Below are positions 1 through 64,000 of a stretch of 64,000 nucleotides of DNA, one piece after another. The stretch lies in IMG/VR virus record IMGVR_UViG_3300026488_000001, positions 24,756 through 88,755 of that record. One strand, given 5' to 3'. The notes beneath the pieces are model-generated. The model did not search any database. It was not told where the DNA came from and saw nothing but the letters and a program-made list of their open reading frames with translations. Each line of letters starts with the position of its first letter. The first letter of the stretch is position 1. The stretch is from a virus. A program made the translations under genes and the position numbers.

Positions 1-52
1 TTTCTAAGTAAGTTTACTTTAGTTTAAAAAAATGTTAAAAAGGAGGTGTAAG

Positions 53-415
53 ATGACTAGAAAAGTTGATGAACTCAGAAAAGTACTTGAGAGAATTGAT
101 GAAAGTCTTGAGTCAAAGGTAAGGGAGTTTAAGACATTACTTGAAAAGTATAACGGGCTTTATGAAGAGAATGTGTATGGGGAAGAACTCTATTCAATAG
201 AGTATAGTAAACACTCTGACTATGCAAAAATAGAAGGGAAGGTGTTTCACCAGACTTGGGAGGGAGACTATGATTTTAAGAAAGGTGAGTTTCGTTTATG
301 GAAAATCTGGTTAAATGGTCAAGACCTTTATGAAGGAAAAGAAGCAATTGAGAAAGGTATTGAGTTAATAAAGTTTTGGGAAGATATTTACAATATTGGG
401 AAAAAGAGAAAATAA
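53..415 (+). CDS. Hypothetical protein, 120 aa
   Basis: I do not recognise this protein. It is charged, with a helical and probably coiled N-terminal half rich in Glu and Lys and a more aromatic C-terminal half. The start at 53 is chosen because AGGAGGTG at 41-48 sits just upstream; an in-frame ATG at 32 has no ribosome binding site and would place that site inside the gene. A 113-base gap without a convincing ORF or terminator follows, so this may be the last gene of an upstream unit. Confidence 0.75.
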   Translation: MTRKVDELRKVLERIDESLESKVREFKTLLEKYNGLYEENVYGEELYSIEYSKHSDYAKIEGKVFHQTWEGDYDFKKGEFRLWKIWLNGQDLYEGKEAIEKGIELIKFWEDIYNIGKKRK

Positions 416-528
416 AAGAATGGAGTGTTAGTATTTCTCTTGTAAAGTTTCCTTTGTTAGAAGTTCACTCTTAAGGACAAATTAGTTTATAAGATAAATA
501 AAGACATTAACAGAATGAGAGGTGCGAG

Positions 529-807
529 ATGAAAGAGATAGTCACTCCATTTTGGAGATCTTGTCCTGATTGTTATGGGTATGGTGGTTATGAAGATGTT
601 ATGATTGATTATATATCAGCAATAGATAAACTAAGAGAGTATCCAGAATTTGTTGAATGTGAAAGATGTAAAGGCGATGGAGTAATAAAAGTAAGAGCAA
701 AGGTGAAATATAAATCTTTTCAAGTTCCAAAAATTAGAGATTCTAATTTCGTTTACAAAGCTATTCCTACTGCTTTATCTGAAATTGAATTTGAAACTAC
801 AATTTAA
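529..807 (+). CDS. Small zinc-finger protein with DnaJ-like CxxCxGxG motifs, 92 aa
   Basis: Two cysteine knuckles are visible: CPDCYGYG near residue 12 and CERCKGDG near residue 44, both of the CxxCxGxG type that binds zinc in the DnaJ cysteine-rich domain. No J domain is present, so this is not a full chaperone. Small phage proteins with this finger are common, usually of unknown role. AGAGGTG precedes the ATG. It starts a run of tightly spaced rightward genes leading to ThyX. Confidence 0.75.
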   Translation: MKEIVTPFWRSCPDCYGYGGYEDVMIDYISAIDKLREYPEFVECERCKGDGVIKVRAKVKYKSFQVPKIRDSNFVYKAIPTALSEIEFETTI

Positions 808-818
808 GGAGGTAAGGG

Positions 819-1307
819 ATGAGAAAATTATTTGGATTTGGAGTTTTAGCAGAAGAGTATAATGATAAGGTTTATCTTTATGCTAATGATTATCCTTTTA
901 TTCAAGATTATGATGAAGAAGTTAAAGTTTCCTATAACTTATCGGAAATAGGATGGATAAATAAAGATACAAAACACGCATTTTTATATCGAGAGTGTTT
1001 TTATATTATCCCCATACTGTTAGAGTATGGGGTAAGTTTAGTTGAGTTCAAAATAAAGTTTGATGTTGAGAAATGGAGGAAGTTGGGGTTTAAACCTTTT
1101 GTTTATTCTACTCTTATTAGAAAAGAACAAGAGTATGAAATAAAAATTGAAGCTCATACGGATGATATACTTGATATTGTTAAATTTATTGCTAAGTATG
1201 TTTATGGAGAAATCCTTAAACCGAATTCATTATCAGCTTATCCAGAAGACGGAGAATATTCTTTTATAGCCAAATTTGAAACTATAAGGGAGGTACAAAA
1301 TGGCTAA
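819..1307 (+). CDS. Hypothetical protein, 162 aa
   Basis: Family not recognised. The protein is acidic and aromatic-rich with alternating beta-like segments and no transmembrane helix or obvious catalytic motif. A strong AAGGAGGTAAGGG lies before the ATG, and the stop overlaps the next start by eight bases, so it is translationally coupled to the 145-residue downstream protein. Its place just before thyX and nrdA suggests an early or nucleotide-metabolism operon, but nothing in the protein itself says so. Confidence 0.7.
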   Translation: MRKLFGFGVLAEEYNDKVYLYANDYPFIQDYDEEVKVSYNLSEIGWINKDTKHAFLYRECFYIIPILLEYGVSLVEFKIKFDVEKWRKLGFKPFVYSTLIRKEQEYEIKIEAHTDDILDIVKFIAKYVYGEILKPNSLSAYPEDGEYSFIAKFETIREVQNG

Positions 1308-1737
1308 AGCAGAAATCTTTGTTAAGGTTATGTATGATGTAGGAAGTATTGAAGTTAAGTTGGAGTCTTGGAAAGACTATATAGGATTAATCAATGGATT
1401 TTTCAATTCAAATAATTACTTTCTTTTTGAAACAGAAGGAGAAAGGAATTTTGTTTCACTTAAAGGAGTGAAAGCTATTTTTGTAACTTCAACTTCTTCA
1501 GTTGAATTTAAAGAAAATCTTACAGTTGTTTTTGAGACAGGAGAAATTGAGCAAATACCTATTCAAGGTAGGCAATATATGAACAAGTTTTGGGAAAGGT
1601 TTAATAAACTTCAATCTTCAATCCTTGATTTCGATCAAGCCCATTCTGTTCCAGCTATTATTGATTTGAATTCAGTATTTCATATTGTTGAAGGAGAACT
1701 GGAGAATGAATTTGATTTTGAAGAAATAAATCTTTAA
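1300..1737 (+). CDS. Hypothetical protein, 145 aa
   Basis: Not recognised. It overlaps the previous gene by eight bases, with GGGAGGTAC as ribosome binding site inside the upstream reading frame. The sequence looks like a mixed alpha/beta globular protein with an acidic C-terminus and no signal peptide. It is followed 15 bases later by thyX. Confidence 0.7.
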   Translation: MAKAEIFVKVMYDVGSIEVKLESWKDYIGLINGFFNSNNYFLFETEGERNFVSLKGVKAIFVTSTSSVEFKENLTVVFETGEIEQIPIQGRQYMNKFWERFNKLQSSILDFDQAHSVPAIIDLNSVFHIVEGELENEFDFEEINL

Positions 1738-1752
1738 CTGGAGGTTAATAAT

Positions 1753-2769
1753 ATGAAATTAAAGTATATAAAGAAAATAGCAAAAAGAGAGATTTATAAT
1801 TATTCTCCTGTAAAAGGGTTTGTAGAGTTATGGGATTTTTCTTTATCTAATCTTAATCAAGAATCAAGAGAAGAAGCTGTATCAGTAGTAGCATCAATCA
1901 GCTATGGTAATGAAATGGCTAAAAATCCTAAAAAACTTTGGAACTTTCTTATTAAGAGAGGACACAAAAGTCCATTTGAATTTATTAGATTTCCTGAAGA
2001 TGATTTAAATGGATTTGAAGATTATAGTATAAGTGAGAGTTTGAGGAATAGTGATTTTATTACATATGAAGAATTTTTGAAAGGTAATTCTTTGATAAGT
2101 TTAGATGATTTAGTCAAAATACATAAACAAACGATAGCTGTTTTTAAAATTAAAGTTCCTCTTTTTGTAAGAAGTCAATACCATCGCCATAGATGTTGTT
2201 CATATTTAGAACTTTCTCGTAGGTATGTAAAGCCTGATAAAGTAGAATTTGAGTTTTGGGGTATAATGGACTTACCTTCTCAATTGAACTATGAGATAGA
2301 TGTTTTAATAGAAAAAGCTGAAAAGGTATATAAAGGATTGGTTAAATTAGGATATAAACCAGAAGTAGCTCGTTCTGTATTACCTCAATCTCTTTATACT
2401 ATATTTTGGGTAATGAAAGATTACAAATGTGCAAGGAATTTTTATGTAGAAAGATACTCAAAACAAGCTCAAGAACAAATAAGAGAAGTAGCTAAAGCAA
2501 AACTTGAACTTTTATATAAATATCAACCTGAATTTTTAGGTCAATATGTTGAAGTTGTAGGAGATGATAAGTTAGGTTTATATGATAAAGGAGGATTTAC
2601 TATTAAAATTTTAGATATTCAAGATAAATATAAGCAAATGCAAAGTAATGGTTGGAATAAAGATGCTAAGTATGTTTATGTAGAGTATGGAGATAAAGAT
2701 TATTATGCAAGATTTAATTTGGAAGTAGGGTTGTTTGATGAGAAAATTCTTAAAGAGGAGGTAAAGTAA
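1753..2769 (+). CDS. thyX: Flavin-dependent thymidylate synthase ThyX
   Basis: ThyX converts dUMP to dTMP using FAD, NADPH and methylene-tetrahydrofolate, supplying thymidylate for phage replication. The family signature RHRxxSxxExSxRY is complete at about residues 145-158 (RHRCCSYLELSRRY), and a conserved HKSPFE-type segment lies near residue 71. At 338 residues it is longer than the usual 220-250; the last 80 or so residues look like an extension. CTGGAGGT precedes the ATG. The stop codon TAA overlaps the apparent ACG start of the next gene (TAACG). It belongs with the nrdA, nrdB and dNMP kinase genes that follow. Confidence 0.96.
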   Translation: MKLKYIKKIAKREIYNYSPVKGFVELWDFSLSNLNQESREEAVSVVASISYGNEMAKNPKKLWNFLIKRGHKSPFEFIRFPEDDLNGFEDYSISESLRNSDFITYEEFLKGNSLISLDDLVKIHKQTIAVFKIKVPLFVRSQYHRHRCCSYLELSRRYVKPDKVEFEFWGIMDLPSQLNYEIDVLIEKAEKVYKGLVKLGYKPEVARSVLPQSLYTIFWVMKDYKCARNFYVERYSKQAQEQIREVAKAKLELLYKYQPEFLGQYVEVVGDDKLGLYDKGGFTIKILDIQDKYKQMQSNGWNKDAKYVYVEYGDKDYYARFNLEVGLFDEKILKEEVK

Positions 2770-3200
2770 CGGAACTTACACAATTTTTAACAGGAGAAAT
2801 ACAAGATATACAAATTTCTTTTGAAGAAAGATTTGAAAAATTTAAAGCATCTATTCTCTTTGAAAATGGAGATTTGGAGTTAGTTTTGACACCTTCTGAT
2901 TTTATTATTTTTATGGATAGAATTATGACTATTTCTGATTATGTAGAACTTATATCTCATTTAGAAGATGATGTTTTGAATTTTTATCGTATATATGGGA
3001 CAATAAAATCAGCAATTGATTATTTAGTTTCTCCTACTGAAGTAAGAACGAGAATAGTTAATGATAGATTAGTGAGGGTTTTAGGAAAATTAATTCAAGT
3101 TTTTGTTTCTAATAGATTTGGCGAACATTCTTCCATTATATGGGATTTAATTAGGAAAGGAGATATAGTTATTTTTAGAATTGAACCTATCGAAGTTTAA
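2769..3200 (+). CDS. Hypothetical protein, 143 aa, apparent ACG start
   Basis: Family not recognised. The reading frame is open well upstream of the first TTG (2874), back to the thyX stop. GGAGG at 2757-2761 is followed seven bases later by ACG at 2769, directly overlapping the thyX TAA as TAACG, where phages usually have TAATG. The upstream 35 residues (starting ELTQFLTGEIQD) look like real coding sequence. I therefore place the start at the ACG; if that is not used, the fallback is TTG at 2874 without a good ribosome binding site. The protein is mostly helical, with no recognisable motif. Confidence 0.6.
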   Translation, partial: TELTQFLTGEIQDIQISFEERFEKFKASILFENGDLELVLTPSDFIIFMDRIMTISDYVELISHLEDDVLNFYRIYGTIKSAIDYLVSPTEVRTRIVNDRLVRVLGKLIQVFVSNRFGEHSSIIWDLIRKGDIVIFRIEPIEV

Positions 3201-3212
3201 GGAGGTTAATAA

Positions 3213-5651
3213 ATGGTAGGGATTGAAGTTGTAAAAAGAGACGGTCGTAAAGAACCTTTCAGTATGGATAAGATTATTAAGATGTATAACTTTTGTAGGC
3301 AAGGTTTAAACATAGACAATGAACAATTTTGGAAAGAATTTCGTTTTACTCTTAAGTCTGGTATTACTACTAAAGAAATTCAACAAAATTTAATAGCTAC
3401 TGCTAACAAACTTTCAGTATCAGATAAAGAGAGAATTAAAGATTACTCTATTCTTGCTGGTAGATTTTATTTACTTGATTGGATAAAAGATATAAGGCTA
3501 CATAGAGAAAAAGAGTATGAAACTCTTACTGATGATTATGGGTTTTTTAAGAATGCTAATGATTGGATTAATCACTTGAAGAAGTATGTAGAGTTAGGTG
3601 TTTATGATGAAAGAATACTCAAAATTTCTAATGACATTCTTAGAAAACTCTATGTGTATGCTAAAAAGGTTCAGTTAGATTATGATTATAACTTCCCTTA
3701 CTTTATGTGGAATGATTTTTACTACCAGGTAGTAAAATTTTCAAAATCATATATTTTGACTTATAACAATAAACCAATAGAAACTTTTGCTGAAGCACTC
3801 CTTTTAATTTCTATTCTTGGATTTCTTCCAGACTATAAGCAAAATAAAGAATTATTTATAAACAATGTTAAACTATTTTATAGACTATTACTTGATAGAA
3901 CGATAATTCCAGCTACTCCTCAACTTTCTAACCTTAGAAGAGCTAAAGGTAATTTATCATCTTGTAATATTCTTGATATTCATGATAATCTTGAAAGTAT
4001 TATGTATTCTTTTTGGCAAGTTGCAGAAATTAGTAAAAGAGGAGGAGGATTAGGTATTTATCTTGGAGAGATAAGACCTAATGGAAGTTATATACAAGGG
4101 AATAAAGGTAAATCAGTATCAGTATTAAAGTGGTGCAAAATACTTGATGATATGTTAGATACAATAGATCAGCTTGGAAAACGTAGAGGAGCTGGTACAG
4201 TAGCTCTTCCTATATGGCATATGGATGTATTGGACTTTATGGCTATGCGTAATCCTATTGGTGAAATCAGAATGAAAATGTTTTCCCTTTATCCTCAAGT
4301 AATAATACCAGACTTGTTTATGGAGAGGGTTAAAGAGAATAGGGATTGGACATTAATAGACCATTATGAATTGAAAATAAAATATGATATTGATTTAGTA
4401 AATTGTTGGGGTAAGGAATTTGAGGAGAATTACATAAAAGCAGAAGAGTTAGTTGAACAAGGTAAAGTAAGAGGTAAAGTTTATAAGGCAAGAGAAATTT
4501 ATAGACAATTAATTAAAAATATTCTTGCATCTGGAATGCCGTATCTATTTTTTGTAGATACAGTAAATCAATACTCTCCCTTTAAGGAACAAATTAAATG
4601 TGGAAATCTTTGCGTGGAATCCTATTCCCCATTTTCTAATACAAATCCTGAAGGGAAAAAACCTGATAATAAGATAGATAACATAGGTTATGTTCATTCT
4701 TGCAATTTACTTTCCCTTAATCTACCTGTACTATATGAACGAGGAATTTTGTTTAATAACAACAAGTTAAAACAGGTAATGTCTTTAGTTGTTAGGTATA
4801 TGGATAACATATTAGATATAGCAGGTCATCCTATAAATGAAATTAAAAGACATAACCAAGATTACAGAACTTTAGGAATAGGTTTTGTAGGACTAGCAGA
4901 TTTACTCGTTAGGAAGTCAATAGACGACAATAAGCTGTATGCCTACAGGATAACTAATAGAAATATAAATAGAGATGAGTTGTTTAACTTGCTTAAGCAG
5001 ATATTCGGTAGGATAGCATTCTATTCTATTAGAACTAGTGTAGATTTGGCTAAAGAGAGAGGTAAAGCAAATAAGTGTAATGAAACTAAATGGAGTGAGG
5101 TATTTTTAGGCCAAATCCTATTTGGAGAAGATTTTGAAGTATCTTCTGCTGTTGAATTTGATGTAGATAGAGGTGAAGTTGATGAACTGGTAAAAGATAT
5201 TCAAAAATATGGGATTAGGAATACAATGCTGTTAAATGCTCCTCCCAATACATCAACATCTATCTATGCAGGAACTACTGCAAGTATTTTCCCTCCATTC
5301 AACCTTATCCAGACTGAAAAGCAATCTACTGGAGTTTATGTAGTATTTCCAAGATATATTACAGAAGGTTGGTTTTACTATGATGAGTATTCAAAATTTA
5401 CTGAACAAGATTTGTATGATGTAATTGAGATAGTTTCATTTATCCAAAAATATATAGATTCAGGAATTTCCTTTGATTATCCAATCAACATAAGAGATGG
5501 TTTCATTCCAAAAGAAGAAGTGGGTAGGATATTAGGTCAGTTTATCTATAAAGCTTGGAAAAATGGAATAAAAGCTCTTTACTACGCTAGAATAGTAGCT
5601 AAAGCAGAAGGAGAACAAACTAAAGAAGAGTGTGTAAGTTGTGCAAATTGA
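3213..5651 (+). CDS. nrdA: Ribonucleoside-diphosphate reductase, class I large subunit NrdA
   Basis: The catalytic subunit that reduces NDPs to dNDPs. An N-terminal ATP-cone-like segment (KRDGRKEPFSMDKI) is followed by the barrel. Active-site equivalents are visible: Cys251 in SSCNILD, Asn465-x-Cys467-x-Glu469 in GNLCVES, and Cys497 in HSCNLLSLN. The C-terminal redox pair is Cys807/Cys810 (ECVSCAN). The length of 812 residues is normal for the family. The start has AAGGAGGTTAATAA before the ATG. No intein is present. The radical-generating partner NrdB lies at 7016; two methyltransferase genes separate them, an unusual interruption of an nrdAB pair. Confidence 0.96.
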   Translation: MVGIEVVKRDGRKEPFSMDKIIKMYNFCRQGLNIDNEQFWKEFRFTLKSGITTKEIQQNLIATANKLSVSDKERIKDYSILAGRFYLLDWIKDIRLHREKEYETLTDDYGFFKNANDWINHLKKYVELGVYDERILKISNDILRKLYVYAKKVQLDYDYNFPYFMWNDFYYQVVKFSKSYILTYNNKPIETFAEALLLISILGFLPDYKQNKELFINNVKLFYRLLLDRTIIPATPQLSNLRRAKGNLSSCNILDIHDNLESIMYSFWQVAEISKRGGGLGIYLGEIRPNGSYIQGNKGKSVSVLKWCKILDDMLDTIDQLGKRRGAGTVALPIWHMDVLDFMAMRNPIGEIRMKMFSLYPQVIIPDLFMERVKENRDWTLIDHYELKIKYDIDLVNCWGKEFEENYIKAEELVEQGKVRGKVYKAREIYRQLIKNILASGMPYLFFVDTVNQYSPFKEQIKCGNLCVESYSPFSNTNPEGKKPDNKIDNIGYVHSCNLLSLNLPVLYERGILFNNNKLKQVMSLVVRYMDNILDIAGHPINEIKRHNQDYRTLGIGFVGLADLLVRKSIDDNKLYAYRITNRNINRDELFNLLKQIFGRIAFYSIRTSVDLAKERGKANKCNETKWSEVFLGQILFGEDFEVSSAVEFDVDRGEVDELVKDIQKYGIRNTMLLNAPPNTSTSIYAGTTASIFPPFNLIQTEKQSTGVYVVFPRYITEGWFYYDEYSKFTEQDLYDVIEIVSFIQKYIDSGISFDYPINIRDGFIPKEEVGRILGQFIYKAWKNGIKALYYARIVAKAEGEQTKEECVSCAN

Positions 5652-5668
5652 GATAAAGGAGGCGAGAT

Positions 5669-6256
5669 ATGAATCCAAATCAATACATAAAAACCGGTAG
5701 TGATGAGAGTTATACTTATCCTAATTTGGTTAAGATAATTATACCTTATATAGAGAAATTTAAACAAAAAATAGGTAAGGACAATATAACAATTTGGTGT
5801 CCTTTTGATTTAGAAAGGGATATTGTAGTTAACGGTATTAGATATTATCAATCAAACTATGTTAAAATTTTTAAAGAACAAGGTTATAATGTAATAGCAA
5901 GTCACATTTTAACAGGACAAGACTTCTTTGAATATGAACCTGATGAAGAATGGGATGTTATTATTTCAAACCCACCTTTTAAGAATAAAGCTCTCTTTTT
6001 TAAAAGAGCTTTGAGTTTTAATAAACCGTTTGCTTTAGTTTCAACTGCAAGTTGGTTTAATGACGGTGGTATTAATAATGTTTTTAAAGATTATCAAGAT
6101 AATTTTGCTATTATAGTGCCTAATAGAAGAGCAAAATTTTTTAATAATAAAGGAGAAGTTATAGGGAAACAACCAAGTTTTAAAGCTATTTATTATTGTT
6201 ATAAGTTTGTTGATAAAGGAATTTATTTTGTAGAACTGGAGAAGGAGGTTATGTAA
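5669..6256 (+). CDS. Putative adenine-N6 methyltransferase-like protein (NPPF motif), 195 aa
   Basis: The stretch DVIISNPPFKNKALFF around residues 91-106 contains the NPPF catalytic motif IV of N6-adenine methyltransferases, preceded by a Rossmann-like segment (IWCPFD). A canonical SAM-binding FxGxG motif I is not obvious, so activity is uncertain. Phage proteins of this short type are often annotated as DNA N6-adenine methyltransferase-like or sugar-phosphate nucleotidyltransferase-like. AAAGGAGG precedes the ATG. Its final bases overlap the next methyltransferase start (ATGTAATG), implying coupled translation. Confidence 0.65.
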   Translation: MNPNQYIKTGSDESYTYPNLVKIIIPYIEKFKQKIGKDNITIWCPFDLERDIVVNGIRYYQSNYVKIFKEQGYNVIASHILTGQDFFEYEPDEEWDVIISNPPFKNKALFFKRALSFNKPFALVSTASWFNDGGINNVFKDYQDNFAIIVPNRRAKFFNNKGEVIGKQPSFKAIYYCYKFVDKGIYFVELEKEVM

Positions 6257-7026
6257 TGTCTTGGAAAGACATATTTCCTCAAGAGAATAGATATTTTGAA
6301 ACTGAGAATGGTATTCTCTATTGTGAAGACTGTTTAGAAGGTATGTCTAAGTTCCCAGAAAAAATATTTGATGCTATAATAACAGACCCGCCTTATGGAA
6401 TTACTGTATGTAAATGGGATGTAGTTATTCCTTTTGAAGATATGTGGAGAGAATTAAAAAGAATAAGGAAAGAAAGAACTCCAATTGTTTTATTTGGTAG
6501 TGAACCTTTTAGTAGTTTGTTAAGGGTAAGTAATCTAAAAGAGTTTAGATATGATTGGATATGGGAAAAAGAACAAGGTGCTAATTTTATGAATGTGAAA
6601 CATCAACCATATAAAGTTCATGAAATTATAAGTGTTTTTGGAAAAAAATCTCCTAATTATTTCCCTATAATGGGAAAAGGTAAACCTTATATATCAGGTA
6701 AAGGAACTTCAGGAGAAATTACTGGTAATGTAGTAAAAATACAAACAAAAAACAAAGGCACAAGGTATCCAAGAAGCGTAATAAAGTTTAACACAGATAA
6801 AAGGGAGTCTGTTCATCCAACACAAAAACCATTAGCATTACTAGAGTATTTAATTAAAACTTATACGAATAAAGGAGATTTGGTTTTAGACTTTACTTGT
6901 GGGAGTGGAACTACATTAGTAGCTTGTGAAAAGTTAAATAGAAGATGGATAGGAATAGAAATTAATGAAAAATATTGTGAGATAGCTAAAAGAAGAATAG
7001 AGGAGGTTAGGAAAGATGGTGAGTAG
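6256..7026 (+). CDS. DNA methyltransferase, beta-class N4/N6 type, 256 aa
   Basis: A SAM-dependent DNA amino-methyltransferase. The catalytic DPPY motif (residues 44-47) precedes HPTQKP (about 187-192) and the SAM-binding FTCGSGT (213-219), the order of the beta class. Its first 23 residues and its last SAM-binding segment match the leftward methyltransferase at 59612-60238 almost exactly, even at DNA level, while the middle (target recognition) differs. No restriction partner is visible nearby, so it probably serves to protect or mark phage DNA. It overlaps nrdB by 11 bases. Confidence 0.9.
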   Translation: MSWKDIFPQENRYFETENGILYCEDCLEGMSKFPEKIFDAIITDPPYGITVCKWDVVIPFEDMWRELKRIRKERTPIVLFGSEPFSSLLRVSNLKEFRYDWIWEKEQGANFMNVKHQPYKVHEIISVFGKKSPNYFPIMGKGKPYISGKGTSGEITGNVVKIQTKNKGTRYPRSVIKFNTDKRESVHPTQKPLALLEYLIKTYTNKGDLVLDFTCGSGTTLVACEKLNRRWIGIEINEKYCEIAKRRIEEVRKDGE

Positions 7027-8122
7027 GTTTCCACAGGTATTTAATCCAAATGGAAATGATAACTTTAGTGAATTAATTTGGACTAATGAAGTAATAGAAA
7101 AATCTACAGGGTTAGCTAACCTTAATCTCAATAAACACTCTTATGCAATAGAATGGATTAAACAAGCTATGTCTATCCTCTGGAGACCAGAGGAAATATC
7201 TATGTCTGATGATAAAAAACAGTTTGATGATTTACCTAAAGGTATAAAAGATACTTTTGAGTATGTTATATCTTTTCTAATTCTCTTAGACTCAATAGTT
7301 CCCAACAACACTTCAACATTGTTAAGAGTAATGGCTGATGAGGAAATAAAAACAGCTCTCTATTGGCATACAGCTATTGAGTCCCTCCACAGAGAATCTT
7401 ACCAGTATATACTTAAATCAGTATTCGGAGAAGATGATAAAAAAATTAACGAAGTTTATTACAAGTTTAAGCATTTTGAACCTCTTCTTAAAAGGAATTA
7501 TGCTATAACCAGAGATTTTCAAACCCTTAATGATTTGGTTAACAAAGGAATAGTAGATGAGAATAATCTAAATCAACTTTCTTACAGACAAGAAACATTC
7601 CAAAGAGCTATTTTTAGAGCTATGGTAAATGATTTAGCTATCGAGGGAATAGTGTTCTTTACAGGGTTTAACACTTTTCATATATTTGCTTACAAGTTAG
7701 GTATTCTTCAAGGTTCTAACCAACAAATAACCCAAATTAGAAAGGATGAAACTCTCCATATTCCTTTATTTACTTACATTCTAAAAGAGTGGAGAGATAG
7801 AGGGTATTATTATAATGAAGAAGAAATTAAAGAAATATTTGGTAGAAGTGCAGAAGCAGATATTGAATTTTACACTAACTCAATAGCAGGAGAAGTTCCA
7901 TTAATGACTGAACAAAACATTAAAGATTATATTCAAACCTTAACTAATCAAAGGTTAGCTTTACTAGACATACCTCCAATATTTTCTGTTAATAGAAATC
8001 CGTTTGAAGATATAGAAAAACTCTTAACTCAAGATAAAACTTCATTTTTTGAAACTGGAGCTATTGATTATGCTCATATTCCTGTTAATGAGGAAGATAT
8101 AGATAAAATTAACTTTGATTAA
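7016..8122 (+). CDS. nrdB: Ribonucleoside-diphosphate reductase, class I small subunit NrdB
   Basis: The ferritin-like subunit that generates the tyrosyl radical for NrdA. Metal-ligand and radical residues line up: Asp92 in LLDS, Glu122-x-x-His125 and Tyr129 in ESLHRESY (the spacing of E. coli Glu115, His118, Tyr122), and a second EGIVFF and DETLH ligand set. The radical tyrosine is present, arguing for class Ia or Ib rather than a Tyr-less form. At 368 residues it is normal length. An alternative GTG start is three bases downstream. It ends at a rho-independent terminator. Confidence 0.95.
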   Translation: MVSRFPQVFNPNGNDNFSELIWTNEVIEKSTGLANLNLNKHSYAIEWIKQAMSILWRPEEISMSDDKKQFDDLPKGIKDTFEYVISFLILLDSIVPNNTSTLLRVMADEEIKTALYWHTAIESLHRESYQYILKSVFGEDDKKINEVYYKFKHFEPLLKRNYAITRDFQTLNDLVNKGIVDENNLNQLSYRQETFQRAIFRAMVNDLAIEGIVFFTGFNTFHIFAYKLGILQGSNQQITQIRKDETLHIPLFTYILKEWRDRGYYYNEEEIKEIFGRSAEADIEFYTNSIAGEVPLMTEQNIKDYIQTLTNQRLALLDIPPIFSVNRNPFEDIEKLLTQDKTSFFETGAIDYAHIPVNEEDIDKINFD

Positions 8123-8125
8123 TTT

Positions 8126-8147
8126 GGCAGGCTTTTGCCTGCCTTTT
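8126..8147 (+). terminator. Rho-independent terminator after nrdB
   Basis: A perfect 7-bp stem GGCAGGC / GCCTGCC with a TTTT loop is followed by TTTT. It lies three bases after the nrdB stop. The U-tract runs into AGGGGG, the ribosome binding site of the dNMP kinase, so it may be partial and set expression steps rather than stop transcription fully. Confidence 0.85.
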
Positions 8148-8158
8148 AGGGGGTTATT

Positions 8159-8836
8159 ATGAGAGTAGTTCAGATAGCAGGGAGGAAAAGTTCTGGAAAA
8201 ACTTTTCTTTCTGATTTACTCTTTCATTCTTTTTCAAAAGAAGGTTATAGGATTTATAAGATTAGCTTTGCTTCTAAGTTAAAGTTTACACTTAGAAAGT
8301 TGGGTGTATCCAAATCAGGAATAGTAAAAAATTTATCTTTTGAGGATTTTTATTCAAGCTTACAAGATATATTTTTTACTTACTTTCCAAAGTATATAAG
8401 AAGTCGTTTAATAACTCAGACGATTAAATATTTTTATGAGTTAAGAGATGCTTATAACATTTTCTTTATTCAGAAAGATTTTGAGAATGGATTTAGGAAA
8501 TTAGCACAGTTGATAGGAACTGAAATAGTAAGGGAGATAGATGAAGACTTTTGGGTTAAAGAAGTAGTTAGAAGTATAAAACAAGTAGAAAAATGTGTTG
8601 ATTTTGTTTTGATAGATGACTGGCGTTTTCCTAATGAAGATTTAACTAAATATTTTCCTGAACGGAAAGTATTTAGGATTTTACTTGTAACAAAAGATGA
8701 ACAAAAAGATAATCACATTTCTGAAAACCTTGTTAATCAGTTAAGAGTGGATTTAAAAGTAGAAAGGTATGGGGATAAATATAATCCGGATTTTGAAAAG
8801 ATAATTAGGAGGGTTCGAGGTGAGGAATATACTTAG
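8159..8836 (+). CDS. Deoxynucleoside monophosphate kinase (T4 gp1-like)
   Basis: Likely phosphorylates dNMPs to dNDPs, feeding the dNTP pool with ThyX and RNR. A P-loop GRKSSGKT occupies residues 8-15. The family's LAQLIGTEIVRE...FW segment is near residue 118 and IDDWRFPNE near residue 154, as in T4 gp1-type kinases. The length of 225 residues is typical. AGGGGG is five bases before the ATG. The 3' end overlaps the GTG start of the cytosine methyltransferase. Confidence 0.88.
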   Translation: MRVVQIAGRKSSGKTFLSDLLFHSFSKEGYRIYKISFASKLKFTLRKLGVSKSGIVKNLSFEDFYSSLQDIFFTYFPKYIRSRLITQTIKYFYELRDAYNIFFIQKDFENGFRKLAQLIGTEIVREIDEDFWVKEVVRSIKQVEKCVDFVLIDDWRFPNEDLTKYFPERKVFRILLVTKDEQKDNHISENLVNQLRVDLKVERYGDKYNPDFEKIIRRVRGEEYT

Positions 8837-10670
8837 TCTTTTTGACGGTATTTCTTGTGGTAGGTTAGCATTGGATAGAGCTGGAATTAAATATGAAAAA
8901 TATTATGCAAGTGAAATTGATAAATATGCAATAGCGGTAACTAGGTATAATTATCCTGATACAATATTTGTCGGAGACATTAGGAATCTAAAAGGAGAAG
9001 ATTTTAAAGATATAGATTTAATAATGGGAGGAAGTCCTTGTTTTGCTGAAGGAACAAAAGTTTTGACAAAAGAAGGATATAAAAATATTGAAGATATTAA
9101 ACTAAATGATTATGTCTTAACACATAATAAAAGATTTTGTAGAGTACTAGATATAGGTTATAGATATGCTGAGACTTATATTGTAAAAGCTCAAGGAATT
9201 TTATCTATTGAAACAACTTTTAATCACCCATTTTTAGTTAGAGAAATAAGTTGGAAATGGAATAGCAAAAAAAGAACTAAAGAAAGAGTTTGGTCAGAAC
9301 CAAAATGGAAAAATGCGGAGAAGTTAACAAAAAATGATTTTATAGGAATTCCTATAATTGAAATTGAAGAACTAGCATTGTCACTACAGTTAGCAGTAAC
9401 TAAAGTTTATAAAGTTAATAGTTCTATTTATTTCTATAAAAGACCTAATAAGTATATTATTGAAGGAAGAATTGTAAATCAAAATGATACTTATTTTGTT
9501 GAATTTAGAACAGGCAATAGAAAACAGCGAAGAGCAGTAGTTATAGATGGAATAGTTTGGGTTCCTGTAAAAGAAGTAATAAAAACAGGACTATTTAAGA
9601 AAGTTTATAATTTAGAAGTAGAAAACGATAATACATATACAGCTAATAATGTTATTGTTCACAATTGTCAAAATTTTAGTTTTTCTGGTAAAAAGCAAGG
9701 AATGATAACAAAAGAGAAAATAGAAGTAACTACGCTTGAACAATATTTGGAATTAAAGGAACAAGGGTTTGAATTTGAAGGACAATCTTATCTCTTTTGG
9801 GAATTTGTAAGATTATTAAAAGAAATTAAACCTAAATGGTTTTTACTTGAAAATGTTAGAATGGCCAAAAAGTGGAGGGATGTTATTACAAATGCTTTAG
9901 AAGTAGAACCTATTGAAATTAATTCTGCTTTAGTTTCAGCTCAAAATAGAAGAAGGTTATATTGGACTAATATCCCTGTTAAGGGATTACCAAAAGATAA
10001 AGGTATTTTGTTGAAAGATATATTAGAGGATGAAGTTGATGAAAAATATTATCTTGATAAAGGGATAGAAATTTTAAATAAACAGAAAGGAGGTCTTTGT
10101 AAAGAGATTGGTAAACTTGAAATTAAAGGTTTTGATTGTATAAGAAGAGTTTATAGTCCAGAAGGAAAGTCTCCAACATTGATTGCAATGCAAGGAGGTT
10201 ATAGGCAACCTAAAATAATTGAAGAAAAGTATTACCTATCAGAGAAACATTTTAAAGCATTTTTAAAAAGTTATAAAAACTTTAGTTTAGATGATAGAAA
10301 CAGTAAATCTAAACCGTTACTCGCAACTTATTATAAACAACCACCTCATTGCCCTTATATTTTAGATAAGGACAAATCTCTTTGTATGGATGCTTGTTAT
10401 TACAAAGGTGGGAACTTAAAACAATATTTTGAGAAACATAGAAGACAACTTGTTTTTAAAGTTAATGAAGAAAATAAGGTTAGAGTTAGAAGACTTACTC
10501 CTCTTGAATGTGAAAGACTACAAACTCTTCCGGATAATTATACTCAATATGGTTTATTTGATGACGGAAAGATAAGAAAGATTTCAGACACGCAAAGGTA
10601 TAAAATGATAGGGAATGGTTGGACTGTTGATGTAATAGCTTGGATTTTCTCATTTATAAATGATGAATGA
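8820..10670 (+). CDS. DNA cytosine-5 methyltransferase interrupted by a mini-intein
   Basis: The exteins form a complete m5C methyltransferase: SAM motif I (LSLFDGISCGRLAL, residues 5-18), motif IV PCQ, the ENV motif (LLENVRMAK), the QNRRR motif, and a C-terminal GNGWTVDVIAW. Residues 74-282 are an intein inserted directly before the catalytic cysteine, so GGSP plus CQNFSF are rejoined by splicing. Translation begins at GTG 8820 preceded by TTAGGAGGG; the GTG overlaps the dNMP kinase gene. Without splicing the enzyme cannot be active. The 407-residue spliced product is a normal length. No cognate restriction enzyme is evident. Confidence 0.93.
   Translation: MRNILSLFDGISCGRLALDRAGIKYEKYYASEIDKYAIAVTRYNYPDTIFVGDIRNLKGEDFKDIDLIMGGSPCFAEGTKVLTKEGYKNIEDIKLNDYVLTHNKRFCRVLDIGYRYAETYIVKAQGILSIETTFNHPFLVREISWKWNSKKRTKERVWSEPKWKNAEKLTKNDFIGIPIIEIEELALSLQLAVTKVYKVNSSIYFYKRPNKYIIEGRIVNQNDTYFVEFRTGNRKQRRAVVIDGIVWVPVKEVIKTGLFKKVYNLEVENDNTYTANNVIVHNCQNFSFSGKKQGMITKEKIEVTTLEQYLELKEQGFEFEGQSYLFWEFVRLLKEIKPKWFLLENVRMAKKWRDVITNALEVEPIEINSALVSAQNRRRLYWTNIPVKGLPKDKGILLKDILEDEVDEKYYLDKGIEILNKQKGGLCKEIGKLEIKGFDCIRRVYSPEGKSPTLIAMQGGYRQPKIIEEKYYLSEKHFKAFLKSYKNFSLDDRNSKSKPLLATYYKQPPHCPYILDKDKSLCMDACYYKGGNLKQYFEKHRRQLVFKVNEENKVRVRRLTPLECERLQTLPDNYTQYGLFDDGKIRKISDTQRYKMIGNGWTVDVIAWIFSFINDE
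9039..9665 (+). other. Mini-intein (209 aa) at the methyltransferase catalytic site
   Basis: The intein starts with Cys74 (CFAEGTKVLT, block A), has a block B TTFNHPF near residue 132, and ends with block F VYNLEVENDNTYTANN and block G VIVHN. The residue after the terminal Asn is Cys283, which is both the +1 splicing nucleophile and the methyltransferase catalytic cysteine. There is no LAGLIDADG or HNH motif; a 60-residue insert of unknown role sits between the splicing halves. Lacking its own endonuclease it may depend on another homing enzyme or be fixed. Confidence 0.92.
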
Positions 10671-10678
10671 GGTAGATT

Positions 10679-10861
10679 ATGAGTTGTAATCACCAATGGG
10701 AGGAGGTTAAAGTTAAATCAAAACATTACAGATTTTGTCAAACTTGTTTTAAGATTCAGGTTTACGACAATAGATTAGGTTGGAGACTGTTAACAGATTT
10801 GGAAAAAGTAAAATTGATAAAACTCCTGAAAAAGATAATAAGGAGAAGTAAGTATGGGTAA
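10679..10861 (+). CDS. Small zinc-ribbon-like protein, 60 aa
   Basis: A CNHQW segment at the N-terminus and a CQTC pair near residue 20 form a CxH...CxxC arrangement that could hold one zinc. The C-terminal third is basic and helical (KLIKLLKKIIRRSK), suited to nucleic acid binding. A weak GAGGTAG precedes the ATG. It overlaps the PD-(D/E)XK nuclease gene by eight bases. Function unknown. Confidence 0.7.
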   Translation: MSCNHQWEEVKVKSKHYRFCQTCFKIQVYDNRLGWRLLTDLEKVKLIKLLKKIIRRSKYG

Positions 10862-11378
10862 GAACAAATCTAAAAACAAAGGAAAACAATTTGAAGAAAG
10901 AGTAGCTAAAATTTTTAGAGAATGTTGGCATCTTTCAAAGCATGAATGTCACCGTGCTTTATCATCAGGAACTTATCAAGTAGACTATTCAGATATTGTA
11001 TTCTCTCCAGAAACTATTGAAAGACCTCATCTAATAGTAGAATGTAAAAAACGAAAATCTGTTCCTGCTAATCAACTTTTAACTTTTACTTCAGAATTCA
11101 ACAATTGGTTAGAACAGGTAGAAGAAGCATCAGAGAAATACTTTCAGCATTTTCAAGTTTATCCGGTTTCATTAATAGTTTTTGCAGTTAATAATATGAG
11201 ACCGATAGTAATAGTTGACCAAGAATTACTCTCATTAATTCCATCTAAACCAGAATTTAATCTTTATCTGATAAAGCACCCGACTTCATTAAATTTTTAC
11301 ATAGTGAACAATAACTATATAGGAACTTGGCTTGATCTATTTTTAAACGAATGTCTTCAACCCAAGTACAGATATTAG
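10854..11378 (+). CDS. PD-(D/E)XK nuclease, Holliday-junction-resolvase-like, 174 aa
   Basis: The N-terminus GKQFEERVAKIFRE resembles archaeal-type Hjc resolvases and related phage nucleases. The metal-binding residues are Glu14 or Glu15, Asp47 (YSDIVF) and Glu63-Cys-Lys65 (IVECKKR), the ExK of the PD-(D/E)XK fold. It probably cuts branched DNA in recombination or before packaging. It is preceded by TAAGGAGAAG within the zinc-ribbon gene. It is the last gene before a 168-base gap with a terminator, closing the nucleotide and modification block. Confidence 0.8.
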   Translation: MGKNKSKNKGKQFEERVAKIFRECWHLSKHECHRALSSGTYQVDYSDIVFSPETIERPHLIVECKKRKSVPANQLLTFTSEFNNWLEQVEEASEKYFQHFQVYPVSLIVFAVNNMRPIVIVDQELLSLIPSKPEFNLYLIKHPTSLNFYIVNNNYIGTWLDLFLNECLQPKYRY

Positions 11379-11505
11379 TAATTATGCAATAGTTTTAATC
11401 AAAATTATTATAATTTTAGAAGCTCTATCTATCTAAGTTAAATAGATATTGCTAATATTTAACTAACGAAATCAGACCCTTCTTATGTTTCCCTCCTTCA
11501 CAAAC

Positions 11506-11535
11506 AGGGAGGCTAATTTAGCCTCCCTTTTCTTA
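11506..11535 (+). terminator. Rho-independent terminator before packaging genes
   Basis: A 10-bp perfect stem AGGGAGGCTA / TAGCCTCCCT with a three-base loop is followed by TTTTCTT. It separates the nuclease gene from the next operon. The rest of the 11379-11546 gap is AT-rich with no ORF; it probably also contains a promoter but I cannot place one reliably. Confidence 0.88.
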
Positions 11536-11546
11536 AAGAGGTAACT

Positions 11547-12026
11547 ATGAAGAAACCGATAGTGAAAGTTCAAACTGAGCTTGATAAGCAACTAACCAAT
11601 CTTAGAGATTATCTTGAAGGTAATCAAACTGAATTCAAATTAGACCCGGATTTAGATTCACTTAAACTTGAAGTAGCTTCTTTTACAAGGTTAATGATAA
11701 AGAAGTATATGTCCAGATTAATTAAACTAGGAGAAAAACTTGAAACTTTAGAAGATGAATTACTTTCCAATGCTAATTTCTCTAACTTTATAGAACAAGT
11801 AGAATTCTATAATGGTTTAGTTCAAGCCTATAATTCAGTATTCAACAACCTTAAATCCTTAGTACCAATTTTAAAAGAACTTTCCAAGCTATCTCAATCA
11901 GTAGAATTAAGAGTAGTAGAAACTGAAGAAGATTCTTCTATACTAGAACAATTAGAAATAAACCAAGAGACTAGAAACACTCTAAAAGAAATATTAAGTT
12001 CAGTAGTAGAACACTTAGAAGTGTAA
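11547..12026 (+). CDS. Hypothetical helical protein; candidate small terminase subunit
   Basis: A 159-residue, almost entirely helical acidic protein with coiled-coil character. There is no recognisable DNA-binding motif. The only argument for a small terminase is position: it is the first gene after the terminator and immediately precedes the large-terminase N-terminal gene, with a structured non-coding stretch between. T4 gp16 and relatives are also helical oligomers with little sequence conservation. It could equally be an unrelated early protein. AAAGAGGTAACT precedes the ATG. Confidence 0.6.
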   Translation: MKKPIVKVQTELDKQLTNLRDYLEGNQTEFKLDPDLDSLKLEVASFTRLMIKKYMSRLIKLGEKLETLEDELLSNANFSNFIEQVEFYNGLVQAYNSVFNNLKSLVPILKELSKLSQSVELRVVETEEDSSILEQLEINQETRNTLKEILSSVVEHLEV

Positions 12027-12055
12027 TATATTAATAAACAAAATCCATTTATTAA

Positions 12056-12130
12056 GCTGGGGCAGGGTAGGAGAGCCTGAGCTGGCCACTCAGGTTAAAG
12101 GGATTCCCAGCGTCCCTTCTCCTACCCTGC
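12056..12130 (+). ncRNA. GC-rich structured element upstream of terminase (possible pseudoknotted RNA)
   Basis: In an AT-rich genome this stretch is strikingly GC-rich and self-complementary. A perfect 13-bp stem pairs 12062-12074 (GCAGGGTAGGAGA) with 12118-12130. Inside it, CCTGAG 12076-12081 pairs with CTCAGG 12089-12094, and AGGGA 12099-12103 with TCCCT 12113-12117. The loop of the latter contains CCCAGC (12106-12111), complementary to GCTGGG at 12056-12061, which would make a pseudoknot. It is not followed by a U-tract, so it is not a simple terminator. It could be an untranslated regulatory RNA, a processing site, or a packaging signal. Confidence 0.6.
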
Positions 12131-12161
12131 AAATCCCTAACAATCTAAAAAGAGTTCAATA

Positions 12162-12566
12162 ATGCTAAACCAACTAATCAATAAACTAAAAACCTTACCT
12201 CCTAAAGAGAAGTCTATATTAAAGAGATTAATTGAAAAGTTCCAAAATGACCCCCAATCCTTACTCCAATTGTATGCTGAACTTGAAGGTTATAAAGAAG
12301 TACCAGTAGATATAATAACATTTATAGAACACCCTAAATATTTAGGCCTTTCTTTAGGGGGTAAGATATACCCAGTATGGAAAGAAGCTCTAAAAACAAT
12401 TTTCCCTAACCCATTCTACTCTCCTTATTATGAGTGCATCTACACTGGAGCAATAGGGGTTGGGAAATGTCTTGGAAATCAACAACTTATAGAAGTTTAT
12501 ATGAATGAAGAAGATATAAAGAAATATGGATTAGAAGAGTTCATAATAGAGGAAAGCAATGAGTAA
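12162..12566 (+). CDS. Terminase large subunit, N-terminal part fused to split-intein N fragment
   Basis: Residues 1-102 are the N-extein of TerL, ending in the Walker A core YTGAIGVGK. Residue Cys103 begins the intein N fragment (CLGNQQLIEVYM...), only 32 residues before the stop. Such a short N fragment matches atypically split inteins known from other terminases (for example AceL-TerL). The missing Walker A threonine is supplied by the C-terminal gene at 13490 after trans-splicing, restoring GAIGVGKT. The stop overlaps the homing endonuclease start by eight bases. Alone, this polypeptide cannot be an ATPase. Confidence 0.9.
   Translation: MLNQLINKLKTLPPKEKSILKRLIEKFQNDPQSLLQLYAELEGYKEVPVDIITFIEHPKYLGLSLGGKIYPVWKEALKTIFPNPFYSPYYECIYTGAIGVGKCLGNQQLIEVYMNEEDIKKYGLEEFIIEESNE
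12468..12563 (+). other. Split intein N fragment (32 aa)
   Basis: Begins with the nucleophilic Cys103 directly after Walker A lysine, and has a beta-hairpin-like block A (QQLIEVYM) plus an acidic tail. It lacks block B, which is found in the C fragment, so the split lies unusually close to the N-terminus. Confidence 0.85.
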
Positions 12567-13533
12567 TCCCAAGATAGTAATAACAGAGTTTAGAAAACCT
12601 ATTATCTTCATTCATACTCTAGATGAGCTTCTTTTCCATCTAAAAGAAAAGACTAAACATTTTACCCACCCTGTTGTTCGTCTTACTCCTGAGATAATTG
12701 AATGGTTTAACTCACTTCAAGAACCTTTTTATGTTCCAAAAGGTAAATATGCTAAATTCCATACAGTAATATGGAAAGAGGTTTATGGTAAAGAGGAGTG
12801 GTTTAGCTCTCAAATAATAAGAGCAAATTTAAATCCATATTACTACTACATTAGGGGTTATACAGAAGATGAGGCTAAGGTTTTAATGGAGGAAATGCGT
12901 AAAAAGAATAGTGAAGGTGTTTCCAAAGCTTTCTCTTCTATGACTCCAGAAGAAAGAAAAGCTAAATTTGGTGTGTTTTCTGATGAATATCTGAAAAAGA
13001 AGTATGGTAAAGAAGAAGGTTATAAGAAGTGGAAAGAAAGGAATGAAAAGTGGGCTAAGACAATGTCCCAAAAAGAGAATGTTATCCCTTATGGTAGGAA
13101 TGATGAGTATATAGGATTTTCTAAAATATCACAACAACTGTTTGATAAGGTTGTTCAAAGGTTAGCTGAGTACTTCCCTATGGGAGTAATGGGAATTCAA
13201 TATGCTACTTTTAAAGAGGGTAAGAAAGTTCAGGCAAAACATTTTATGGAAAATGAGAAAAGATTTGGTACTAAGTTTGTAGACTTTTATGATGAAATAT
13301 CTAATGTTGTAATAGAGTTTGATGGTGCAGAATTCCACGATGATCCTGAAAGAGATTTAAAAAGATTGGAAGTAATTTATAATGCATCAAAAGCTTTTAT
13401 TCTTCGTATTCCAGAGGATTTACCAAGACGAGTAGGATTTGACAAACTTGCTAGAGTGATAGCAGACTACTTAATAAAAGTGAGAAACTATGGCTTTAAA
13501 GAAACTGAGAATTCCAATAGGGTTACTGTTTAA
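12559..13533 (+). CDS. Free-standing homing endonuclease, VSR-like EDxHD family
   Basis: 324 residues. The C-terminal domain has VIEFDGAEFHDD: Glu253, Asp255, His260 and Asp262 form the EDxHD signature of the VSR-like homing endonucleases described in split-intein 'fractured genes'. The segment around residues 137-166 (FSDEYLKKKYGKEEGYKKW) is a repeated basic helical DNA-recognition type region. The gene lies between the two terminase halves, overlapping the first by 8 bases and the second by 44. It presumably cuts uninterrupted terminase genes of related phages near the Walker A codons, spreading the insertion. Confidence 0.88.
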   Translation: MSNPKIVITEFRKPIIFIHTLDELLFHLKEKTKHFTHPVVRLTPEIIEWFNSLQEPFYVPKGKYAKFHTVIWKEVYGKEEWFSSQIIRANLNPYYYYIRGYTEDEAKVLMEEMRKKNSEGVSKAFSSMTPEERKAKFGVFSDEYLKKKYGKEEGYKKWKERNEKWAKTMSQKENVIPYGRNDEYIGFSKISQQLFDKVVQRLAEYFPMGVMGIQYATFKEGKKVQAKHFMENEKRFGTKFVDFYDEISNVVIEFDGAEFHDDPERDLKRLEVIYNASKAFILRIPEDLPRRVGFDKLARVIADYLIKVRNYGFKETENSNRVTV

Positions 13534-13891
13534 AAAGTTAGGAATAGAACATAACCCTGATAAGGAAGAGCAAGTTCATAACCCTCCTTGCGATGTTTAT
13601 ATTTCTACTCCAGAAAACAACTTGGCTAAAGTAAATTTCTTTGTAACTAAAGAAACTGAAGTATGTGAATATGAATTAGAGAACGGTTCTACTCTTATAA
13701 CCTCAACTAAACATATAGTACTAGAGAATGGAAAAGAAACTTTCATAGATAAAGCTGAGTCAGTAGATAATGTAGATGGTAAGTCTTATAAGATATGTAC
13801 TAAGAGGTATAGAGGCAAAGAGGTAGCTTATGACTTAAGTATAGACTATCCTCACCTTTACATTACTCCTGATGGGTCTATTCATCATAAT
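13490..13891 (+). other. Split intein C fragment (up to 134 aa)
   Basis: Contains a block B-like STLITSTKH, block F (VAYDLSIDYPHLYIT) and the terminal HHN. The +1 extein residue is Thr. The roughly 32 residues before CDVYISTPE are basic and may be a linker or may not be translated. Confidence 0.85.
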
Positions 13892-15448
13892 ACTACGATA
13901 GCAAGAATTGTTTTGCTATATGATCTTTATAAACTTCTCTTATTAAGAGATCCTCACAAAAAATTTAACCTAATACCTACTGATAGAATAGTTATAGCTC
14001 TCTTCAACGCTACATTAGGACTAGCTGATCAGGTTTTATATGAACCATTTAAAAACCTAATAGCCAATTCAGAATTTTTCCAAGAACACTTAGATGCTGA
14101 AAATAAGAAAACATCAGAGATTAGGTTTGTTAACAACATAGGTATAGTAGCAGGTTCAAGATTTACTCATACCCTTGGTATGGCTGTATTTGGAGGTTTA
14201 TTAGACGAAGCTAATTTTGATGTAATATCTAATCAAGCTCAGGAAAGTTATAATGCACTTCTTAGAAGAATGGAATCAAGGTTTGCTCAGGCTGGTGGCA
14301 AACTTCCTGGACATCTTTGCCTTGTTTCTTCTGAAAAGAGTCCTACCGATTTTGTTTCTCAACACAGAGAAAAAGTAAGAGGAAAACAAGGAGTAATAAT
14401 CTTTCAATATCCTATATGGGAAGTTAAAAAACATTTAGGTATCTACTCAGGTAAAACCTTCAAAGTATTTATAGGAGATGAAACTACTGATCCATTCATA
14501 ATAGAAGATGAATCTCAACTACAATATATAGATGAAACCAAAGTAATAGATGTTCCAATAGAGTTAAAAGATAAATTTGAACTAGACTTACATAATGCTA
14601 TAAGAGACTTAGCTGGTTATTCAGTAGGTTCAACTCATAGAATTTTTAAATCTAAAAACATACTCATAAAACAAGCATCCGTTATTAACCCTGTTAACCA
14701 ACAGATAATAAGACTTTCCTTTAATGACAAATCAGATGTCTTAATTAACTACTTCAACATAAACTACCTAAAGAACCCACTCTTTAAAGAATGTCCAAGA
14801 GTTATCCATATAGACCTTTCTATAACAGGAGACAGAACAGGTATAGCTTCAGGTTACATAAAAGGTTACAAAACAATAGAAAGAGTTGATCCACTAACCT
14901 TAGAAAAACATATTTTCTCTGAACCAGAAGTAGTTATTGATTTTGTAACCTATATAGAACCTTTACCAGGAGAGAGAATTCCATTTTACAAGATAAGACA
15001 ATTCATAGTAGATTTATCAAGAATAGGTTACCCAGTAGCAATGGTAACTACTGACGGATTCCAATCTGAAGATATGAGACAACAGTTAACTCAAATGGGT
15101 TATAAAACTGCTTTACTATCAGTAGATAGAACTAAAGACCCTTACCTTTCCTTTAGAGATGCTATATATGAAGAAAGAGTTTGGATACCTAAACACGACT
15201 TACTGATTAAAGAACTATTACATGTAGAAGATATAGGTAAGAAGATAGACCATCCTCAAGAGTTTCCTGATGGTACTAAAGGTAGTAAGGATGGTGCTGA
15301 TGCAGTAGTAGGAGTTTACTGGAACTTGGTAACTAATAAAGATTTAATTAAACAATTAGCTTTCCAAAGAATTCATAAAACAGAAGTCAAAGAAGAAGAA
15401 CAAAGGCAAAGTGTAGCAAATCTTTTTTGGAAAGATCAAATAGATTAG
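13490..15448 (+). CDS. Terminase large subunit, split-intein C fragment plus C-terminal part
   Basis: Residues up to 134 are the intein C fragment, ending in the block G sequence SIHHN; the C-extein starts at Thr135 (TTIARIV). The ATPase Walker B is GGLLDEAN (Asp239-Glu240). The RNase H-like nuclease acidic residues are Asp442 (HIDLSITGD), Asp522 (TTDGF) and Asp601/Asp604 (SKDGADA). So motor and nuclease centres are intact once Walker A is completed by the gene at 12162. The start at 13490 lies inside the endonuclease gene with a weak ribosome binding site, so the first 30 residues are uncertain. Its stop lies inside repeat A1. Confidence 0.92.
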   Translation: MALKKLRIPIGLLFKKLGIEHNPDKEEQVHNPPCDVYISTPENNLAKVNFFVTKETEVCEYELENGSTLITSTKHIVLENGKETFIDKAESVDNVDGKSYKICTKRYRGKEVAYDLSIDYPHLYITPDGSIHHNTTIARIVLLYDLYKLLLLRDPHKKFNLIPTDRIVIALFNATLGLADQVLYEPFKNLIANSEFFQEHLDAENKKTSEIRFVNNIGIVAGSRFTHTLGMAVFGGLLDEANFDVISNQAQESYNALLRRMESRFAQAGGKLPGHLCLVSSEKSPTDFVSQHREKVRGKQGVIIFQYPIWEVKKHLGIYSGKTFKVFIGDETTDPFIIEDESQLQYIDETKVIDVPIELKDKFELDLHNAIRDLAGYSVGSTHRIFKSKNILIKQASVINPVNQQIIRLSFNDKSDVLINYFNINYLKNPLFKECPRVIHIDLSITGDRTGIASGYIKGYKTIERVDPLTLEKHIFSEPEVVIDFVTYIEPLPGERIPFYKIRQFIVDLSRIGYPVAMVTTDGFQSEDMRQQLTQMGYKTALLSVDRTKDPYLSFRDAIYEERVWIPKHDLLIKELLHVEDIGKKIDHPQEFPDGTKGSKDGADAVVGVYWNLVTNKDLIKQLAFQRIHKTEVKEEEQRQSVANLFWKDQID

Positions 15449-15559
15449 TAATACTAATTAGGTAAATAGTAATACCAAGTATCACTTCTTTTGATTGATT
15501 ATAGGAAATTTTAAATCAAGATATTACTAAGTATTACGATTTACTTAAAAAGTAATACT
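15445..15559 (+). repeat. Intergenic repeat A, copy 1 (115 bp)
   Basis: 112 of 115 bases match 28555-28669 without gaps. It begins with the stop codon of the upstream gene. AGTAATACT occurs at both ends (15447-15455 and 15551-15559). The first and last 29 bases form an imperfect inverted repeat, for example TTAGGTAAATAGTAATAC against the reverse complement TTAAGTAAATCGTAATAC, so the RNA could fold into one long hairpin. The portal gene's AAAGGAAG follows directly. Confidence 0.9.
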
Positions 15560-15572
15560 ACAAAGGAAGATA

Positions 15573-17048
15573 ATGATGGGATTGCTTTCAAAAATATTAA
15601 GTGGACTCGGTTTAGACTTTTATCCTGAGCTTAACGAACAAGTTAATACTACTTCTTACCAACCTAAACAAGACCAAGTTAAATTTGATAAGTCAGATTT
15701 TAGGATTGTATCAGAACTTGTATCTAAGTATCTTGAAGTAACAAAGAACTTTCAAGGATTTTACAAGGAAATAGAAAGAGTAAGGGAAACTTACATAGCA
15801 GAAGTAATACTAGATCAATTTACTTTTGATGCTTTAACTCCAGATGTTTCATCTGACAATATAATAGATATAGTTCCTAACATTGACTCTAAGGAAATAG
15901 AAAAAGGTTTAGAAGATTTCCAAGAAAAGATAAATGTAGACAGATTAGTTCAAGATATAACTCCTGATTTAATAGCTTTTGGAACATACACAGTTAAACC
16001 TGTTATTGAAGAAGGAGAAGGATTAGTAGAAATAAAGGATGAAGAATTACCTTATGAAGTAATTCCGTTCTATAAGGGAACTGAAATTGAATTTTATCTG
16101 AAACTTAATGAGAAAGGACAACCTGAATTTTATCAACCTTATGAGTATGTAACATTTTTTGTTAATGCAAGAAGAATAAGGGTAAGGATTGATAAATCCA
16201 TAATAAGAAACTTACCACAAGATAAACTTGATAAGATTCCTACTTTCCTTAAGGTAGGAACTCCTCTCTTTACAACAGGTGTTATAAAGAAGATTAAAGA
16301 ACTTGACTTACTTGAAAAGCTAATACCTGCATCTAAAATTCAAATGCTTTCTAAAGGCAATGTAGTAGGCGTATATGTTCCACCTTCAATGTCTCCAGAT
16401 GAAGCTCTAAGTTTTGCTAAGCAACTTGAAAGGAAACTCAACTCTTTAGGTATATCAGTAGATAAAGATTTAGATCAACTCTCAATAACTGAAATACTTA
16501 AAGGTGCTGGTAGAATAAAAGTAATACCTGTTACATCAGAAAAAGGTCAAGTTACTAAACTCGATTATAAACCAGAAGAACCAAATGATTTATTAAATTC
16601 TATACAAGATTTAAGACAAGTAATCCTTACTTCCGTTGGGATACCTCCTGAACTCATATTCAATACTGGTAATAATACTAAAGGAGAAACTCTTAAGAGA
16701 TATAGCAGGTATTTAAGGAAACTGAAATATATTCAAAAAGCTATTGTAGATGGATTGAGAGAATTAGTAATGTTACATCTTATCAATAAAGGTATTTCAG
16801 TTACTCCAGAAGACTTTTCAGTTAGATTTGCTAATACTCTCGTAAACATAGATGATTTAGACAAAATTGAGTTTCAAGTTACAGTCGCTCAAAACCTTTC
16901 TGATTTGAATAGATTTGTTCAAGATTTAGGACAAGATGATAATCTTTCTCAGTATGTCGATTATGAAGGTTTTGCTGAATTCTTAAACCAAGAACTTACA
17001 AAGATTGGACTCGACAAGGTGATAAAGTTACCAGGAGAAGAACAATGA
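15573..17048 (+). CDS. Portal protein (T4 gp20-like)
   Basis: 491 residues. It follows the terminase and has portal-family character: a long alpha/beta N-terminal part with QFTFDALTPD, a stem-like segment, and a C-terminal helical part with LTSVGIPPELIF and TKGETLKRYSRYLRKLK, typical of the T4 gp20 type portals. It forms the dodecameric vertex through which terminase pumps DNA and to which the neck binds. Two adjacent ATGs (15573, 15576) are possible. The stop overlaps the next gene. Confidence 0.85.
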   Translation: MMGLLSKILSGLGLDFYPELNEQVNTTSYQPKQDQVKFDKSDFRIVSELVSKYLEVTKNFQGFYKEIERVRETYIAEVILDQFTFDALTPDVSSDNIIDIVPNIDSKEIEKGLEDFQEKINVDRLVQDITPDLIAFGTYTVKPVIEEGEGLVEIKDEELPYEVIPFYKGTEIEFYLKLNEKGQPEFYQPYEYVTFFVNARRIRVRIDKSIIRNLPQDKLDKIPTFLKVGTPLFTTGVIKKIKELDLLEKLIPASKIQMLSKGNVVGVYVPPSMSPDEALSFAKQLERKLNSLGISVDKDLDQLSITEILKGAGRIKVIPVTSEKGQVTKLDYKPEEPNDLLNSIQDLRQVILTSVGIPPELIFNTGNNTKGETLKRYSRYLRKLKYIQKAIVDGLRELVMLHLINKGISVTPEDFSVRFANTLVNIDDLDKIEFQVTVAQNLSDLNRFVQDLGQDDNLSQYVDYEGFAEFLNQELTKIGLDKVIKLPGEEQ

Positions 17049-17638
17049 AACTTATAAAAGAACTTAATCAACTTTTAGAAGACCTATCAAGTTTAGGTGT
17101 TATTCCTAATAATCCATTAGCTTTAGTAACTTATCAAGATTTTGACTTTGACCTAGATGAATTAGAACAGAGATTCCAACAAAGACTTCAATCTTTAGGT
17201 TATGACGACATACAAGTTCAAATATTGAACTTTGATCCTGATACAGGTGATTTACTAATCAAGTTTATTAATCCTGAAAACCAAGAAGATGTAGAAGTGT
17301 TATTTACAGTAACAGAAGATGGAATACTCGCTGTAGTAGTAAGTGAAGACGACGAACATATTGAAGTAAACCTTTCTAACTTGAATGTTCCATTAGTAGA
17401 ATATGTTTTACAGGTTGGTATTGATTGGGACGAACCTTTAACTTGGTTAACAAAGTCAGTATTAACAGCACTCCTTGAAGCAGGTAGATTGGTAGAATCT
17501 TATTCTCCTGTCAGAGGTAAAAGAAAAGAGAAACTTCCTCTTATAAGGAAAGGGACTTCTGAACAAGCTAAAGTTAATCTAAAAAGGATTAAGGTTAAGA
17601 AATGTGTTAGAAAAGGTAAGTTAAGGAAAAGGAAGTAA
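17045..17638 (+). CDS. Tagged head-module protein 1, 197 aa
   Basis: Starts with MKLIKELNQLLEDL, the N-terminal motif shared by nine genes of this module. Beyond this motif it is acidic, with a predicted alpha/beta domain, and then ends in a strongly basic tail (RKGKLRKRK). A basic tail would suit DNA binding inside a capsid. The ATG overlaps the portal stop by four bases. No known family recognised. I infer a virion or capsid-internal role from the tag and location. Confidence 0.75.
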   Translation: MKLIKELNQLLEDLSSLGVIPNNPLALVTYQDFDFDLDELEQRFQQRLQSLGYDDIQVQILNFDPDTGDLLIKFINPENQEDVEVLFTVTEDGILAVVVSEDDEHIEVNLSNLNVPLVEYVLQVGIDWDEPLTWLTKSVLTALLEAGRLVESYSPVRGKRKEKLPLIRKGTSEQAKVNLKRIKVKKCVRKGKLRKRK

Positions 17639-17664
17639 CTTGATTACAACAAGAGGTTACAGAT

Positions 17665-18435
17665 GTGAAATTTGTAACTGTCAAAGAAAGTGATTCAATA
17701 GAACTTATTCCTCTTGCCGATTTGCACTTAGGTTCAGAACTTACCAACCTAAGAAGAATTCATCAAATAATTGAACACATAAGAGAAAACCCAAAAGCAA
17801 GAGTAGTTATATTAGGAGACCTACTTGAATCAGCTATTATAGGAAGTAAAGGAAATCCTTATAAAGCTAAATCAATAGATGAAGAAGTAAGATTAGCAGT
17901 TTCGGTTCTTAAACCTATTAAGGATAAGATAATAGGAATAATAAGTGGAAATCATAGTAACCGTATCTCCAAAACGATAGGGCTTGATATTTTAGCTTTA
18001 CTATCAAGAAAGTTAGGAATAGATCGGTATTATTCTCCAGATTTCTTAGTTTTAAGAATTTCTCTACCTAAAACAGCTTGGTATGTAGTATTACATCACG
18101 GAGTAGGTGGAGGAAGGTTAAAAGGAGGAAAGATAAATAACTTGCACAGATTTGGTAACATTTTTCCTAATGCAGACATAATTCTAATAGGACATACTCA
18201 CGATTTCATAATGACTGTTGATAAGAAATACATAATAGACAAGAAACACAATTCAATAAAAACTCACAAAACTTTTTACATTAATGTTCCTTCTTTAGCT
18301 ATGGAATACGGTGGGTATGCTTCTTCTTATGCATATCCTCCAAGTGTAACAGGAACGATCAAGATTTATCTTCCTAATATTCCAAATTCTAAGAAAAAGA
18401 CCTTTGAACTAAAGGTTGAACACATATTTGTCTAA
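17665..18435 (+). CDS. Calcineurin-like metallophosphoesterase, 256 aa
   Basis: All metal motifs are present in order: DLHLG (residues 18-22), GDLLE, GNHSN, LHHGVG and GHTHD. This is the dinuclear-metal phosphoesterase fold shared by nucleases and phosphatases (MRE11/SbcD, YfcE). The substrate is unknown. Its position between portal and scaffold genes is unusual for such an enzyme. It is smaller than and distinct from the SbcD-like protein at the right edge. Translation starts at GTG 17665 after AAGAGGTTA; an ATG one base earlier in another frame is immediately followed by TGA. Confidence 0.85.
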   Translation: MKFVTVKESDSIELIPLADLHLGSELTNLRRIHQIIEHIRENPKARVVILGDLLESAIIGSKGNPYKAKSIDEEVRLAVSVLKPIKDKIIGIISGNHSNRISKTIGLDILALLSRKLGIDRYYSPDFLVLRISLPKTAWYVVLHHGVGGGRLKGGKINNLHRFGNIFPNADIILIGHTHDFIMTVDKKYIIDKKHNSIKTHKTFYINVPSLAMEYGGYASSYAYPPSVTGTIKIYLPNIPNSKKKTFELKVEHIFV

Positions 18436-18455
18436 AGTATTAAAGGAGGATTCCA

Positions 18456-18713
18456 ATGGTACTTAAACCAAAACAAGGAAAAGTTATTATAAACTACAAA
18501 GGTAAGCAAATAGAACTTCCCACTAAAGCAACCAAAGAAATCCTTTCTATCCCTGCTGTAAAAACCTTTCTTTCTAAAGGTATTGTCGAGCTTGTAGAAG
18601 AAAAAGAAGATAAGCAAGAACAACCTAAAGTAACCAAAGAAGAGTTTAAATCAGAAGAAAAACCTAAGCAAGAGAATAAATCAAAAAGAGGTAGATCATC
18701 AAAGAAGAAATAA
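18456..18713 (+). CDS. Small charged protein, 85 aa
   Basis: The N-terminal 45 residues look like a small beta domain (INYKGKQIELPTKATKEI). The rest is a low-complexity, highly charged tail ending in KRGRSSKKK. A strong AAAGGAGG precedes the ATG. No family recognised. It superficially resembles the 58-residue protein at 29972 (short beta domain, Lys-rich end), so it may be a small head or neck decoration protein. Confidence 0.65.
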   Translation: MVLKPKQGKVIINYKGKQIELPTKATKEILSIPAVKTFLSKGIVELVEEKEDKQEQPKVTKEEFKSEEKPKQENKSKRGRSSKKK

Positions 18714-18725
18714 GAGGATTAAACT

Positions 18726-19319
18726 ATGACTCTACAAGAACTCTTTGACTTGATTCTTATTAGAACAGGTGAATTTCTTATAGGTGCTGATAATGTAGAA
18801 CTCGATTTACCTAAATTTGAAGCTCTTGTTGATAAATCTCTTAAAACCTATTCCAAGTATAAACCTAAAAGAGAGAAACTCTTCATTAATCTTGAGAACT
18901 ACAAGTATACTTTTACAGATGAAATACCTAACTACATATCAGATGTAACACCTTGTTATTCTACTGTATTCAATCCACTATTACAGATAGCTAGTCAATC
19001 TGGTAATATTCCATTTATAGAGTGGGAGTATAGGAAACCTACTCTTTATGCTAACTTTAATGGAAAAGCTGAAGTTGAAGCTTGGTTTGATTGGGAAATC
19101 AAAACTGATGATTCGGGTAATAAGTATATAGAACTTGAAGATGAACTTTTCATTGATTTAATAACGGCAGAGTTTTTGTTAGGGTTAGCAAGAAGTAGGA
19201 GAGCTTTTTCAATTCAAGAGCTTCCTATTACAAGTGATTCAGAAATACTTGCATCTGAAGGACAAAAACTTTATGAAGATACCATTGAAACTTTAAGACA
19301 AACTTCTATTTTAATATAA
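18726..19319 (+). CDS. Hypothetical virion-module protein, 197 aa
   Basis: Not recognised with confidence. An N-terminal helical region (MTLQELFDLILIRTGEFL) leads into a beta-rich centre and an acidic helical C-terminus. Phage neck and connector proteins sometimes begin like this, but there is no decisive motif. Position is inside the head module, 12 bases after the previous gene. Confidence 0.6.
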   Translation: MTLQELFDLILIRTGEFLIGADNVELDLPKFEALVDKSLKTYSKYKPKREKLFINLENYKYTFTDEIPNYISDVTPCYSTVFNPLLQIASQSGNIPFIEWEYRKPTLYANFNGKAEVEAWFDWEIKTDDSGNKYIELEDELFIDLITAEFLLGLARSRRAFSIQELPITSDSEILASEGQKLYEDTIETLRQTSILI

Positions 19320-19344
19320 TTAAATAATAAAAAGGAGGAAGATT

Positions 19345-19707
19345 ATGAATCTTATAAACGAATTAAATCAAATTTTGGAAACTATAATTAATGTTAAAAA
19401 TACTGATGGTATTAATTTAAAGAAAGGTGATAAATTTTATTACAGGAAAGATGATGTAGTTCTTACCGTACAAGAGATAAAAGATATTTCTGGGACAAAA
19501 TATGCAGTAGTTAAATCTGAAAATGGAGAAGTTTTGAAACTCCCAGTAGCTATGTTTAATTCAAGTTATGATTTTCTTGTTCCTTATGAACAATGGAAAA
19601 AAGAGTGGGAAAGAAAGGTTAGAGCTTTTGTAAATTCTATGAAAGGTAAAATGAATGATAATCAACTTAAGGAGTTAGAAAGGCAATTATTAAGTAGAAT
19701 AAAATAA
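19345..19707 (+). CDS. Tagged head-module protein 2, 120 aa
   Basis: Begins MNLINELNQILETI, the shared tag. The middle (KKGDKFYYRKDDVVLTVQEI) looks like a small SH3-like beta barrel, and the C-terminus is a basic helix (WERKVRAFVNSMKGK). AAAGGAGGAAG precedes the ATG. The 92 bases after it contain no credible gene. Function unknown; inferred capsid-internal candidate. Confidence 0.72.
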   Translation: MNLINELNQILETIINVKNTDGINLKKGDKFYYRKDDVVLTVQEIKDISGTKYAVVKSENGEVLKLPVAMFNSSYDFLVPYEQWKKEWERKVRAFVNSMKGKMNDNQLKELERQLLSRIK

Positions 19708-19799
19708 GTATGGGTGAAATTATAAATTTATTGGGTCTCTTATTTTAATTAATTCGAAGGTTTTGTATTTTTGTTGTACTTACTATAAGGAGTAAGGTA

Positions 19800-20321
19800 A
19801 TGAGATTGATAGATGAACTTGTAGAGTTGTTTCGTTTATACGAAGAGTTAGATGATAAGAAATTGGATAAAGCAGTTAAGTGGTTTATAAGGGAAATTCT
19901 TTTCTACTTGATACCTGATTGGAAAGAAAAAGACCCTAACTTAGCTATATTCCCGAAAAAAGGAAGTAAGTATTACGAAGCTTATGTTACTATCAAGTTT
20001 ACTAAAACAAGAGGTATTTGGTTAGAATTCTCAAGTAATCCATCTATTCAATATAGAATTCTTAAAATTTGGGTAACAGCAATTGATATGGGAGATAAAA
20101 TAGACTTTTCTATTTCAGTCTTTCCAGTTGAAAGAAACATACAGAAGTATATTGATGTAAATATACCAAGAAAACTATCTTTTGACATCTATGTACCAAA
20201 AGAAGAACTTGAAAAAGGAGTTTCTTCCCTTAAGTATATTGAGCCAGTTTTAAAGGAAGTAAGAGAAACAATAAAGGAGATATATGAAGGTTTGGAAAAG
20301 TTAGTTAAAAGGAAAAAGTAA
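19800..20321 (+). CDS. Tagged head-module protein 3, 173 aa
   Basis: Begins MRLIDELVELFRLYEEL, the shared tag. A predicted helical then beta-rich body follows, ending in a basic stretch (EKLVKRKK). TAAGGAGTAAGG precedes the ATG, and TAATG at 20319-20323 couples it to the next tagged gene. No family recognised. Confidence 0.72.
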   Translation: MRLIDELVELFRLYEELDDKKLDKAVKWFIREILFYLIPDWKEKDPNLAIFPKKGSKYYEAYVTIKFTKTRGIWLEFSSNPSIQYRILKIWVTAIDMGDKIDFSISVFPVERNIQKYIDVNIPRKLSFDIYVPKEELEKGVSSLKYIEPVLKEVRETIKEIYEGLEKLVKRKK

Positions 20322-20896
20322 TGGGACTTATACAAGAGGTTAATCAATTGTTGGAGAAAGTTAATAAACCAGATCCAAGACAGATAGTAGAAGTTCCGAA
20401 AAGGTTAAGAAGAAAGAATAGAGTAACATTAAAACAGATTTATTTAAATTTCCCTTACTCCGTTTATAAGTACGATCCTATTCCTCCTCAACCTGTAAAG
20501 ATTAGAAGAATAGAACTAACTGAAGATGAATTAGTAATGACTGTTCACGCTTATGTTAAATCTGTTTCAAGACCAGGAAAGTATCATAGTTGTGTTTTAC
20601 AGTTGGCAAGACCGAATACTAATATAGATTGGAATTGGGATTTACCAGTAGCAGTAAGATGTTCTTGTGAGTCTTTTAGATATTTCCTAGCTTATGCTCT
20701 TTACTCTCATGGAGCTTTATTTGGTAGACCATCTCTCTGGAATAAAGTACCTGCTAAAATACGAAATCCTATGAACATCCCTCAAGTATGTTCCCATTTG
20801 TGCTTATTAACTGAATATTTAATCAAACATAAAATAATAAAAGGTAAGGTAATTTGGAATACCCTAAAATATAGGGATGGTGGTAGGAAAAAGTAA
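20321..20896 (+). CDS. Tagged head-module protein 4 with SWIM-like zinc motif, 191 aa
   Basis: Begins MGLIQEVNQLLEKV, the shared tag. A CxC pair in VRCSCESFRYF followed about 47 residues later by VCSHLC gives the CxC...CxH pattern of SWIM zinc fingers, which bind DNA or protein. The surroundings are basic (PKRLRRKNR near residue 27, GGRKK at the end). TAATG overlaps join it to both neighbours. A DNA-binding capsid cargo is a reasonable but untested reading. Confidence 0.72.
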   Translation: MGLIQEVNQLLEKVNKPDPRQIVEVPKRLRRKNRVTLKQIYLNFPYSVYKYDPIPPQPVKIRRIELTEDELVMTVHAYVKSVSRPGKYHSCVLQLARPNTNIDWNWDLPVAVRCSCESFRYFLAYALYSHGALFGRPSLWNKVPAKIRNPMNIPQVCSHLCLLTEYLIKHKIIKGKVIWNTLKYRDGGRKK

Positions 20897-22299
20897 TGTT
20901 TAAAAACAAACTTTATCAAGATAAAGATTGGCTTTACCACCAATATTGGGAATTAGGTAAATCTACCAGACAGATAGCGAAAGAATTTGGTTATGGTATT
21001 AATACAATAAGAAGGTGGATGGACAAATTTGGAATTCCAAGAAGAAGTGTTGATGAGGGAATTCAGCAAAGATTTAAAGCACCTTACAGGAATAGAGATT
21101 GGTTGTATAATGAGTTAATTATAAAAGGCAAATCAAGAATTCAAGTAGCAAGAGAGTTAGGAGTTAATAGAGAGACTATTGATAAATGGGCAAAGAAGTT
21201 TGAAATAGGTTATCCAGAGAAACTTTACCAGAATAAAGAATGGTTAGAAGAACAATATGTGAAGTTAGGAAAATCAACTATTCAGATAGCAGAAGAATTA
21301 GGAGTTTCTGAAACTGTTATATTAAAGTGGTTAAAGAGATTTGAAATACCGATAAGAAGATGGCATAAGAAAGGAAAGTATACTAACAAAGAATGGCTTT
21401 ATAATGAGTATTATGTTAAAGGAAAATCTATAAAACAAATTGCTGAAGAATGTAATGTAAAACCCTCTTCAGTTAGATATTGGTTTGATAGGTTTGGTTT
21501 TGTATCAAGAGAAAAGTTTAAACCCGTTATTGGAAAAGAGTGGTTATACCAAGAATATGTAATTAGAAAGAAGTCAATGAAAGAAATTGCAAGAGAGTTA
21601 GGAATTCATTATAAAATTGTTTCTAATTTATTAAAACAGTACGATATTCCTATAAGGAATGTAAATGAAGCCGTTTCTTCTGTTTCCAACTTTTATCACA
21701 AACTTTCAGATTATTTTAGACAAGTTCTAGATGGGTCTTTAACTAAACCAAAATCTTTGAACTCTAATTCTTGTTATCAACATACTGATAAACACAAGAA
21801 TTATATAGAATGGCTAAGGCAACAGTTTATTGATGAAAGTTTGGAGTGTGGTAAAATTTATGAAAAGGAATATAAAAAATTAAATGCTAAAGCATATTGT
21901 TTCTCTACAAGAAGATATCCTTGCTTAACAGAACAATATTATAGATGGTATTCAGATAGTAAAAAGATAATACCAGATGATTTAAAACTTACTCCAACAG
22001 TTGTTCTTCATTGGTATATTGGTGATGGGAGTCTAATTAAACCATCAAAAGGTAAACCTTTCATCCATTTCGCTACCAACTGTTTTACTTTTGAAGAGGT
22101 TAACTTTTTGGTAGATCAACTTAATGAACTTGGACTAAAAGCATATTTAAGAACTGGAACTGAATACAGAACAAAAAGGAAATTTCCTTATATAGTTTTA
22201 TCAGTAAAATCAACTTTGGATTTCTTTGATTTTATAGGTTCTTGTCCAGAACCAATTAAACAAGACTATAATTATAAATGGGAATTAATTAACCTATAA
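20896..22299 (+). CDS. LAGLIDADG homing endonuclease with five tandem HTH repeats
   Basis: 467 residues. Residues 1-255 comprise five repeats of about 47-50 residues, each of the form (N/D)K-(E/D)WLY...GKS...QIA.ELGV...I..WL.+F.IP, i.e. helix-turn-helix units. Residues 265-467 carry two LAGLIDADG-type motifs, RQVLDGSL (near 275-281) and HWYIGDGSL (372-380), plus a KSTLDFFDFIG end. It is free-standing, not within an intron or intein, and is joined to the preceding gene by TAATG. It is a selfish element inserted in the head module; its cutting site is unknown. Confidence 0.88.
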   Translation: MFKNKLYQDKDWLYHQYWELGKSTRQIAKEFGYGINTIRRWMDKFGIPRRSVDEGIQQRFKAPYRNRDWLYNELIIKGKSRIQVARELGVNRETIDKWAKKFEIGYPEKLYQNKEWLEEQYVKLGKSTIQIAEELGVSETVILKWLKRFEIPIRRWHKKGKYTNKEWLYNEYYVKGKSIKQIAEECNVKPSSVRYWFDRFGFVSREKFKPVIGKEWLYQEYVIRKKSMKEIARELGIHYKIVSNLLKQYDIPIRNVNEAVSSVSNFYHKLSDYFRQVLDGSLTKPKSLNSNSCYQHTDKHKNYIEWLRQQFIDESLECGKIYEKEYKKLNAKAYCFSTRRYPCLTEQYYRWYSDSKKIIPDDLKLTPTVVLHWYIGDGSLIKPSKGKPFIHFATNCFTFEEVNFLVDQLNELGLKAYLRTGTEYRTKRKFPYIVLSVKSTLDFFDFIGSCPEPIKQDYNYKWELINL

Positions 22300-22334
22300 A
22301 TTAAATTTAGAAGAATACACTAAAGGGCAATCCA

Positions 22335-23270
22335 ATGATAAAGTTTAGAGACCCAAACGACAAAATATTATTCCTTTCTGAAGCAGGCTTGTTAAACCAA
22401 TATGAACCTTTTGATGATGTAGAAAAACTCTCACAGGAAGCTATCGAAGAAATCTGGCAAGGTATTATTAAACGTCGTAAACCTTTAAAGAAGAGATTAA
22501 AAGACAGGAAGCGTTCTAAGATTCAAAAACAGAATTGGAAGAAATACAAAACAAAATATCTTTTGGCTTTAAGAAAGTGGCATCGTTCTGTAAGTGGTAA
22601 AAGGTTTCATAGAGCTTTAGGTAGGTTTTTAGCTTTAAGACTAAACAGAGAATCTTATAACCTTGATGTTAATGAAAGGTTTGATTTTCTCAAGTTACTA
22701 TCCAGTCTTAAAACTCATTGGTATATAGAGGGAGTTTATTACAAACCACTCTTAGAAGAAGTAGAATATGAACTCTTTACTGAAGAAGTATTACCACTAA
22801 TAGAAGAGATTGAAAAGAAAGTTTTAATTGAGAATAAACTTGATAAAGACGATATTGAGTTTCTATTTGGTATCTTTTACGAATCTAAAGAAAGATTTGT
22901 ATTAGCGGTTCAAGAAATTGTAAACAGAATAAAACAAGGTAGGTCACTTTCCAAGAGTTGTATAAGTGATGTTATCAAGTATGTAACTGATAACAAAGAA
23001 AAACTAAGAGAAGCAATTATAGGTTGGTTAGAGGAAGAAACTTTTGGAGGTTATCATTCAGTATTGCTTTCTCAAAGTTTAAGGAAAGTAATTTATGATC
23101 CAAATGAGAAATATTTTGTTAAGAAACAAGGTGACACATTTATCTATAAGCAAGGAGATTCAGAAGTAGTTTTTAAACTAAAATACTTACTTCCTGTAAA
23201 ACACCTTTTAGCTTACTTTGAAGGTGAAATCAATAATCTTTCTGATAAAGTTTATGAAATAGTTGATTAA
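22335..23270 (+). CDS. Hypothetical head-module protein with basic core, 311 aa
   Basis: A highly basic stretch near residues 46-100 (RRKPLKKRLKDRKRSK, then KWHRSVSGKRFHRALGRF) is followed by an acidic helical C-terminal two thirds. It lies directly upstream of the prohead protease and scaffold. This could be a prohead-core or vertex component, but I do not recognise a named family. The basic region could touch DNA or the portal. A weak AAAGGGCAATCC precedes the ATG. Confidence 0.65.
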   Translation: MIKFRDPNDKILFLSEAGLLNQYEPFDDVEKLSQEAIEEIWQGIIKRRKPLKKRLKDRKRSKIQKQNWKKYKTKYLLALRKWHRSVSGKRFHRALGRFLALRLNRESYNLDVNERFDFLKLLSSLKTHWYIEGVYYKPLLEEVEYELFTEEVLPLIEEIEKKVLIENKLDKDDIEFLFGIFYESKERFVLAVQEIVNRIKQGRSLSKSCISDVIKYVTDNKEKLREAIIGWLEEETFGGYHSVLLSQSLRKVIYDPNEKYFVKKQGDTFIYKQGDSEVVFKLKYLLPVKHLLAYFEGEINNLSDKVYEIVD

Positions 23271-23280
23271 GAGGTTTAAA

Positions 23281-24666
23281 ATGAAAGAACAAGTAATTGA
23301 TCTTATAGAACCACAAATTCAATTTACAGTAGAAGAATCAAGTGAAGTAGATGGTATCCACATCTTAGGTAAGGTAAAAGGTCAATTCTTTGTTCCTGAC
23401 GGTTACTCCAGAAATAATCGTTTTTATCCTCGTAAACTTTGGGAAAAGGTAATATCCAATCCTGATATTCAAAAGAGACTTAAAGAAAGACGAATGTTTG
23501 GAACTATCGGTCACGATACTCCTATAAATGATAATACAATAGCAGAAGGTAAAATTTCCCACATAGTAACTAACCTTTATATCGATGAACAAGGTAGAGG
23601 TATAGGAGAAGCTCTTATCCTTAATACCCCTGCTGGTAGAGTTCTTAATACTTTGTTAAGGGCAGGAGCTAAACTTTATGTTTCATCTAGGGCTTTTGGA
23701 GAATATGAAGGTAAAGATCCTACTGGTAAAGTTCCAGCTTTAAATCCTGACAAGTATGAACTAATAGGTTTTGATTTTGTCTATGATCCGGGATTTCTTC
23801 AAGCCAATCCTAAACTTGTAGAATCTATCAGAAAAGATTTGAAGCAATGTATAGGAGACATATGTTCTTTTGTTGAAAATCAAGATAAATCCAATGAAGT
23901 AAAGGAGGATAATAGTATGGCTATGGAACAAGTTTTGGAACAACTTACCAAAGAAAAAGTAGAACTTGAAAAAGAACTTGATAAGGTTCTTAAAGAGAAT
24001 GAAGAACTCAAGAAACAAATAGAAGAGTTCAAAAAGAAAGAGGAAGAGTGGAAAACTGTTTCTGAATCTCTTTCTAAAGTAGAAGAGGAACTTAAATCAG
24101 CTAAAGAAGAACTTGCTAAATATGAGAAGCTCGGAAAACCTGAAGAAATTGAAGAAACTATTAAGAAAGCTAAAGAGCTTCTCGAACAATACAAGGAAAT
24201 AGGTTCTCCTGAAGAAATTAAGGAAAGTATTGAAGATGCTAAAAAAGTTCTTCAAGAATATCTTGAAATTGGAAAACCTGAAGAAATAAGAGAAACACTT
24301 GAGAATGCTAAAAATATTCTTAAGAAGGTTGCAGTTTTTAAAGAGGAAGTAGGAGAACTTGATGAAGTAAAAGAGTTTCTTGAGTCTATGAAAGATGTAT
24401 TTGCTAAGATGGTAGAAGAAAAAAGACAAGCTAAGGTTGAAGAACTCTCTAAAGAATTTGGTGTAGAAAAAGAAGTTGTAGAGAGACTTGCTTCCAAAAT
24501 GGAATTTGATGAAGTAAAAGAAGTCCTTTCTAAAATGGTAGAATCTGCTAAGTATGTAAACAAGTATAAAGTATCTTCTAAAGTTGAAGAAGATAAGAAA
24601 GACAATTCAACTTCTAAATTCCTCAAACCAAGAACTATAAGACTTGCTGAATCCTTCCTAAAGTAA
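23281..24666 (+). CDS. Prohead protease fused to scaffold domain (T4 gp21/gp22-like)
   Basis: Residues 25-185 form a gp21-like serine protease: KGQFFVPDGYSRNNRFYP, the catalytic His78 in GTIGHDTP and Ser135 or Ser136 in LYVSSRAFG. From residue 213 the protein is a long acidic coiled coil including three similar units of about 23 residues (xLGKPEEIEETIKKAKELL type), as expected for a scaffold. The start at ATG 23281 follows AAGAGGTTTAAA; an upstream in-frame TTG at 23263 lies inside the previous gene. A second strong start occurs at 23917. The protease would mature head proteins and digest the core. Confidence 0.85.
   Translation: MKEQVIDLIEPQIQFTVEESSEVDGIHILGKVKGQFFVPDGYSRNNRFYPRKLWEKVISNPDIQKRLKERRMFGTIGHDTPINDNTIAEGKISHIVTNLYIDEQGRGIGEALILNTPAGRVLNTLLRAGAKLYVSSRAFGEYEGKDPTGKVPALNPDKYELIGFDFVYDPGFLQANPKLVESIRKDLKQCIGDICSFVENQDKSNEVKEDNSMAMEQVLEQLTKEKVELEKELDKVLKENEELKKQIEEFKKKEEEWKTVSESLSKVEEELKSAKEELAKYEKLGKPEEIEETIKKAKELLEQYKEIGSPEEIKESIEDAKKVLQEYLEIGKPEEIRETLENAKNILKKVAVFKEEVGELDEVKEFLESMKDVFAKMVEEKRQAKVEELSKEFGVEKEVVERLASKMEFDEVKEVLSKMVESAKYVNKYKVSSKVEEDKKDNSTSKFLKPRTIRLAESFLK
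23917..24666 (+). CDS. Nested scaffold protein from an internal in-frame start, 249 aa
   Basis: AAAGGAGG at 23901-23908 is eight bases upstream of ATG 23917, in frame with the protease gene. The encoded protein (MAMEQVLEQLTKEK...) is exactly the coiled-coil scaffold part. This repeats the nested arrangement of lambda C/Nu3, where scaffold is made in excess from inside the protease gene. The three GKPEEI repeats are within it. Expression of both products is inferred. Confidence 0.72.
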   Translation: MAMEQVLEQLTKEKVELEKELDKVLKENEELKKQIEEFKKKEEEWKTVSESLSKVEEELKSAKEELAKYEKLGKPEEIEETIKKAKELLEQYKEIGSPEEIKESIEDAKKVLQEYLEIGKPEEIRETLENAKNILKKVAVFKEEVGELDEVKEFLESMKDVFAKMVEEKRQAKVEELSKEFGVEKEVVERLASKMEFDEVKEVLSKMVESAKYVNKYKVSSKVEEDKKDNSTSKFLKPRTIRLAESFLK

Positions 24667-24676
24667 GGAGTAAAAT

Positions 24677-24910
24677 ATGATTAAGGAACTTAATAAGTTA
24701 CTTGAGGAATTTCAAAGAAAAGATGAATATGCTATGAGAGTTACTGAAATTCCCAAGTTCTTTGAAAAGATTAAGAAACAACTTGATAAGGTAACTGATT
24801 TACCTGAAGACTTGTTTAAAATTGATATGATTCAGAAAGATATAGATAAAGTGAAACAAGAACTTGATAAGATTTGGCAGAAGTTTAAATCAGGCAAGTA
24901 TGAAAGATAA
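24677..24910 (+). CDS. Tagged head-module protein 5, 77 aa
   Basis: Begins MIKELNKLLEEF, a version of the shared tag two residues shorter at the start. The whole protein is helical, Lys/Glu-rich and probably coiled coil. TAAGGAG precedes the ATG. It sits between scaffold and major capsid protein, where small prohead-core proteins (T4 gp67/gp68) are found in other phages. Prohead-core role inferred. Confidence 0.7.
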   Translation: MIKELNKLLEEFQRKDEYAMRVTEIPKFFEKIKKQLDKVTDLPEDLFKIDMIQKDIDKVKQELDKIWQKFKSGKYER

Positions 24911-24932
24911 ATCAATACTATTTTGTTTTTCC

Positions 24933-24960
24933 TAACTAACCTGCACTATCAGGTTAGTTA
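24933..24960 (+). promoter_or_regulatory. Stem-loop in the leader of the major capsid gene
   Basis: A perfect 11-bp stem TAACTAACCTG / CAGGTTAGTTA with a six-base loop, 65 bases before the capsid ATG. No U-tract follows it, so it is not a standard terminator. A 5' hairpin that stabilises the abundant capsid mRNA is plausible. Confidence 0.55.
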
Positions 24961-25024
24961 ACCTAGAAATCTCAATAAAATCTAAATCTACAACATTATT
25001 AAGAAATTAAGGAGGTAGTTAATA

Positions 25025-26410
25025 ATGAGCGAACTCGTTATTGAAAAGAAACTCAGAGAAGTAGAATACCAAGCTGAAGATTATCTCAAAAGGTATCGTG
25101 AACAAGTAGAAACTCTTGAATCTGCAACTTTCCTTGGAAAAGTAAGGGGAGTTCAGGCTTGGGACGTAGTTCAGCTCGGTAAGCAACTTGAAAAGTGGGA
25201 AATGCTTGAATCTATGGTTAAAGAAGATGGTGGACTTGCATCTCTTGGTGCACTTCCCAAAGTAGCTTTTGATGTTATCACAGTTGCTTACGGAAACTCT
25301 GTAATTCCTTTCATAGCTTCTGTTCAAAACATTGAAGAAGAAAGAGGAAATGTTTACTTCAAAGTAATTAAAAGACAAGATACAGGAAATACTATTATTG
25401 ATCCTAGAACTGGAGCTGTTCTTCCAAGTGGACTTGCTTCCAATGTAGTTTCTGATAAAGTAGTTGCTACTGGAGATGGTTCTACAACTACTTTCAATGT
25501 TACTCTTGATTCTATCCCTGTAAGACCTGAAACTTTTGAAGTTAAAGCAGGTTCTGCTTATGGTAAGGACGATGGAAAAGGAACAATTCTTGGTGTAGGT
25601 GTATGGGGAACGATTGACTACTCCACAGGAGCTGTGGAACTCAACTTTGCTTCTGCACCTGCTTCTGGTGAAGAAATTAAGGTTGGATATCAAGTAGATA
25701 TAGAAGGTGCTAATGATCTTCCTTCTATTGGTTCTGTATTTGAATCTATACCTGTTACAGCAAGGATTTATGCTCTTAAGGGAGTAGTAGGACTTCTCCA
25801 ATCTTATGCCCTCAGGCAAAGGTTTGGAATTGTAGCTGAGGATGAACTTGCTAAAGACCTTGTAGTTGCCATTAACAATGAGATTGGTGGTGACCTTATC
25901 AGGAAGATGAATGCTAATCCTGCTGGTGGGACAATTACTTGGGATAAAACTCCTCCTTCTGGAGTAAGCTACTTTGAACATAAGCAAACAATTAAAGACA
26001 GCCTTGCTGATCTTGAAGGAAAGATTGTTAGCAATGCAGGTAGGGGAGTTATTAATGTTATCATAGCAGGTGCTAAAGTTGCTGCTATTCTTTCTACACT
26101 ACCTGGATTTGAAAAGGTAGCTGATGGTAAAGCTATGGGTGCTCATGTATTTGGAACTCTTGATGGTGTAACTGTTATCAGGGTTAATGATGCTAATGCT
26201 CTTCCTGGTAATGTAGCACTCGGTATTTACAACCCTGATAATCCGTTTGAGGGTGCTGCTGTTTATGCTCCTTATATGCCTCTTACAACAACTGAGCTTA
26301 TTCCACTTTCACCTAATCCATTGACAAATCAGAAAGCTGCTGCTGTATGGGCAGGTGTAGAAGTTCTTGTTCCTCAGTTTGTAGGTAAACTTAATGTTCA
26401 AAATGCTTAA
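25025..26410 (+). CDS. Major capsid protein (T4 gp23-like)
   Basis: 461 residues with an optimal AAGGAGGTAGTTAATA leader. The N-terminal 60 residues are charged and helical, like the cleaved delta domain of HK97-fold capsids matured by a gp21-like protease. The remainder is alanine/glycine/valine-rich with a long beta region (ATGDGSTTTFNV onward), perhaps an inserted surface domain. A spine-like AEDELAKDLVVAINNEIGGDL helix and C-terminal NPLTNQKAAAVWAG match gp23-type capsids. Its position after scaffold and the structured leader and terminator agree. Confidence 0.9.
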   Translation: MSELVIEKKLREVEYQAEDYLKRYREQVETLESATFLGKVRGVQAWDVVQLGKQLEKWEMLESMVKEDGGLASLGALPKVAFDVITVAYGNSVIPFIASVQNIEEERGNVYFKVIKRQDTGNTIIDPRTGAVLPSGLASNVVSDKVVATGDGSTTTFNVTLDSIPVRPETFEVKAGSAYGKDDGKGTILGVGVWGTIDYSTGAVELNFASAPASGEEIKVGYQVDIEGANDLPSIGSVFESIPVTARIYALKGVVGLLQSYALRQRFGIVAEDELAKDLVVAINNEIGGDLIRKMNANPAGGTITWDKTPPSGVSYFEHKQTIKDSLADLEGKIVSNAGRGVINVIIAGAKVAAILSTLPGFEKVADGKAMGAHVFGTLDGVTVIRVNDANALPGNVALGIYNPDNPFEGAAVYAPYMPLTTTELIPLSPNPLTNQKAAAVWAGVEVLVPQFVGKLNVQNA

Positions 26411-26413
26411 TAT

Positions 26414-26437
26414 AACATAGTAAAGTATTTGCTATGT
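26414..26437 (+). other. Hairpin directly after the capsid gene
   Basis: AACATAG pairs with CTATGTT around a loop of about ten bases just after the capsid stop. It sits next to the larger terminator hairpin and may be part of the same 3' end structure. Confidence 0.5.
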
Positions 26438-26440
26438 TCG

Positions 26441-26496
26441 GTAGGAGTCCTCTGGCCAAGGTAATAACCTTGTTATGCTGGGGGACTCCTACTTTT
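26441..26496 (+). terminator. Structured terminator after the major capsid gene
   Basis: A 10-bp stem GTAGGAGTCC / GGACTCCTAC encloses an inner hairpin CAAGGT / ACCTTG and is followed by TTTT. The composite shape is unusual for a terminator. It shares short words (CTGGCCA, GCTGGGG, CTCCTAC) with the structured element at 12056-12130. Confidence 0.75.
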
Positions 26497-26525
26497 AATA
26501 AGAAAACAATAGGAGGATTAACATA

Positions 26526-27215
26526 ATGAGTCTTATACAAGAGATAGTTCAACTTGCAGAAGAAGCAGGAATAGAACTTCCAACTAAAACTTGCATATGT
26601 CCTAATTGCGGTTATGAAATGGAAACTCCTATGGGGATTCCTTGTTCTAACTATGATTGTCCTAAATGTGGAACTCCTATGACAAGGAAAATTGGGGAAG
26701 GTTATTCTCAATCTGTAAGAGATAAGTTTATTGAGTGGGTTAAGAAATATTTTAGTAATCCGAATGGATATTATTCTTTGACTAATTATGTTTTAGATAT
26801 TTTAAGTAAGTGTAAAGATGAAGTAGACTCTCTTCTTGACGATTTTGGGACATCTGAAAAAGAATGGGAAGATAATTGGAAAGAAATAGCTGATGCATTA
26901 ATGAATTATGAATTTGATCCTTATTCAGACCAATGGACAGACTGTGTTCATAAGTTAGCTAAAAAGTATGGTTATTCGGAATCTAAGAATGAATCTAAAA
27001 CAGTAAAAGCAAAACTTGTATTTAACGGTTCAGAAGAACCTACATTTTCTCTTATAGATGAACAAGGTAATGAAATTTTTAAAGGAATAGGAAAAGTAGA
27101 TACTATTGCCAAACTTCTCCAACTTAATTCCAATCCTACTGCTGAAGATGCTGTTGTTTGTGCTATGGAAAAAGGAGAGTGTGAAGTTGAAGTAGAATTG
27201 GAGAAAGAGGGATAG
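26526..27215 (+). CDS. Tagged head-module protein 6 with zinc ribbon, 229 aa
   Basis: Begins MSLIQEIVQLAEEAG, the shared tag. CPNCGYEM and CPKCGTPM near residues 25-53 form a two-knuckle zinc ribbon. The middle is helical and Trp-rich; the C-terminal 60 residues (KAKLVFNGSEEPTFSLIDEQG) form a small beta domain. AGGAGGATTAACATA precedes the ATG. Likely nucleic-acid or protein binding; family unknown. Confidence 0.72.
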   Translation: MSLIQEIVQLAEEAGIELPTKTCICPNCGYEMETPMGIPCSNYDCPKCGTPMTRKIGEGYSQSVRDKFIEWVKKYFSNPNGYYSLTNYVLDILSKCKDEVDSLLDDFGTSEKEWEDNWKEIADALMNYEFDPYSDQWTDCVHKLAKKYGYSESKNESKTVKAKLVFNGSEEPTFSLIDEQGNEIFKGIGKVDTIAKLLQLNSNPTAEDAVVCAMEKGECEVEVELEKEG

Positions 27216-27217
27216 GG

Positions 27218-27418
27218 ATGGTTACTATTGATTATGAACTGTGTATTAATTGTTTTCTTTGTATGAAAGAATGTCCAATGTTTTGTTTTTCTGAAGTAGA
27301 TGGTAAGTTAGTTTTAACTGAATCAGGTAAGAATACTTGTATTGGATGTGGAAATTGTATTCAAAGCTGTCCTACTCTTGCTTTAGATTGGGACTATAAT
27401 CATATCAGGTATTCCTGA
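27218..27418 (+). CDS. Bacterial-type 2[4Fe-4S] ferredoxin, 66 aa
   Basis: Two complete CxxCxxCxxxCP cluster motifs: Cys9/12/15/19 (CINCFLCMKECP) and Cys41/44/47/51 (CIGCGNCIQSCP). The spacing and 66-residue length are those of clostridial-type low-potential electron carriers. It starts two bases after the preceding tagged gene and is surrounded by structural genes, which is odd for a redox protein. It does not carry the shared tag. It could be an auxiliary metabolic gene feeding host reductases (or RNR), or a stable Fe-S virion component. Confidence 0.92.
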   Translation: MVTIDYELCINCFLCMKECPMFCFSEVDGKLVLTESGKNTCIGCGNCIQSCPTLALDWDYNHIRYS

Positions 27419-27435
27419 TAACAAAGAGGAACAAA

Positions 27436-27735
27436 ATGGCTTTGATTGATAGTTTAAAGAAAACACTTGAACAATTGGTAATAAATAATGATCCTTACTC
27501 CTTTGATAGAGCTTTGTTAGATGCTCTTCCTCCATATAAAATAACCAAAGATATTCCCCCTCTACCTAATTCAAAAAACATAAAACTTGCTCTAAGAATC
27601 AAAGGAGGATTTCTGGCTTTAACTAAAGACAATGAACTTATTATTTATCACCAGAATGGTTCTTCAGGTTCAGTTAAGATTATTTTTGATAGAAAGGATA
27701 TTAAGTATTTAAAGAAGTTTTTAAAGGAGGTTTAG
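27436..27735 (+). CDS. Tagged head-module protein 7, 99 aa
   Basis: Begins MALIDSLKKTLEQL, the shared tag. A beta-rich body (KLALRIKGGFLALTKDNELIIY) and a basic C-terminal helix follow. AAAGAGGAACAAA precedes the ATG. The next tagged gene starts four bases after its stop. No family recognised. Confidence 0.7.
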   Translation: MALIDSLKKTLEQLVINNDPYSFDRALLDALPPYKITKDIPPLPNSKNIKLALRIKGGFLALTKDNELIIYHQNGSSGSVKIIFDRKDIKYLKKFLKEV

Positions 27736-27738
27736 ATA

Positions 27739-28059
27739 ATGGCTCTTATAGATGAGCTTAAACTTACAATAGAGAGTTGTAAATCCAAGAAAGAGTTTAA
27801 AGAAGCTCTTACTAAAGAACTTTATGATAAGATTGGAATAATACTTAGGGAATCAGCTTACTTTGATTTTGATCCTATTGATGAAGAACAAGGTACATAT
27901 ATGATTTCTATTAATGTAGCAGGCAAAGAAATAATTCAGATTAATACTAAGAAAGATGGAGAAAATATAGTTTATGATTCTTATGAGATTGATGAAGGTG
28001 GTCTTAAAGCAATGATTGAATTTATTGAGAACAAAGCTAAAGAACTTTCTAAGGAGTAA
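27739..28059 (+). CDS. Tagged head-module protein 8, 106 aa
   Basis: Begins MALIDELKLTIESC, the shared tag. The body alternates helix and beta strand (GTYMISINVAGKEIIQINT) and ends in an acidic helix. AAGGAGGTTTAGATA precedes the ATG. Function unknown. With its neighbours it forms a run of three adjacent tagged genes. Confidence 0.7.
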   Translation: MALIDELKLTIESCKSKKEFKEALTKELYDKIGIILRESAYFDFDPIDEEQGTYMISINVAGKEIIQINTKKDGENIVYDSYEIDEGGLKAMIEFIENKAKELSKE

Positions 28060-28063
28060 GGTT

Positions 28064-28558
28064 ATGAGATTGATAGATGAACTTTATTCTCTTCTCTATC
28101 AACTTGATGAGGAACAATGGATAGACAAAGTTAAGCCCAAGTGGCATCCTCCTGAAGGGTTATTTACCAAAGACCCTGAAACAATAGCTAAAACAGTTGC
28201 AAAAGCATCTAAAGATTATAAACAAGCAGTAGCAAGAGTTAATTTCTTCTATAATAGGTATGGTTGTTCTGGTGATAGAAAAGGAGATGAGATTTGTAAG
28301 AAAAGGGAAAAGGTTTTACAACTTCTTAGAAAACTTTTTAAGGTAAAAGAAGAGGAAGCAACTAAAGTAATCATTACTTATGATGGAGAAACTTTTGATG
28401 TAGTTTATCCGAGTGGAAATGTAGAATCTTTCCAAGATGAAGTTTCTTTCCTTCAGTTTATTAGGCAAAAGAATATTAAAGGTAAAAACGGTGTAACAGA
28501 CCAGCAACTTGTAGATTGGGTTAAGGAATCTGGTTATATAGAAGCATTTTTGGGTTAG
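28064..28558 (+). CDS. Tagged head-module protein 9, 164 aa
   Basis: Begins MRLIDELYSLLYQLDEE, the shared tag. The start at 28064 is chosen for AAGGAGTAAGG just upstream; a longer in-frame reading from 28016 overlaps the previous gene without a ribosome binding site. A helical centre with basic residues is followed by a beta hairpin (VIITYDGETFDVVYPSGN) and a helical end. The stop lies inside repeat A2, closing the head module. Confidence 0.7.
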   Translation: MRLIDELYSLLYQLDEEQWIDKVKPKWHPPEGLFTKDPETIAKTVAKASKDYKQAVARVNFFYNRYGCSGDRKGDEICKKREKVLQLLRKLFKVKEEEATKVIITYDGETFDVVYPSGNVESFQDEVSFLQFIRQKNIKGKNGVTDQQLVDWVKESGYIEAFLG

Positions 28559-28669
28559 TAATACTAATTAGGTAAATAGTATTACCAAGTATCACTTCTT
28601 TTGATTGATTATAGGAAATTTTAAATCAAGATATTACTAAGTATTACGATTTATCTAAAAAGTAATACT
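28555..28669 (+). repeat. Intergenic repeat A, copy 2 (115 bp)
   Basis: Same orientation and length as 15445-15559, with three substitutions. Two of them (ACTTA to ATCTA in the 3' arm) exchange a G-U for a G-C pair and the reverse, keeping the long hairpin. AGTAATACT again occurs at both ends. It ends 14 bases before the next gene. Confidence 0.9.
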
Positions 28670-28683
28670 GATAGGAAAGAATT

Positions 28684-28878
28684 ATGAATAAGCAGACTAT
28701 AATCAAAACCATTCTAAGACTTTCAACTTATGAACCTGATCTATATGTTATAGAAGCTAATCAACTTCTGAATTCTGCTTTGTTAATAATTGAAGAAGAC
28801 CCAATAACAGCATCTATCCTTTACAGTAGAGCTGAAAAACTCCTAACTAAGAGAAAATCTAAACTCAAGGAAAAATAG
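28684..28878 (+). CDS. Small helical protein, 64 aa
   Basis: A short basic helical protein without known motifs, preceded by TAGGAAAGAATT. It is the first gene after repeat A2 and lies two bases before the next gene. Position suggests head-completion or neck, but nothing in the sequence proves it. Confidence 0.6.
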   Translation: MNKQTIIKTILRLSTYEPDLYVIEANQLLNSALLIIEEDPITASILYSRAEKLLTKRKSKLKEK

Positions 28879-28880
28879 AT

Positions 28881-29309
28881 ATGTCAACTGTAATAGAGAA
28901 AGTTCTTTCTACAATAGGTAAAGTAACAGCTATTAGGTTAAAAGTTCTTGCTAATATCTTAGGTTTTCCTGCCGAAATTTACTATCCACAACAGTATGAC
29001 TCTCTGTTAGACGATGATGCAAAGATAACTTATAATTCTACTCCTGATGAAGTTAAGAATGTTCTTATAGCAGGAGTTTATAACAGTCCTTTTCTTTCAC
29101 CAGGTATTTTTAATTCTTTTGAAGAGTCTTTTTCTCAAGATGAAGAAATCGTTTGGTATTTATCGGGGGAGGACAATCCTCCTCCAATCGGTTCTAAAGT
29201 TGTTTTAACTATTAACAACAAGAAAATGAGTTTTCAGGTTTCTTATGTTAGAGAAGATGTAACAAGGAATGGTGCTTATTATGAAGTTTACCTAACTCCA
29301 ATGAGGTAA
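28881..29309 (+). CDS. Hypothetical neck or connector-region protein, 142 aa
   Basis: An N-terminal helix (VIEKVLSTIGKVTAIRLK) precedes a beta-rich C-terminal half (GSKVVLTINNKKMSFQVSYV). Proteins between capsid and sheath in myophages usually close the head or end the tail; this is the basis for the call. No family recognised. Confidence 0.6.
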   Translation: MSTVIEKVLSTIGKVTAIRLKVLANILGFPAEIYYPQQYDSLLDDDAKITYNSTPDEVKNVLIAGVYNSPFLSPGIFNSFEESFSQDEEIVWYLSGEDNPPPIGSKVVLTINNKKMSFQVSYVREDVTRNGAYYEVYLTPMR

Positions 29310-29311
29310 GA

Positions 29312-29959
29312 ATGTTTACCAATCTAATCCTATTTGGAATTCTTAATGAAATTCAAGATTATCTCGAATCTGATTTTTCTTTCCCTTTGTTAAATTCAAC
29401 ATATAATATGAACGGAAAAACATTTCAGAAATGTTACTATTACTCGCAAGACTTGCAGTTTGAACCTGATTTGTTAAAAAGAATAGGAATATCTGATAAA
29501 CAAGAGTTCTTTGCTTTATTATTCAGAAGAAACTCTATTCAGTTGGAAAACTATCGAAGTTTTACTATAAGAGCTTATGACAAAGAATTTATCCAAACTT
29601 TAGTTGATTCAGGTTTACTTCCTAAAGACTATTCAGGAAAGGTTAGAATGGTTAATCTAACACTTCAAGTTAAACCTTATTCTAATGTAACAAGATATGT
29701 TTATGAATTTGAGGAAAACTTTTTACTTGATTGGGTAGGACACGGAAGCATCGATATTAATATTCCACTTAATAGTGAAGTAACTTTAACTACTAAGTTA
29801 GGTTACTCTTGTGAACCTTTCCAAGAGATATTAAAAGAAAATCCGTCTAAGAAAGTTTTTACAGGTAGTTTTGAAATTAATCTTGAATTTCCTTTGGTAA
29901 AACTTTCTGCTGAAAAGTATCCTTTGATTAAGGATATAAATGAAATTGTTTATGCTTAA
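29312..29959 (+). CDS. Hypothetical neck or tail-terminator protein, 215 aa
   Basis: Beta-rich, with several aromatic strands and no signal peptide. It sits immediately before the sheath gene set, where tail-terminator proteins (T4 gp3/gp15 type) usually lie. I cannot identify the family from sequence alone. It begins two bases after the previous stop. Confidence 0.6.
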   Translation: MFTNLILFGILNEIQDYLESDFSFPLLNSTYNMNGKTFQKCYYYSQDLQFEPDLLKRIGISDKQEFFALLFRRNSIQLENYRSFTIRAYDKEFIQTLVDSGLLPKDYSGKVRMVNLTLQVKPYSNVTRYVYEFEENFLLDWVGHGSIDINIPLNSEVTLTTKLGYSCEPFQEILKENPSKKVFTGSFEINLEFPLVKLSAEKYPLIKDINEIVYA

Positions 29960-29971
29960 TAGGAGGAAATA

Positions 29972-30148
29972 ATGGCTAAAAAAGAATCCAAATCAAAATC
30001 TGTTTTTCTTGTTAATCCTAACAATTTTCCTGTTACGGTTGAGTATGACGGTAAGTCAATAGTAATTTCTCCTAAACAGAAAGTAAAGGTTAGTGATGAA
30101 TCTAAAGTAGGTAAATCTACTGGAAAACTAATTAAAGTCAATGCTTAA
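29972..30148 (+). CDS. Small basic protein before the sheath, 58 aa
   Basis: A short gene with an optimal AGGAGGAAATA leader and an ATG at 29972. The product begins MAKKESKSKSVFLVNP, has a small beta core (VTVEYDGKSIVIS) and ends with a Lys-rich segment. Codon use matches its neighbours. Its layout recalls the 85-residue protein at 18456. Probably a small structural protein; function unknown. Confidence 0.72.
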   Translation: MAKKESKSKSVFLVNPNNFPVTVEYDGKSIVISPKQKVKVSDESKVGKSTGKLIKVNA

Positions 30149-30175
30149 TAGAATGCTTATTAGGAGGTAAAAATA

Positions 30176-31789
30176 ATGTCTGCTCCTTTTGTTAATGTAG
30201 TAGAATGGGATTTGTCTCAAAGAGTTCCAGGTTTTCCTGGTGTTTATGGTGCAATGGTAATACCTGCTAAAAGAGGTGTAGTTGGAAAACCTGTTCTTAT
30301 GACTTCTCAAACTCAATACCTTAAAACTTATACTTGGAAAGAAACAGTAGAAGTTGGAGATACAACAGCTCACTTTAGTGCTTTATCTTACCTTGAAGCG
30401 TCTAATAAACTTTGGGTAATAAGAGTAGCAAACCAAGCTAAATATGGTGGTGCTTTAATTTCTACTGGCCAAGATTTAGATGGTTCTGGTTCTCCAGAAA
30501 CTACAACTGCTCTAACTTCTGGAGTTGAAGATCCTTTTGCATTCACTTTTCCTTCTAATGACTATGCTTTTGCTATATTTGGAGCTAATCCAGGAGAATG
30601 GAATAATAAAGTAGGGATTAAGATTTTTAACTATTCTACTTATCCTGATAAGGTTAAAGTTCCTAATGCTTTTCTTATAGAAGTATATGAGGAAGGAGAT
30701 GAAGTTAATCCGGTAGAAACTTTTGTATGTTCAAGAGACCCTAATGCTAAAGACGGTTATGGAAGAAATATTTATATTGAAGAAGCTCTTAAATCTTCCA
30801 ACTACATTCAAGCAGTAGATAACCTTGCAGTAGATAAGTCAATTAATCCTGAAGATGTTACTACCATACTTTGGCTTGGTGGTGGAGATGATGGACTTGC
30901 TGTAACTGATGCTGATATAGTTACAGCTCTTCAAACTCTCAAAAATCCTGATGACATACCTGTAACACTTCTTATGGATGCAGGTTGGGCAACTCCTGCT
31001 GTCCAACTCGAAATGCTCAAAATAGCAGAAGAAAGACAAGATTGTGTAGCTATTCTTTCTACACCTTATAGTGCTGAAGATTCAGCTAATTACCTTAATG
31101 AAATAGTAAATTATAGAAAGACCACTCTCAATGCTAATTCTTCTTATGGTGCTATTTATACTTCTCATGTTAAAATACTTGATAGATTTAACAATAGAGA
31201 AATTTACATTGATCCTACTGGATTTGTAGGTGGAATTATCTCTAAAACCGCTATGCAATTTGAAATTTGGTATCCACCTGCTGGTTGGAGAAGAGGAATT
31301 CTTAATGTTCTTGATGTAAGAAGAAGGTTTAGCAGAGGAGAAATGGATTATCTTTATGACAATGGAATTAACCCAATTAGGTTTAGACCTGGATATGGTA
31401 TAGCTGTATGGGGTCAAAAGACTCTTCAAACTCTTCCATCTGCACTTGATAGGCTTAATGTCAGACTTCTTCTTATTGTTATTGAACCTGCTATTAAGAA
31501 AGCACTTGAATCTTTTGTATTTGAATTTAACGATGAAACTACAAGACTTCTTGTTAAATCTATGCTTGAGTCTTACTTGCAAAACATTAAGGCAAGAAGA
31601 GGTATTTACGACTTTATGGTTAAGTGTGATGAGGAGAATAACACCCCTGAAGATATAGATAACTATAGGTTAAATGTTTGGGTATTTATTCAACCAACCA
31701 AGTCTGCTGAATTTATCAAAGTTCCTATTATCATAACAAGGACTGGAGCTAATTTTGGTCAAATAGCTTCTACTCTTCTAGGAGGTTAA
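30176..31789 (+). CDS. Tail sheath protein (T4 gp18-like)
   Basis: 537 residues. The N-terminus has the sheath-type VPGFPGVYGAMVIPA, a variable middle domain follows, and the conserved C-terminal domain is clear: RRRFSRGEMDYLYDNGIN, WGQKTL, LDRLNVRLLL and a final beta-strand (VPIIITRTGANFGQ) used for subunit linkage. It contracts to drive the tube into the host. TAGGAGGTAAAAATA precedes the ATG. It is followed by a terminator. Confidence 0.94.
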   Translation: MSAPFVNVVEWDLSQRVPGFPGVYGAMVIPAKRGVVGKPVLMTSQTQYLKTYTWKETVEVGDTTAHFSALSYLEASNKLWVIRVANQAKYGGALISTGQDLDGSGSPETTTALTSGVEDPFAFTFPSNDYAFAIFGANPGEWNNKVGIKIFNYSTYPDKVKVPNAFLIEVYEEGDEVNPVETFVCSRDPNAKDGYGRNIYIEEALKSSNYIQAVDNLAVDKSINPEDVTTILWLGGGDDGLAVTDADIVTALQTLKNPDDIPVTLLMDAGWATPAVQLEMLKIAEERQDCVAILSTPYSAEDSANYLNEIVNYRKTTLNANSSYGAIYTSHVKILDRFNNREIYIDPTGFVGGIISKTAMQFEIWYPPAGWRRGILNVLDVRRRFSRGEMDYLYDNGINPIRFRPGYGIAVWGQKTLQTLPSALDRLNVRLLLIVIEPAIKKALESFVFEFNDETTRLLVKSMLESYLQNIKARRGIYDFMVKCDEENNTPEDIDNYRLNVWVFIQPTKSAEFIKVPIIITRTGANFGQIASTLLGG

Positions 31790-31792
31790 TAG

Positions 31793-31818
31793 GGGTAGGA
31801 ATGTCCTACCCTTTTCTT
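31793..31818 (+). terminator. Rho-independent terminator after the sheath gene
   Basis: A perfect 8-bp stem GGGTAGGA / TCCTACCC with loop ATG, followed by TTTTCTTT. It probably lowers or adjusts transcription between sheath and tube. Confidence 0.88.
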
Positions 31819-31844
31819 TAACTTGAAAAATGGAGGTTTAAATA

Positions 31845-32366
31845 ATGGCAAGACCTACTCTTTCCCAACTAAGAGCTTTACCTGATAAAAGAACAACCTA
31901 CCAATGGAATCTTACTTTTGAAACTTTTCCTTCTGCTGTTTCAACTAACTTATCATCTGAAGATATAAATCTTAGATGTATTTCTACAACAGCTCCCTCT
32001 AAGGAAGTTCAGAAGATTGAATATAACATAAGAGGATTCACACTTCACCAACCTGGAACTTATACAGTAAACTCCCCTATCGAATTTACTTTCATATCTC
32101 CTGTTGATATGAAGATTGAAGAATTCTTTAGGAATTGGAGAGAAGCCTGCACAGCTACTGATACAATGAATCATAAATCTATGGAAGAAGTTACTTGTAA
32201 TATCATTATTACCCTCCTTGATAGAGAAGATAAGCCGATATGGAAGTATAAGCTGATTGGTTGTTGGCTTTCTAAATATGAAACAGGAGATTTAAATGCT
32301 GATAATGCAGTAGCTAATACTACTGCAACTATTGAATTTATAGATTTTGAAGATGGGGCTGTATAA
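31845..32366 (+). CDS. Tail tube protein (T4 gp19-like)
   Basis: 173 residues, the usual size for the myophage tube. Beta-rich with the tube-family start LRALPDKRTTYQWNLTF and the CWLSKYETGDLNADNA segment, plus the terminal IEFIDFEDGAV. It stacks as hexamers inside the sheath. TGGAGGTTTAAATA precedes the ATG. A shorter relative follows directly. Confidence 0.87.
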   Translation: MARPTLSQLRALPDKRTTYQWNLTFETFPSAVSTNLSSEDINLRCISTTAPSKEVQKIEYNIRGFTLHQPGTYTVNSPIEFTFISPVDMKIEEFFRNWREACTATDTMNHKSMEEVTCNIIITLLDREDKPIWKYKLIGCWLSKYETGDLNADNAVANTTATIEFIDFEDGAV

Positions 32367-32378
32367 GAGGGATAAGAT

Positions 32379-32873
32379 ATGAGACTTTCGATTTCTAAGT
32401 TGAGAGGGTTTATACCCTCTCGTTCTTATAAATGGGATATAAAATTTCAATCGTTACCTAATTCCAAAGTTCCTAATCCTCCTGACCCTTTTTCTGATTG
32501 GTTTCCTGCTGTGTCTTGTGAAGTAGATGAACAAAATTTTAGTGAGGGAGATTTTTCAGTAGGAGGATTTTCTTTTAGTTACCCATCAAATATTAGTCTG
32601 GGTTCAGTTTCATTATCTTTTATACCAGATGAAGAAGAGAAAATAGTTGATTGGTTAAAATATCAAGAAGATTTAAGAAAACAAGGTTATCTACTATCTG
32701 ACTTAATAGTAGGATTGTATATTGTAAAGTATTCAGGTGATAATCAAATAGTTAGGTCTTATAATTTAATCGTATTTTTATCCTCAAATATAAAAAGGAG
32801 TTGGAATTCAGATAATAGTGTAGAAGTTATCCCAGTAGAATTCAAGATAGCTGGATTTCTTCAAAAGAAATGA
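32379..32873 (+). CDS. Second tail-tube-like protein (tube initiator candidate)
   Basis: 164 residues, beginning MRLSISKLRGFIPSRSYKWDIKF, similar in layout to the tube protein start (LSQLRALPDKRTTYQWNLTF), and with the same beta pattern and W-N-S-D-N-S-V-E-V segment. In contractile tails a tube paralogue (T4 gp54/gp48) starts the tube on the baseplate, so that is the most likely job. The alternative is a duplicated minor tube subunit. Confidence 0.7.
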   Translation: MRLSISKLRGFIPSRSYKWDIKFQSLPNSKVPNPPDPFSDWFPAVSCEVDEQNFSEGDFSVGGFSFSYPSNISLGSVSLSFIPDEEEKIVDWLKYQEDLRKQGYLLSDLIVGLYIVKYSGDNQIVRSYNLIVFLSSNIKRSWNSDNSVEVIPVEFKIAGFLQKK

Positions 32874-32890
32874 TTGGGATGAGGTTTTAG

Positions 32891-33652
32891 ATGAAAGCAT
32901 ACACTAAAGAGGAATTTGTTAATCAAAAATCAATTCAACCGAGATTACCAGAATACAAAGTAAAAGATTTACCATCTAAGGGTATTTTCTATCCAAAAGG
33001 GTTTTCTATCAAGATTAGACCATATACATACGGGGAGATAAAATATATATCCCAATCTGATATTGGATTAAAAGACAAAATTAGGTTTATACTTGAGGGG
33101 GTAGTTACAGAAAATCTTGATAAAGAAGATTTAACTTTTTATGATTTCATCTTTCTCGGATTGCTTAGAAGATTATACTCTTTTGGAACTGAAGAATTAA
33201 AAATTACGATTACTTGTGAATGCGGTAACAGGATTGAAAAAGTTTTTGTTACTGAAGACATAGAATTTGAAGATATAAGTGTTAGTTCTTATAAGCCTAT
33301 TAAGGTAGAGTATAACGGACAAATTTTGTTAATAGATGTCTTTAGGATAAAAGATATACTGAATTCAGATTACTCTTTTGATTCTTTATCAGAGGAAGAC
33401 CAATTAGCTTTTCATATCAAGTCTTTACCATTTCAACAAGCTAAAGAATTTATATCCAATCTAATTCCTTTTGACTTACAAGAACTTGATAAAATTATTT
33501 CGAGTAGATTTTTCCATTACATAAAACCTTTCCAAATTAAATGTGACAAGTGCGGTAAAATAAATCAAGTTGACTTGATAGATGGGGTGGATTTAATTAC
33601 TCCCTTTCGTAGAAGTGAAAGAACTTCTTCATTTAGAATACTTGACGATTAA
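32891..33652 (+). CDS. Baseplate/tail assembly protein with zinc motif (T4 gp26-like)
   Basis: 253 residues. Two cysteine pairs, CECGNR and CDKCGKIN, about 110 residues apart probably bind one zinc. An N-terminal LPSKGIFYPKGFSIKIRPYTYGEIK is typical of the T4 gp26-like baseplate hub family and of related tail assembly chaperones. Its location between tube and tape measure is exactly that of chaperone genes. A short out-of-frame ORF overlaps its 3' end. Confidence 0.75.
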   Translation: MKAYTKEEFVNQKSIQPRLPEYKVKDLPSKGIFYPKGFSIKIRPYTYGEIKYISQSDIGLKDKIRFILEGVVTENLDKEDLTFYDFIFLGLLRRLYSFGTEELKITITCECGNRIEKVFVTEDIEFEDISVSSYKPIKVEYNGQILLIDVFRIKDILNSDYSFDSLSEEDQLAFHIKSLPFQQAKEFISNLIPFDLQELDKIISSRFFHYIKPFQIKCDKCGKINQVDLIDGVDLITPFRRSERTSSFRILDD

Positions 33653-33755
33653 ATTTGGTTTTGCTGATGCTTATACTATTAACTTTCTTGACTATGCTAC
33701 TCTTCTTTTCTTACACAAATTAGAGGCCGAATACAATGAAAAGAATAAGTCTTAG
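33615..33755 (+). CDS. Short overlapping ORF before the tape measure (possible frameshift extension)
   Basis: The frame +1 relative to the preceding gene is open from 33597 to the stop at 33753-33755. From GTG 33615 it encodes 46 residues, including FGFADAYTINFLDYATLLFLHKLEAEYNE, which looks like real protein. There is no good ribosome binding site. Either it is a small gene translated by coupling, or a +1 programmed frameshift extends the gp26-like protein. It overlaps the tape-measure start by 20 bases. Confidence 0.5.
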   Translation: MKELLHLEYLTIKFGFADAYTINFLDYATLLFLHKLEAEYNEKNKS

Positions 33756-35532
33756 TAAACTCATACCAGAAACTACATCTTTGATAGTAAGGGAAACAAA
33801 AATAGTAATTGATAGGTTGATAGGAAAATCTGAAACAGAGAACCTTCATAGGCAGTTAGAACAGATTGCTTATAAGAACAAAGCTCTAATATCAGTTATT
33901 AAAGAACTTAAACTTTCTAAAGAACAAAGAGAAACAGTTAACAAAATCATACCTATTCTTGATAAGGTTTCTACAAATATTCTCAACCGAGAGAGGATTT
34001 CTAAGGAGGAAGCTGACAAATACATAAAAGCTACTGATAAACTCGTTCAAGTTCTTAATGAGCTTCCTGATAACCTATCAGCTTCTCTAAATCCTATTAT
34101 CAGAACTCTTACTGAAGTTTTAAAGAATAGTAAAGTAAGCATTGAAACTAAATATCAAGTTTTTAAGGACACTTTAGATTCTCTTGTTGAACTTAATAAA
34201 CTACCTAAAGAGCTTGAAAAGTATCGTGGAATTGATAAGGATACTTTTCTGAAGTATCAGAAGGATATTATCAAAACCCTTGCTGATAAAAGTCTTCTTC
34301 AACAGTTTAAACAAGAGGAAAAATTTAATGATTTGATAGCTAAGTTTGATGAGTTAACTAAATCGAAAGAATTATTTGAGAAGAAGAAAGATGAAAAGTC
34401 TTTAGCTCAAAAGTTTCTTGAAAGACCTTTACAACTTGCAAGAGGAAGAGGATTTCTTAGTGGAGCAGTTGAACTTGGTTTTTCAATGCTTGGAATGCCC
34501 GGAGTAGGGCAGTTAGTTGGAGATTTGTTAGAAGGAACGATAGGAGATTACTTATTCAAAGGTTTAGGAAAAGGGTTAAGGTTTGGAGGTAAGTTATTAA
34601 AACTTGGAGGAAACAAGTTATTAGGGAAAGTAGGAGGTAGGTTAGCATTATCTACATTACCTTCCTTGCTTCCATCTATTCCTGCATTAGCTAATAGTGG
34701 AATAGGGTTATTATCTAAAGGAGTTGGATTATTAGGAGGTGCTTCAAGAATACTACCTGGAGTAGGTTTATTAGCTACTGCTGGATATTCTCTTTACAAA
34801 GGGTTTAAAGGATGGCAAAGAGCTAATGAAATATTCGGAACTGATAAAGCTACTCTTGGCCAAAAAACTTCAGCTGGTATAGGAGGAGCTTTATCAGGTT
34901 TAACTTTTGGTCTTCTTCCTGAAGATACAGTTGCTAAGTTTGTTTACAAAATAGGGGATTTAGGAGTTGAGTTTTTCAAGAAAGTATTTGACTTTAACCC
35001 TATTTTACTAACAACTAAAGTTAGCAAGTATCTTTTTAACAAAGTTCAGGATTTTGGTTCAAGTATAGCTAATGGTTTATCTTCAGTAAAAGATTTTCTA
35101 TGGAATAAGTTTACTTCAATAGGTAAGTGGTTAGAAAACACTTTCTATTTACCAAAAATACCTTCTTTACTTGAATTGATAAAGAATTTTTTAGGAAAGT
35201 TTTTACCTGGATTTAACCTGTTTGAAACTGCAAGTAAGGGTGTTAATTCTCTTCTTTCAAAAGGTATTTCTTCTGTAAAGTCATTCTTTGGGTTTGATAA
35301 TGATAATAAGAATGAACCTAAAGCAGAAGTAGTTAATCATAAGTCAACTTCTACAGTAACTCAATCTGAAAAGGTTTATGTAGAAAAGTCAAAATCTTCT
35401 GAATCTAAAGTAACTCAACCAATTGTAGTTCAACAATCACAACAAGAGAAAAAAGAAACTCCAACTATACCAACTCAAAAAGAAATTGATAGTTATGGAA
35501 TAGCATTTACTAATGCTTTGCTTTTTGATTAG
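33736..35532 (+). CDS. Tail tape measure protein candidate, 598 aa
   Basis: The N-terminal 230 residues are helical coiled coil. Residues about 235-355 are a Gly/Leu-rich hydrophobic stretch (GMPGVGQLVGDLLEG, KGVGLLGGASRILPGVGLLA), as in tape measures that cross the membrane during ejection. The C-terminal 80 residues are Ser/Lys/Gln-rich. Being only 598 residues long, it predicts a rather short tail. It lies after the chaperone-type genes and before the hub, which supports the call. AGAGGCCGAATACA precedes the ATG. Confidence 0.75.
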   Translation: MKRISLSKLIPETTSLIVRETKIVIDRLIGKSETENLHRQLEQIAYKNKALISVIKELKLSKEQRETVNKIIPILDKVSTNILNRERISKEEADKYIKATDKLVQVLNELPDNLSASLNPIIRTLTEVLKNSKVSIETKYQVFKDTLDSLVELNKLPKELEKYRGIDKDTFLKYQKDIIKTLADKSLLQQFKQEEKFNDLIAKFDELTKSKELFEKKKDEKSLAQKFLERPLQLARGRGFLSGAVELGFSMLGMPGVGQLVGDLLEGTIGDYLFKGLGKGLRFGGKLLKLGGNKLLGKVGGRLALSTLPSLLPSIPALANSGIGLLSKGVGLLGGASRILPGVGLLATAGYSLYKGFKGWQRANEIFGTDKATLGQKTSAGIGGALSGLTFGLLPEDTVAKFVYKIGDLGVEFFKKVFDFNPILLTTKVSKYLFNKVQDFGSSIANGLSSVKDFLWNKFTSIGKWLENTFYLPKIPSLLELIKNFLGKFLPGFNLFETASKGVNSLLSKGISSVKSFFGFDNDNKNEPKAEVVNHKSTSTVTQSEKVYVEKSKSSESKVTQPIVVQQSQQEKKETPTIPTQKEIDSYGIAFTNALLFD

Positions 35533-35540
35533 GAGTAGTT

Positions 35541-36176
35541 ATGTTAGAAATAGAAAAACTATATTCTGATCTTAAATATACAGTCCAGATTATAGCTCCT
35601 GGTCTTGGGAGCTATCTTTTTCTTTATTCTGGTCAGTTTACTTTTTCTGGTAGTGCTGAATTTACCACTATGTTTCAATCATCAAGAATAAATCAAATTA
35701 AGCAAATAGGAATTCAAGCTCAGCAAATAGCATCTGAGTTAGGTGTAAAAAATGCAAGTCAGTTAGGAGTAATAGAGACTGTTAATCAAACTTTGGCAAT
35801 TTTTACAGGATATTCCAAACCAACTATTACAGTTCAGGTTTTAGATTATGCATATTCAAAAGATCACAATCCAGTAACAAGACTTAAACAACTTTTAAGG
35901 GCTGTTTATCCTGAAGTTGTTAATGAAGTAACAATTTCTAAACCATTTAACTATCAACCTGATCTTAAAAATCCTAAAAGTGCTAAAGGATTAGTAGGAG
36001 TTAGGGTTTCTACTTTCTTTGAAGCTCATTCTTTCTTTGTTATAAGAAATGTAAATCTATCCTTTTCACAAGAAATTTCTAAATATGGATTTCCAATTTA
36101 TGGGACTGCTGAAATAACATTTGAACCTTACAAGTTACCTTCTTTTAGTGAAGTTCAATCTTGGTTCAAGTTTTAG
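35541..36176 (+). CDS. Baseplate protein, tail-tube-initiator-like, 211 aa
   Basis: An N-terminal segment includes a glycine-rich turn (APGLGSYLF), and the C-terminal part (FFVIRNVNLSFSQEISKYG then GTAEITFEPY) has the beta pattern of T4 gp48/gp54-type baseplate tube initiators. The gene precedes the gp53-like and hub genes. Family call moderate; a baseplate role is likely. Confidence 0.62.
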   Translation: MLEIEKLYSDLKYTVQIIAPGLGSYLFLYSGQFTFSGSAEFTTMFQSSRINQIKQIGIQAQQIASELGVKNASQLGVIETVNQTLAIFTGYSKPTITVQVLDYAYSKDHNPVTRLKQLLRAVYPEVVNEVTISKPFNYQPDLKNPKSAKGLVGVRVSTFFEAHSFFVIRNVNLSFSQEISKYGFPIYGTAEITFEPYKLPSFSEVQSWFKF

Positions 36177-36185
36177 GAGAAAAAG

Positions 36186-36533
36186 ATGTATTTTATTAAT
36201 CTCAACTATCAAGGAACACCTAAATATTCATTGGGGAGATTTTGTGAATATTTAGATGACTTATACGACGTCATTCCAAGTTATTTTCTTCAAAGATTAA
36301 GAAATTTACCTGTCAAAGGGTATCTAACAATAACTCCTGATTTGGAGTTTAGACCAGACTTACTTTCCTATAACCTTTATGGTGAAACTCAATATTGGTG
36401 GTTATTACTTTTCTATAACGATTTAATTAGTTTTGAAGATTTAGTTTCAGGGTTGGAAATAAAGTATTTTGATTTGGTTGATTTGGAATCTCTTTATCTC
36501 TCTTTGAAACCTTTAGAGTTAACCAGAGGATAA
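36186..36533 (+). CDS. Baseplate wedge protein, gp53-like with LysM-type fold
   Basis: 115 residues. The central segment DLLSYNLYGETQYWWLLLFYN is the hallmark of gp53-type wedge proteins, whose LysM-like domain glues wedges together. AGGAGAAAAAG precedes the ATG. It is smaller than T4 gp53 but normal for the wider family. It lies between tube-initiator-like and hub genes. Confidence 0.8.
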   Translation: MYFINLNYQGTPKYSLGRFCEYLDDLYDVIPSYFLQRLRNLPVKGYLTITPDLEFRPDLLSYNLYGETQYWWLLLFYNDLISFEDLVSGLEIKYFDLVDLESLYLSLKPLELTRG

Positions 36534-36537
36534 TTCT

Positions 36538-37647
36538 ATGATAAGACTTGAAAAACAGCAGTTTCTAAAGTTTGAATTAAAGGGTAATGATTTTATTGAT
36601 ACAGAAAACTTTATTAAGTTTGTAGTAATAGAAGAAGCAGGAAATTACTTACCCTCTTTTGAACTTGAATTCCTTACTCAAGATTTAGAGCTTCTAAAAG
36701 AATTCAAAGAAACTACTCCGATTAACCTTACTTTTGGATTTGATATTTCGGAATCTCTCCAATCTCAATTCTTAATATTGGAAAAAGAATATTCAAAAGT
36801 TGGTAATGCTTACAAAGTAAATGTTAAAGGAATATACAATTGTCCGAGTTACCTTTATCAATCAAGAATTAACTATTATGAAGATACTTCGATTAATGTT
36901 ATAAAACAAGTTGTTTCAACTTCATTCAAAGAATCAGAATTTTCAACTCTTTCTTCAAAGGATAAGCAAGTATGGATTCAATACAATATTCCAGATAGAA
37001 AGTTTATAACTGAGGTTTGGTTACACTCTTACTTATCAGAAGACAATTTCCTATTAATAGGAATTACATCTTTTGGAAAGTTTAAATGTTTATCGTTTAA
37101 GGAGATTATTCAGAAACAACCTTGGAAAGCTTATGGAATTAACAAAACAAATCTATCAGAAAGAGAATTCATTTTTGATAGTGATATAAGAATAGAATCT
37201 AAAACAGGATTCATAAACAAACTTATAACCAATAGGGAAATAGTTACTTATGATAAACTTCAAAACTCTTATTCAAATGAAACATTACAGTTTCAACCTT
37301 TACTCGGTTTAACGACTGATATTGATTCTTCAACTCAACCCAAGTTTCAATCTTATAACCAAGTAGATACTGATAATGTTCATCCTAATTTCCCAAAAGC
37401 ATATGAAAGGAACTTGGCTAATCTTCTATTACTAAGCAGAACTCAAATTGAATTATCTTATACAGCAACTTTTTATCCTCATGAAGTATTAGATCCTGTG
37501 TATGTAATTGATAGTCATCCTAAAACTAAAGGTTTTGAAGATTTGTATGCTGGACTATACATAGTAAGCAAGGTTGTAAGGATTTTTGCTAACAAGTCAA
37601 TGAGAACAACTTTAACTTTAGTTAGAGATACTTTAAACCTTGACTAA
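36538..37647 (+). CDS. Baseplate hub protein (gp27/gpD-like)
   Basis: 369 residues, beta-rich with a tail-hub layout: repeated tube-like folds in the first 220 residues and a C-terminal VRIFANKSMRTTLTLVRDTLN strand typical of hub or late-control D proteins. It would link the tube to the spike encoded next. No lysozyme domain is present. It ends directly before repeat B1. Confidence 0.75.
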   Translation: MIRLEKQQFLKFELKGNDFIDTENFIKFVVIEEAGNYLPSFELEFLTQDLELLKEFKETTPINLTFGFDISESLQSQFLILEKEYSKVGNAYKVNVKGIYNCPSYLYQSRINYYEDTSINVIKQVVSTSFKESEFSTLSSKDKQVWIQYNIPDRKFITEVWLHSYLSEDNFLLIGITSFGKFKCLSFKEIIQKQPWKAYGINKTNLSEREFIFDSDIRIESKTGFINKLITNREIVTYDKLQNSYSNETLQFQPLLGLTTDIDSSTQPKFQSYNQVDTDNVHPNFPKAYERNLANLLLLSRTQIELSYTATFYPHEVLDPVYVIDSHPKTKGFEDLYAGLYIVSKVVRIFANKSMRTTLTLVRDTLNLD

Positions 37648-37770
37648 AACAATCTCTCTCGTAAACATATTTGGCCATTATCAGACTTTCTACCCAATCT
37701 AAAGGGGTTATACTTAATTCAATCAAAACTCTCTTAAATCGGAAATATATTAACGGATAGGAAAGCAGAT
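37648..37770 (+). repeat. Intergenic structured repeat B, copy 1
   Basis: Resembles 39185-39311: shared blocks AACAATCTCT, AACATATTTGGCCATTATC, AATCTAAAGGG and AAATATATTAACG. CGTAAACATATTT near 37660 can pair with AAATATATTAACG near 37743, giving a long hairpin just upstream of the spike gene ribosome binding site. Confidence 0.75.
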
Positions 37771-38379
37771 ATGCTAATTAAACTCTACGATATTCTGCAA
37801 AAGAATGATTTACTCAGTAGGTTATGGATTGGTAAAGTTGTAAACAACAATGATCCAAAGAAACTTGGTAGAATCAAAGTTCAAATTCCACCACTCTTTC
37901 AAGGAATACCTACTGACAAACTTCCTTGGATTTCTCCAGTTAGACCTATTCTATTAGGAGGTAAATCTGATACTTCAAGTTTTAGTATTCCAGAACTAAA
38001 CTCTTATGTAATAGTTAAGTTTGAAAAATCAATCTACAATGCTTATTACTTGGGAGAAATTCAATCTTTAGATACTCATCAATCTTTATTCAATGAAAAC
38101 TACCCTTTCACTTATGGTTTTCTTGATTCAACAGGAACTTATCTTAAAATCAATAAGCAAACTAAAGTTACTGAATTTTATCACACTTCAGGAACTAAGA
38201 TTACAATAGATGCTCAAGGTAATGTTACCATCAATATTCCATCTAACCAAACTATAACAGTAGGTAAAGATTCAAATATTACTATTCAAGGTAACTGTAA
38301 TATATCTGTATCTGGTAATACTAATATTTCATCAGGAGGAGATATAACAATATCAGGTAGTTCCATTAACCTTAATTAA
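37771..38379 (+). CDS. Baseplate central spike protein (gpV/gp5-like)
   Basis: 202 residues. An N-terminal OB-fold region (WIGKVVNNNDPKKLGRIKVQ and WISPVRP) is typical of the Phage_base_V family. The C-terminal 60 residues are repeated short strands (TVGKDSNITIQGNCNIS, SVSGNTNISSGGD) forming the triple-stranded beta-helix needle. No lysozyme domain interrupts it, unlike T4 gp5. The PAAR tip follows. Confidence 0.9.
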   Translation: MLIKLYDILQKNDLLSRLWIGKVVNNNDPKKLGRIKVQIPPLFQGIPTDKLPWISPVRPILLGGKSDTSSFSIPELNSYVIVKFEKSIYNAYYLGEIQSLDTHQSLFNENYPFTYGFLDSTGTYLKINKQTKVTEFYHTSGTKITIDAQGNVTINIPSNQTITVGKDSNITIQGNCNISVSGNTNISSGGDITISGSSINLN

Positions 38380-38448
38380 CTTCTATTTTCAGTAGGTTTT
38401 ACTTGATTTACAATACTTATTAGAGTTTCATAAAACTCAGAGGAATAT
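38380..38448 (+). repeat. Intergenic structured repeat C, copy 1 (covers PAAR ribosome binding site)
   Basis: Shares TTTTCAGTAGGTTTTA and TTACAATA(C/T)TTATTAGA with 38740-38818. CTTCT directly after the spike stop can pair with AGAGG (38439-38443), the ribosome binding site of the PAAR gene. An internal hairpin GAGTTT / AAACTC is also present. Confidence 0.72.
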
Positions 38449-38739
38449 ATGAAAATAGCAAGAGTAGATGATATATTTGAAGGTTACTGTAAGATATGTG
38501 ATACTAACGTAACAGGAAGAATAATAACAGGTTCTGATAATGTATTTGTTAATTCAAAAAGAGTAGCAAGAATAGATGATATAGTTCAAGCTACTTGTGG
38601 TCATATAGGAAGAATAATAACAGGTTCTAACTCTGTTAAGGTTAATGGTAGATATATAGCAATAAAAGGTTCTCAAGTAGATGGTGATATAGCTGGTTAT
38701 ATAGTAACAGGTTCTGATAATGTTTTCACTAATAGTTAA
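38449..38739 (+). CDS. PAAR-repeat spike tip protein, 96 aa
   Basis: PAAR-like repeats: ARVDDIF, GRIITGSDNVFVNSKRVARIDDIV, GRIITGSNSVKVNGRYIA and GYIVTGSDNVFTNS. Such proteins form the sharp, metal-bound cone capping the spike, with Cys and His residues (CGHIG) suited to metal binding. The repeats are also similar at DNA level (ATAATAACAGGTTCT twice). It lies between C1 and C2. Confidence 0.92.
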   Translation: MKIARVDDIFEGYCKICDTNVTGRIITGSDNVFVNSKRVARIDDIVQATCGHIGRIITGSNSVKVNGRYIAIKGSQVDGDIAGYIVTGSDNVFTNS

Positions 38740-38818
38740 CTCTCTCCATTTTCAGTAGGTTTTATAAGTATTACAATATTTATTAGAAGTTTATGAAATA
38801 TTAATAGAGAGAAGAGAA
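38740..38818 (+). repeat. Intergenic structured repeat C, copy 2 (covers gp25 ribosome binding site)
   Basis: CTCTCT after the PAAR stop can pair with AGAGAG (38806-38811), the ribosome binding site of the gp25 gene. The pairing differs in sequence from copy 1 but is kept, which supports a real stem. Inner ATATTT / AAATAT can form a second helix. Confidence 0.72.
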
Positions 38819-39184
38819 ATGGAAAAGGTTATATACAAGGATTTAAACAATAAAGCTAATCCTAATAATCCAACTTTAACTAATGAATATGCTGTATTTC
38901 AAGCATTAGATAATCTTCTCCTTACTAACATAGGAGAAAGACTGTTCTTACCAGAGTTTGGTTGTAAGTTAGAAGAGTTATTATTTCAACCAATAGATGA
39001 AATAACAGCTTTTGAGATTAAACATTACATTATAGAAGCTGTAAGGAGATGGGAACAAAGGGTAGAGTTAATATCTACTGAAGTAATTCCTAAACCAGAT
39101 GATAATGCTTACGAGATAAGATTGATATTTAAGATAGTTGGATTGGAAGGTGAATATAAGTGGGAAAGGATAATACAAAGGTAA
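38819..39184 (+). CDS. Baseplate wedge protein gp25-like
   Basis: 121 residues of the gp25/GpW lysozyme-like family: NEYAVFQALDNLLLTNIGERLFLPEFGCKLEELLFQP is the typical segment, with an EIRLIFKIVG strand towards the end. It triggers sheath contraction together with gp6 and gp53. The next repeat, B2, starts immediately after the stop. Confidence 0.93.
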   Translation: MEKVIYKDLNNKANPNNPTLTNEYAVFQALDNLLLTNIGERLFLPEFGCKLEELLFQPIDEITAFEIKHYIIEAVRRWEQRVELISTEVIPKPDDNAYEIRLIFKIVGLEGEYKWERIIQR

Positions 39185-39311
39185 CCAAAACAATCTCTGA
39201 GATTAACATATTTGGCCATTATCGGATTTTCTATCTAATCTAAAGGGTTTGTATTAGAGAATGGTTTTCTTCCCATATTCGCCAAATATATTAACGATAG
39301 AGGGATGAGGT
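39185..39311 (+). repeat. Intergenic structured repeat B, copy 2
   Basis: TTAACATATTTGGC near 39204 pairs with GCCAAATATATTAA near 39280-39293 with one mismatch. The gp6-like gene's AGAGGGATGAGGT follows. See copy 1 at 37648-37770. Confidence 0.75.
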
Positions 39312-40622
39312 ATGATTAACCCAACTTCCGTTTCATATGAGGAAATTAAACAAGATTTACAAGACTACATTAATCAACTTTCTCAAACTGACTCATCTTG
39401 GAAAGACTTTTTTGAAACTTCTTCAGGACAAATCTTGATTGAATTGTTAGCAGGTTTTGGAGCTTTCCTTTTACACAAAACATATATAGCAAGAAGGGAA
39501 GCATATCTACATCAAGCCAAACTTCTCTCATCAGTAACTTCAATTGCAGAAGGTTTGTCTTATCCGGTTTATAAAGGAATTCCTCCTAAATTAGTTATAA
39601 CAGTAACACCATCGGAAACTATTTCTTTTCCTAAATATTCAGTAATAGGTAATTTGGGAGATTATGACATTCTTTTAGGAGAAGACTTAGTTGCTAATGC
39701 AGGAGATACAGTTCAAGTAACAGCTTACATAGGTAAGTATGTAGAGGAAACTAAAAACATTCAAGTATCGTCTGACACAAGGAAATACATTTTTGTTAGG
39801 TTTACTCAACCTGTTTCAGAAGTATTTGACTTTGTAGTCAATGATACTCAAATCGAGTTTTCAACTAAAATTAAAGATTTAAGAGAGAAATGGGTATTGT
39901 TAACAAACTCTGAATTTAGCATTGATGCATTCAACCTTAATCTAAACGGAACTTATACATCATCTGATACAGTAACAATTAAAGGAATTTACTTTGACTA
40001 CAAATCAATAGATTTTTCAAAAGCTAAACTTTATTATGACTATATGCGTATAACTGAAACTTTCAAAGCAACACCAAGAGATTCTGTTTCTACAATTCAA
40101 ACAGTAGCTCCTTATTATGCTGATACTTCATTAATAGTGAGGGCAAGAGAAGATTATAAAAAACTCTTTTTAATCAAGTTCCCATACTTGAGAGATGTGG
40201 TAACTCACGATGACGAAACCAATCCTGGTATTGTTTATGTAACTTACTTAAAACAAGATTTATCTTTACTGACTGATTCAGAAAAAGATGAATTCCTTAA
40301 TTATGTAGATGAATTAAGACCTATGGGAATTCCTCTACCTGAAATAGTTGATCCTTCAGAAATTCAAGTAAATCTTACTTTTAACATAAAACTTTCTTAT
40401 CCTGTTTCTGATACATTGGTAAGAGAAGCAATAGAAAACTGTATTGAAACTTACTCAAAGTATTTAGGGAAAGACCTGAATCTTTACGATATGGAAAACT
40501 ATCTTGAATCAAGGTATGACTTCATAAAAATAGCAAGAGTAACAAATAATGATGCAGGAACTTATACAGTAGATTGGAATAACTACATAAAAGTAGTTAA
40601 TTACACTTTAAACTACATCTAG
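39312..40622 (+). CDS. Baseplate wedge protein J/gp6-like
   Basis: 436 residues of the baseplate J family. An N-terminal WKDFFETSSGQILIELLAGFGAFLLHKTY is the characteristic helical start. A beta-rich middle and a C-terminal DPSEIQVNLTFNIKLSYPVSD follow, typical of gpJ. It forms the heterotrimeric wedge core with the gpI-like protein encoded next. Confidence 0.92.
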   Translation: MINPTSVSYEEIKQDLQDYINQLSQTDSSWKDFFETSSGQILIELLAGFGAFLLHKTYIARREAYLHQAKLLSSVTSIAEGLSYPVYKGIPPKLVITVTPSETISFPKYSVIGNLGDYDILLGEDLVANAGDTVQVTAYIGKYVEETKNIQVSSDTRKYIFVRFTQPVSEVFDFVVNDTQIEFSTKIKDLREKWVLLTNSEFSIDAFNLNLNGTYTSSDTVTIKGIYFDYKSIDFSKAKLYYDYMRITETFKATPRDSVSTIQTVAPYYADTSLIVRAREDYKKLFLIKFPYLRDVVTHDDETNPGIVYVTYLKQDLSLLTDSEKDEFLNYVDELRPMGIPLPEIVDPSEIQVNLTFNIKLSYPVSDTLVREAIENCIETYSKYLGKDLNLYDMENYLESRYDFIKIARVTNNDAGTYTVDWNNYIKVVNYTLNYI

Positions 40623-40632
40623 GGATTGAACA

Positions 40633-41262
40633 ATGATTAGTTCAAAAAAGTTTTTGCCTGAAAATTTACAAGACCAAGAGCTTTTTCAAAAATTTACTAC
40701 TTTACTTGATCAGGTAATACAAAAAGAAGACGAACTAATAAAACCACTTTTAAACAAACTTGATCCTGAAATAAGTAAAGAAGACATAGAAGATATATAC
40801 AAGGAATTCGGATTTGATTACATTACTGATTTGTTATCGGTAGAAGAAACATCTGAAATCCTGGCAATTTACTTCTCTTTAATAAGAGCTTATAAAGGAA
40901 AAAGATCAGGACTTGAGCTTTTCTTTCAACTATTAGGGTGGAAGTATGAAATAAAAGAGTGGTGGGAATACGATCCTCCTAAAACTCCTTATACAGCAAA
41001 TATTAATGTAGTTTTTAATATTGGTGATTTGAATTACAATCCTGATAGAACTCCAGTAGGAAAACTTCTTTACTTTATAAGAAACTATGTTTATCCTTTA
41101 GTTCACTTCACCATAACATTCTTACTTCAACCGCTAAACTATGGAATAGCATCAGCAGGAACTACAAATAGAAGATTTGAAGCTCTGAGAATAGATCAAC
41201 TTGCATTAATCTTGAATGCAAGTTCTTCAAAAGTAACTTATTTGTCTGTTTTGGAGGGATAA
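40633..41262 (+). CDS. Tail protein I-like baseplate component
   Basis: 209 residues. KGKRSGLELFFQLLGWKYEI is the family mark of P2 gpI and T4 gp7-domain wedge proteins. An N-terminal helical segment precedes it. It connects the J-like ring to the fibres. Its stop is directly followed by the first fibre ATG. Confidence 0.85.
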   Translation: MISSKKFLPENLQDQELFQKFTTLLDQVIQKEDELIKPLLNKLDPEISKEDIEDIYKEFGFDYITDLLSVEETSEILAIYFSLIRAYKGKRSGLELFFQLLGWKYEIKEWWEYDPPKTPYTANINVVFNIGDLNYNPDRTPVGKLLYFIRNYVYPLVHFTITFLLQPLNYGIASAGTTNRRFEALRIDQLALILNASSSKVTYLSVLEG

Positions 41263-42966
41263 ATGGCTATTACAGGAATTATAACTAATGAAGGTTTATC
41301 TAAAGCCATACAGGCTTCTGGTAATCAAGGTTGGTATATAAAGTTAGGAAAGTTTTATGTTTCTGATGTTTTAGGTGAGTTGGATACTAACAGAACTATA
41401 TCTGATATGAATCCAACTTGGTATTCTGCTGAAATATCAGCAATTGATGTTTTGTCTCCCCAAGTTCTTCAACTTCACTTAACTATACCTGTTAATGTTA
41501 CTACCGAAGTAAAAAACATTGCTGAGATTTACATTACTGCTTTTAATCCTGATACATCTGAGGAATTTCTCTTTTCTATTCAGCAAGCTAATCCTCAAAT
41601 TCAATATGATCCATCCGGTTCAATATCAATACTTACTCAGATTAAAATTCAGAACTTAGACTTAACAGATGTATTTGAATTTACCTTTACTTATGCTCAA
41701 GATATAGAGGATCATAACTCTGATCCAAATGCCCATCCTCATATAAGGAATGCTCTAAAGAAAGCAGGTATATTCATTAATAACTCTGAAGATTATTCAA
41801 GTTTTACTTATGTAGGTCAGTTTTGGGATGAAAAAGCTGTATTTGATTCATCTGTAACTGACGGAATGTTAGTTTATAGAGGAACAGACGGTAAGTATTA
41901 TCCAGCTATTGCTGATGGAACAGAAAAGTCAAAAGTAGTAGGATATGCTGATGTAACAAACGGAAAAGTTATTGTATCTGGTTTAATTCAAACTTCATTG
42001 ACTTATAATGCAGGAACTGATCTTTATCTTTCTGATTCCAATCTCGGCCAGTTTACGAATAGTCCTACTCCTGTAAAAGTAGGTCTTTCACTTGGAAACG
42101 GTTTAATTCTACTTGGAACTGTTGGAGGTTCAGGGCAAGGAGGAAAAGGAGATGTAACTTTTGAAGATTTAGAGTATTATTCTCTCCTCTTAGATTCACC
42201 TTTTCAAGATATGTACTATGATAAGTTAACCGAAGATTCTCTTAATGTGGTTAGTGGTAATGCCAGTTATGATAAGTATAATGATAAATATATTGTTCAA
42301 TCAGGAACAACATTAGAAACTGATAACTTATTAAATCTTGATGAAAATGATTATAGGTTTTTAGTTCATATTGATTCAACCGAAACTCCAAGCAATGTAG
42401 AATATTCAATAGATGACGGTGTAACTTGGAATACTTGTGAACCTGATAAAATTGTTACCGTATCAACAGGATTTAAGAGAATCAAATTTAGATTTATTTT
42501 TGACAAGGATTGTGAATTAAATAGCTATGGTGTTCTCTATCATTATGGAATACCTGAAGATGCATATTCTTCTGATACAAGAATGTTTGAGATTCTAAAT
42601 GTAGATGAAGATAAACCTGAAAATACTGTTATTACTTTACCTAATGGAGCTACTTACACTCCTGATGGAAAATCTCTTGAAGTTTACCTTAACCGCGCGC
42701 GATTAATTCCTAATATCGATTATGAAGAAGTGGATAATAGAAAAGTTAAATTTAAACTTCCTTTACATAAAGATGATACAATTGTCTTTACTGAAAAATT
42801 TGGTTATGTTGATGTTTCAGAAGAAAACCACACCAAACTTCAACACCTAACACCAAGTTGGACCGATAATTATGCTGATTATATTGTATTAAGGGATCAA
42901 TCAACAGGTAAACTTTACAAGATATACATTGATAATGATAACTTGAAATTTGAACCTTTAGAATAA
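41263..42966 (+). CDS. Tail fibre protein, 567 aa
   Basis: The N-terminus (AITGIITNEGLSKAIQASGN) and the first 160 residues match the phage tail-collar or fibre N-terminal domain that docks on the J/I baseplate ring. HNSDPNAHPHIRNALKKAG is a typical fibre segment. The rest is a set of beta domains with no enzyme motif. The sequence at 42694-42700 (GCGCGCG run) is unusual for this AT-rich region. Confidence 0.85.
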   Translation: MAITGIITNEGLSKAIQASGNQGWYIKLGKFYVSDVLGELDTNRTISDMNPTWYSAEISAIDVLSPQVLQLHLTIPVNVTTEVKNIAEIYITAFNPDTSEEFLFSIQQANPQIQYDPSGSISILTQIKIQNLDLTDVFEFTFTYAQDIEDHNSDPNAHPHIRNALKKAGIFINNSEDYSSFTYVGQFWDEKAVFDSSVTDGMLVYRGTDGKYYPAIADGTEKSKVVGYADVTNGKVIVSGLIQTSLTYNAGTDLYLSDSNLGQFTNSPTPVKVGLSLGNGLILLGTVGGSGQGGKGDVTFEDLEYYSLLLDSPFQDMYYDKLTEDSLNVVSGNASYDKYNDKYIVQSGTTLETDNLLNLDENDYRFLVHIDSTETPSNVEYSIDDGVTWNTCEPDKIVTVSTGFKRIKFRFIFDKDCELNSYGVLYHYGIPEDAYSSDTRMFEILNVDEDKPENTVITLPNGATYTPDGKSLEVYLNRARLIPNIDYEEVDNRKVKFKLPLHKDDTIVFTEKFGYVDVSEENHTKLQHLTPSWTDNYADYIVLRDQSTGKLYKIYIDNDNLKFEPLE

Positions 42967-42977
42967 GGAGTTAGAAG

Positions 42978-43448
42978 ATGAGCACAGTTGCAAAGAATGA
43001 TTTAACAAATGTAGATAAACATACAATTTATGATAAGATTCAGGACTTGTTAGATTTTGCAAAAGTGGATCTAAGTAATGTTAATGATTCTGATATTCTT
43101 AACAAACTTAAAAATGTTGATGGTGAGGGAAGTGGACTCGATGCCGACCTGTTGAGAGGATTGCCCGCTGATTTTAGTTGTGATTTAAGTGAAAATGGTT
43201 ATACGAGGCTGCCTAATGGGTTGATTATTCAATGGGGATATTATAGTAGCGATTCTAGTGGAACATTTATTGTAACGTTACCTATCGCATTTCCAAACGA
43301 ATGTTTATTTGTCTTAGGTTACTCTGGAACAGCACTTCCAGATACAGAAGATACATATTCTGGGTCTGCAAGTAAATACAGTAACAGCCAGATAAAGGTT
43401 ACTGTTGATGACGGTTATCCCACAGCATGGTTAGCAATAGGTTATTAG
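42978..43448 (+). CDS. Tail fibre / receptor-binding C-terminal domain protein, 156 aa
   Basis: Segments GLDADLLRGLPADF and GYTRLPNGLIIQWG are typical of phage fibre receptor-binding tips (gp53-like C-terminal and P2 H types); the WLAIGY end is also typical. Its G+C content and codons look a little different from the flanks. It probably attaches to the fibre encoded upstream. Short size suggests an exchangeable cassette. Confidence 0.75.
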   Translation: MSTVAKNDLTNVDKHTIYDKIQDLLDFAKVDLSNVNDSDILNKLKNVDGEGSGLDADLLRGLPADFSCDLSENGYTRLPNGLIIQWGYYSSDSSGTFIVTLPIAFPNECLFVLGYSGTALPDTEDTYSGSASKYSNSQIKVTVDDGYPTAWLAIGY

Positions 43449-43458
43449 GGAGGCAAAA

Positions 43459-44160
43459 ATGAAATACGCAATTTTCGACGAAAAAGGCTTACCGAAAGGT
43501 TTTTATTCTCCCGATATTCACTCAAATATACCTGAGAACGCAGTTGAAATAACCGATGAACAATGGAGAGAATTTATAAACAATCAAGGCAAAAGAGCTT
43601 GGGATTTTAAAACTAAACAGGTTATTGATATAACTGATAAAGTTTGGGACGATGAAAACAAACAATGGCGTGATAAAACGGAACAAGAAATTATAGCTGA
43701 AAAGAAAAACATCCTCCTTAACCAACTTAATAGTAACACAACTTCATATATTCTCCAACATTACCCTGATATTAAACAAAAGTCTGATTTAGCTGATAAG
43801 GAATTCTATACAACATTACTCATCAACAAACTATCATTAACTGCAAATGAAATTGCGAACAGAGTTTATAATGCATCTGCCAACATTCTATCAGGAATTT
43901 CAACCTTGCAAGATGAAGTAGAAAAGTTATCAAAAGATAAAGATGGCAATGAAATTACCTTTGATTGGAATGGTCAAACTGTATCAACAAAACTACCTTG
44001 GGAACAACTCATAAAAGTTGGAGTAAGAACAGGTTGGGTTCAATTAGTTAAACAAAAGTATTATGAGATTAAGAGACAAATTGAAGATATGTCAAGCTTA
44101 AAGGAATTAGAGAAATTTAACTTGGGTGATATTGAATTCCCTGAATTTCCAAAATTTTAA
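43459..44160 (+). CDS. Tail fibre assembly-like protein, 233 aa
   Basis: The N-terminal half (MKYAIFDEKGLPKGFYSPDI, VEITDEQWREFINNQG, RAWDF) is the usual phage fibre-assembly or DUF4376-associated start. The C-terminal half contains WEQLIKVGVRTGWVQLVKQ, closely matched by WEQLLKVGIRTGWVNIIKQ in the 137-residue protein at 51858. It probably helps fold the neighbouring fibre. Confidence 0.75.
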   Translation: MKYAIFDEKGLPKGFYSPDIHSNIPENAVEITDEQWREFINNQGKRAWDFKTKQVIDITDKVWDDENKQWRDKTEQEIIAEKKNILLNQLNSNTTSYILQHYPDIKQKSDLADKEFYTTLLINKLSLTANEIANRVYNASANILSGISTLQDEVEKLSKDKDGNEITFDWNGQTVSTKLPWEQLIKVGVRTGWVQLVKQKYYEIKRQIEDMSSLKELEKFNLGDIEFPEFPKF

Positions 44161-44185
44161 TATTTTGACTTTGAGGGAGTAAAAG

Positions 44186-45277
44186 ATGAATAAGTTAGAT
44201 AGTAGGTTTATAGTTACCCCTAACCAATTTAAAAATAGAATTATAAACGGTGATTTTCAAATATGGCAGAGAGGTACTTCTTTTAGTTTTGAAAGTAGTA
44301 GTTCTGATAATACTGCAACTATTGGATATACTGCTGATAGGATTGAGAGTTTTAATGTATCAGCTGGGGGTAGATTTACTGTTACTAAAGGTAATTTAGG
44401 TGGATTTAATTCATTTAAAGTTACTGTAGATACTCCTCCTGATAACTTATCATCAGATGGTGGTGTTACTAGATATTGGGTTCCTTTTATATATACATTT
44501 GAAGGCCAGCACTTATATGATTTAGCAAGTAATAAGAAAGTTGTTACTATAAGTTTTTTATTTAAATCTAATGTGTCAGGGAATTTTAGTGTATCATTAA
44601 GAAATTTAAGTTATTATGGTCAAACTGGAAGTTGGGATACCACAAAGAATGATTACTATGTTACATACTTTACCTATGACGGCTCAGAAACTCCTAAAAA
44701 AGTGATTATAACAATTCCATTAAATTATAATTGGACTTATGGTATTTTTAATGATGAAAAAGCTGGCTTCGATTTAACTATTGCACCAATAGGCGATTAT
44801 GCTAAAACATCTACAATAAATACTTGGTTTACTGGTTCTACTCACGATACTTATATTTATGAAAATTATACAAATTGGGCATCGCAAGCTGGTAATTATA
44901 TTGAAATTACCCAACTTCAACTTGAAGAAGGTTCAGAAGCAACTGACTTTGAGTATGTTCCATATGATATTCAGCTATTAAGGTGTATGAGGTATTATGA
45001 AAAAATAAAATGCGAGAATTCTATTGCTGTTAGTGGTGAAGTAAATAATCAATGGCAAACACAAGTGTTTTCTTTTAAAGTTAAAAAAAGAACTATACCA
45101 AGCGTTTCTCTTTTAACAGTTACATTTGATACAAGTAATTCAAAGTTTACATTTGATATTATTGAAGCGACTACTGATGGAGTTTCTTTTCTTACAAATT
45201 CGGGCCCAGATAGCTCATCAAAACCAGTTGACATAATAGAAGGACCTATTATTATCGAAGCAGACGCAGAACTTTAA
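44186..45277 (+). CDS. Tail fibre / adhesin with carbohydrate-binding-like fold, 363 aa
   Basis: The opening FKNRIINGDFQIWQRGTSF and the later YTADRIESF and QLQLEEGSEATDFEY are hallmarks of phage fibre domains with a galactose-binding-like jelly roll. The C-terminal RCMRYYEKI segment is also shared by such fibres. It likely recognises host surface sugar. No enzyme motif. It is the second fibre set after the first chaperone. Confidence 0.82.
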   Translation: MNKLDSRFIVTPNQFKNRIINGDFQIWQRGTSFSFESSSSDNTATIGYTADRIESFNVSAGGRFTVTKGNLGGFNSFKVTVDTPPDNLSSDGGVTRYWVPFIYTFEGQHLYDLASNKKVVTISFLFKSNVSGNFSVSLRNLSYYGQTGSWDTTKNDYYVTYFTYDGSETPKKVIITIPLNYNWTYGIFNDEKAGFDLTIAPIGDYAKTSTINTWFTGSTHDTYIYENYTNWASQAGNYIEITQLQLEEGSEATDFEYVPYDIQLLRCMRYYEKIKCENSIAVSGEVNNQWQTQVFSFKVKKRTIPSVSLLTVTFDTSNSKFTFDIIEATTDGVSFLTNSGPDSSSKPVDIIEGPIIIEADAEL

Positions 45278-45316
45278 CTTTCTTGTTACTAAACAATACT
45301 TTTTGGAGGATTAATA

Positions 45317-45925
45317 ATGAACTCTTCCCAAATCCTTTCAGTTAAGGAAGTTAGAGATATAGTTTGTCAATTCAAAACAATTATCCTTGAAGACGGTTCA
45401 ACTAAAAAAGTTTTTGAGAAATTTTCAGACTTGAAAGGTTATAAACTTGTTATAAAACAAGGTAACCAAGAAGTAACCTACTTTGTTCCTATTGATTCTA
45501 CAAATTCTCATTATCAACTAATCCAGCAATGGATAAAAGAAGGTAACACACCTGAACCTGCCTATACCGATGAGGAAATTTTACAAGAAGTTAGAAACAG
45601 AAAGATTAAAGAACTTAAAAGAATTCGCCAGCAAAAAGTTGATAGCATAGTTGTTACCCTTAATTCAGGTGAAGTTCTTGACGGTGATGAGGTTTCCCAA
45701 GATAGAATGAATAGGGCGGTTGCAGGGTTACCTGATGATAAAACCGAATTACCTTGGATTGACCACAACAATAATTTAATCAAATTAACCAAACCTAAAT
45801 TCCTTGAAGCTCTCCAAAAAGCAGGTCAAGCTATGACCGAAATTTATGTTATATATCAAAAGTTAAGAGATAAAGTTAATTCAGCTAGAACACCTGAAGA
45901 AGTTGTTGCAATAGAATGGGAATAA
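45317..45925 (+). CDS. DUF4376-like fibre-associated protein, 202 aa
   Basis: The C-terminal domain contains VVTLNSGEVLDGDEVSQDRM and EALQKAGQAMTEIYV, the pattern of DUF4376 proteins found beside phage fibres (often fused to fibre-assembly domains). A Lys-rich linker precedes it. TGGAGGATTAATA precedes the ATG. Role: fibre assembly or fibre component, inferred from neighbours. Confidence 0.75.
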   Translation: MNSSQILSVKEVRDIVCQFKTIILEDGSTKKVFEKFSDLKGYKLVIKQGNQEVTYFVPIDSTNSHYQLIQQWIKEGNTPEPAYTDEEILQEVRNRKIKELKRIRQQKVDSIVVTLNSGEVLDGDEVSQDRMNRAVAGLPDDKTELPWIDHNNNLIKLTKPKFLEALQKAGQAMTEIYVIYQKLRDKVNSARTPEEVVAIEWE

Positions 45926-45940
45926 TTTTGGAGGGTATAA

Positions 45941-47062
45941 ATGTTCATTAAAAAAGAAGGCAAGAAGCTATCAAAAGTTTACATAAAGAAAGAAGTTGAG
46001 TTAAAAGGTGAAATATGTTGTATGGCAGATTTGATACCTAGACCTGTTTTTGAATCACCTGTTGATGGTTCTTCAGGTTTCAAAGGAGCATTAAAACTAA
46101 AATCCTTTTCTTCCTCTTCATTTCTGGATGCTAAACTTGAGGCTACTGATTGGGAGATATCATCTGACTATGACTTTAAAAATATTATAGCTTCAAGTTA
46201 CAATGATAAAGGTAATTTGTTAACTTTCTCAATACCCAATATTGAACCTAACAAAACATATTTTGCAAGAGCAAGATTTAGATTTTCACATCATCTATCA
46301 GGTTGGTCAAGACCTGTTAGGTTTACAACGGCAAATTCTTTTATTGAAACACCTGTTATTACCTGTCTTAATAATTCTCCTAATGCAGAATTCAAACTTT
46401 CACCTTTTAGAGCTATCGGATTCTCTGATGAATGGGATTATACGGAATGGCAAATAACAGATACTCTAGATGCTTTTACGAGTTCAACATCTACTTCATC
46501 AGGATTTTTCTATGGTTCTGGAGGTTCACCAACTTTTATAAGCGGTACTGTAGGTGAAGGTGAAAACCCTCAATTATTTAAAGTAACTGATGATTTTGTT
46601 TTGTCCCCAAATAAAACTTATTATGTAAGAGCGAAGTATCACGGGAAAAGTGGAGAAGTATCAGAATGGTCTCCGATTTATGTTTTGAAAACAAGACTTT
46701 ATCGTTTAGATGACAATTTACCAAATCAAGTTACAGAAAACTCAATTTTAAGGATAAAAGTAACCCGTGAGGGTGGTAGTGAATTCTGTCCTGATTATTA
46801 TGATTTAAAAGTAGAAGTATCTCAAGGTGATGTTAAGATTCACAATGATATGTCTTTCACTTGGTTTATTCCTGAAGGCGTTAATAAAGTTACCATAAGT
46901 GTATGGGTAAACAACAAAGATACTGGTTTAATAATGTCTGAAAAGTTAACAAAAACTATTACTGTCGTAAACCTTGAAGAGCTTAAAGGCGATACAGCTG
47001 TTAGCGTTTCGAATTTTAAAGATGCTACCGAATACAACGATGGTTGGGATTTAACTGCATAA
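45941..47062 (+). CDS. Fibronectin type III-like fibre protein, 373 aa
   Basis: Two FN3-like beta sandwiches are suggested by repeated patterns: SDYDFKNIIAS...NKTYFARARFRFSHHLSGWS and NKTYYVRAKYHGKSGEVSEWS. The C-terminal region is another beta domain. It lies just before the LamG protein, so the two may form one adhesive appendage. GGAGGGTATAA precedes the ATG. Confidence 0.78.
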   Translation: MFIKKEGKKLSKVYIKKEVELKGEICCMADLIPRPVFESPVDGSSGFKGALKLKSFSSSSFLDAKLEATDWEISSDYDFKNIIASSYNDKGNLLTFSIPNIEPNKTYFARARFRFSHHLSGWSRPVRFTTANSFIETPVITCLNNSPNAEFKLSPFRAIGFSDEWDYTEWQITDTLDAFTSSTSTSSGFFYGSGGSPTFISGTVGEGENPQLFKVTDDFVLSPNKTYYVRAKYHGKSGEVSEWSPIYVLKTRLYRLDDNLPNQVTENSILRIKVTREGGSEFCPDYYDLKVEVSQGDVKIHNDMSFTWFIPEGVNKVTISVWVNNKDTGLIMSEKLTKTITVVNLEELKGDTAVSVSNFKDATEYNDGWDLTA

Positions 47063-47081
47063 ACTAAACTGGAGGATTCCT

Positions 47082-49970
47082 ATGAAAGCACTTAAAGGTG
47101 GTTGGAAATCCCTTTACATAATAACTTCAAAAACAACAAAAGATGATTTGTATGTTTTCGATAAAATTACTACTGAAGATAAGTTAGTTGCTGATTCTGA
47201 TGGTTTTGTTGAGTTTACTCCTTCGAGTGTGGATGTTTCGGATTTTTTAAATACTCTTGATATTTTTGGTGACGGTAGTTGTATAGCTTGTTATACCTTT
47301 GATGGTAATGCGAATGATCTTTCAGGAAACTATAATGGGACTTGGAACGGTAATGAGCAATATGATATAGGGAAATTTGGGCAAGCAGCAAAATTTGATG
47401 GAAGTAGTTATATAAACACTGGTTTAGATTTGAATGATAATTTGGTGTCTTTATCTTTTTGGATTAATACGATAGAATACAAAGACCAATTTATTATGGG
47501 AACTGATGATAACTCATCAACGACAAGAAATTTCAGAATACTTTTATGGTCAAGTAATGGAATTGATAATGAATTACAAATATGGTTTGGAGGTGATACT
47601 GATTGCAAAGAATACTATACACATTTCCAAATTGTTCCTAAAAATTGGTATCATATTTACTTTGTTGTTGATGTAAACAATTCAGTTTCAAAAATTTATG
47701 TTAATGGAAATTTAGTAAAAACTATGAATGATATTTATTCTGGTTTTGATACTTTAGTTATTGGGGATGCAGGAACAGCATCATCATCGTACAAACTTTC
47801 AGGTCTTATCGACCAAGTTCGCATATTTAACCGAGCTTTAATCGAAGAAGAAATCAAAATTCTTTACAATGGCGAAAAATATTATCATTGTCAACTTCCT
47901 TCTTCTTTAAACAAAGCACCAACTAAAGTATTTAAGAAAGCATCTCCATCTATTTGGGTTTCTAAAGTTTTTGAGCAAGAATCTGGTGAAAATGATTGGT
48001 ATCAGTATCAAGCAGAAGTTAAAGAAAAACCTGAAGAAGTCAAAATAATTTCAGCAACAAAAGATGAAATTAAAACCCCTGAAATTATCATAAAAGGTGA
48101 GAAACTTTTACTTTACTCTGATGAAAAAATTGTTGAAAAGAGTGTAGATAGTTATCCTGAAACTATTAATACCGTTAATGTTTTAGATATTTTTGGTGAT
48201 GGTAGCTGTATAGCTTGCTATCCTTTTAATGGTAATGCGAATGATTTAGGTGGTAATTACAATGGAAGTTGGAGTGGGAATGAGCAATATAGTAGTGGAA
48301 AATTTGGGCAAGCAGCAAAGTTTGATGGAACATCTGGAACTGGTGTAATTATACCTCCTCCTACTACTTCCTTTAATTTTTCTATATCTTTTTGGGTAAA
48401 AACTTCAAATGCAGAGGTTGGAGATTTAGATGCAACTAATACTATAATAGGATTGGATAAAAACGCCCAATACACTAATGATTTCTGTGTAGGGTTAGCT
48501 AAAGGAAAACTAAAAGTATGTGTTGAGACAAATACTGATGGTGATAAAGTTTTCGATACTGGAAAATTTATTGCGAACAACGAGTGGCATCTTGTTGTTG
48601 TTAATTTTAATGTTGCTAAAGATGGAAGTTTTGATGTTTTTGTAGACGGTGTTTGGGTATATTCAAATAGTGTTACAGCAACACCTTCTATGGAATCTTA
48701 TAATTGGGGTATAGGTTGTTTGGCACAAGATGGATCAGTATATACTGGACAAAATTCGACTTTTCACGGTCTCATTGACCAAGTCAGAATATTCAACAAA
48801 CCTTTAACTGAAGATGAGATAAAAGCCCTTTACAATGAAAAACTTTATAAAGTGAACATCTCCTCCTTCAACCTTACTAATCCTCCTGAAAAAGCGTGGA
48901 AAGAACCAACAAAAGTTTATGTAGCTATGGAATCTACGCCTGATAGATGTTTATGGAAAGATGAAGACTTATCTGACCAAATTCTAAATTCAACAACAGA
49001 TTCTATTGAAGTTGTTGATAGTAGGAAGAATATAATTCTACCCAAAGACATCATTATAATTGATAGTGATAAGGAAATTGAGGTTGAAAATGTAACTTTA
49101 ACTGATTCAACTCAAATCCTTGATATTTTTGGTGATGGAAGTTGTATCGCAACATACACATTTGATGGAAACGCAGATGACCTTTCAGGAAACTATAATG
49201 GGAGTTGGAATGGTAATGAACAGTATGATGTAGGGAAATTTGGTCAATCAGCAAAGTTTGATGGGAATAGTTATATAAACACCAATATCAGTAATTTCCC
49301 ATCAACAGTAACACTTTCATTATGGTTTAAACAAAGTGCAATTGATACATCTACTCATCATTGTTTATTCTGTTTTTCTAAAGATGGCAAAAATACTTTG
49401 AATTTGTGGCAGTATGCTACTGATACTAAGAAGAAAATGTATTTTGATATTAATGATAGTCATATCGAATCTCTTCCCAAATTCTACGAAGATAATATAT
49501 GGCATCATTTAGTTATCGTTTCATCAGGTAAGGTTTACATAGATGGTGAAAAAGTTTTAGATATACCTTCAGTTGACTTATCAGTTGTAAATAAGCCTTT
49601 ATTAATTGGAGCTGATTGGGACTCTGATAAAGATAATCCTAATGATTTTGTCAGTTCAGGGACTTATATAGACCAAATTAGAATCTTTAACCGTGCTTTA
49701 TCAGAAAAAGAAGTTAAAATTCTCTACAATGAAGGCTACAAACACCTTATCAATATTCCAACTCAATCTTCTGCACCAACAAAACTTATCGTTCCCGATA
49801 GAACAATTGAACAAACTCTCTTAACTAGAGAGTATGATGAAACAAACAATATCATTAAATCTACTTACAAGACTGCTAGGAAGAATGGAAGAGCAATTAG
49901 AGTAAAACTTGAAGGTAACAAAGATACATTAGTAAATAATTTAAAAGTTAACCTGTGGACAGGTGAGTAA
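47082..49970 (+). CDS. Large adhesin with three LamG-like domains, 962 aa
   Basis: Three repeated domains start at about residues 62, 367 and 677 with LDIFGDGSCIA, followed by GNYNG(T/S)W(N/S)GNEQY and KFGQ(A/S)AKFDG, and each ends with an I-D-Q-(V/I)-R-I-F-N segment. These are laminin-G/concanavalin-like jelly rolls (LamG/Pentaxin type), which bind glycans. The copies are similar at DNA level, showing internal duplication. It probably decorates fibres or capsid. The stop is inside a terminator hairpin. Confidence 0.88.
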   Translation: MKALKGGWKSLYIITSKTTKDDLYVFDKITTEDKLVADSDGFVEFTPSSVDVSDFLNTLDIFGDGSCIACYTFDGNANDLSGNYNGTWNGNEQYDIGKFGQAAKFDGSSYINTGLDLNDNLVSLSFWINTIEYKDQFIMGTDDNSSTTRNFRILLWSSNGIDNELQIWFGGDTDCKEYYTHFQIVPKNWYHIYFVVDVNNSVSKIYVNGNLVKTMNDIYSGFDTLVIGDAGTASSSYKLSGLIDQVRIFNRALIEEEIKILYNGEKYYHCQLPSSLNKAPTKVFKKASPSIWVSKVFEQESGENDWYQYQAEVKEKPEEVKIISATKDEIKTPEIIIKGEKLLLYSDEKIVEKSVDSYPETINTVNVLDIFGDGSCIACYPFNGNANDLGGNYNGSWSGNEQYSSGKFGQAAKFDGTSGTGVIIPPPTTSFNFSISFWVKTSNAEVGDLDATNTIIGLDKNAQYTNDFCVGLAKGKLKVCVETNTDGDKVFDTGKFIANNEWHLVVVNFNVAKDGSFDVFVDGVWVYSNSVTATPSMESYNWGIGCLAQDGSVYTGQNSTFHGLIDQVRIFNKPLTEDEIKALYNEKLYKVNISSFNLTNPPEKAWKEPTKVYVAMESTPDRCLWKDEDLSDQILNSTTDSIEVVDSRKNIILPKDIIIIDSDKEIEVENVTLTDSTQILDIFGDGSCIATYTFDGNADDLSGNYNGSWNGNEQYDVGKFGQSAKFDGNSYINTNISNFPSTVTLSLWFKQSAIDTSTHHCLFCFSKDGKNTLNLWQYATDTKKKMYFDINDSHIESLPKFYEDNIWHHLVIVSSGKVYIDGEKVLDIPSVDLSVVNKPLLIGADWDSDKDNPNDFVSSGTYIDQIRIFNRALSEKEVKILYNEGYKHLINIPTQSSAPTKLIVPDRTIEQTLLTREYDETNNIIKSTYKTARKNGRAIRVKLEGNKDTLVNNLKVNLWTGE

Positions 49971-49990
49971 CTCTCACCTGTCCTTCCTAT
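49957..49990 (+). terminator. Rho-independent terminator overlapping the LamG gene end
   Basis: An 11-bp perfect stem GGACAGGTGAG / CTCACCTGTCC with a five-base loop, followed by TTCCTATT. The stop codon of the LamG gene lies at the loop. Confidence 0.85.
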
Positions 49991-50010
49991 TACAAATTTG
50001 GGGGACAATA

Positions 50011-50418
50011 ATGGCTTTTAAAATAGAAAAGAAACAAGTTAAACCTTTTATGTTCAAAAAAGTTATCAAAGAAATCCCAGATGAAAAACCTTATAGTCAT
50101 AAGAAATATCAACTACGTTACAAAATAAATGAAGAAGTTTTTGATATACATGATTCAGTTGCTGATAATGCCAAAATGATTTCACTTATATTTGCTTTAC
50201 TTACCAGAATTTGGGAAGCTATTCCTAATGATATTAAAGATAAAATGGATAAAGAAACAAGAGAAATGGTTGAATATGCATTCCAGAAATACCATTCCAT
50301 TCAAACTAGAGCTGATGTCGAATTTTTGATAAATGGTAAAGAATTGATAGATAAGCTTATGGATAGGCAAGATAAGATTGGTAAGCTCTTTAAAGAGATT
50401 TATGGTATTGAGAAGTAA
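50011..50418 (+). CDS. Hypothetical protein, 135 aa
   Basis: Start at 50011 because GGGGGA precedes it; an in-frame ATG at 49963 lies in the terminator. Helical, acidic/basic mixed protein with no motif recognised. It lies between adhesin genes and may be a fibre-associated or chaperone protein. Confidence 0.62.
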   Translation: MAFKIEKKQVKPFMFKKVIKEIPDEKPYSHKKYQLRYKINEEVFDIHDSVADNAKMISLIFALLTRIWEAIPNDIKDKMDKETREMVEYAFQKYHSIQTRADVEFLINGKELIDKLMDRQDKIGKLFKEIYGIEK

Positions 50419-50483
50419 TAAGTATAAGTTTGCAAATAAAGATTAGATAATTCATTTCGTAAATATCATAAATGAGGTAAGCT

Positions 50484-51848
50484 ATGAGTCTTGGACAGTT
50501 TTTCTTTAAAAATAGCTCAAGAAGCAGTAGTGTTTCTTTACCAGAAGGTGTAAAATTTGCTCCAGATGGGTCTATTAGATTTGTAGGTAATGCTACAGTA
50601 TTTTCAGATCAAGTTACTCATAACATAACTCCAAACAATGAAGTTGTTGAATATGTACTTTCAGCTTCTGAAACTGAGGTAAATGTTGATTATGGTATAC
50701 TTGATAATAAGGTTTATGTTAAGGTAAAAGGATTAAACCCTGGAGAAAAGATTTATTATTATTTTACTAAGTCAAATTCGGGGAAACCTAGAAATGATAA
50801 AGTCTTTTTCTGGTATGATGACTTTGAGAGTTATAATACTACTGATGACTTGAAAAAGAGATACTCTACAGGTGGACATAAACCTTGGCTTGTAGATACA
50901 AATATAAGGTATACTGGAACTAGATCAGTATGTTCTGATCCTAGCATAACAGACAATCAAAATAGTTATCTTCAATTTTCAATAGATATACCAGAAGATG
51001 CAATAATTTCTTTTTATCAAAAAGTAAGTTCAGAGCGTAGTTATGACTATCTCAGATTCTATATAGACAATAGTCAAATTTTAGCTATTTCAGGAGAAGT
51101 AAACTGGACTAAGTTTGAAAATCAAGTAAATAAAGGAATGCATACATTTAAATGGATGTATACTAAAGACGGTTCAGTTACTAGAGGTGCAGATAAAGGT
51201 TGGATTGACAACTTGGTTATTCGTTCAGCTTTAGATTCTCTATATACTGAAGTTAAAGAACTTTCTCCAGGACAATATGAAGTAACAATAATAAATGACA
51301 CTTCTGAAATTATTAGTGATGCTCAAATCAAGATACCAGGTTTACCTGTTGATAATTATATGGTTATAATGAAATCCATAACTCCAGCATTAACAACTAT
51401 AGCATTTCCTCCAGATAAGATTTCTTCTATTCAGTTCTATACACAGTTTTCCCACGACATAAGAATAGGAAGCTCTTGTAGATTCCATTTACATACTTTT
51501 ATTCCACCTGATGCTACTCCAGGTAAGGTTAAACTTCAACTTGAGTGGAAAACTTTACCTGTAGAAAGAGTTATTGGAGATGAAAGGATTACTAAAGGAA
51601 ATTTCTCAACTTCTACTCATAAAATTACTAAAGTATTTGAGATAACTGAAGATGATATAGGTAAACATATAGTTCTAAATTTTGGTGAAATAGATAAAGT
51701 ATTTTCTATTTCACAGATAATTTTTCATAGACTAACAAGACTTGGAACTCATGAGGAAGATACTTTTGACTATGAAATACCTATACTATTTGTTGATTGG
51801 CATACTGAGATAGACTCACTTGGTTCTCAGGATGAATTCATAAAGTGA
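50484..51848 (+). CDS. Adhesin with jelly-roll (MAM/concanavalin-like) domain, 454 aa
   Basis: Residues about 110-245 (FWYDDFESYNT..., IISFYQKVSSERSYDYLRFY, GMHTFKWMYTKDGSV, GWIDNLVI) form a typical carbohydrate-binding jelly roll seen in secreted and phage-surface proteins. Flanking regions are beta-rich. TGAGGTAAGCT precedes the ATG. Likely part of the host recognition apparatus. Confidence 0.78.
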   Translation: MSLGQFFFKNSSRSSSVSLPEGVKFAPDGSIRFVGNATVFSDQVTHNITPNNEVVEYVLSASETEVNVDYGILDNKVYVKVKGLNPGEKIYYYFTKSNSGKPRNDKVFFWYDDFESYNTTDDLKKRYSTGGHKPWLVDTNIRYTGTRSVCSDPSITDNQNSYLQFSIDIPEDAIISFYQKVSSERSYDYLRFYIDNSQILAISGEVNWTKFENQVNKGMHTFKWMYTKDGSVTRGADKGWIDNLVIRSALDSLYTEVKELSPGQYEVTIINDTSEIISDAQIKIPGLPVDNYMVIMKSITPALTTIAFPPDKISSIQFYTQFSHDIRIGSSCRFHLHTFIPPDATPGKVKLQLEWKTLPVERVIGDERITKGNFSTSTHKITKVFEITEDDIGKHIVLNFGEIDKVFSISQIIFHRLTRLGTHEEDTFDYEIPILFVDWHTEIDSLGSQDEFIK

Positions 51849-51857
51849 GGTGTTGAA

Positions 51858-52271
51858 ATGACTGAAAGAGAATCTATCTTATCTCAACTTACTACAAGTT
51901 TTATCCATCGTTATTATCCAGAATGGAAACAAAGGAGTGATAATACAGATTGGAAACTTCATACTACAAGATTAGTTACATATTCGGAAGGTAAGCTTAC
52001 TACTGATCAAATAGGTAAGCTCATATACATATCTTCTGCTAAAATTCTTGAAGGAAAATCTGATTTTAAAACTGAACTTGATAACCTTTGTCAAGAATTC
52101 AATTTAAGAGAAAGTTGGGAACAGTTGCTTAAAGTTGGAATTAGAACAGGTTGGGTAAACATTATTAAACAAATGCATTATAGAATTCTCAATGATCTAT
52201 CAATACCAGATACAAAACTTTACTTTGCTGTAAGACAATCTTATATCCCTCTTACCAAGTTTCTACCTTAA
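51858..52271 (+). CDS. Tail fibre assembly-like protein 2, 137 aa
   Basis: WEQLLKVGIRTGWVNIIKQ is nearly the same as in the 233-residue protein at 43459; the N-terminal fibre-assembly domain is absent here. It follows the jelly-roll adhesin, implying each adhesin has its own chaperone. GAGGTGTTGAA precedes the ATG. Confidence 0.7.
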   Translation: MTERESILSQLTTSFIHRYYPEWKQRSDNTDWKLHTTRLVTYSEGKLTTDQIGKLIYISSAKILEGKSDFKTELDNLCQEFNLRESWEQLLKVGIRTGWVNIIKQMHYRILNDLSIPDTKLYFAVRQSYIPLTKFLP

Positions 52272-52283
52272 TGGGAGGTTATT

Positions 52284-52649
52284 ATGATTCAAGTTTTTAA
52301 TAAAAATGGTGAAAAAATTGCTGAATCCGATAGTAGTATTTCAGTAGAAATAGAAAATTCTAGAAGGGATTGTATGGTCTACATTGATTATATTAAAGGT
52401 AGTGAAGATTCTATTACTGTTTCTTTTGGAGCTAAAGAAGTTACCACAGGTGAAATATTTCCTATTCAGCAAGATGATGGTTCAAAACTAATTAACTATG
52501 AGAGAATTTTAGATCGTGGGAAATATAGAATTTATATTCCTATGGCAGAAAATGAAGAAGCTTTACAGGTTAATATAACTATGAATGGTGATTTGTCTTC
52601 TGAAGGAAATGTTAAGGTATGGGTTATTCCAATATATCAAACTTTCTAA
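52284..52649 (+). CDS. Hypothetical beta-rich protein, 121 aa
   Basis: A small beta-sandwich-like protein, no signal peptide and no family recognised. TGGGAGGTTATT precedes the ATG. It ends the adhesin cluster just before the lysis genes. Confidence 0.6.
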   Translation: MIQVFNKNGEKIAESDSSISVEIENSRRDCMVYIDYIKGSEDSITVSFGAKEVTTGEIFPIQQDDGSKLINYERILDRGKYRIYIPMAENEEALQVNITMNGDLSSEGNVKVWVIPIYQTF

Positions 52650-52658
52650 GAGGTTAAA

Positions 52659-53114
52659 ATGTCTTTTTTGCTGAAATTGCTTTTTAGTAGAACTGGTATA
52701 GCTTTGCTTTCATCATTGTTTATTTGGGCTGAATTGACTTACTTTAAAGTTAAGACTGAGTATCTTCAAAACAAGATTATTACTCTTAAATCTGAGATAA
52801 AACAGAAACAAACTCTTATTAACAACTTGAATTCTCAAATTGAGCTTATTCAAGCTCAGCTTTCATCTTGTTACTCTACTTATGAATCATATAAACAATC
52901 TTGTGAAAAAATTTTAAGGGAAAGAGATAACTTGATTACTAAATTGGCTAAACTTAAGTCAACTGTTCATAGGTTAGAACATACCAATAAAGTTTTAAGA
53001 AATCAAATTATCAAGGTAGAAGTGAATCCTACTGATGAGGTTTCTAATGTCTTACAGTTCAAGAATATTTATGACAATTCTATTTCTGTTGATAGTAATA
53101 CTAATGTTAAGTAG
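52659..53114 (+). CDS. Inner-membrane spanin (Rz-like), 151 aa
   Basis: An N-terminal membrane segment (residues about 10-28) is followed by a long coiled coil (EYLQNKIITLKSEIKQKQ onward). This is the classic i-spanin layout. The overlapping o-spanin gene begins inside its 3' end, in another frame. Together they fuse inner and outer membranes in the last lysis step. Confidence 0.82.
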   Translation: MSFLLKLLFSRTGIALLSSLFIWAELTYFKVKTEYLQNKIITLKSEIKQKQTLINNLNSQIELIQAQLSSCYSTYESYKQSCEKILRERDNLITKLAKLKSTVHRLEHTNKVLRNQIIKVEVNPTDEVSNVLQFKNIYDNSISVDSNTNVK

Positions 53115-53379
53115 TTGTGGAAGTGTTCAACAACCACAAGTTATCTATAAAACTAAAGTTGTTTATAAGTGTGACTTACCCAAACTTCCTAATCCTCCCA
53201 AACCTCCAAAGGTAAACCTGTATAAAGTTGAAAACCAAAATAAGATTTACTATTGCTATGATTCTGATTCTGCTACCGAAGTTGCTAAATACTTAACAGT
53301 CTTACTTGAATATGTAAAAACCTGTCATCTTATCACTCAACAAGGAGTATCAAATGGAACTGATAGATTTTCTCGATAA
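53035..53379 (+). CDS. Outer-membrane spanin lipoprotein (Rz1-like), 114 aa
   Basis: A signal sequence with lipobox LSSC (Cys28) is followed by a proline-rich segment (LPKLPNPPKPPK). This is an o-spanin. It overlaps the i-spanin by 80 bases and the next gene by 26. The start at 53035 could instead be 53047 or 53071. Its presence implies a host with an outer membrane. Confidence 0.82.
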   Translation: MRFLMSYSSRIFMTILFLLIVILMLSSCGSVQQPQVIYKTKVVYKCDLPKLPNPPKPPKVNLYKVENQNKIYYCYDSDSATEVAKYLTVLLEYVKTCHLITQQGVSNGTDRFSR

Positions 53380-53758
53380 AGCTATCAATGAGTATCCCAC
53401 TTGGAAACTAATGGTAGTTTCTCTTAGTATAGGAATAGGTGGAGTAATCGGATTTCTTATTACAAGAACTTTTTATTCTTTCATAGTTAAGTTGTTTACA
53501 ATGAAACCTAAATCTGAAGACCACTCAGATAAAGTTATTGATTTGCAGTTTAAAAATCTTGAAACTCTTATCAACAGTTTAGAAGAACTTATCAAGTCCA
53601 AAGAAAAACTTGACAATAAAAGTAATGAACTCATATTAGAAAAGTTGAATGAGATAAAAAAACTTGCTGAGAAACTTCATGAAAAATTTGACAAAGAATT
53701 TCACACTAAACTTGATGAGATATCCGACAAAATCAACAATATCTCCTGGAGGAGCTAA
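53354..53758 (+). CDS. Single-TM coiled-coil protein (holin or lysis-associated candidate)
   Basis: 134 residues: a short N-terminal amphipathic part, one TM helix (about residues 18-38, VVSLSIGIGGVIGFLITRTF), and a long coiled coil. It starts MELIDFLDKAI, slightly like the head-module tag but probably by chance. It could be a holin, antiholin or membrane anchor; gene order supports lysis. Confidence 0.6.
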   Translation: MELIDFLDKAINEYPTWKLMVVSLSIGIGGVIGFLITRTFYSFIVKLFTMKPKSEDHSDKVIDLQFKNLETLINSLEELIKSKEKLDNKSNELILEKLNEIKKLAEKLHEKFDKEFHTKLDEISDKINNISWRS

Positions 53759-54537
53759 TGTCCTGTTCTAAATCCTGTAACTTGGACTTCTGTTCTGCAA
53801 CTGATATTACTAACATAGTCAAGCAAATTCATTTTCCACCTATTCCTAATACTGATAATTTTACTAAAGTTGACCAAGATTTAAGGTTAACAACAGCAGG
53901 TTCAAGGTGGCTGTCAATAATAGCTAAAACGATTAGTAATATTCTACTCGAACTTAGATATTGCAAGATAAAATTCCATCCTACTACTTATATGATAATA
54001 AGAGTTAAGTATTCTCTTTGGAGTCTTTGGTATCATCAAATAATGAATTACTTTTCTACACTTACTTATTATCCTTGTGATGGTTATCCTGAAGTGATTT
54101 TACAATCAGCTAAAGATATAGAGAAAAGATATACTGAGGAGTTGGTAAAACAAGATGGGGAAATTGTAAAATACTTTTTAGAATTGCATAGTCAAATATT
54201 CAAAGTATTTTACAAGAGAATAGACGAAATTCTAAATAAAGATTTACCTAAAGATGAAATTCTTGACAATATAGGGATGCTTTTATCAGGAGGATTAGCA
54301 TATTCAGTATGCGAAGCGACTTCAATAGACACTTTCATACAAGATTGTCCTCATATCTTTATACTACCTGAAGTATTTTACCTAAATAAAGAAATTAACA
54401 TATTTAAACTTTTACACAAGTCTTTCCCGAATCAAAAGTTTAAGATATACTATATCAATCCGAGTCCTGAAACTCGAACAATTGTTAAGTGGTATTTGGA
54501 ACAAGAGAATTTACTTGATTATGCAGTAACTTATTAA
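53758..54537 (+). CDS. Hypothetical protein, 259 aa
   Basis: An N-terminal Cys cluster (MSCSKSCNLDFC) might bind metal. The rest is an alpha/beta protein, perhaps membrane-associated through helices around residues 80-95. No family recognised. It starts at the last base of the preceding gene (coupled translation) and lies within the lysis region. Confidence 0.6.
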   Translation: MSCSKSCNLDFCSATDITNIVKQIHFPPIPNTDNFTKVDQDLRLTTAGSRWLSIIAKTISNILLELRYCKIKFHPTTYMIIRVKYSLWSLWYHQIMNYFSTLTYYPCDGYPEVILQSAKDIEKRYTEELVKQDGEIVKYFLELHSQIFKVFYKRIDEILNKDLPKDEILDNIGMLLSGGLAYSVCEATSIDTFIQDCPHIFILPEVFYLNKEINIFKLLHKSFPNQKFKIYYINPSPETRTIVKWYLEQENLLDYAVTY

Positions 54538-54548
54538 AGGAGACAGTT

Positions 54549-54800
54549 ATGGAAAACCTTAATCCTATTGAAATGTTAACTATTTCTAAACTACTTGGAT
54601 TAGTCTTGTTTATTATTACAGCTCTTACTACTGTATTTTTAACAAGGTTGGCAGTTCTTTCAATCTTTAAGAAAGAATTTGAGATTATTCATAAGAAAGT
54701 TTTCGAAGAAGGAAATATCGCAGTAGCTATTTATTCAGGATTAATCATAGGATTGATAGCTTTAGGATTAATCTATGCTTTCACAAACTTTATGCTTTAG
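54549..54800 (+). CDS. Two-TM small membrane protein, DUF350-like; holin candidate
   Basis: 83 residues with two membrane helices (about residues 14-36 and 57-80). EEGNIAVAIYSGLIIGLI resembles the second half of DUF350 membrane proteins. Immediately upstream of a signal-bearing transglycosylase, which fits a class II holin. GGAGACAGTT precedes the ATG. Confidence 0.65.
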   Translation: MENLNPIEMLTISKLLGLVLFIITALTTVFLTRLAVLSIFKKEFEIIHKKVFEEGNIAVAIYSGLIIGLIALGLIYAFTNFML

Positions 54801-54810
54801 GTAGAAAGTT

Positions 54811-55395
54811 ATGAGAAAGTCAATTCTAATCTTTCTTATTTGGCTGTTTATGGGATTTTTCAATATTTCTCAAGGGTTAACTATTGACCAAGTAATAAAC
54901 AACCATAAATACGATATATATTTCCAAAGGTATGGTAAAAGATATTTCTGGTGGTTGGATTGGAGATGGTTTAAAGCTCAGGCAATTCAAGAAAGTTTAT
55001 TAAACCCTAAAGCTAAGAGTTATGTAGGTGCTTTAGGATTAATGCAAATAATGCCTGAAACGGGAAAATGGTTAGGTATTAAAAACCCTAATCTTCTCCT
55101 TATTCCAGAAATAAATATAGCAACTGGTATTAAATATAATTGGATAATTGCGAAGTGGTGGAGGAAGAGATTTAGAAGACTTGAATACTTAGAAAAACTT
55201 AATTACATATTTGCTTCTTATAATGCAGGAATGGGTTGGGTTTACAAATCGTGGAAAGATGCTGGAAGACCTTATTATTGGAGGGAGTTTAGAGACAATT
55301 TATGTAAGTTTACTGGTAGGCATTGTAGGGAAACTATTACCTATGTGAATAGAATTAATTACTACTATTGGTTTAAATTGAGGAGTATAAAATGA
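54811..55395 (+). CDS. Secreted lytic transglycosylase (SLT) endolysin, 194 aa
   Basis: An N-terminal signal sequence (about residues 3-22) precedes the goose-lysozyme-like SLT domain: catalytic Glu61 in AIQESLLNPKAKS, GALGLMQIMPETG and FASYNAGMGWV. It cleaves peptidoglycan glycan strands. A signal means export without a holin is possible, as in pinholin-type lysis. A second unrelated SLT lies on the other strand at 57120. Confidence 0.88.
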   Translation: MRKSILIFLIWLFMGFFNISQGLTIDQVINNHKYDIYFQRYGKRYFWWLDWRWFKAQAIQESLLNPKAKSYVGALGLMQIMPETGKWLGIKNPNLLLIPEINIATGIKYNWIIAKWWRKRFRRLEYLEKLNYIFASYNAGMGWVYKSWKDAGRPYYWREFRDNLCKFTGRHCRETITYVNRINYYYWFKLRSIK

Positions 55396-55991
55396 AGTGT
55401 TTAACTCATTTTAGTTTCTTTCTTATTAGACTTCCTTTCACCCCAATTAAAAAGATTTTGAGTTTCCTTTTGTTTCCATTGGTATACCCTCTTAGGTATA
55501 CCATTTGGAGGTCCACTAATGCTTATACTGAAACAAGATGGGAAATTGAAAAAGTAGTCAAGTATAATAAAGGAATCAAACTTTTCATTTGGTTTTTCTT
55601 TGATGACTCTATTTATAGTGATTATGGAGTTGATTTCCATCCTACAAAGCATAAGTCAAGATTAGTAGAGTTATTGTGTAAGTATATTTTTAGAGAGAAT
55701 AAAACGATTTGTAACTTTCTAAGGTCTTGGTATTGGGCAGGATGGAGAAACTCGTCTAATAATCTTAGTCATTATCTTGCTGAAGTTTGGATAGGAAAAT
55801 ACAAAGGTTTAGCTAAAAACTGTATTAAGAATAAATACATTACTTATGAAATTCGAAAATTTACTTATACTGAAAGACCTTACCTTGAAATAAGGTTTAG
55901 AATAGGTAAAAGAAAATGTTATGCAAATATAGGATGGTTAAAATCAGGCAAATTTGAAGGTATTAAACTGAGGTGTAAAAATGAAACTTAA
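55392..55991 (+). CDS. Hypothetical protein with hydrophobic N-terminus, 199 aa
   Basis: Overlaps the SLT gene by four bases. The first 40 residues are hydrophobic (SFFLIRLPFTPIKKILSFLL); the rest is aromatic and basic with WYWAGWRNSSNNLSHYLAE. Similar phage proteins of unknown function occur next to lysis enzymes. No catalytic motif certain. Confidence 0.6.
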   Translation: MKCLTHFSFFLIRLPFTPIKKILSFLLFPLVYPLRYTIWRSTNAYTETRWEIEKVVKYNKGIKLFIWFFFDDSIYSDYGVDFHPTKHKSRLVELLCKYIFRENKTICNFLRSWYWAGWRNSSNNLSHYLAEVWIGKYKGLAKNCIKNKYITYEIRKFTYTERPYLEIRFRIGKRKCYANIGWLKSGKFEGIKLRCKNET

Positions 55992-56544
55992 AACACCACA
56001 ACTTCAACAAGTTTTAAAATTCTCTTCAGAACCTTACCAAATTAGAGTAATATTTTTTGAGGGATTATCATTAATATCTAAACTAATTAGATGGTTTACA
56101 AGAAGTAAATTCTCTCATGTAGGATTTGACTTAGACAATTATTACAGAGTGGAAGCCTGGGAAAATACACGAAATAAAAGATTTGGTATATTTGGAGCTA
56201 AATGGCAACTTACTACTTCCAGTTTTCATACCAGAGGAACACCTTACACTATTCTTGCAAAAGAAGTAAAATTTGATTTGTATATAGAATATCTAAAGGT
56301 ATTGGATTTTATTTGTCAAGCAGGATTACCTTATGACTGGATGGAAATAATTAAATTTATTACCAAAGGTAAAGAATCTGAACCAAACGGCAAATTTGTA
56401 TGTTCTACTGGAACTTGTTTTATTCTTCAGTACTTAGATGTTTTACCAAGTGAAATCCCTTACTGGAGACAATCTCCAGAAGATGTTTATGAGTTATGTT
56501 TAGCTAATGGATTTAGAGTAATTGAAAAAGGAAAGATTAGTTAA
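55981..56544 (+). CDS. NlpC/P60-like (permuted papain fold) hydrolase, 187 aa
   Basis: His46 in RSKFSHVGFD and Cys141 in KFVCSTGTCF, in that order, match the circularly permuted YiiX/NlpC-type cysteine hydrolases that cut peptides or amides. It overlaps the previous gene by 11 bases. It may act on cell-wall peptides during lysis or entry, or on acylated host substrates. Confidence 0.75.
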   Translation: MKLKTPQLQQVLKFSSEPYQIRVIFFEGLSLISKLIRWFTRSKFSHVGFDLDNYYRVEAWENTRNKRFGIFGAKWQLTTSSFHTRGTPYTILAKEVKFDLYIEYLKVLDFICQAGLPYDWMEIIKFITKGKESEPNGKFVCSTGTCFILQYLDVLPSEIPYWRQSPEDVYELCLANGFRVIEKGKIS

Positions 56545-56590
56545 ATCTAACTATATTAGTTTTACTAACTAAAAACAAAAGGGAGGAATA

Positions 56591-57058
56591 ATGAACTTCA
56601 AAGAATTACTTAAAAAAGCAAAGAAATATGTTAAAAAGCCAATTCCAATTAAAGCTATTCAAATGGAACAAGATTTTGAAGTGGAAACTTTAGAAGGATT
56701 AATGAAAGGAAGAGCTGGTGATTATTTGGTGGAGGGTGTAGATGGAGAGTTATATCCTTGCAGGAGGGAAATATTTGAAGAGACATATATCTGTGTAGAT
56801 GAATATAAGAAAGGATTCATTTTTCTTAATGATGAGGATATGTCAATATTAAATTTGCCTTTTATAGCTAAGTATTTCCTTAGAATTGGAGACAATGGGT
56901 ATAATCATTTTTATATTGAAGTTTCTGTGAATGGAAATGTTTATAAACTTGACTTCTTTTATCCTGATAAAGTACCAATGCTTCAAGATAAAGAATTTGT
57001 AAGAATTATGATAGCTAGGTATTTTAGAAATCAAGTAATGGATGAAAGTAAAGAATGA
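56591..57058 (+). CDS. Hypothetical protein, 155 aa, with phage PGDYG-like segment
   Basis: Residues 16-70 (KPIPIKAIQMEQ, GRAGDYLVEGVDGELYPCRREIFEETY) match a small domain common in phages, of unknown function. AGGGAGGAATA precedes the ATG. It is the last rightward gene before the bidirectional terminator. Confidence 0.65.
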   Translation: MNFKELLKKAKKYVKKPIPIKAIQMEQDFEVETLEGLMKGRAGDYLVEGVDGELYPCRREIFEETYICVDEYKKGFIFLNDEDMSILNLPFIAKYFLRIGDNGYNHFYIEVSVNGNVYKLDFFYPDKVPMLQDKEFVRIMIARYFRNQVMDESKE

Positions 57059-57082
57059 AGAATTGGTTTTGTTTAGGTAATT

Positions 57083-57113
57083 AAAGAGGCCGAAACCTAA
57101 TCGGCCTCTTTTC
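57083..57113. terminator. Bidirectional terminator between converging gene blocks
   Basis: A perfect 11-bp stem AAAGAGGCCGA / TCGGCCTCTTT with a seven-base loop; the T and A runs at its ends serve both directions. Rightward genes end at 57058 and leftward genes end at 57120. Confidence 0.9.
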
Positions 57114-57119
57114 CAAAGT

Positions 57120-57800
57120 TTAACTTATATCCTTAATAATATCTCTTACTTTCCTAATTTTTCTTAAAACCATTTTCCTATACTTCTTTCCAAACCAATC
57201 TTTTCCGTAATATCTTTCAATTGCCTTTTCCCAACTCCCCTCTTTTTCATAGTAATATCTAAGTATATATGTACCTACTTCTATATTTATTTGAGGATAC
57301 CACAATACTTCTTCTGGAATGTTAAGTTTCTTAGTCCATACTTCAGGGTTAATTTGCATTATTCCAATACAACCTGCACTTGAAACAACATTTACTTTAA
57401 AATGACTCTCTTGCCAGGCTACTGCTAGTATTACTTCAACAGGAACTGAATACTTGTTAGATGATTGTATAATAGTTTTAGATATGACTTTAACTAAATG
57501 ATTGGGAAGATAAGGGTTAACTTCTTTTATAAAGAGACTCAATTTCTTAGTTTTATTCTCTTGTTTAATAAGATAATTTACTTGTTTCTTTACATCTTCT
57601 ATTGAACTTGAAATCTTGTCAATCTTATTAGATAATTCTTCAACCTTTTGTTCAATATTATTAGCTTTAATTTCATTAGTTGTTCTATAAACTTCAATCT
57701 TGTTAGTGATAATAAAAATATGGTGAAGGAGAACAAAAACAATAACAAAAATCATAACTAATCCAACTGTTTCAAAATCTACATTCCTACCCTCTCTCAT
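57120..57800 (-). CDS. Membrane-anchored lytic transglycosylase (SLT), 226 aa
   Basis: One N-terminal TM helix (about residues 12-32), a coiled coil (about 45-80), then SLT: catalytic Glu131 in AVAWQESHFKVNVVSSAG, CIGIMQINPEVW. The design differs from the secreted SLT at 54811 and could act in remodelling or in DNA entry if virion-bound. The ATG at 57800 follows TTAGAGGTGAGA; GTG at 57806 is an alternative. Confidence 0.85.
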   Translation of the reverse strand: MREGRNVDFETVGLVMIFVIVFVLLHHIFIITNKIEVYRTTNEIKANNIEQKVEELSNKIDKISSSIEDVKKQVNYLIKQENKTKKLSLFIKEVNPYLPNHLVKVISKTIIQSSNKYSVPVEVILAVAWQESHFKVNVVSSAGCIGIMQINPEVWTKKLNIPEEVLWYPQINIEVGTYILRYYYEKEGSWEKAIERYYGKDWFGKKYRKMVLRKIRKVRDIIKDIS

Positions 57801-57808
57801 TCTCACCT

Positions 57809-58564
57809 CTAAGGAGTAAGACTTTTCATCTTTTCAATAATCATATCAATCCCTTCATCAAAATTCTCCTCTATTAGCCTCTTCCTTCCCCAAGGATTGG
57901 ATAAACTAATAACAATATTACCTACCTGATATTTATCATAACCAGCTTCAATAAACTCTTGCCTTTTTTGGTTGAAAATCTCCCTGAGTTCCATTAACTT
58001 ATTAGCTCTTTCTTGTCTTAGAGCTAATCCTTCTGAAAGATGAACATTTTCAGCTTTATCAATCTTCTTAATCAGATTGTAGAAAGTAGAAGCTGGGAAA
58101 CGACTGTCCATAGCATAACAAAGTCCAAAGGTTACTAGGCACATTTCTCCAATAGTATCTTCCACTATAAATTCAGTTTCATTAGGTATAGTTTTGATAA
58201 ACTCTTTATAGACCTTTAAAGCTTCTATTGACTTATCTTTAACATTAGGAGCTTTCTCAATGTTCATGTCAAGGATATACTTAGTATCTTCAAATGGAAT
58301 TACTAAAACAGGTATTTCTCCACTAACTCCCAACTTCTTTAGAGCCATTAGTCTATGCTGACCATTAACAATCCAGTACTTACCATTGCTTTCATATCCA
58401 ATAAGAGGGTCTAGAAAACCTAGCTTGGTCATTGATTTAACTAAGTTATCAACATGTTTTTCACTAATTTCCCTTTGTAAGGGAGAAGGTTCTACCAAGT
58501 TGATATCAACTAACTTAATAATTCTTTCCTTACCACTTACAGGTTCGGTATACTTCAGTTCCAT
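57809..58564 (-). CDS. ParB/Srx-like nuclease-domain protein, 251 aa
   Basis: An N-terminal ParB-like domain: VEPSPLQREISEKHVDNLV and YWIVNGQHRLMALKKLG (the NGxHR motif). ParB-type proteins bind DNA or hydrolyse nucleotides. The C-terminal half is helical and unknown. AGGAGGGTTAGG precedes the ATG. Its role could be regulation, DNA modification or a CTPase switch. Confidence 0.8.
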   Translation of the reverse strand: MELKYTEPVSGKERIIKLVDINLVEPSPLQREISEKHVDNLVKSMTKLGFLDPLIGYESNGKYWIVNGQHRLMALKKLGVSGEIPVLVIPFEDTKYILDMNIEKAPNVKDKSIEALKVYKEFIKTIPNETEFIVEDTIGEMCLVTFGLCYAMDSRFPASTFYNLIKKIDKAENVHLSEGLALRQERANKLMELREIFNQKRQEFIEAGYDKYQVGNIVISLSNPWGRKRLIEENFDEGIDMIIEKMKSLTP

Positions 58565-58587
58565 CCTAACCCTCCTTTTAGAGGATT

Positions 58588-58929
58588 TTAATTATATCTG
58601 TTTGCCATATTCTTTGCGAAGGTAAATGCCTTACTAATTCCTGTCTTTCCTCTAAAGAGAAAAACCTTTTTCATAGAAGGGTCATAATACAGAGCATAAT
58701 ATGGTGAAGCAACAACAAGAATAGGAAGAATTTCCCCACCCCAAATTGACCGTCTTCCATACTCATACACTTTTATGTGAGTATTAGGAGGTTGCAAAAT
58801 CGGATACTGTGTATCAGATTCATAATCATAAAAGAAGGATATCTTTTCTCTAGTTCTAGGAGTTACTACTTCTACTGGGTTCCAATCTTTCTTTTTAGAA
58901 AGGTACCAATTATTTACTCTTTCTTTCAT
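58588..58929 (-). CDS. Hypothetical protein, 113 aa
   Basis: Start at 58929 because AGGAGGTGTGAAG is directly upstream; an earlier in-frame ATG (58986) has none. Beta-rich with a basic C-terminus (AFTFAKNMANRYN). No family recognised. Confidence 0.65.
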   Translation of the reverse strand: MKERVNNWYLSKKKDWNPVEVVTPRTREKISFFYDYESDTQYPILQPPNTHIKVYEYGRRSIWGGEILPILVVASPYYALYYDPSMKKVFLFRGKTGISKAFTFAKNMANRYN

Positions 58930-58995
58930 CTTCACACCTCCTAATCCGTTTTCTCTAAATATAGCCAGATTAGGAGGAAATGTCAACCCTTTTTC

Positions 58996-59190
58996 TTAAA
59001 ATCTACCTTGTTTTTCCTCTATTTCGCTTGATCCAACTGAAGGGTATATTTCAGCTAGTTCAAGTGGAATAATTTCTCTGAAATACAAATTCAATATTTT
59101 CCCACTCTTCTTAAAGTTGAAAAAGAATTGGATAAAGACACCTGTTATGCCAAGTTCAGCTTTTCTGATTACTGTTACCTTTCCAGCCGT
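58996..59190 (-). CDS. Small protein, 64 aa, apparent ACG start
   Basis: Between neighbouring leftward genes lies an open frame without an ATG, GTG or TTG at the right place. AGGAGG on the minus strand is followed six bases later by ACG (59188-59190), then an open frame beginning AGKVTVIRKAELGITGVFI. A stop codon lies just before the ribosome binding site in this frame, so ACG is the only well-placed start. Protein is beta-like with an acidic end. See the similar case at 2769. Confidence 0.55.
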   Translation of the reverse strand, partial: TAGKVTVIRKAELGITGVFIQFFFNFKKSGKILNLYFREIIPLELAEIYPSVGSSEIEEKQGRF

Positions 59191-59237
59191 CCTACGCCTC
59201 CTAATTTATATAAGTTGTTTGGGGAATTTTACTTACT

Positions 59238-59495
59238 TTAAAGCACTCTAAGTTCCTTAACAAAGTTATTAAGAACTTCCCTTTCTTCCCAAGTTAGGGA
59301 AGTTAAACACTCTCCTTTCTTCCTAGTATAGAGAACCTCAGACCAATCTTTACCTACCATAGCTAACACTTCCCAACTAACTCTGTCAGAAGCCTTGACT
59401 TCAAACAAAACTTCAGAATATTCCTTACCTTCTTGGATTTCCTTAACGATAGCATTAAACTTTCTTAGTATCCCCTCCAACCTTGTCTTACCCAT
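59238..59495 (-). CDS. Hypothetical protein, 85 aa
   Basis: Small, mostly alpha/beta protein (GILRKFNAIVKEIQEGKEYS...). AGAAGGAGGGTACT precedes the ATG. It precedes the ACG-start gene in the leftward operon. Function unknown. Confidence 0.65.
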   Translation of the reverse strand: MGKTRLEGILRKFNAIVKEIQEGKEYSEVLFEVKASDRVSWEVLAMVGKDWSEVLYTRKKGECLTSLTWEEREVLNNFVKELRVL

Positions 59496-59611
59496 AGTAC
59501 CCTCCTTCTAACTATAAAAATAGTAACTTTATCAAATTAAAGTCAAAAGGATTAGAAATTTAGGTTAGAATCTCCAAAATCCTTTTCTTAGCTATTTCAC
59601 AATATTTCTCA

Positions 59612-60238
59612 TTAATTTCTATTCCTATCAATTTCTATTCCTATCCATCTCCTATTTAACTTTTCACAAGCTACTCCAACCGTCCCAGCTCCAAAATAAG
59701 GGTCTAATACAATATCCTGATTACTGAAAGTCAACTTAGAAATAAAGAACTCCGCCCATTGTTCGCTTTGTTGCCATTTATGGTATTCTTTTTTAATGCC
59801 ATCAGGTTTTGTAATTTTCAACATATCTTTTATAAAACCTCTACCATTAGGATAGGCTCTTTTTACATACCATAAAACAGGTTTCCACACAACTTCTATT
59901 CCCATAGCCATTCTTGAATGCTTACCATCCTCCTGATTCATACAAAAACACCACCTATATTTCAGCTTTCCATCAAAAATTTTTATAATATCAGGTAAGG
60001 CATAATGACCTACAATCATTAATAATGATGTTCCATCTTTCATTAATTTTGGACAATAATCAGCAAGGTAGTTATAAGTATATTGATACTTCCTAGGGTA
60101 AGGAGGGTCTGTTAATACTAAATCAATACTTTCATCAGGTAACTGTTGTAATATTTCGCTTGCATCTCCACAATAGAGAATCCCATTTTCAGTCTCAAAA
60201 TATCTATTCTCTTGAGGAAATATGTCTTTCCAACTCAT
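59612..60238 (-). CDS. DNA methyltransferase, beta-class, C-terminally shortened by a 16-bp duplication
   Basis: 208 residues. DPPY is at residues 43-46 (VLTDPPYP), and the SAM motif DPYFGAGTVGVA is near 176-187. The first 23 residues match the methyltransferase at 6256, as does the end KLNRRWIGIEI. A 16-bp tandem duplication changes the frame so that the protein ends in DRNRN instead of the expected NEKYCEIAKKRILEILT (original end at 59560). It may still be active, since core motifs are intact. Leader AGGGGTTATGTA is also shared with the other copy. Confidence 0.82.
   Translation of the reverse strand: MSWKDIFPQENRYFETENGILYCGDASEILQQLPDESIDLVLTDPPYPRKYQYTYNYLADYCPKLMKDGTSLLMIVGHYALPDIIKIFDGKLKYRWCFCMNQEDGKHSRMAMGIEVVWKPVLWYVKRAYPNGRGFIKDMLKITKPDGIKKEYHKWQQSEQWAEFFISKLTFSNQDIVLDPYFGAGTVGVACEKLNRRWIGIEIDRNRN
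59614..59645. repeat. Perfect 16-bp tandem duplication at a methyltransferase 3' end
   Basis: AATTTCTATTCCTATC occurs twice in a row (59614-59629 and 59630-59645). Removing one copy restores a reading frame that matches the C-terminus of the related methyltransferase at 6256. Sixteen is not a multiple of three, hence a frameshift. Confidence 0.95.
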
Positions 60239-60250
60239 TACATAACCCCT

Positions 60251-61858
60251 TTAAGGTATATTTTGATACTGTGAAATTCCATCAACCTTTTCCACTTCTA
60301 TAACATTAGAAACCATTTCTTTTAACATTTCATTGTGAGTAATAATGAATACTGATTTCTCTCCTTCAAAACCTGTAAACAACTCTACTGCAAACTGAAG
60401 GTTCTCTAAATCCAATGCATCAAAAATTTCATCCACTACTAAAAGGTTGGTTCTAATTCCTCCTATCCTTTCCATTAATTGCTGTAAAGCTAAAAGAATA
60501 ACAATACTAACCTTTCTTCTTTCCCCTCCTGAGAGTTGTTTTAAATCTAATATCTGGTTATTTCTCTTAATCTCTAAATCCAATCCTCTACCTAACTTGA
60601 ATCTAATTTCAAACTCAATAGGAAAATCTGCTAGAATCGTGTTAAGAGCTTCTACATACCTATTAAGCAAATTAGTTCTGAACTGAGAAGAAGGCTTAAG
60701 TAAATCTATAACATAATTAAGAAATTCTATATCAGATTCCAATTCATTTTGCTTAGTTTGAAAACCTTCTAACTCAGCTTGAACTAACTCTAATTCTTTG
60801 GTTATCTCTTCTAGCTTACCTTTAACATCATTTTGAGATTTATCTATTGCCTCTTTAAGAGAGTTTATCCTTCTCATAAGGGTTTGGTATTGAGTAAGTA
60901 AATTTTGTCTTTTATAGGCGATTTCTCTTTGAGATTCTAACTGAGACTTGAGTTGTTTTAGCTTAATGATACTATCCTTAAGAACTTTTAATCTCTCCTC
61001 AACTTGTTTAATTAACATATCAGGATAAGGTTGACCACAGGTTGGACATATACCAGACTGTATGATGGAAAACTTTTCTTGGTATTCTTTTTGGAATAAG
61101 GTTAACTTCCTTTCTAGTTGGGAAAGCTGGTTTTGGATAGAGGTAAGCTCTATATCAGGTAGGTTATTGAGTTCTGATTCTATCTTAGACTTAGTAGATT
61201 CAGTTTCAGAAAGCTCTTGTTTAATAGAGTCTAAACCAGTTTGATTTTCTAATTCCTCTAACTTACCTTGCAGGTAGTTTTGCTTATTCTCAAGGTTAGA
61301 GATTTCCAATAGAATTTGGTTAAGTTGAGCTTGAACTTCTTTAAGTTTCTTTTGCAACTTTTCCTTCCACTTATCCCAGTAAGCTATACCTATTAGCTCT
61401 TCAAAAACCACTTTTCTGGTAGTAGGAGTAAGGGAAGTAAAGTCGTAAGGCAAACCTTGAGTAAGGATAACACAGGACTGGAAGAGTTCATAACTACCTA
61501 TAAGCTCTTCAATCTTCTTGTTAGCTTCCCTAATAGTATGTAATATCAAATCTTGACCGTCTATCTTTATTCTAACAGTAGAACCATATTCAGGATGATT
61601 CTTATATCTAGAAATAACAATTGGTTTGTCATTAATGAAAAGCTCTACACTACCACAACAGTAAGCTGAACCTTGCCTAATAAAGTTATTAGTTCTGGCT
61701 TTGCCATAGAGAATCCAAATTAATCCTTCAAACATAGAAGACTTACCTGAACCATTTTTACCTACTACACAGTAAACTTTGTTGGTATCAAGATTAACAG
61801 AGAGTTCCTTAATAGATTGGAAGTTTTCTATGTAGTAGCTTTGAAACTTAACTATCAT
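60251..61858 (-). CDS. SbcC/Rad50-like recombination endonuclease subunit (T4 gp46-like)
   Basis: 535 residues. Walker A VGKNGSGKSS (about 32-41), a long coiled coil with the zinc-hook CPTCGQPYP near the middle, and the C-terminal signature LSGGERRKVSI and Walker B NLLVVDEIFDALD. It works with the SbcD-like nuclease at the right edge in processing DNA ends. The ATG at 61858 follows AAAGGAGAAAAAG; a longer start at 61882 overlaps the small upstream gene. It is short for Rad50 but normal for phage gp46. Confidence 0.93.
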   Translation of the reverse strand: MIVKFQSYYIENFQSIKELSVNLDTNKVYCVVGKNGSGKSSMFEGLIWILYGKARTNNFIRQGSAYCCGSVELFINDKPIVISRYKNHPEYGSTVRIKIDGQDLILHTIREANKKIEELIGSYELFQSCVILTQGLPYDFTSLTPTTRKVVFEELIGIAYWDKWKEKLQKKLKEVQAQLNQILLEISNLENKQNYLQGKLEELENQTGLDSIKQELSETESTKSKIESELNNLPDIELTSIQNQLSQLERKLTLFQKEYQEKFSIIQSGICPTCGQPYPDMLIKQVEERLKVLKDSIIKLKQLKSQLESQREIAYKRQNLLTQYQTLMRRINSLKEAIDKSQNDVKGKLEEITKELELVQAELEGFQTKQNELESDIEFLNYVIDLLKPSSQFRTNLLNRYVEALNTILADFPIEFEIRFKLGRGLDLEIKRNNQILDLKQLSGGERRKVSIVILLALQQLMERIGGIRTNLLVVDEIFDALDLENLQFAVELFTGFEGEKSVFIITHNEMLKEMVSNVIEVEKVDGISQYQNIP

Positions 61859-62009
61859 CTTTTTCTCCTTTAATTTCTTCAATTAGAAAGACTAAAGTTT
61901 TCAGTTCTTCAAATTTTTTCTCATTATTATAAAGCTTATAAAACTCTAATTTTCTAATATCATCCCAAAGTTGAATCATATCTATAATATCTTGAACATC
62001 CATTTTCAC
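61848..62009 (-). CDS. Small acidic protein upstream of gp46-like gene, 53 aa
   Basis: Start GTG 62009 six bases after AAGGAGG (ATG 62003 is the alternative); the product contains MDVQDIIDMIQLWDDIRK and is helical. The stop overlaps the gp46-like start by 11 bases, so the two are probably coupled. No family recognised. Confidence 0.7.
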   Translation of the reverse strand: MKMDVQDIIDMIQLWDDIRKLEFYKLYNNEKKFEELKTLVFLIEEIKGEKDDS

Positions 62010-62119
62010 CTTACACCTCCTTCACAGATTTGATTAGCTCTAAACATTTCTCTATCATTATATTTACTCAATCTTGCTGAGCGAACCATTTATAAATATT
62101 ATTATTTCCATAAAAATAT

Positions 62120-62155
62120 AACCCCCTGTTACCTTCTAGAAGGTAACAGGGGGTT
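62120..62155 (-). terminator. Perfect 36-bp palindrome, likely leftward terminator
   Basis: AACCCCCTGTTACCTTCT is followed at once by its exact reverse complement, giving an 18-bp stem without a spacer. On the minus strand it is followed by ATATTTTTAT. It lies between the leftward gene ending at 62218 and the next at 62009, a position expected for a terminator. Confidence 0.8.
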
Positions 62156-62217
62156 AAGGAAGGTGATAGGGCTTGGATGGCGTTATTAAATATAGTTTCT
62201 CAATTTGTCTTTGTCAA

Positions 62218-62649
62218 CTATGTCCCAAAACATTCCTCTTGTAGACGTTCTGTTAAATTAATTATATCTTCGATGATATGCAGGCCTTCACGCAACGAAG
62301 ATTTTGTTGATAGTTCTTTCGCTTTCTTCACAATCAGTTCTTCAATTCTTTTCCTTTTCCATTCACAGTATCCGTTTTTATCATTAAACGCTTCCCAAAA
62401 CACCTCTTCGACCTTACGAGCAACTTCTGGATACTCTTTCTCATCAACATCTATTTTGACATCAACAACCACATTCTCAAAATATTTGTCATAGTAAAAC
62501 CCATCTATTTCAGGCACTTTTGTCGTTACTTGTTCGCAAACATAATTGTAAAATGAAAAAGGAAACTCACGATTCTCATAACTTGAATAAGCCAAGTCAA
62601 ACATAACGCTTATCAGGTCGTTTGACAAGAACCTCTCTACACTCATCAT
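62218..62649 (-). CDS. Hypothetical protein, 143 aa, unusual codon use
   Basis: Start at 62649 (or the next ATG, 62646) after ATAGGAGGTGAA. The protein is acidic and helical with no recognised family. Its DNA uses many more C/G-ending and CGN codons than neighbouring genes (for example CGT, GAC, GTC, AAC), which suggests recent acquisition. It is followed by the strong palindrome at 62120. Confidence 0.68.
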   Translation of the reverse strand: MMSVERFLSNDLISVMFDLAYSSYENREFPFSFYNYVCEQVTTKVPEIDGFYYDKYFENVVVDVKIDVDEKEYPEVARKVEEVFWEAFNDKNGYCEWKRKRIEELIVKKAKELSTKSSLREGLHIIEDIINLTERLQEECFGT

Positions 62650-62722
62650 TTCACCTCCTATCATAGATGATAATTAAAATTGTTTAATCTTTATACTGTT
62701 GTTTACCAATAGATGATTAGGA

Positions 62723-63070
62723 TTAAAGATAATCACAATATCTTACTTCAAAGAGTAAACGATAAAGCTCATAATCAAGATAGACTTCTTTTAAATTCAT
62801 AAAATCTATAAAATCAGCTTTCATTATATCTTCATCATCTGGTAATAATTTTCCAGTTAAATTAAACCCTTTATTAATCGCATATAAATAAATTATTGAA
62901 GCCTCCTCATCTATAAGCTCCTCTATTCCTTCTTCCCTACAAGTACTACAAATTTTCTCATTAATAATTGTACAATTTTGTGATCTAACTCACAATAACA
63001 ACCACAAGAAAAATAAACTTTTGTAGTTGGCAAAAGTTCAACAAGATTTTTTGTCTAAATGTAAAATCAT
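62723..63070 (-). pseudogene. Frame-broken small zinc-ribbon gene
   Basis: ATG at 63070 follows GAGGAGGAATAG. Read straight through, the frame meets TGA stops after ten codons. If one A is removed from the A6 run (63047-63052) and one added to the A4 run (62987-62990), a single 115-residue protein results, with CGCYCELDHKNC and KICSTC as cysteine pairs and an end in EVRYCDYL. So the gene carries two compensating single-base changes in homopolymers, or these are sequencing errors. Confidence 0.6.
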
Positions 63071-63158
63071 CTATTCCTCCTCAACTTGGTTTGTTAGTTA
63101 TAACTATAAACCTATATTTGGAAATGTTATAGTATCTTCACAATTAATTCTTTTCCTT

Positions 63159-64000
63159 TTATCTAAGAAGTTCTTTCAATATCCTAACTTTATCAGGATA
63201 AAGTTCCTTAATTTCATTTTCCAATAACTCAATAGGAGATTGGAAGCTATCTAACTCATATTCAACTGGAATTTCTTTAATATCTTGTTTCACTAACTTA
63301 ACTTGAATGTCCACTCCATTAGGTAATTTGTCTGGAAGTTGAGAAGTTTCTAAAATGAATCCAGTATTATCCTTATCATACTTATCTATTTCCTCCAACC
63401 TACTAATCTTAACGATTTGCTTACCTACCGGATTTTGGATAAATCTAAACTTTCCATTTTCTTCTATATAAACACCATGCTTAGTCCCTTCTACCCAATT
63501 CAATTGAACTAAACTTCCTACATAGAGAAATTCAGGCGTTTCTTGAGGAATGTGAACATGACCGGAAATAGCCTTAACTCCTCTAGGTAGAGTTAACCCT
63601 TGTATTCTAATCTTACCTACATCAGCTCCATTAAAAGCTAAGTGAGTTATAACTTTCTTAGGTTCCCTTAATAGGATTTCCTCATAAGCTTTAGCTTCAT
63701 CTGTAAAGTAAGGTAAGTATAAAGTATTATCCTCATAAACAGGTTCATAGAAAACTCTATCAAAAAATCCTTCCAACACTCTAATAGAATAGATAGCGTT
63801 GTTATACTTACCATAGTAATCATGATTTCCTGGAATAAGCCAATGTTCAACTCCCAATCGTTTACAAGTTTCTTTTAGCTGAGAAAACGCTAAACCAGAA
63901 GCATCAAGTGTAGGGGATGATTGGATTACCAAATTGTTGAATATATCTCCTAAGCAAAGTAATAAATCAGGTTTTTCAACCTCTACAATCTCTGATAACC
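63159..64000 (-). CDS. SbcD/Mre11-like nuclease subunit (T4 gp47-like), partial
   Basis: The gene runs off the right edge, so its N-terminus is missing. The visible part has CLGDIFNN (motif II, upstream of the first TTG), PGNHDYYG, THLAFNG and SGHVHIP, the metal-binding motifs of Mre11-type exonucleases. The rest is the capping domain. It pairs with the gp46-like ATPase. The reading frame stays open from 63932 to the window end, so this is a continuing gene, not one that starts at TTG 63932. Confidence 0.9.
   Translation of the reverse strand, partial: LSEIVEVEKPDLLLCLGDIFNNLVIQSSPTLDASGLAFSQLKETCKRLGVEHWLIPGNHDYYGKYNNAIYSIRVLEGFFDRVFYEPVYEDNTLYLPYFTDEAKAYEEILLREPKKVITHLAFNGADVGKIRIQGLTLPRGVKAISGHVHIPQETPEFLYVGSLVQLNWVEGTKHGVYIEENGKFRFIQNPVGKQIVKISRLEEIDKYDKDNTGFILETSQLPDKLPNGVDIQVKLVKQDIKEIPVEYELDSFQSPIELLENEIKELYPDKVRILKELLR

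Follow-up and report, generated by a model that had tools for sequence, protein, structure and literature searches.

An apparent ACG start is described for the tape measure protein gene of the Cluster O mycobacteriophages Corndog, Firecracker and YungJamal (PMC4351075). Mass spectrometry of Corndog revealed tape measure peptides that start right after the ACG, while Dylan and Catdawg have an ATG at this place; the authors regarded ACG initiation or ribosome bypassing as possible and saw no obvious reduction of expression (PMC4351075). The phage records were re-read at the tape measure start, which gave CTTACGGCAATACAT for Firecracker, YungJamal and Ashwin, CTGATGGCGATACAT for Suarez and CTGATGCCGATACAT for Dylan. 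In S. aureus, weak start codons behind an extended Shine-Dalgarno (SD) sequence (infC AUA, cvfC1 AUU, ccpN AUA) reach about 10–30% of the AUG output in reporter data (PMC13009471). Their mismatch is at the third base of the codon and they show conservation between species, whereas ACG mismatches the second base. In vitro, IF3 requires Watson-Crick pairing of the first and the second codon base and discriminates more strongly against a mismatch at the second base than at the third (PMC10158994), so that the efficiency of ACG is argued to be low.

The window analysed here, a stretch of 64,000 nucleotides, is part of an IMG/VR virus record of 88,755 bases (G000). The first and the last 77 bases of this record are identical (exact direct terminal repeat, window 63924–64000 = G000:1-77). 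The record therefore probably represents the whole genome, though it is classed as linear. Gene finders take ATG, GTG and TTG alone (rarely near-cognates), and genes with an ACG start therefore drop out of annotation. To our knowledge, no regulatory use of a start with a second-position mismatch is established in bacteria.

The open reading frame (ORF) under study belongs to a leftward gene cluster and lies between a gene of 85 amino acids (59495–59238) and a gene of 113 amino acids (58929–58588), which starts with ATG and is of unknown function according to the ORF list and domain searches. On the minus strand the order is TAA ATT AGGAGG CGTAGG ACG GCT GGA AAG GTA ... AGA TTT TAA, with the final stop at 58998–58996. 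An AGGAGG (59197–59202) is located six nucleotides 5′ of the ACG (59188–59190), a spacing of the same class as in the ATG genes of this phage, and the ACG heads a frame of 64 sense codons (58996–59190 including the stop; translation (x)AGKVTVIRKAELGITGVFIQFFFNFKKSGKILNLYFREIIPLELAEIYPSVGSSEIEEKQGRF). Direct reading thus bears out the arrangement given in an earlier note on this DNA, which had also stated that a stop before the SD leaves no ATG, GTG or TTG. Indeed, an in-frame TAA (59208–59206) stands directly 5′ of the ribosome binding site, so none of the three codons is usable upstream in this frame. In this frame TTG first occurs at codon 33 (59094), where it has no SD and leaves a frame of only 32 amino acids. 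No other near-cognate codon was found at SD spacing when the site was read directly, and a search for structured RNA at the ACG yielded nothing beyond shuffled controls and no match in Rfam.

The locus resembles that of the Corndog tape measure gene in that no ATG, GTG or TTG is available and in the swapped-in neighbour gene. Its AGGAGG is stronger than the SD of the Corndog gene. An ACG where relatives have ATG is shared with Corndog by a second gene of this genome, at 2769, while the focal ORF has no relative with ATG. Unlike the essential 5-kb structural gene of Corndog, for which peptides were observed, both genes considered here are short candidates of unknown function. A strong SD before a near-cognate start and the small size of the proteins are likewise found for infC, cvfC1 and ccpN of S. 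aureus.

In our preferred reading, which we consider moderately probable, the focal ORF represents a small accessory gene that is carried by a swappable cassette and uses its ACG as start by means of the strong SD. The host ribosome with its ordinary initiator tRNA would initiate at the ACG, the strong and well-spaced AGGAGG would make up for the poor codon, and the output would probably be lower than from an ATG. We infer that the frame would be translated, would begin at the ACG and would do so at a low level. The earlier note had offered weak translation of the ACG genes as one explanation, which is plausible and agrees with the S. aureus reporter data and the pairing demands of IF3; nevertheless the Corndog tape measure gene, with ACG as its sole start candidate, shows no obvious loss of expression, and a weak output at ACG is therefore uncertain.

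A second assembly (IMGVR_UViG_3300026484_000422, G002), which is 99% identical, contains the identical focal ORF including the ACG. The ORF is thus not an error of one assembly, and a sequencing error at the ACG was rejected since both assemblies agree. The 85-amino-acid gene (59238–59495, minus strand) is conserved in two related contigs (G001 and G003) and forms the left border of a variable cassette: in both contigs it is followed by one methylase-like and one kinase-like gene in place of the focal ORF. This comparison of gene order indicates that the ORF belongs to a lineage-specific cassette that can be replaced. Several DNA methylase genes of this genome share near-identical DNA at their C-terminal ends (90–98%; 59612–59700 on the minus strand, G000:2836-2932 and 31673–31744), a pattern that points to gene conversion or recombination between the methylase cassettes.

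A much stronger case for an ACG start, judged from the alignments, is the gene at 2769–3200 (plus strand). Its 143 codons begin with ACG, seven nucleotides behind an AGGAGG (2756–2761), and the 143-residue protein is 57% identical to its counterpart in G001 (143 amino acids) and 55% identical to that in G003 (144 amino acids). The sequence GGTGGAGTAATGAGACTGCTAGAA of G001 and G003 aligns to GAGGTAAAGTAACGGAACTTACACAA here, with ATG exactly at the position of the ACG, and a third contig also has ATG at the aligned codon. Alignment of these orthologs indicates an exchange of ATG for ACG, or of ACG for ATG, within this phage group. We compared 452 SD-headed ORFs with all contigs, looking for genes whose ATG aligns to a codon that follows an SD and has any canonical start out of reach; 2769 was the sole place of this kind. 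DNA pattern scans for start variants at 2769 returned nothing, and the same scans for the focal site returned G002 alone. The ACG overlaps the stop of an upstream thyX-like gene (TAACG, replacing the usual TAATG stop-start overlap), and re-initiation by the terminating ribosome may therefore help at 2769. With ATG in the sister phages, ACG here and the same SD layout, 2769 is a clean natural experiment, which would reveal to what extent a strong SD can rescue a start with a second-base mismatch; the focal ORF is a weaker second ACG candidate in the same genome.

The exchange at 2769 would also fit a loss of starts, in which a former ATG of the focal ORF was lost by a T to C change and the frame is open merely through the recency of this event, with nothing useful made. 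We regard this as possible, though rather unlikely. The focal ORF has no canonical start left and is dispensable, as the absence of the cassette from relatives indicates, but its SD and its entire frame are intact. The frame at 2769 has likewise remained intact at about 43% protein divergence, and the same base change would be needed in two genes of one genome in which other decay is absent.

The earlier note had called for a scan of the full genome for frames preceded by a strong SD and ACG. In the 88.7-kb genome, nine AGGAGG sites without a canonical start head a frame of at least 60 codons that has a stop shortly upstream. ACG begins two of these frames, the focal ORF and 2769, and other codons begin the remaining seven. 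These two are the only AGGAGG-linked ACGs in the genome, and that both head frames counts in favour of an ACG start. Six related contigs were surveyed for codons at SD spacing that head frames of 40 or more codons. ATG heads such a frame in 216 of 296 instances, ACG in 5 of 18 and GTG in 7 of 40, while for most other codons the share ranges from a few percent to about 14%, often because an ATG adjoins as neighbouring codon. The five ACGs are those of the focal ORF, of its copy in G002, of 2769, of one frame with ATG as next codon and of one frame of 44 codons. Since attention fell on ACG only in hindsight, the counts are suggestive and not conclusive.

A habitual use of ACG starts by this phage, one of two readings that the earlier note had proposed, is not supported: the complete genome has two SD-linked ACGs but dozens of ATGs behind an SD, the relatives have ATG, and tRNA genes are lacking. 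ARAGORN predicted no tRNA in G000, G001, G002 or G003, and a phage tRNA reading ACG as initiator was ruled out on this basis. What stands of the proposal is the ACG in the place of a start codon at 2769, where the orthologs have ATG and the proteins are collinear; for the focal ORF, which has no homologue, it is plausible only. A related reading, in which the lineage or its host tolerates ACG starts and at least two small genes with strong SDs use them as a deliberate low-output setting, appears clearly unlikely to us.

Outside G002, no homologue of the focal protein turned up among viral contigs, in 84,980 species genomes, among the phages of INPHARED and the plasmids of PLSDB or in three related phages, and no match was found in Pfam or PHROGs. 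Conservation could therefore not serve as evidence for coding, and the strong SD, the openness of the frame and a modest codon bias make up the case. A random frame of 64 codons would be open with p about 0.005 at the local composition. The codon score of 0.08 bits per codon is higher than that of the five other frames here and exceeds that of 94% of out-of-frame open stretches, yet it falls into the lowest 9% of gene segments. This low score for a gene of this phage counts against coding, as does the missing homologue. A mediocre single-sequence AlphaFold model of the ORF suggests three strands and a helix (pLDDT 64.5), and fold searches with it gave no match below E 0.001. An antisense control frame scored higher (pLDDT 78.3); the model thus carries no weight, and structure prediction was rejected as evidence for coding. 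Taken from these features of the sequence, the focal ORF likely codes for a protein.

That the frame is no gene at all, but is open by chance behind a fortuitous AGGAGG within non-coding linker DNA acquired through recombination, we hold to be distinctly improbable. Such a chance origin would agree with the absent homologues, the weak codon score and the seven of nine startless AGGAGG sites that head open frames by chance with other codons. Nevertheless it leaves aside the openness and the best codon score of the six frames as well as the ideal spacing of the SD with an in-frame stop immediately 5′ of it, and in this densely coding phage a gap of 240 bp would be unusual. Initiation elsewhere, with the frame reached by bypassing or frameshifting or from another non-AUG codon, is hardly probable at all: bypassing was kept as a possibility for the tape measure gene of Corndog (PMC4351075), but here the upstream gene has a normal, conserved stop 47 nucleotides before the ACG, and the SD points at the ACG with no other near-cognate codon at its spacing.

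Even if an accessory gene with an ACG start is present, the 3′ end of the focal ORF may be accidental. The last codons (about EKQGRF-stop) lie within a unit of approximately 98 bp (58920–59017, minus strand), which also comprises a promoter, a hairpin and the start of the next gene. The unit is about 94–95% identical to G000:2162-2259 and to a stretch in G001. As it recurs behind a different gene and in G001, a recombination joint is located inside the 3′ end of the ORF, and the last codons would stem from the recombined neighbouring unit. Copies of the promoter and repeat were found at 58986–58937 (minus strand), G000:2227 (minus strand) and G001:67879 (plus strand).

The predicted promoter for the 113-amino-acid gene is of sigma-70 type (TTGACA-17-TATATT, 11/12; 58986–58958, minus strand) and begins ten bases past the focal stop. 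It overlaps an inverted repeat (58937–58977, minus strand), CCTCCTAATCTG in the promoter spacer and CGGATTAGGAGG in the 5′ leader, the latter being the SD of the 113-amino-acid gene. In read-through RNA the repeat is predicted to fold into a hairpin of 12 bp (−20.2 kcal/mol, z −4.4) which buries this SD, while no stable structure is predicted for RNA that starts at the internal promoter (0 kcal/mol). Thus, the transcript of the focal ORF would not express the gene behind it. The second copy in this genome has identical hairpin arms; the copy in G001 carries two substitutions in the 5′ arm, C to U opposite G, and the pairing therefore survives as G-U. The idea that the focal SD pairs over a distance with the 5′ arm of this hairpin was dropped, since the fold favours the local hairpin.

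In phage T4, gene e, soc, 49 and I-TevI have their SDs hidden by hairpins in early transcripts that read through (PMC3014915). As in these genes, the 5′ arm here lies upstream of the start point of the internal promoter, so that according to the fold predictions the SD of the next gene would be hidden in read-through RNA alone, in the manner of T4 gene e. Unlike the T4 late promoter, the promoter here is sigma-70-like, the unit is a mobile repeat with two copies in this genome, and the arrangement is a prediction alone. It is equally conceivable that the inverted repeat acts in the DNA, as an operator that surrounds the −10 box.

Intein-like features were observed elsewhere in the window. The terminase large subunit is apparently split by an intein (12162–12566, 12559–13533, 13490–15448): the N-terminal part ends with GVGKCLGNQQLIEV, a separate endonuclease-like gene follows, and the C-terminal part has HHN before TTIARIV. 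The best viral relatives of the terminase align from residue 135 onward only, past the intein remnant. Furthermore, a cytosine methyltransferase-like gene (8820–10670) contains an intein-like insert (SPCFAEGTKVLT ... VHNCQNFSF).
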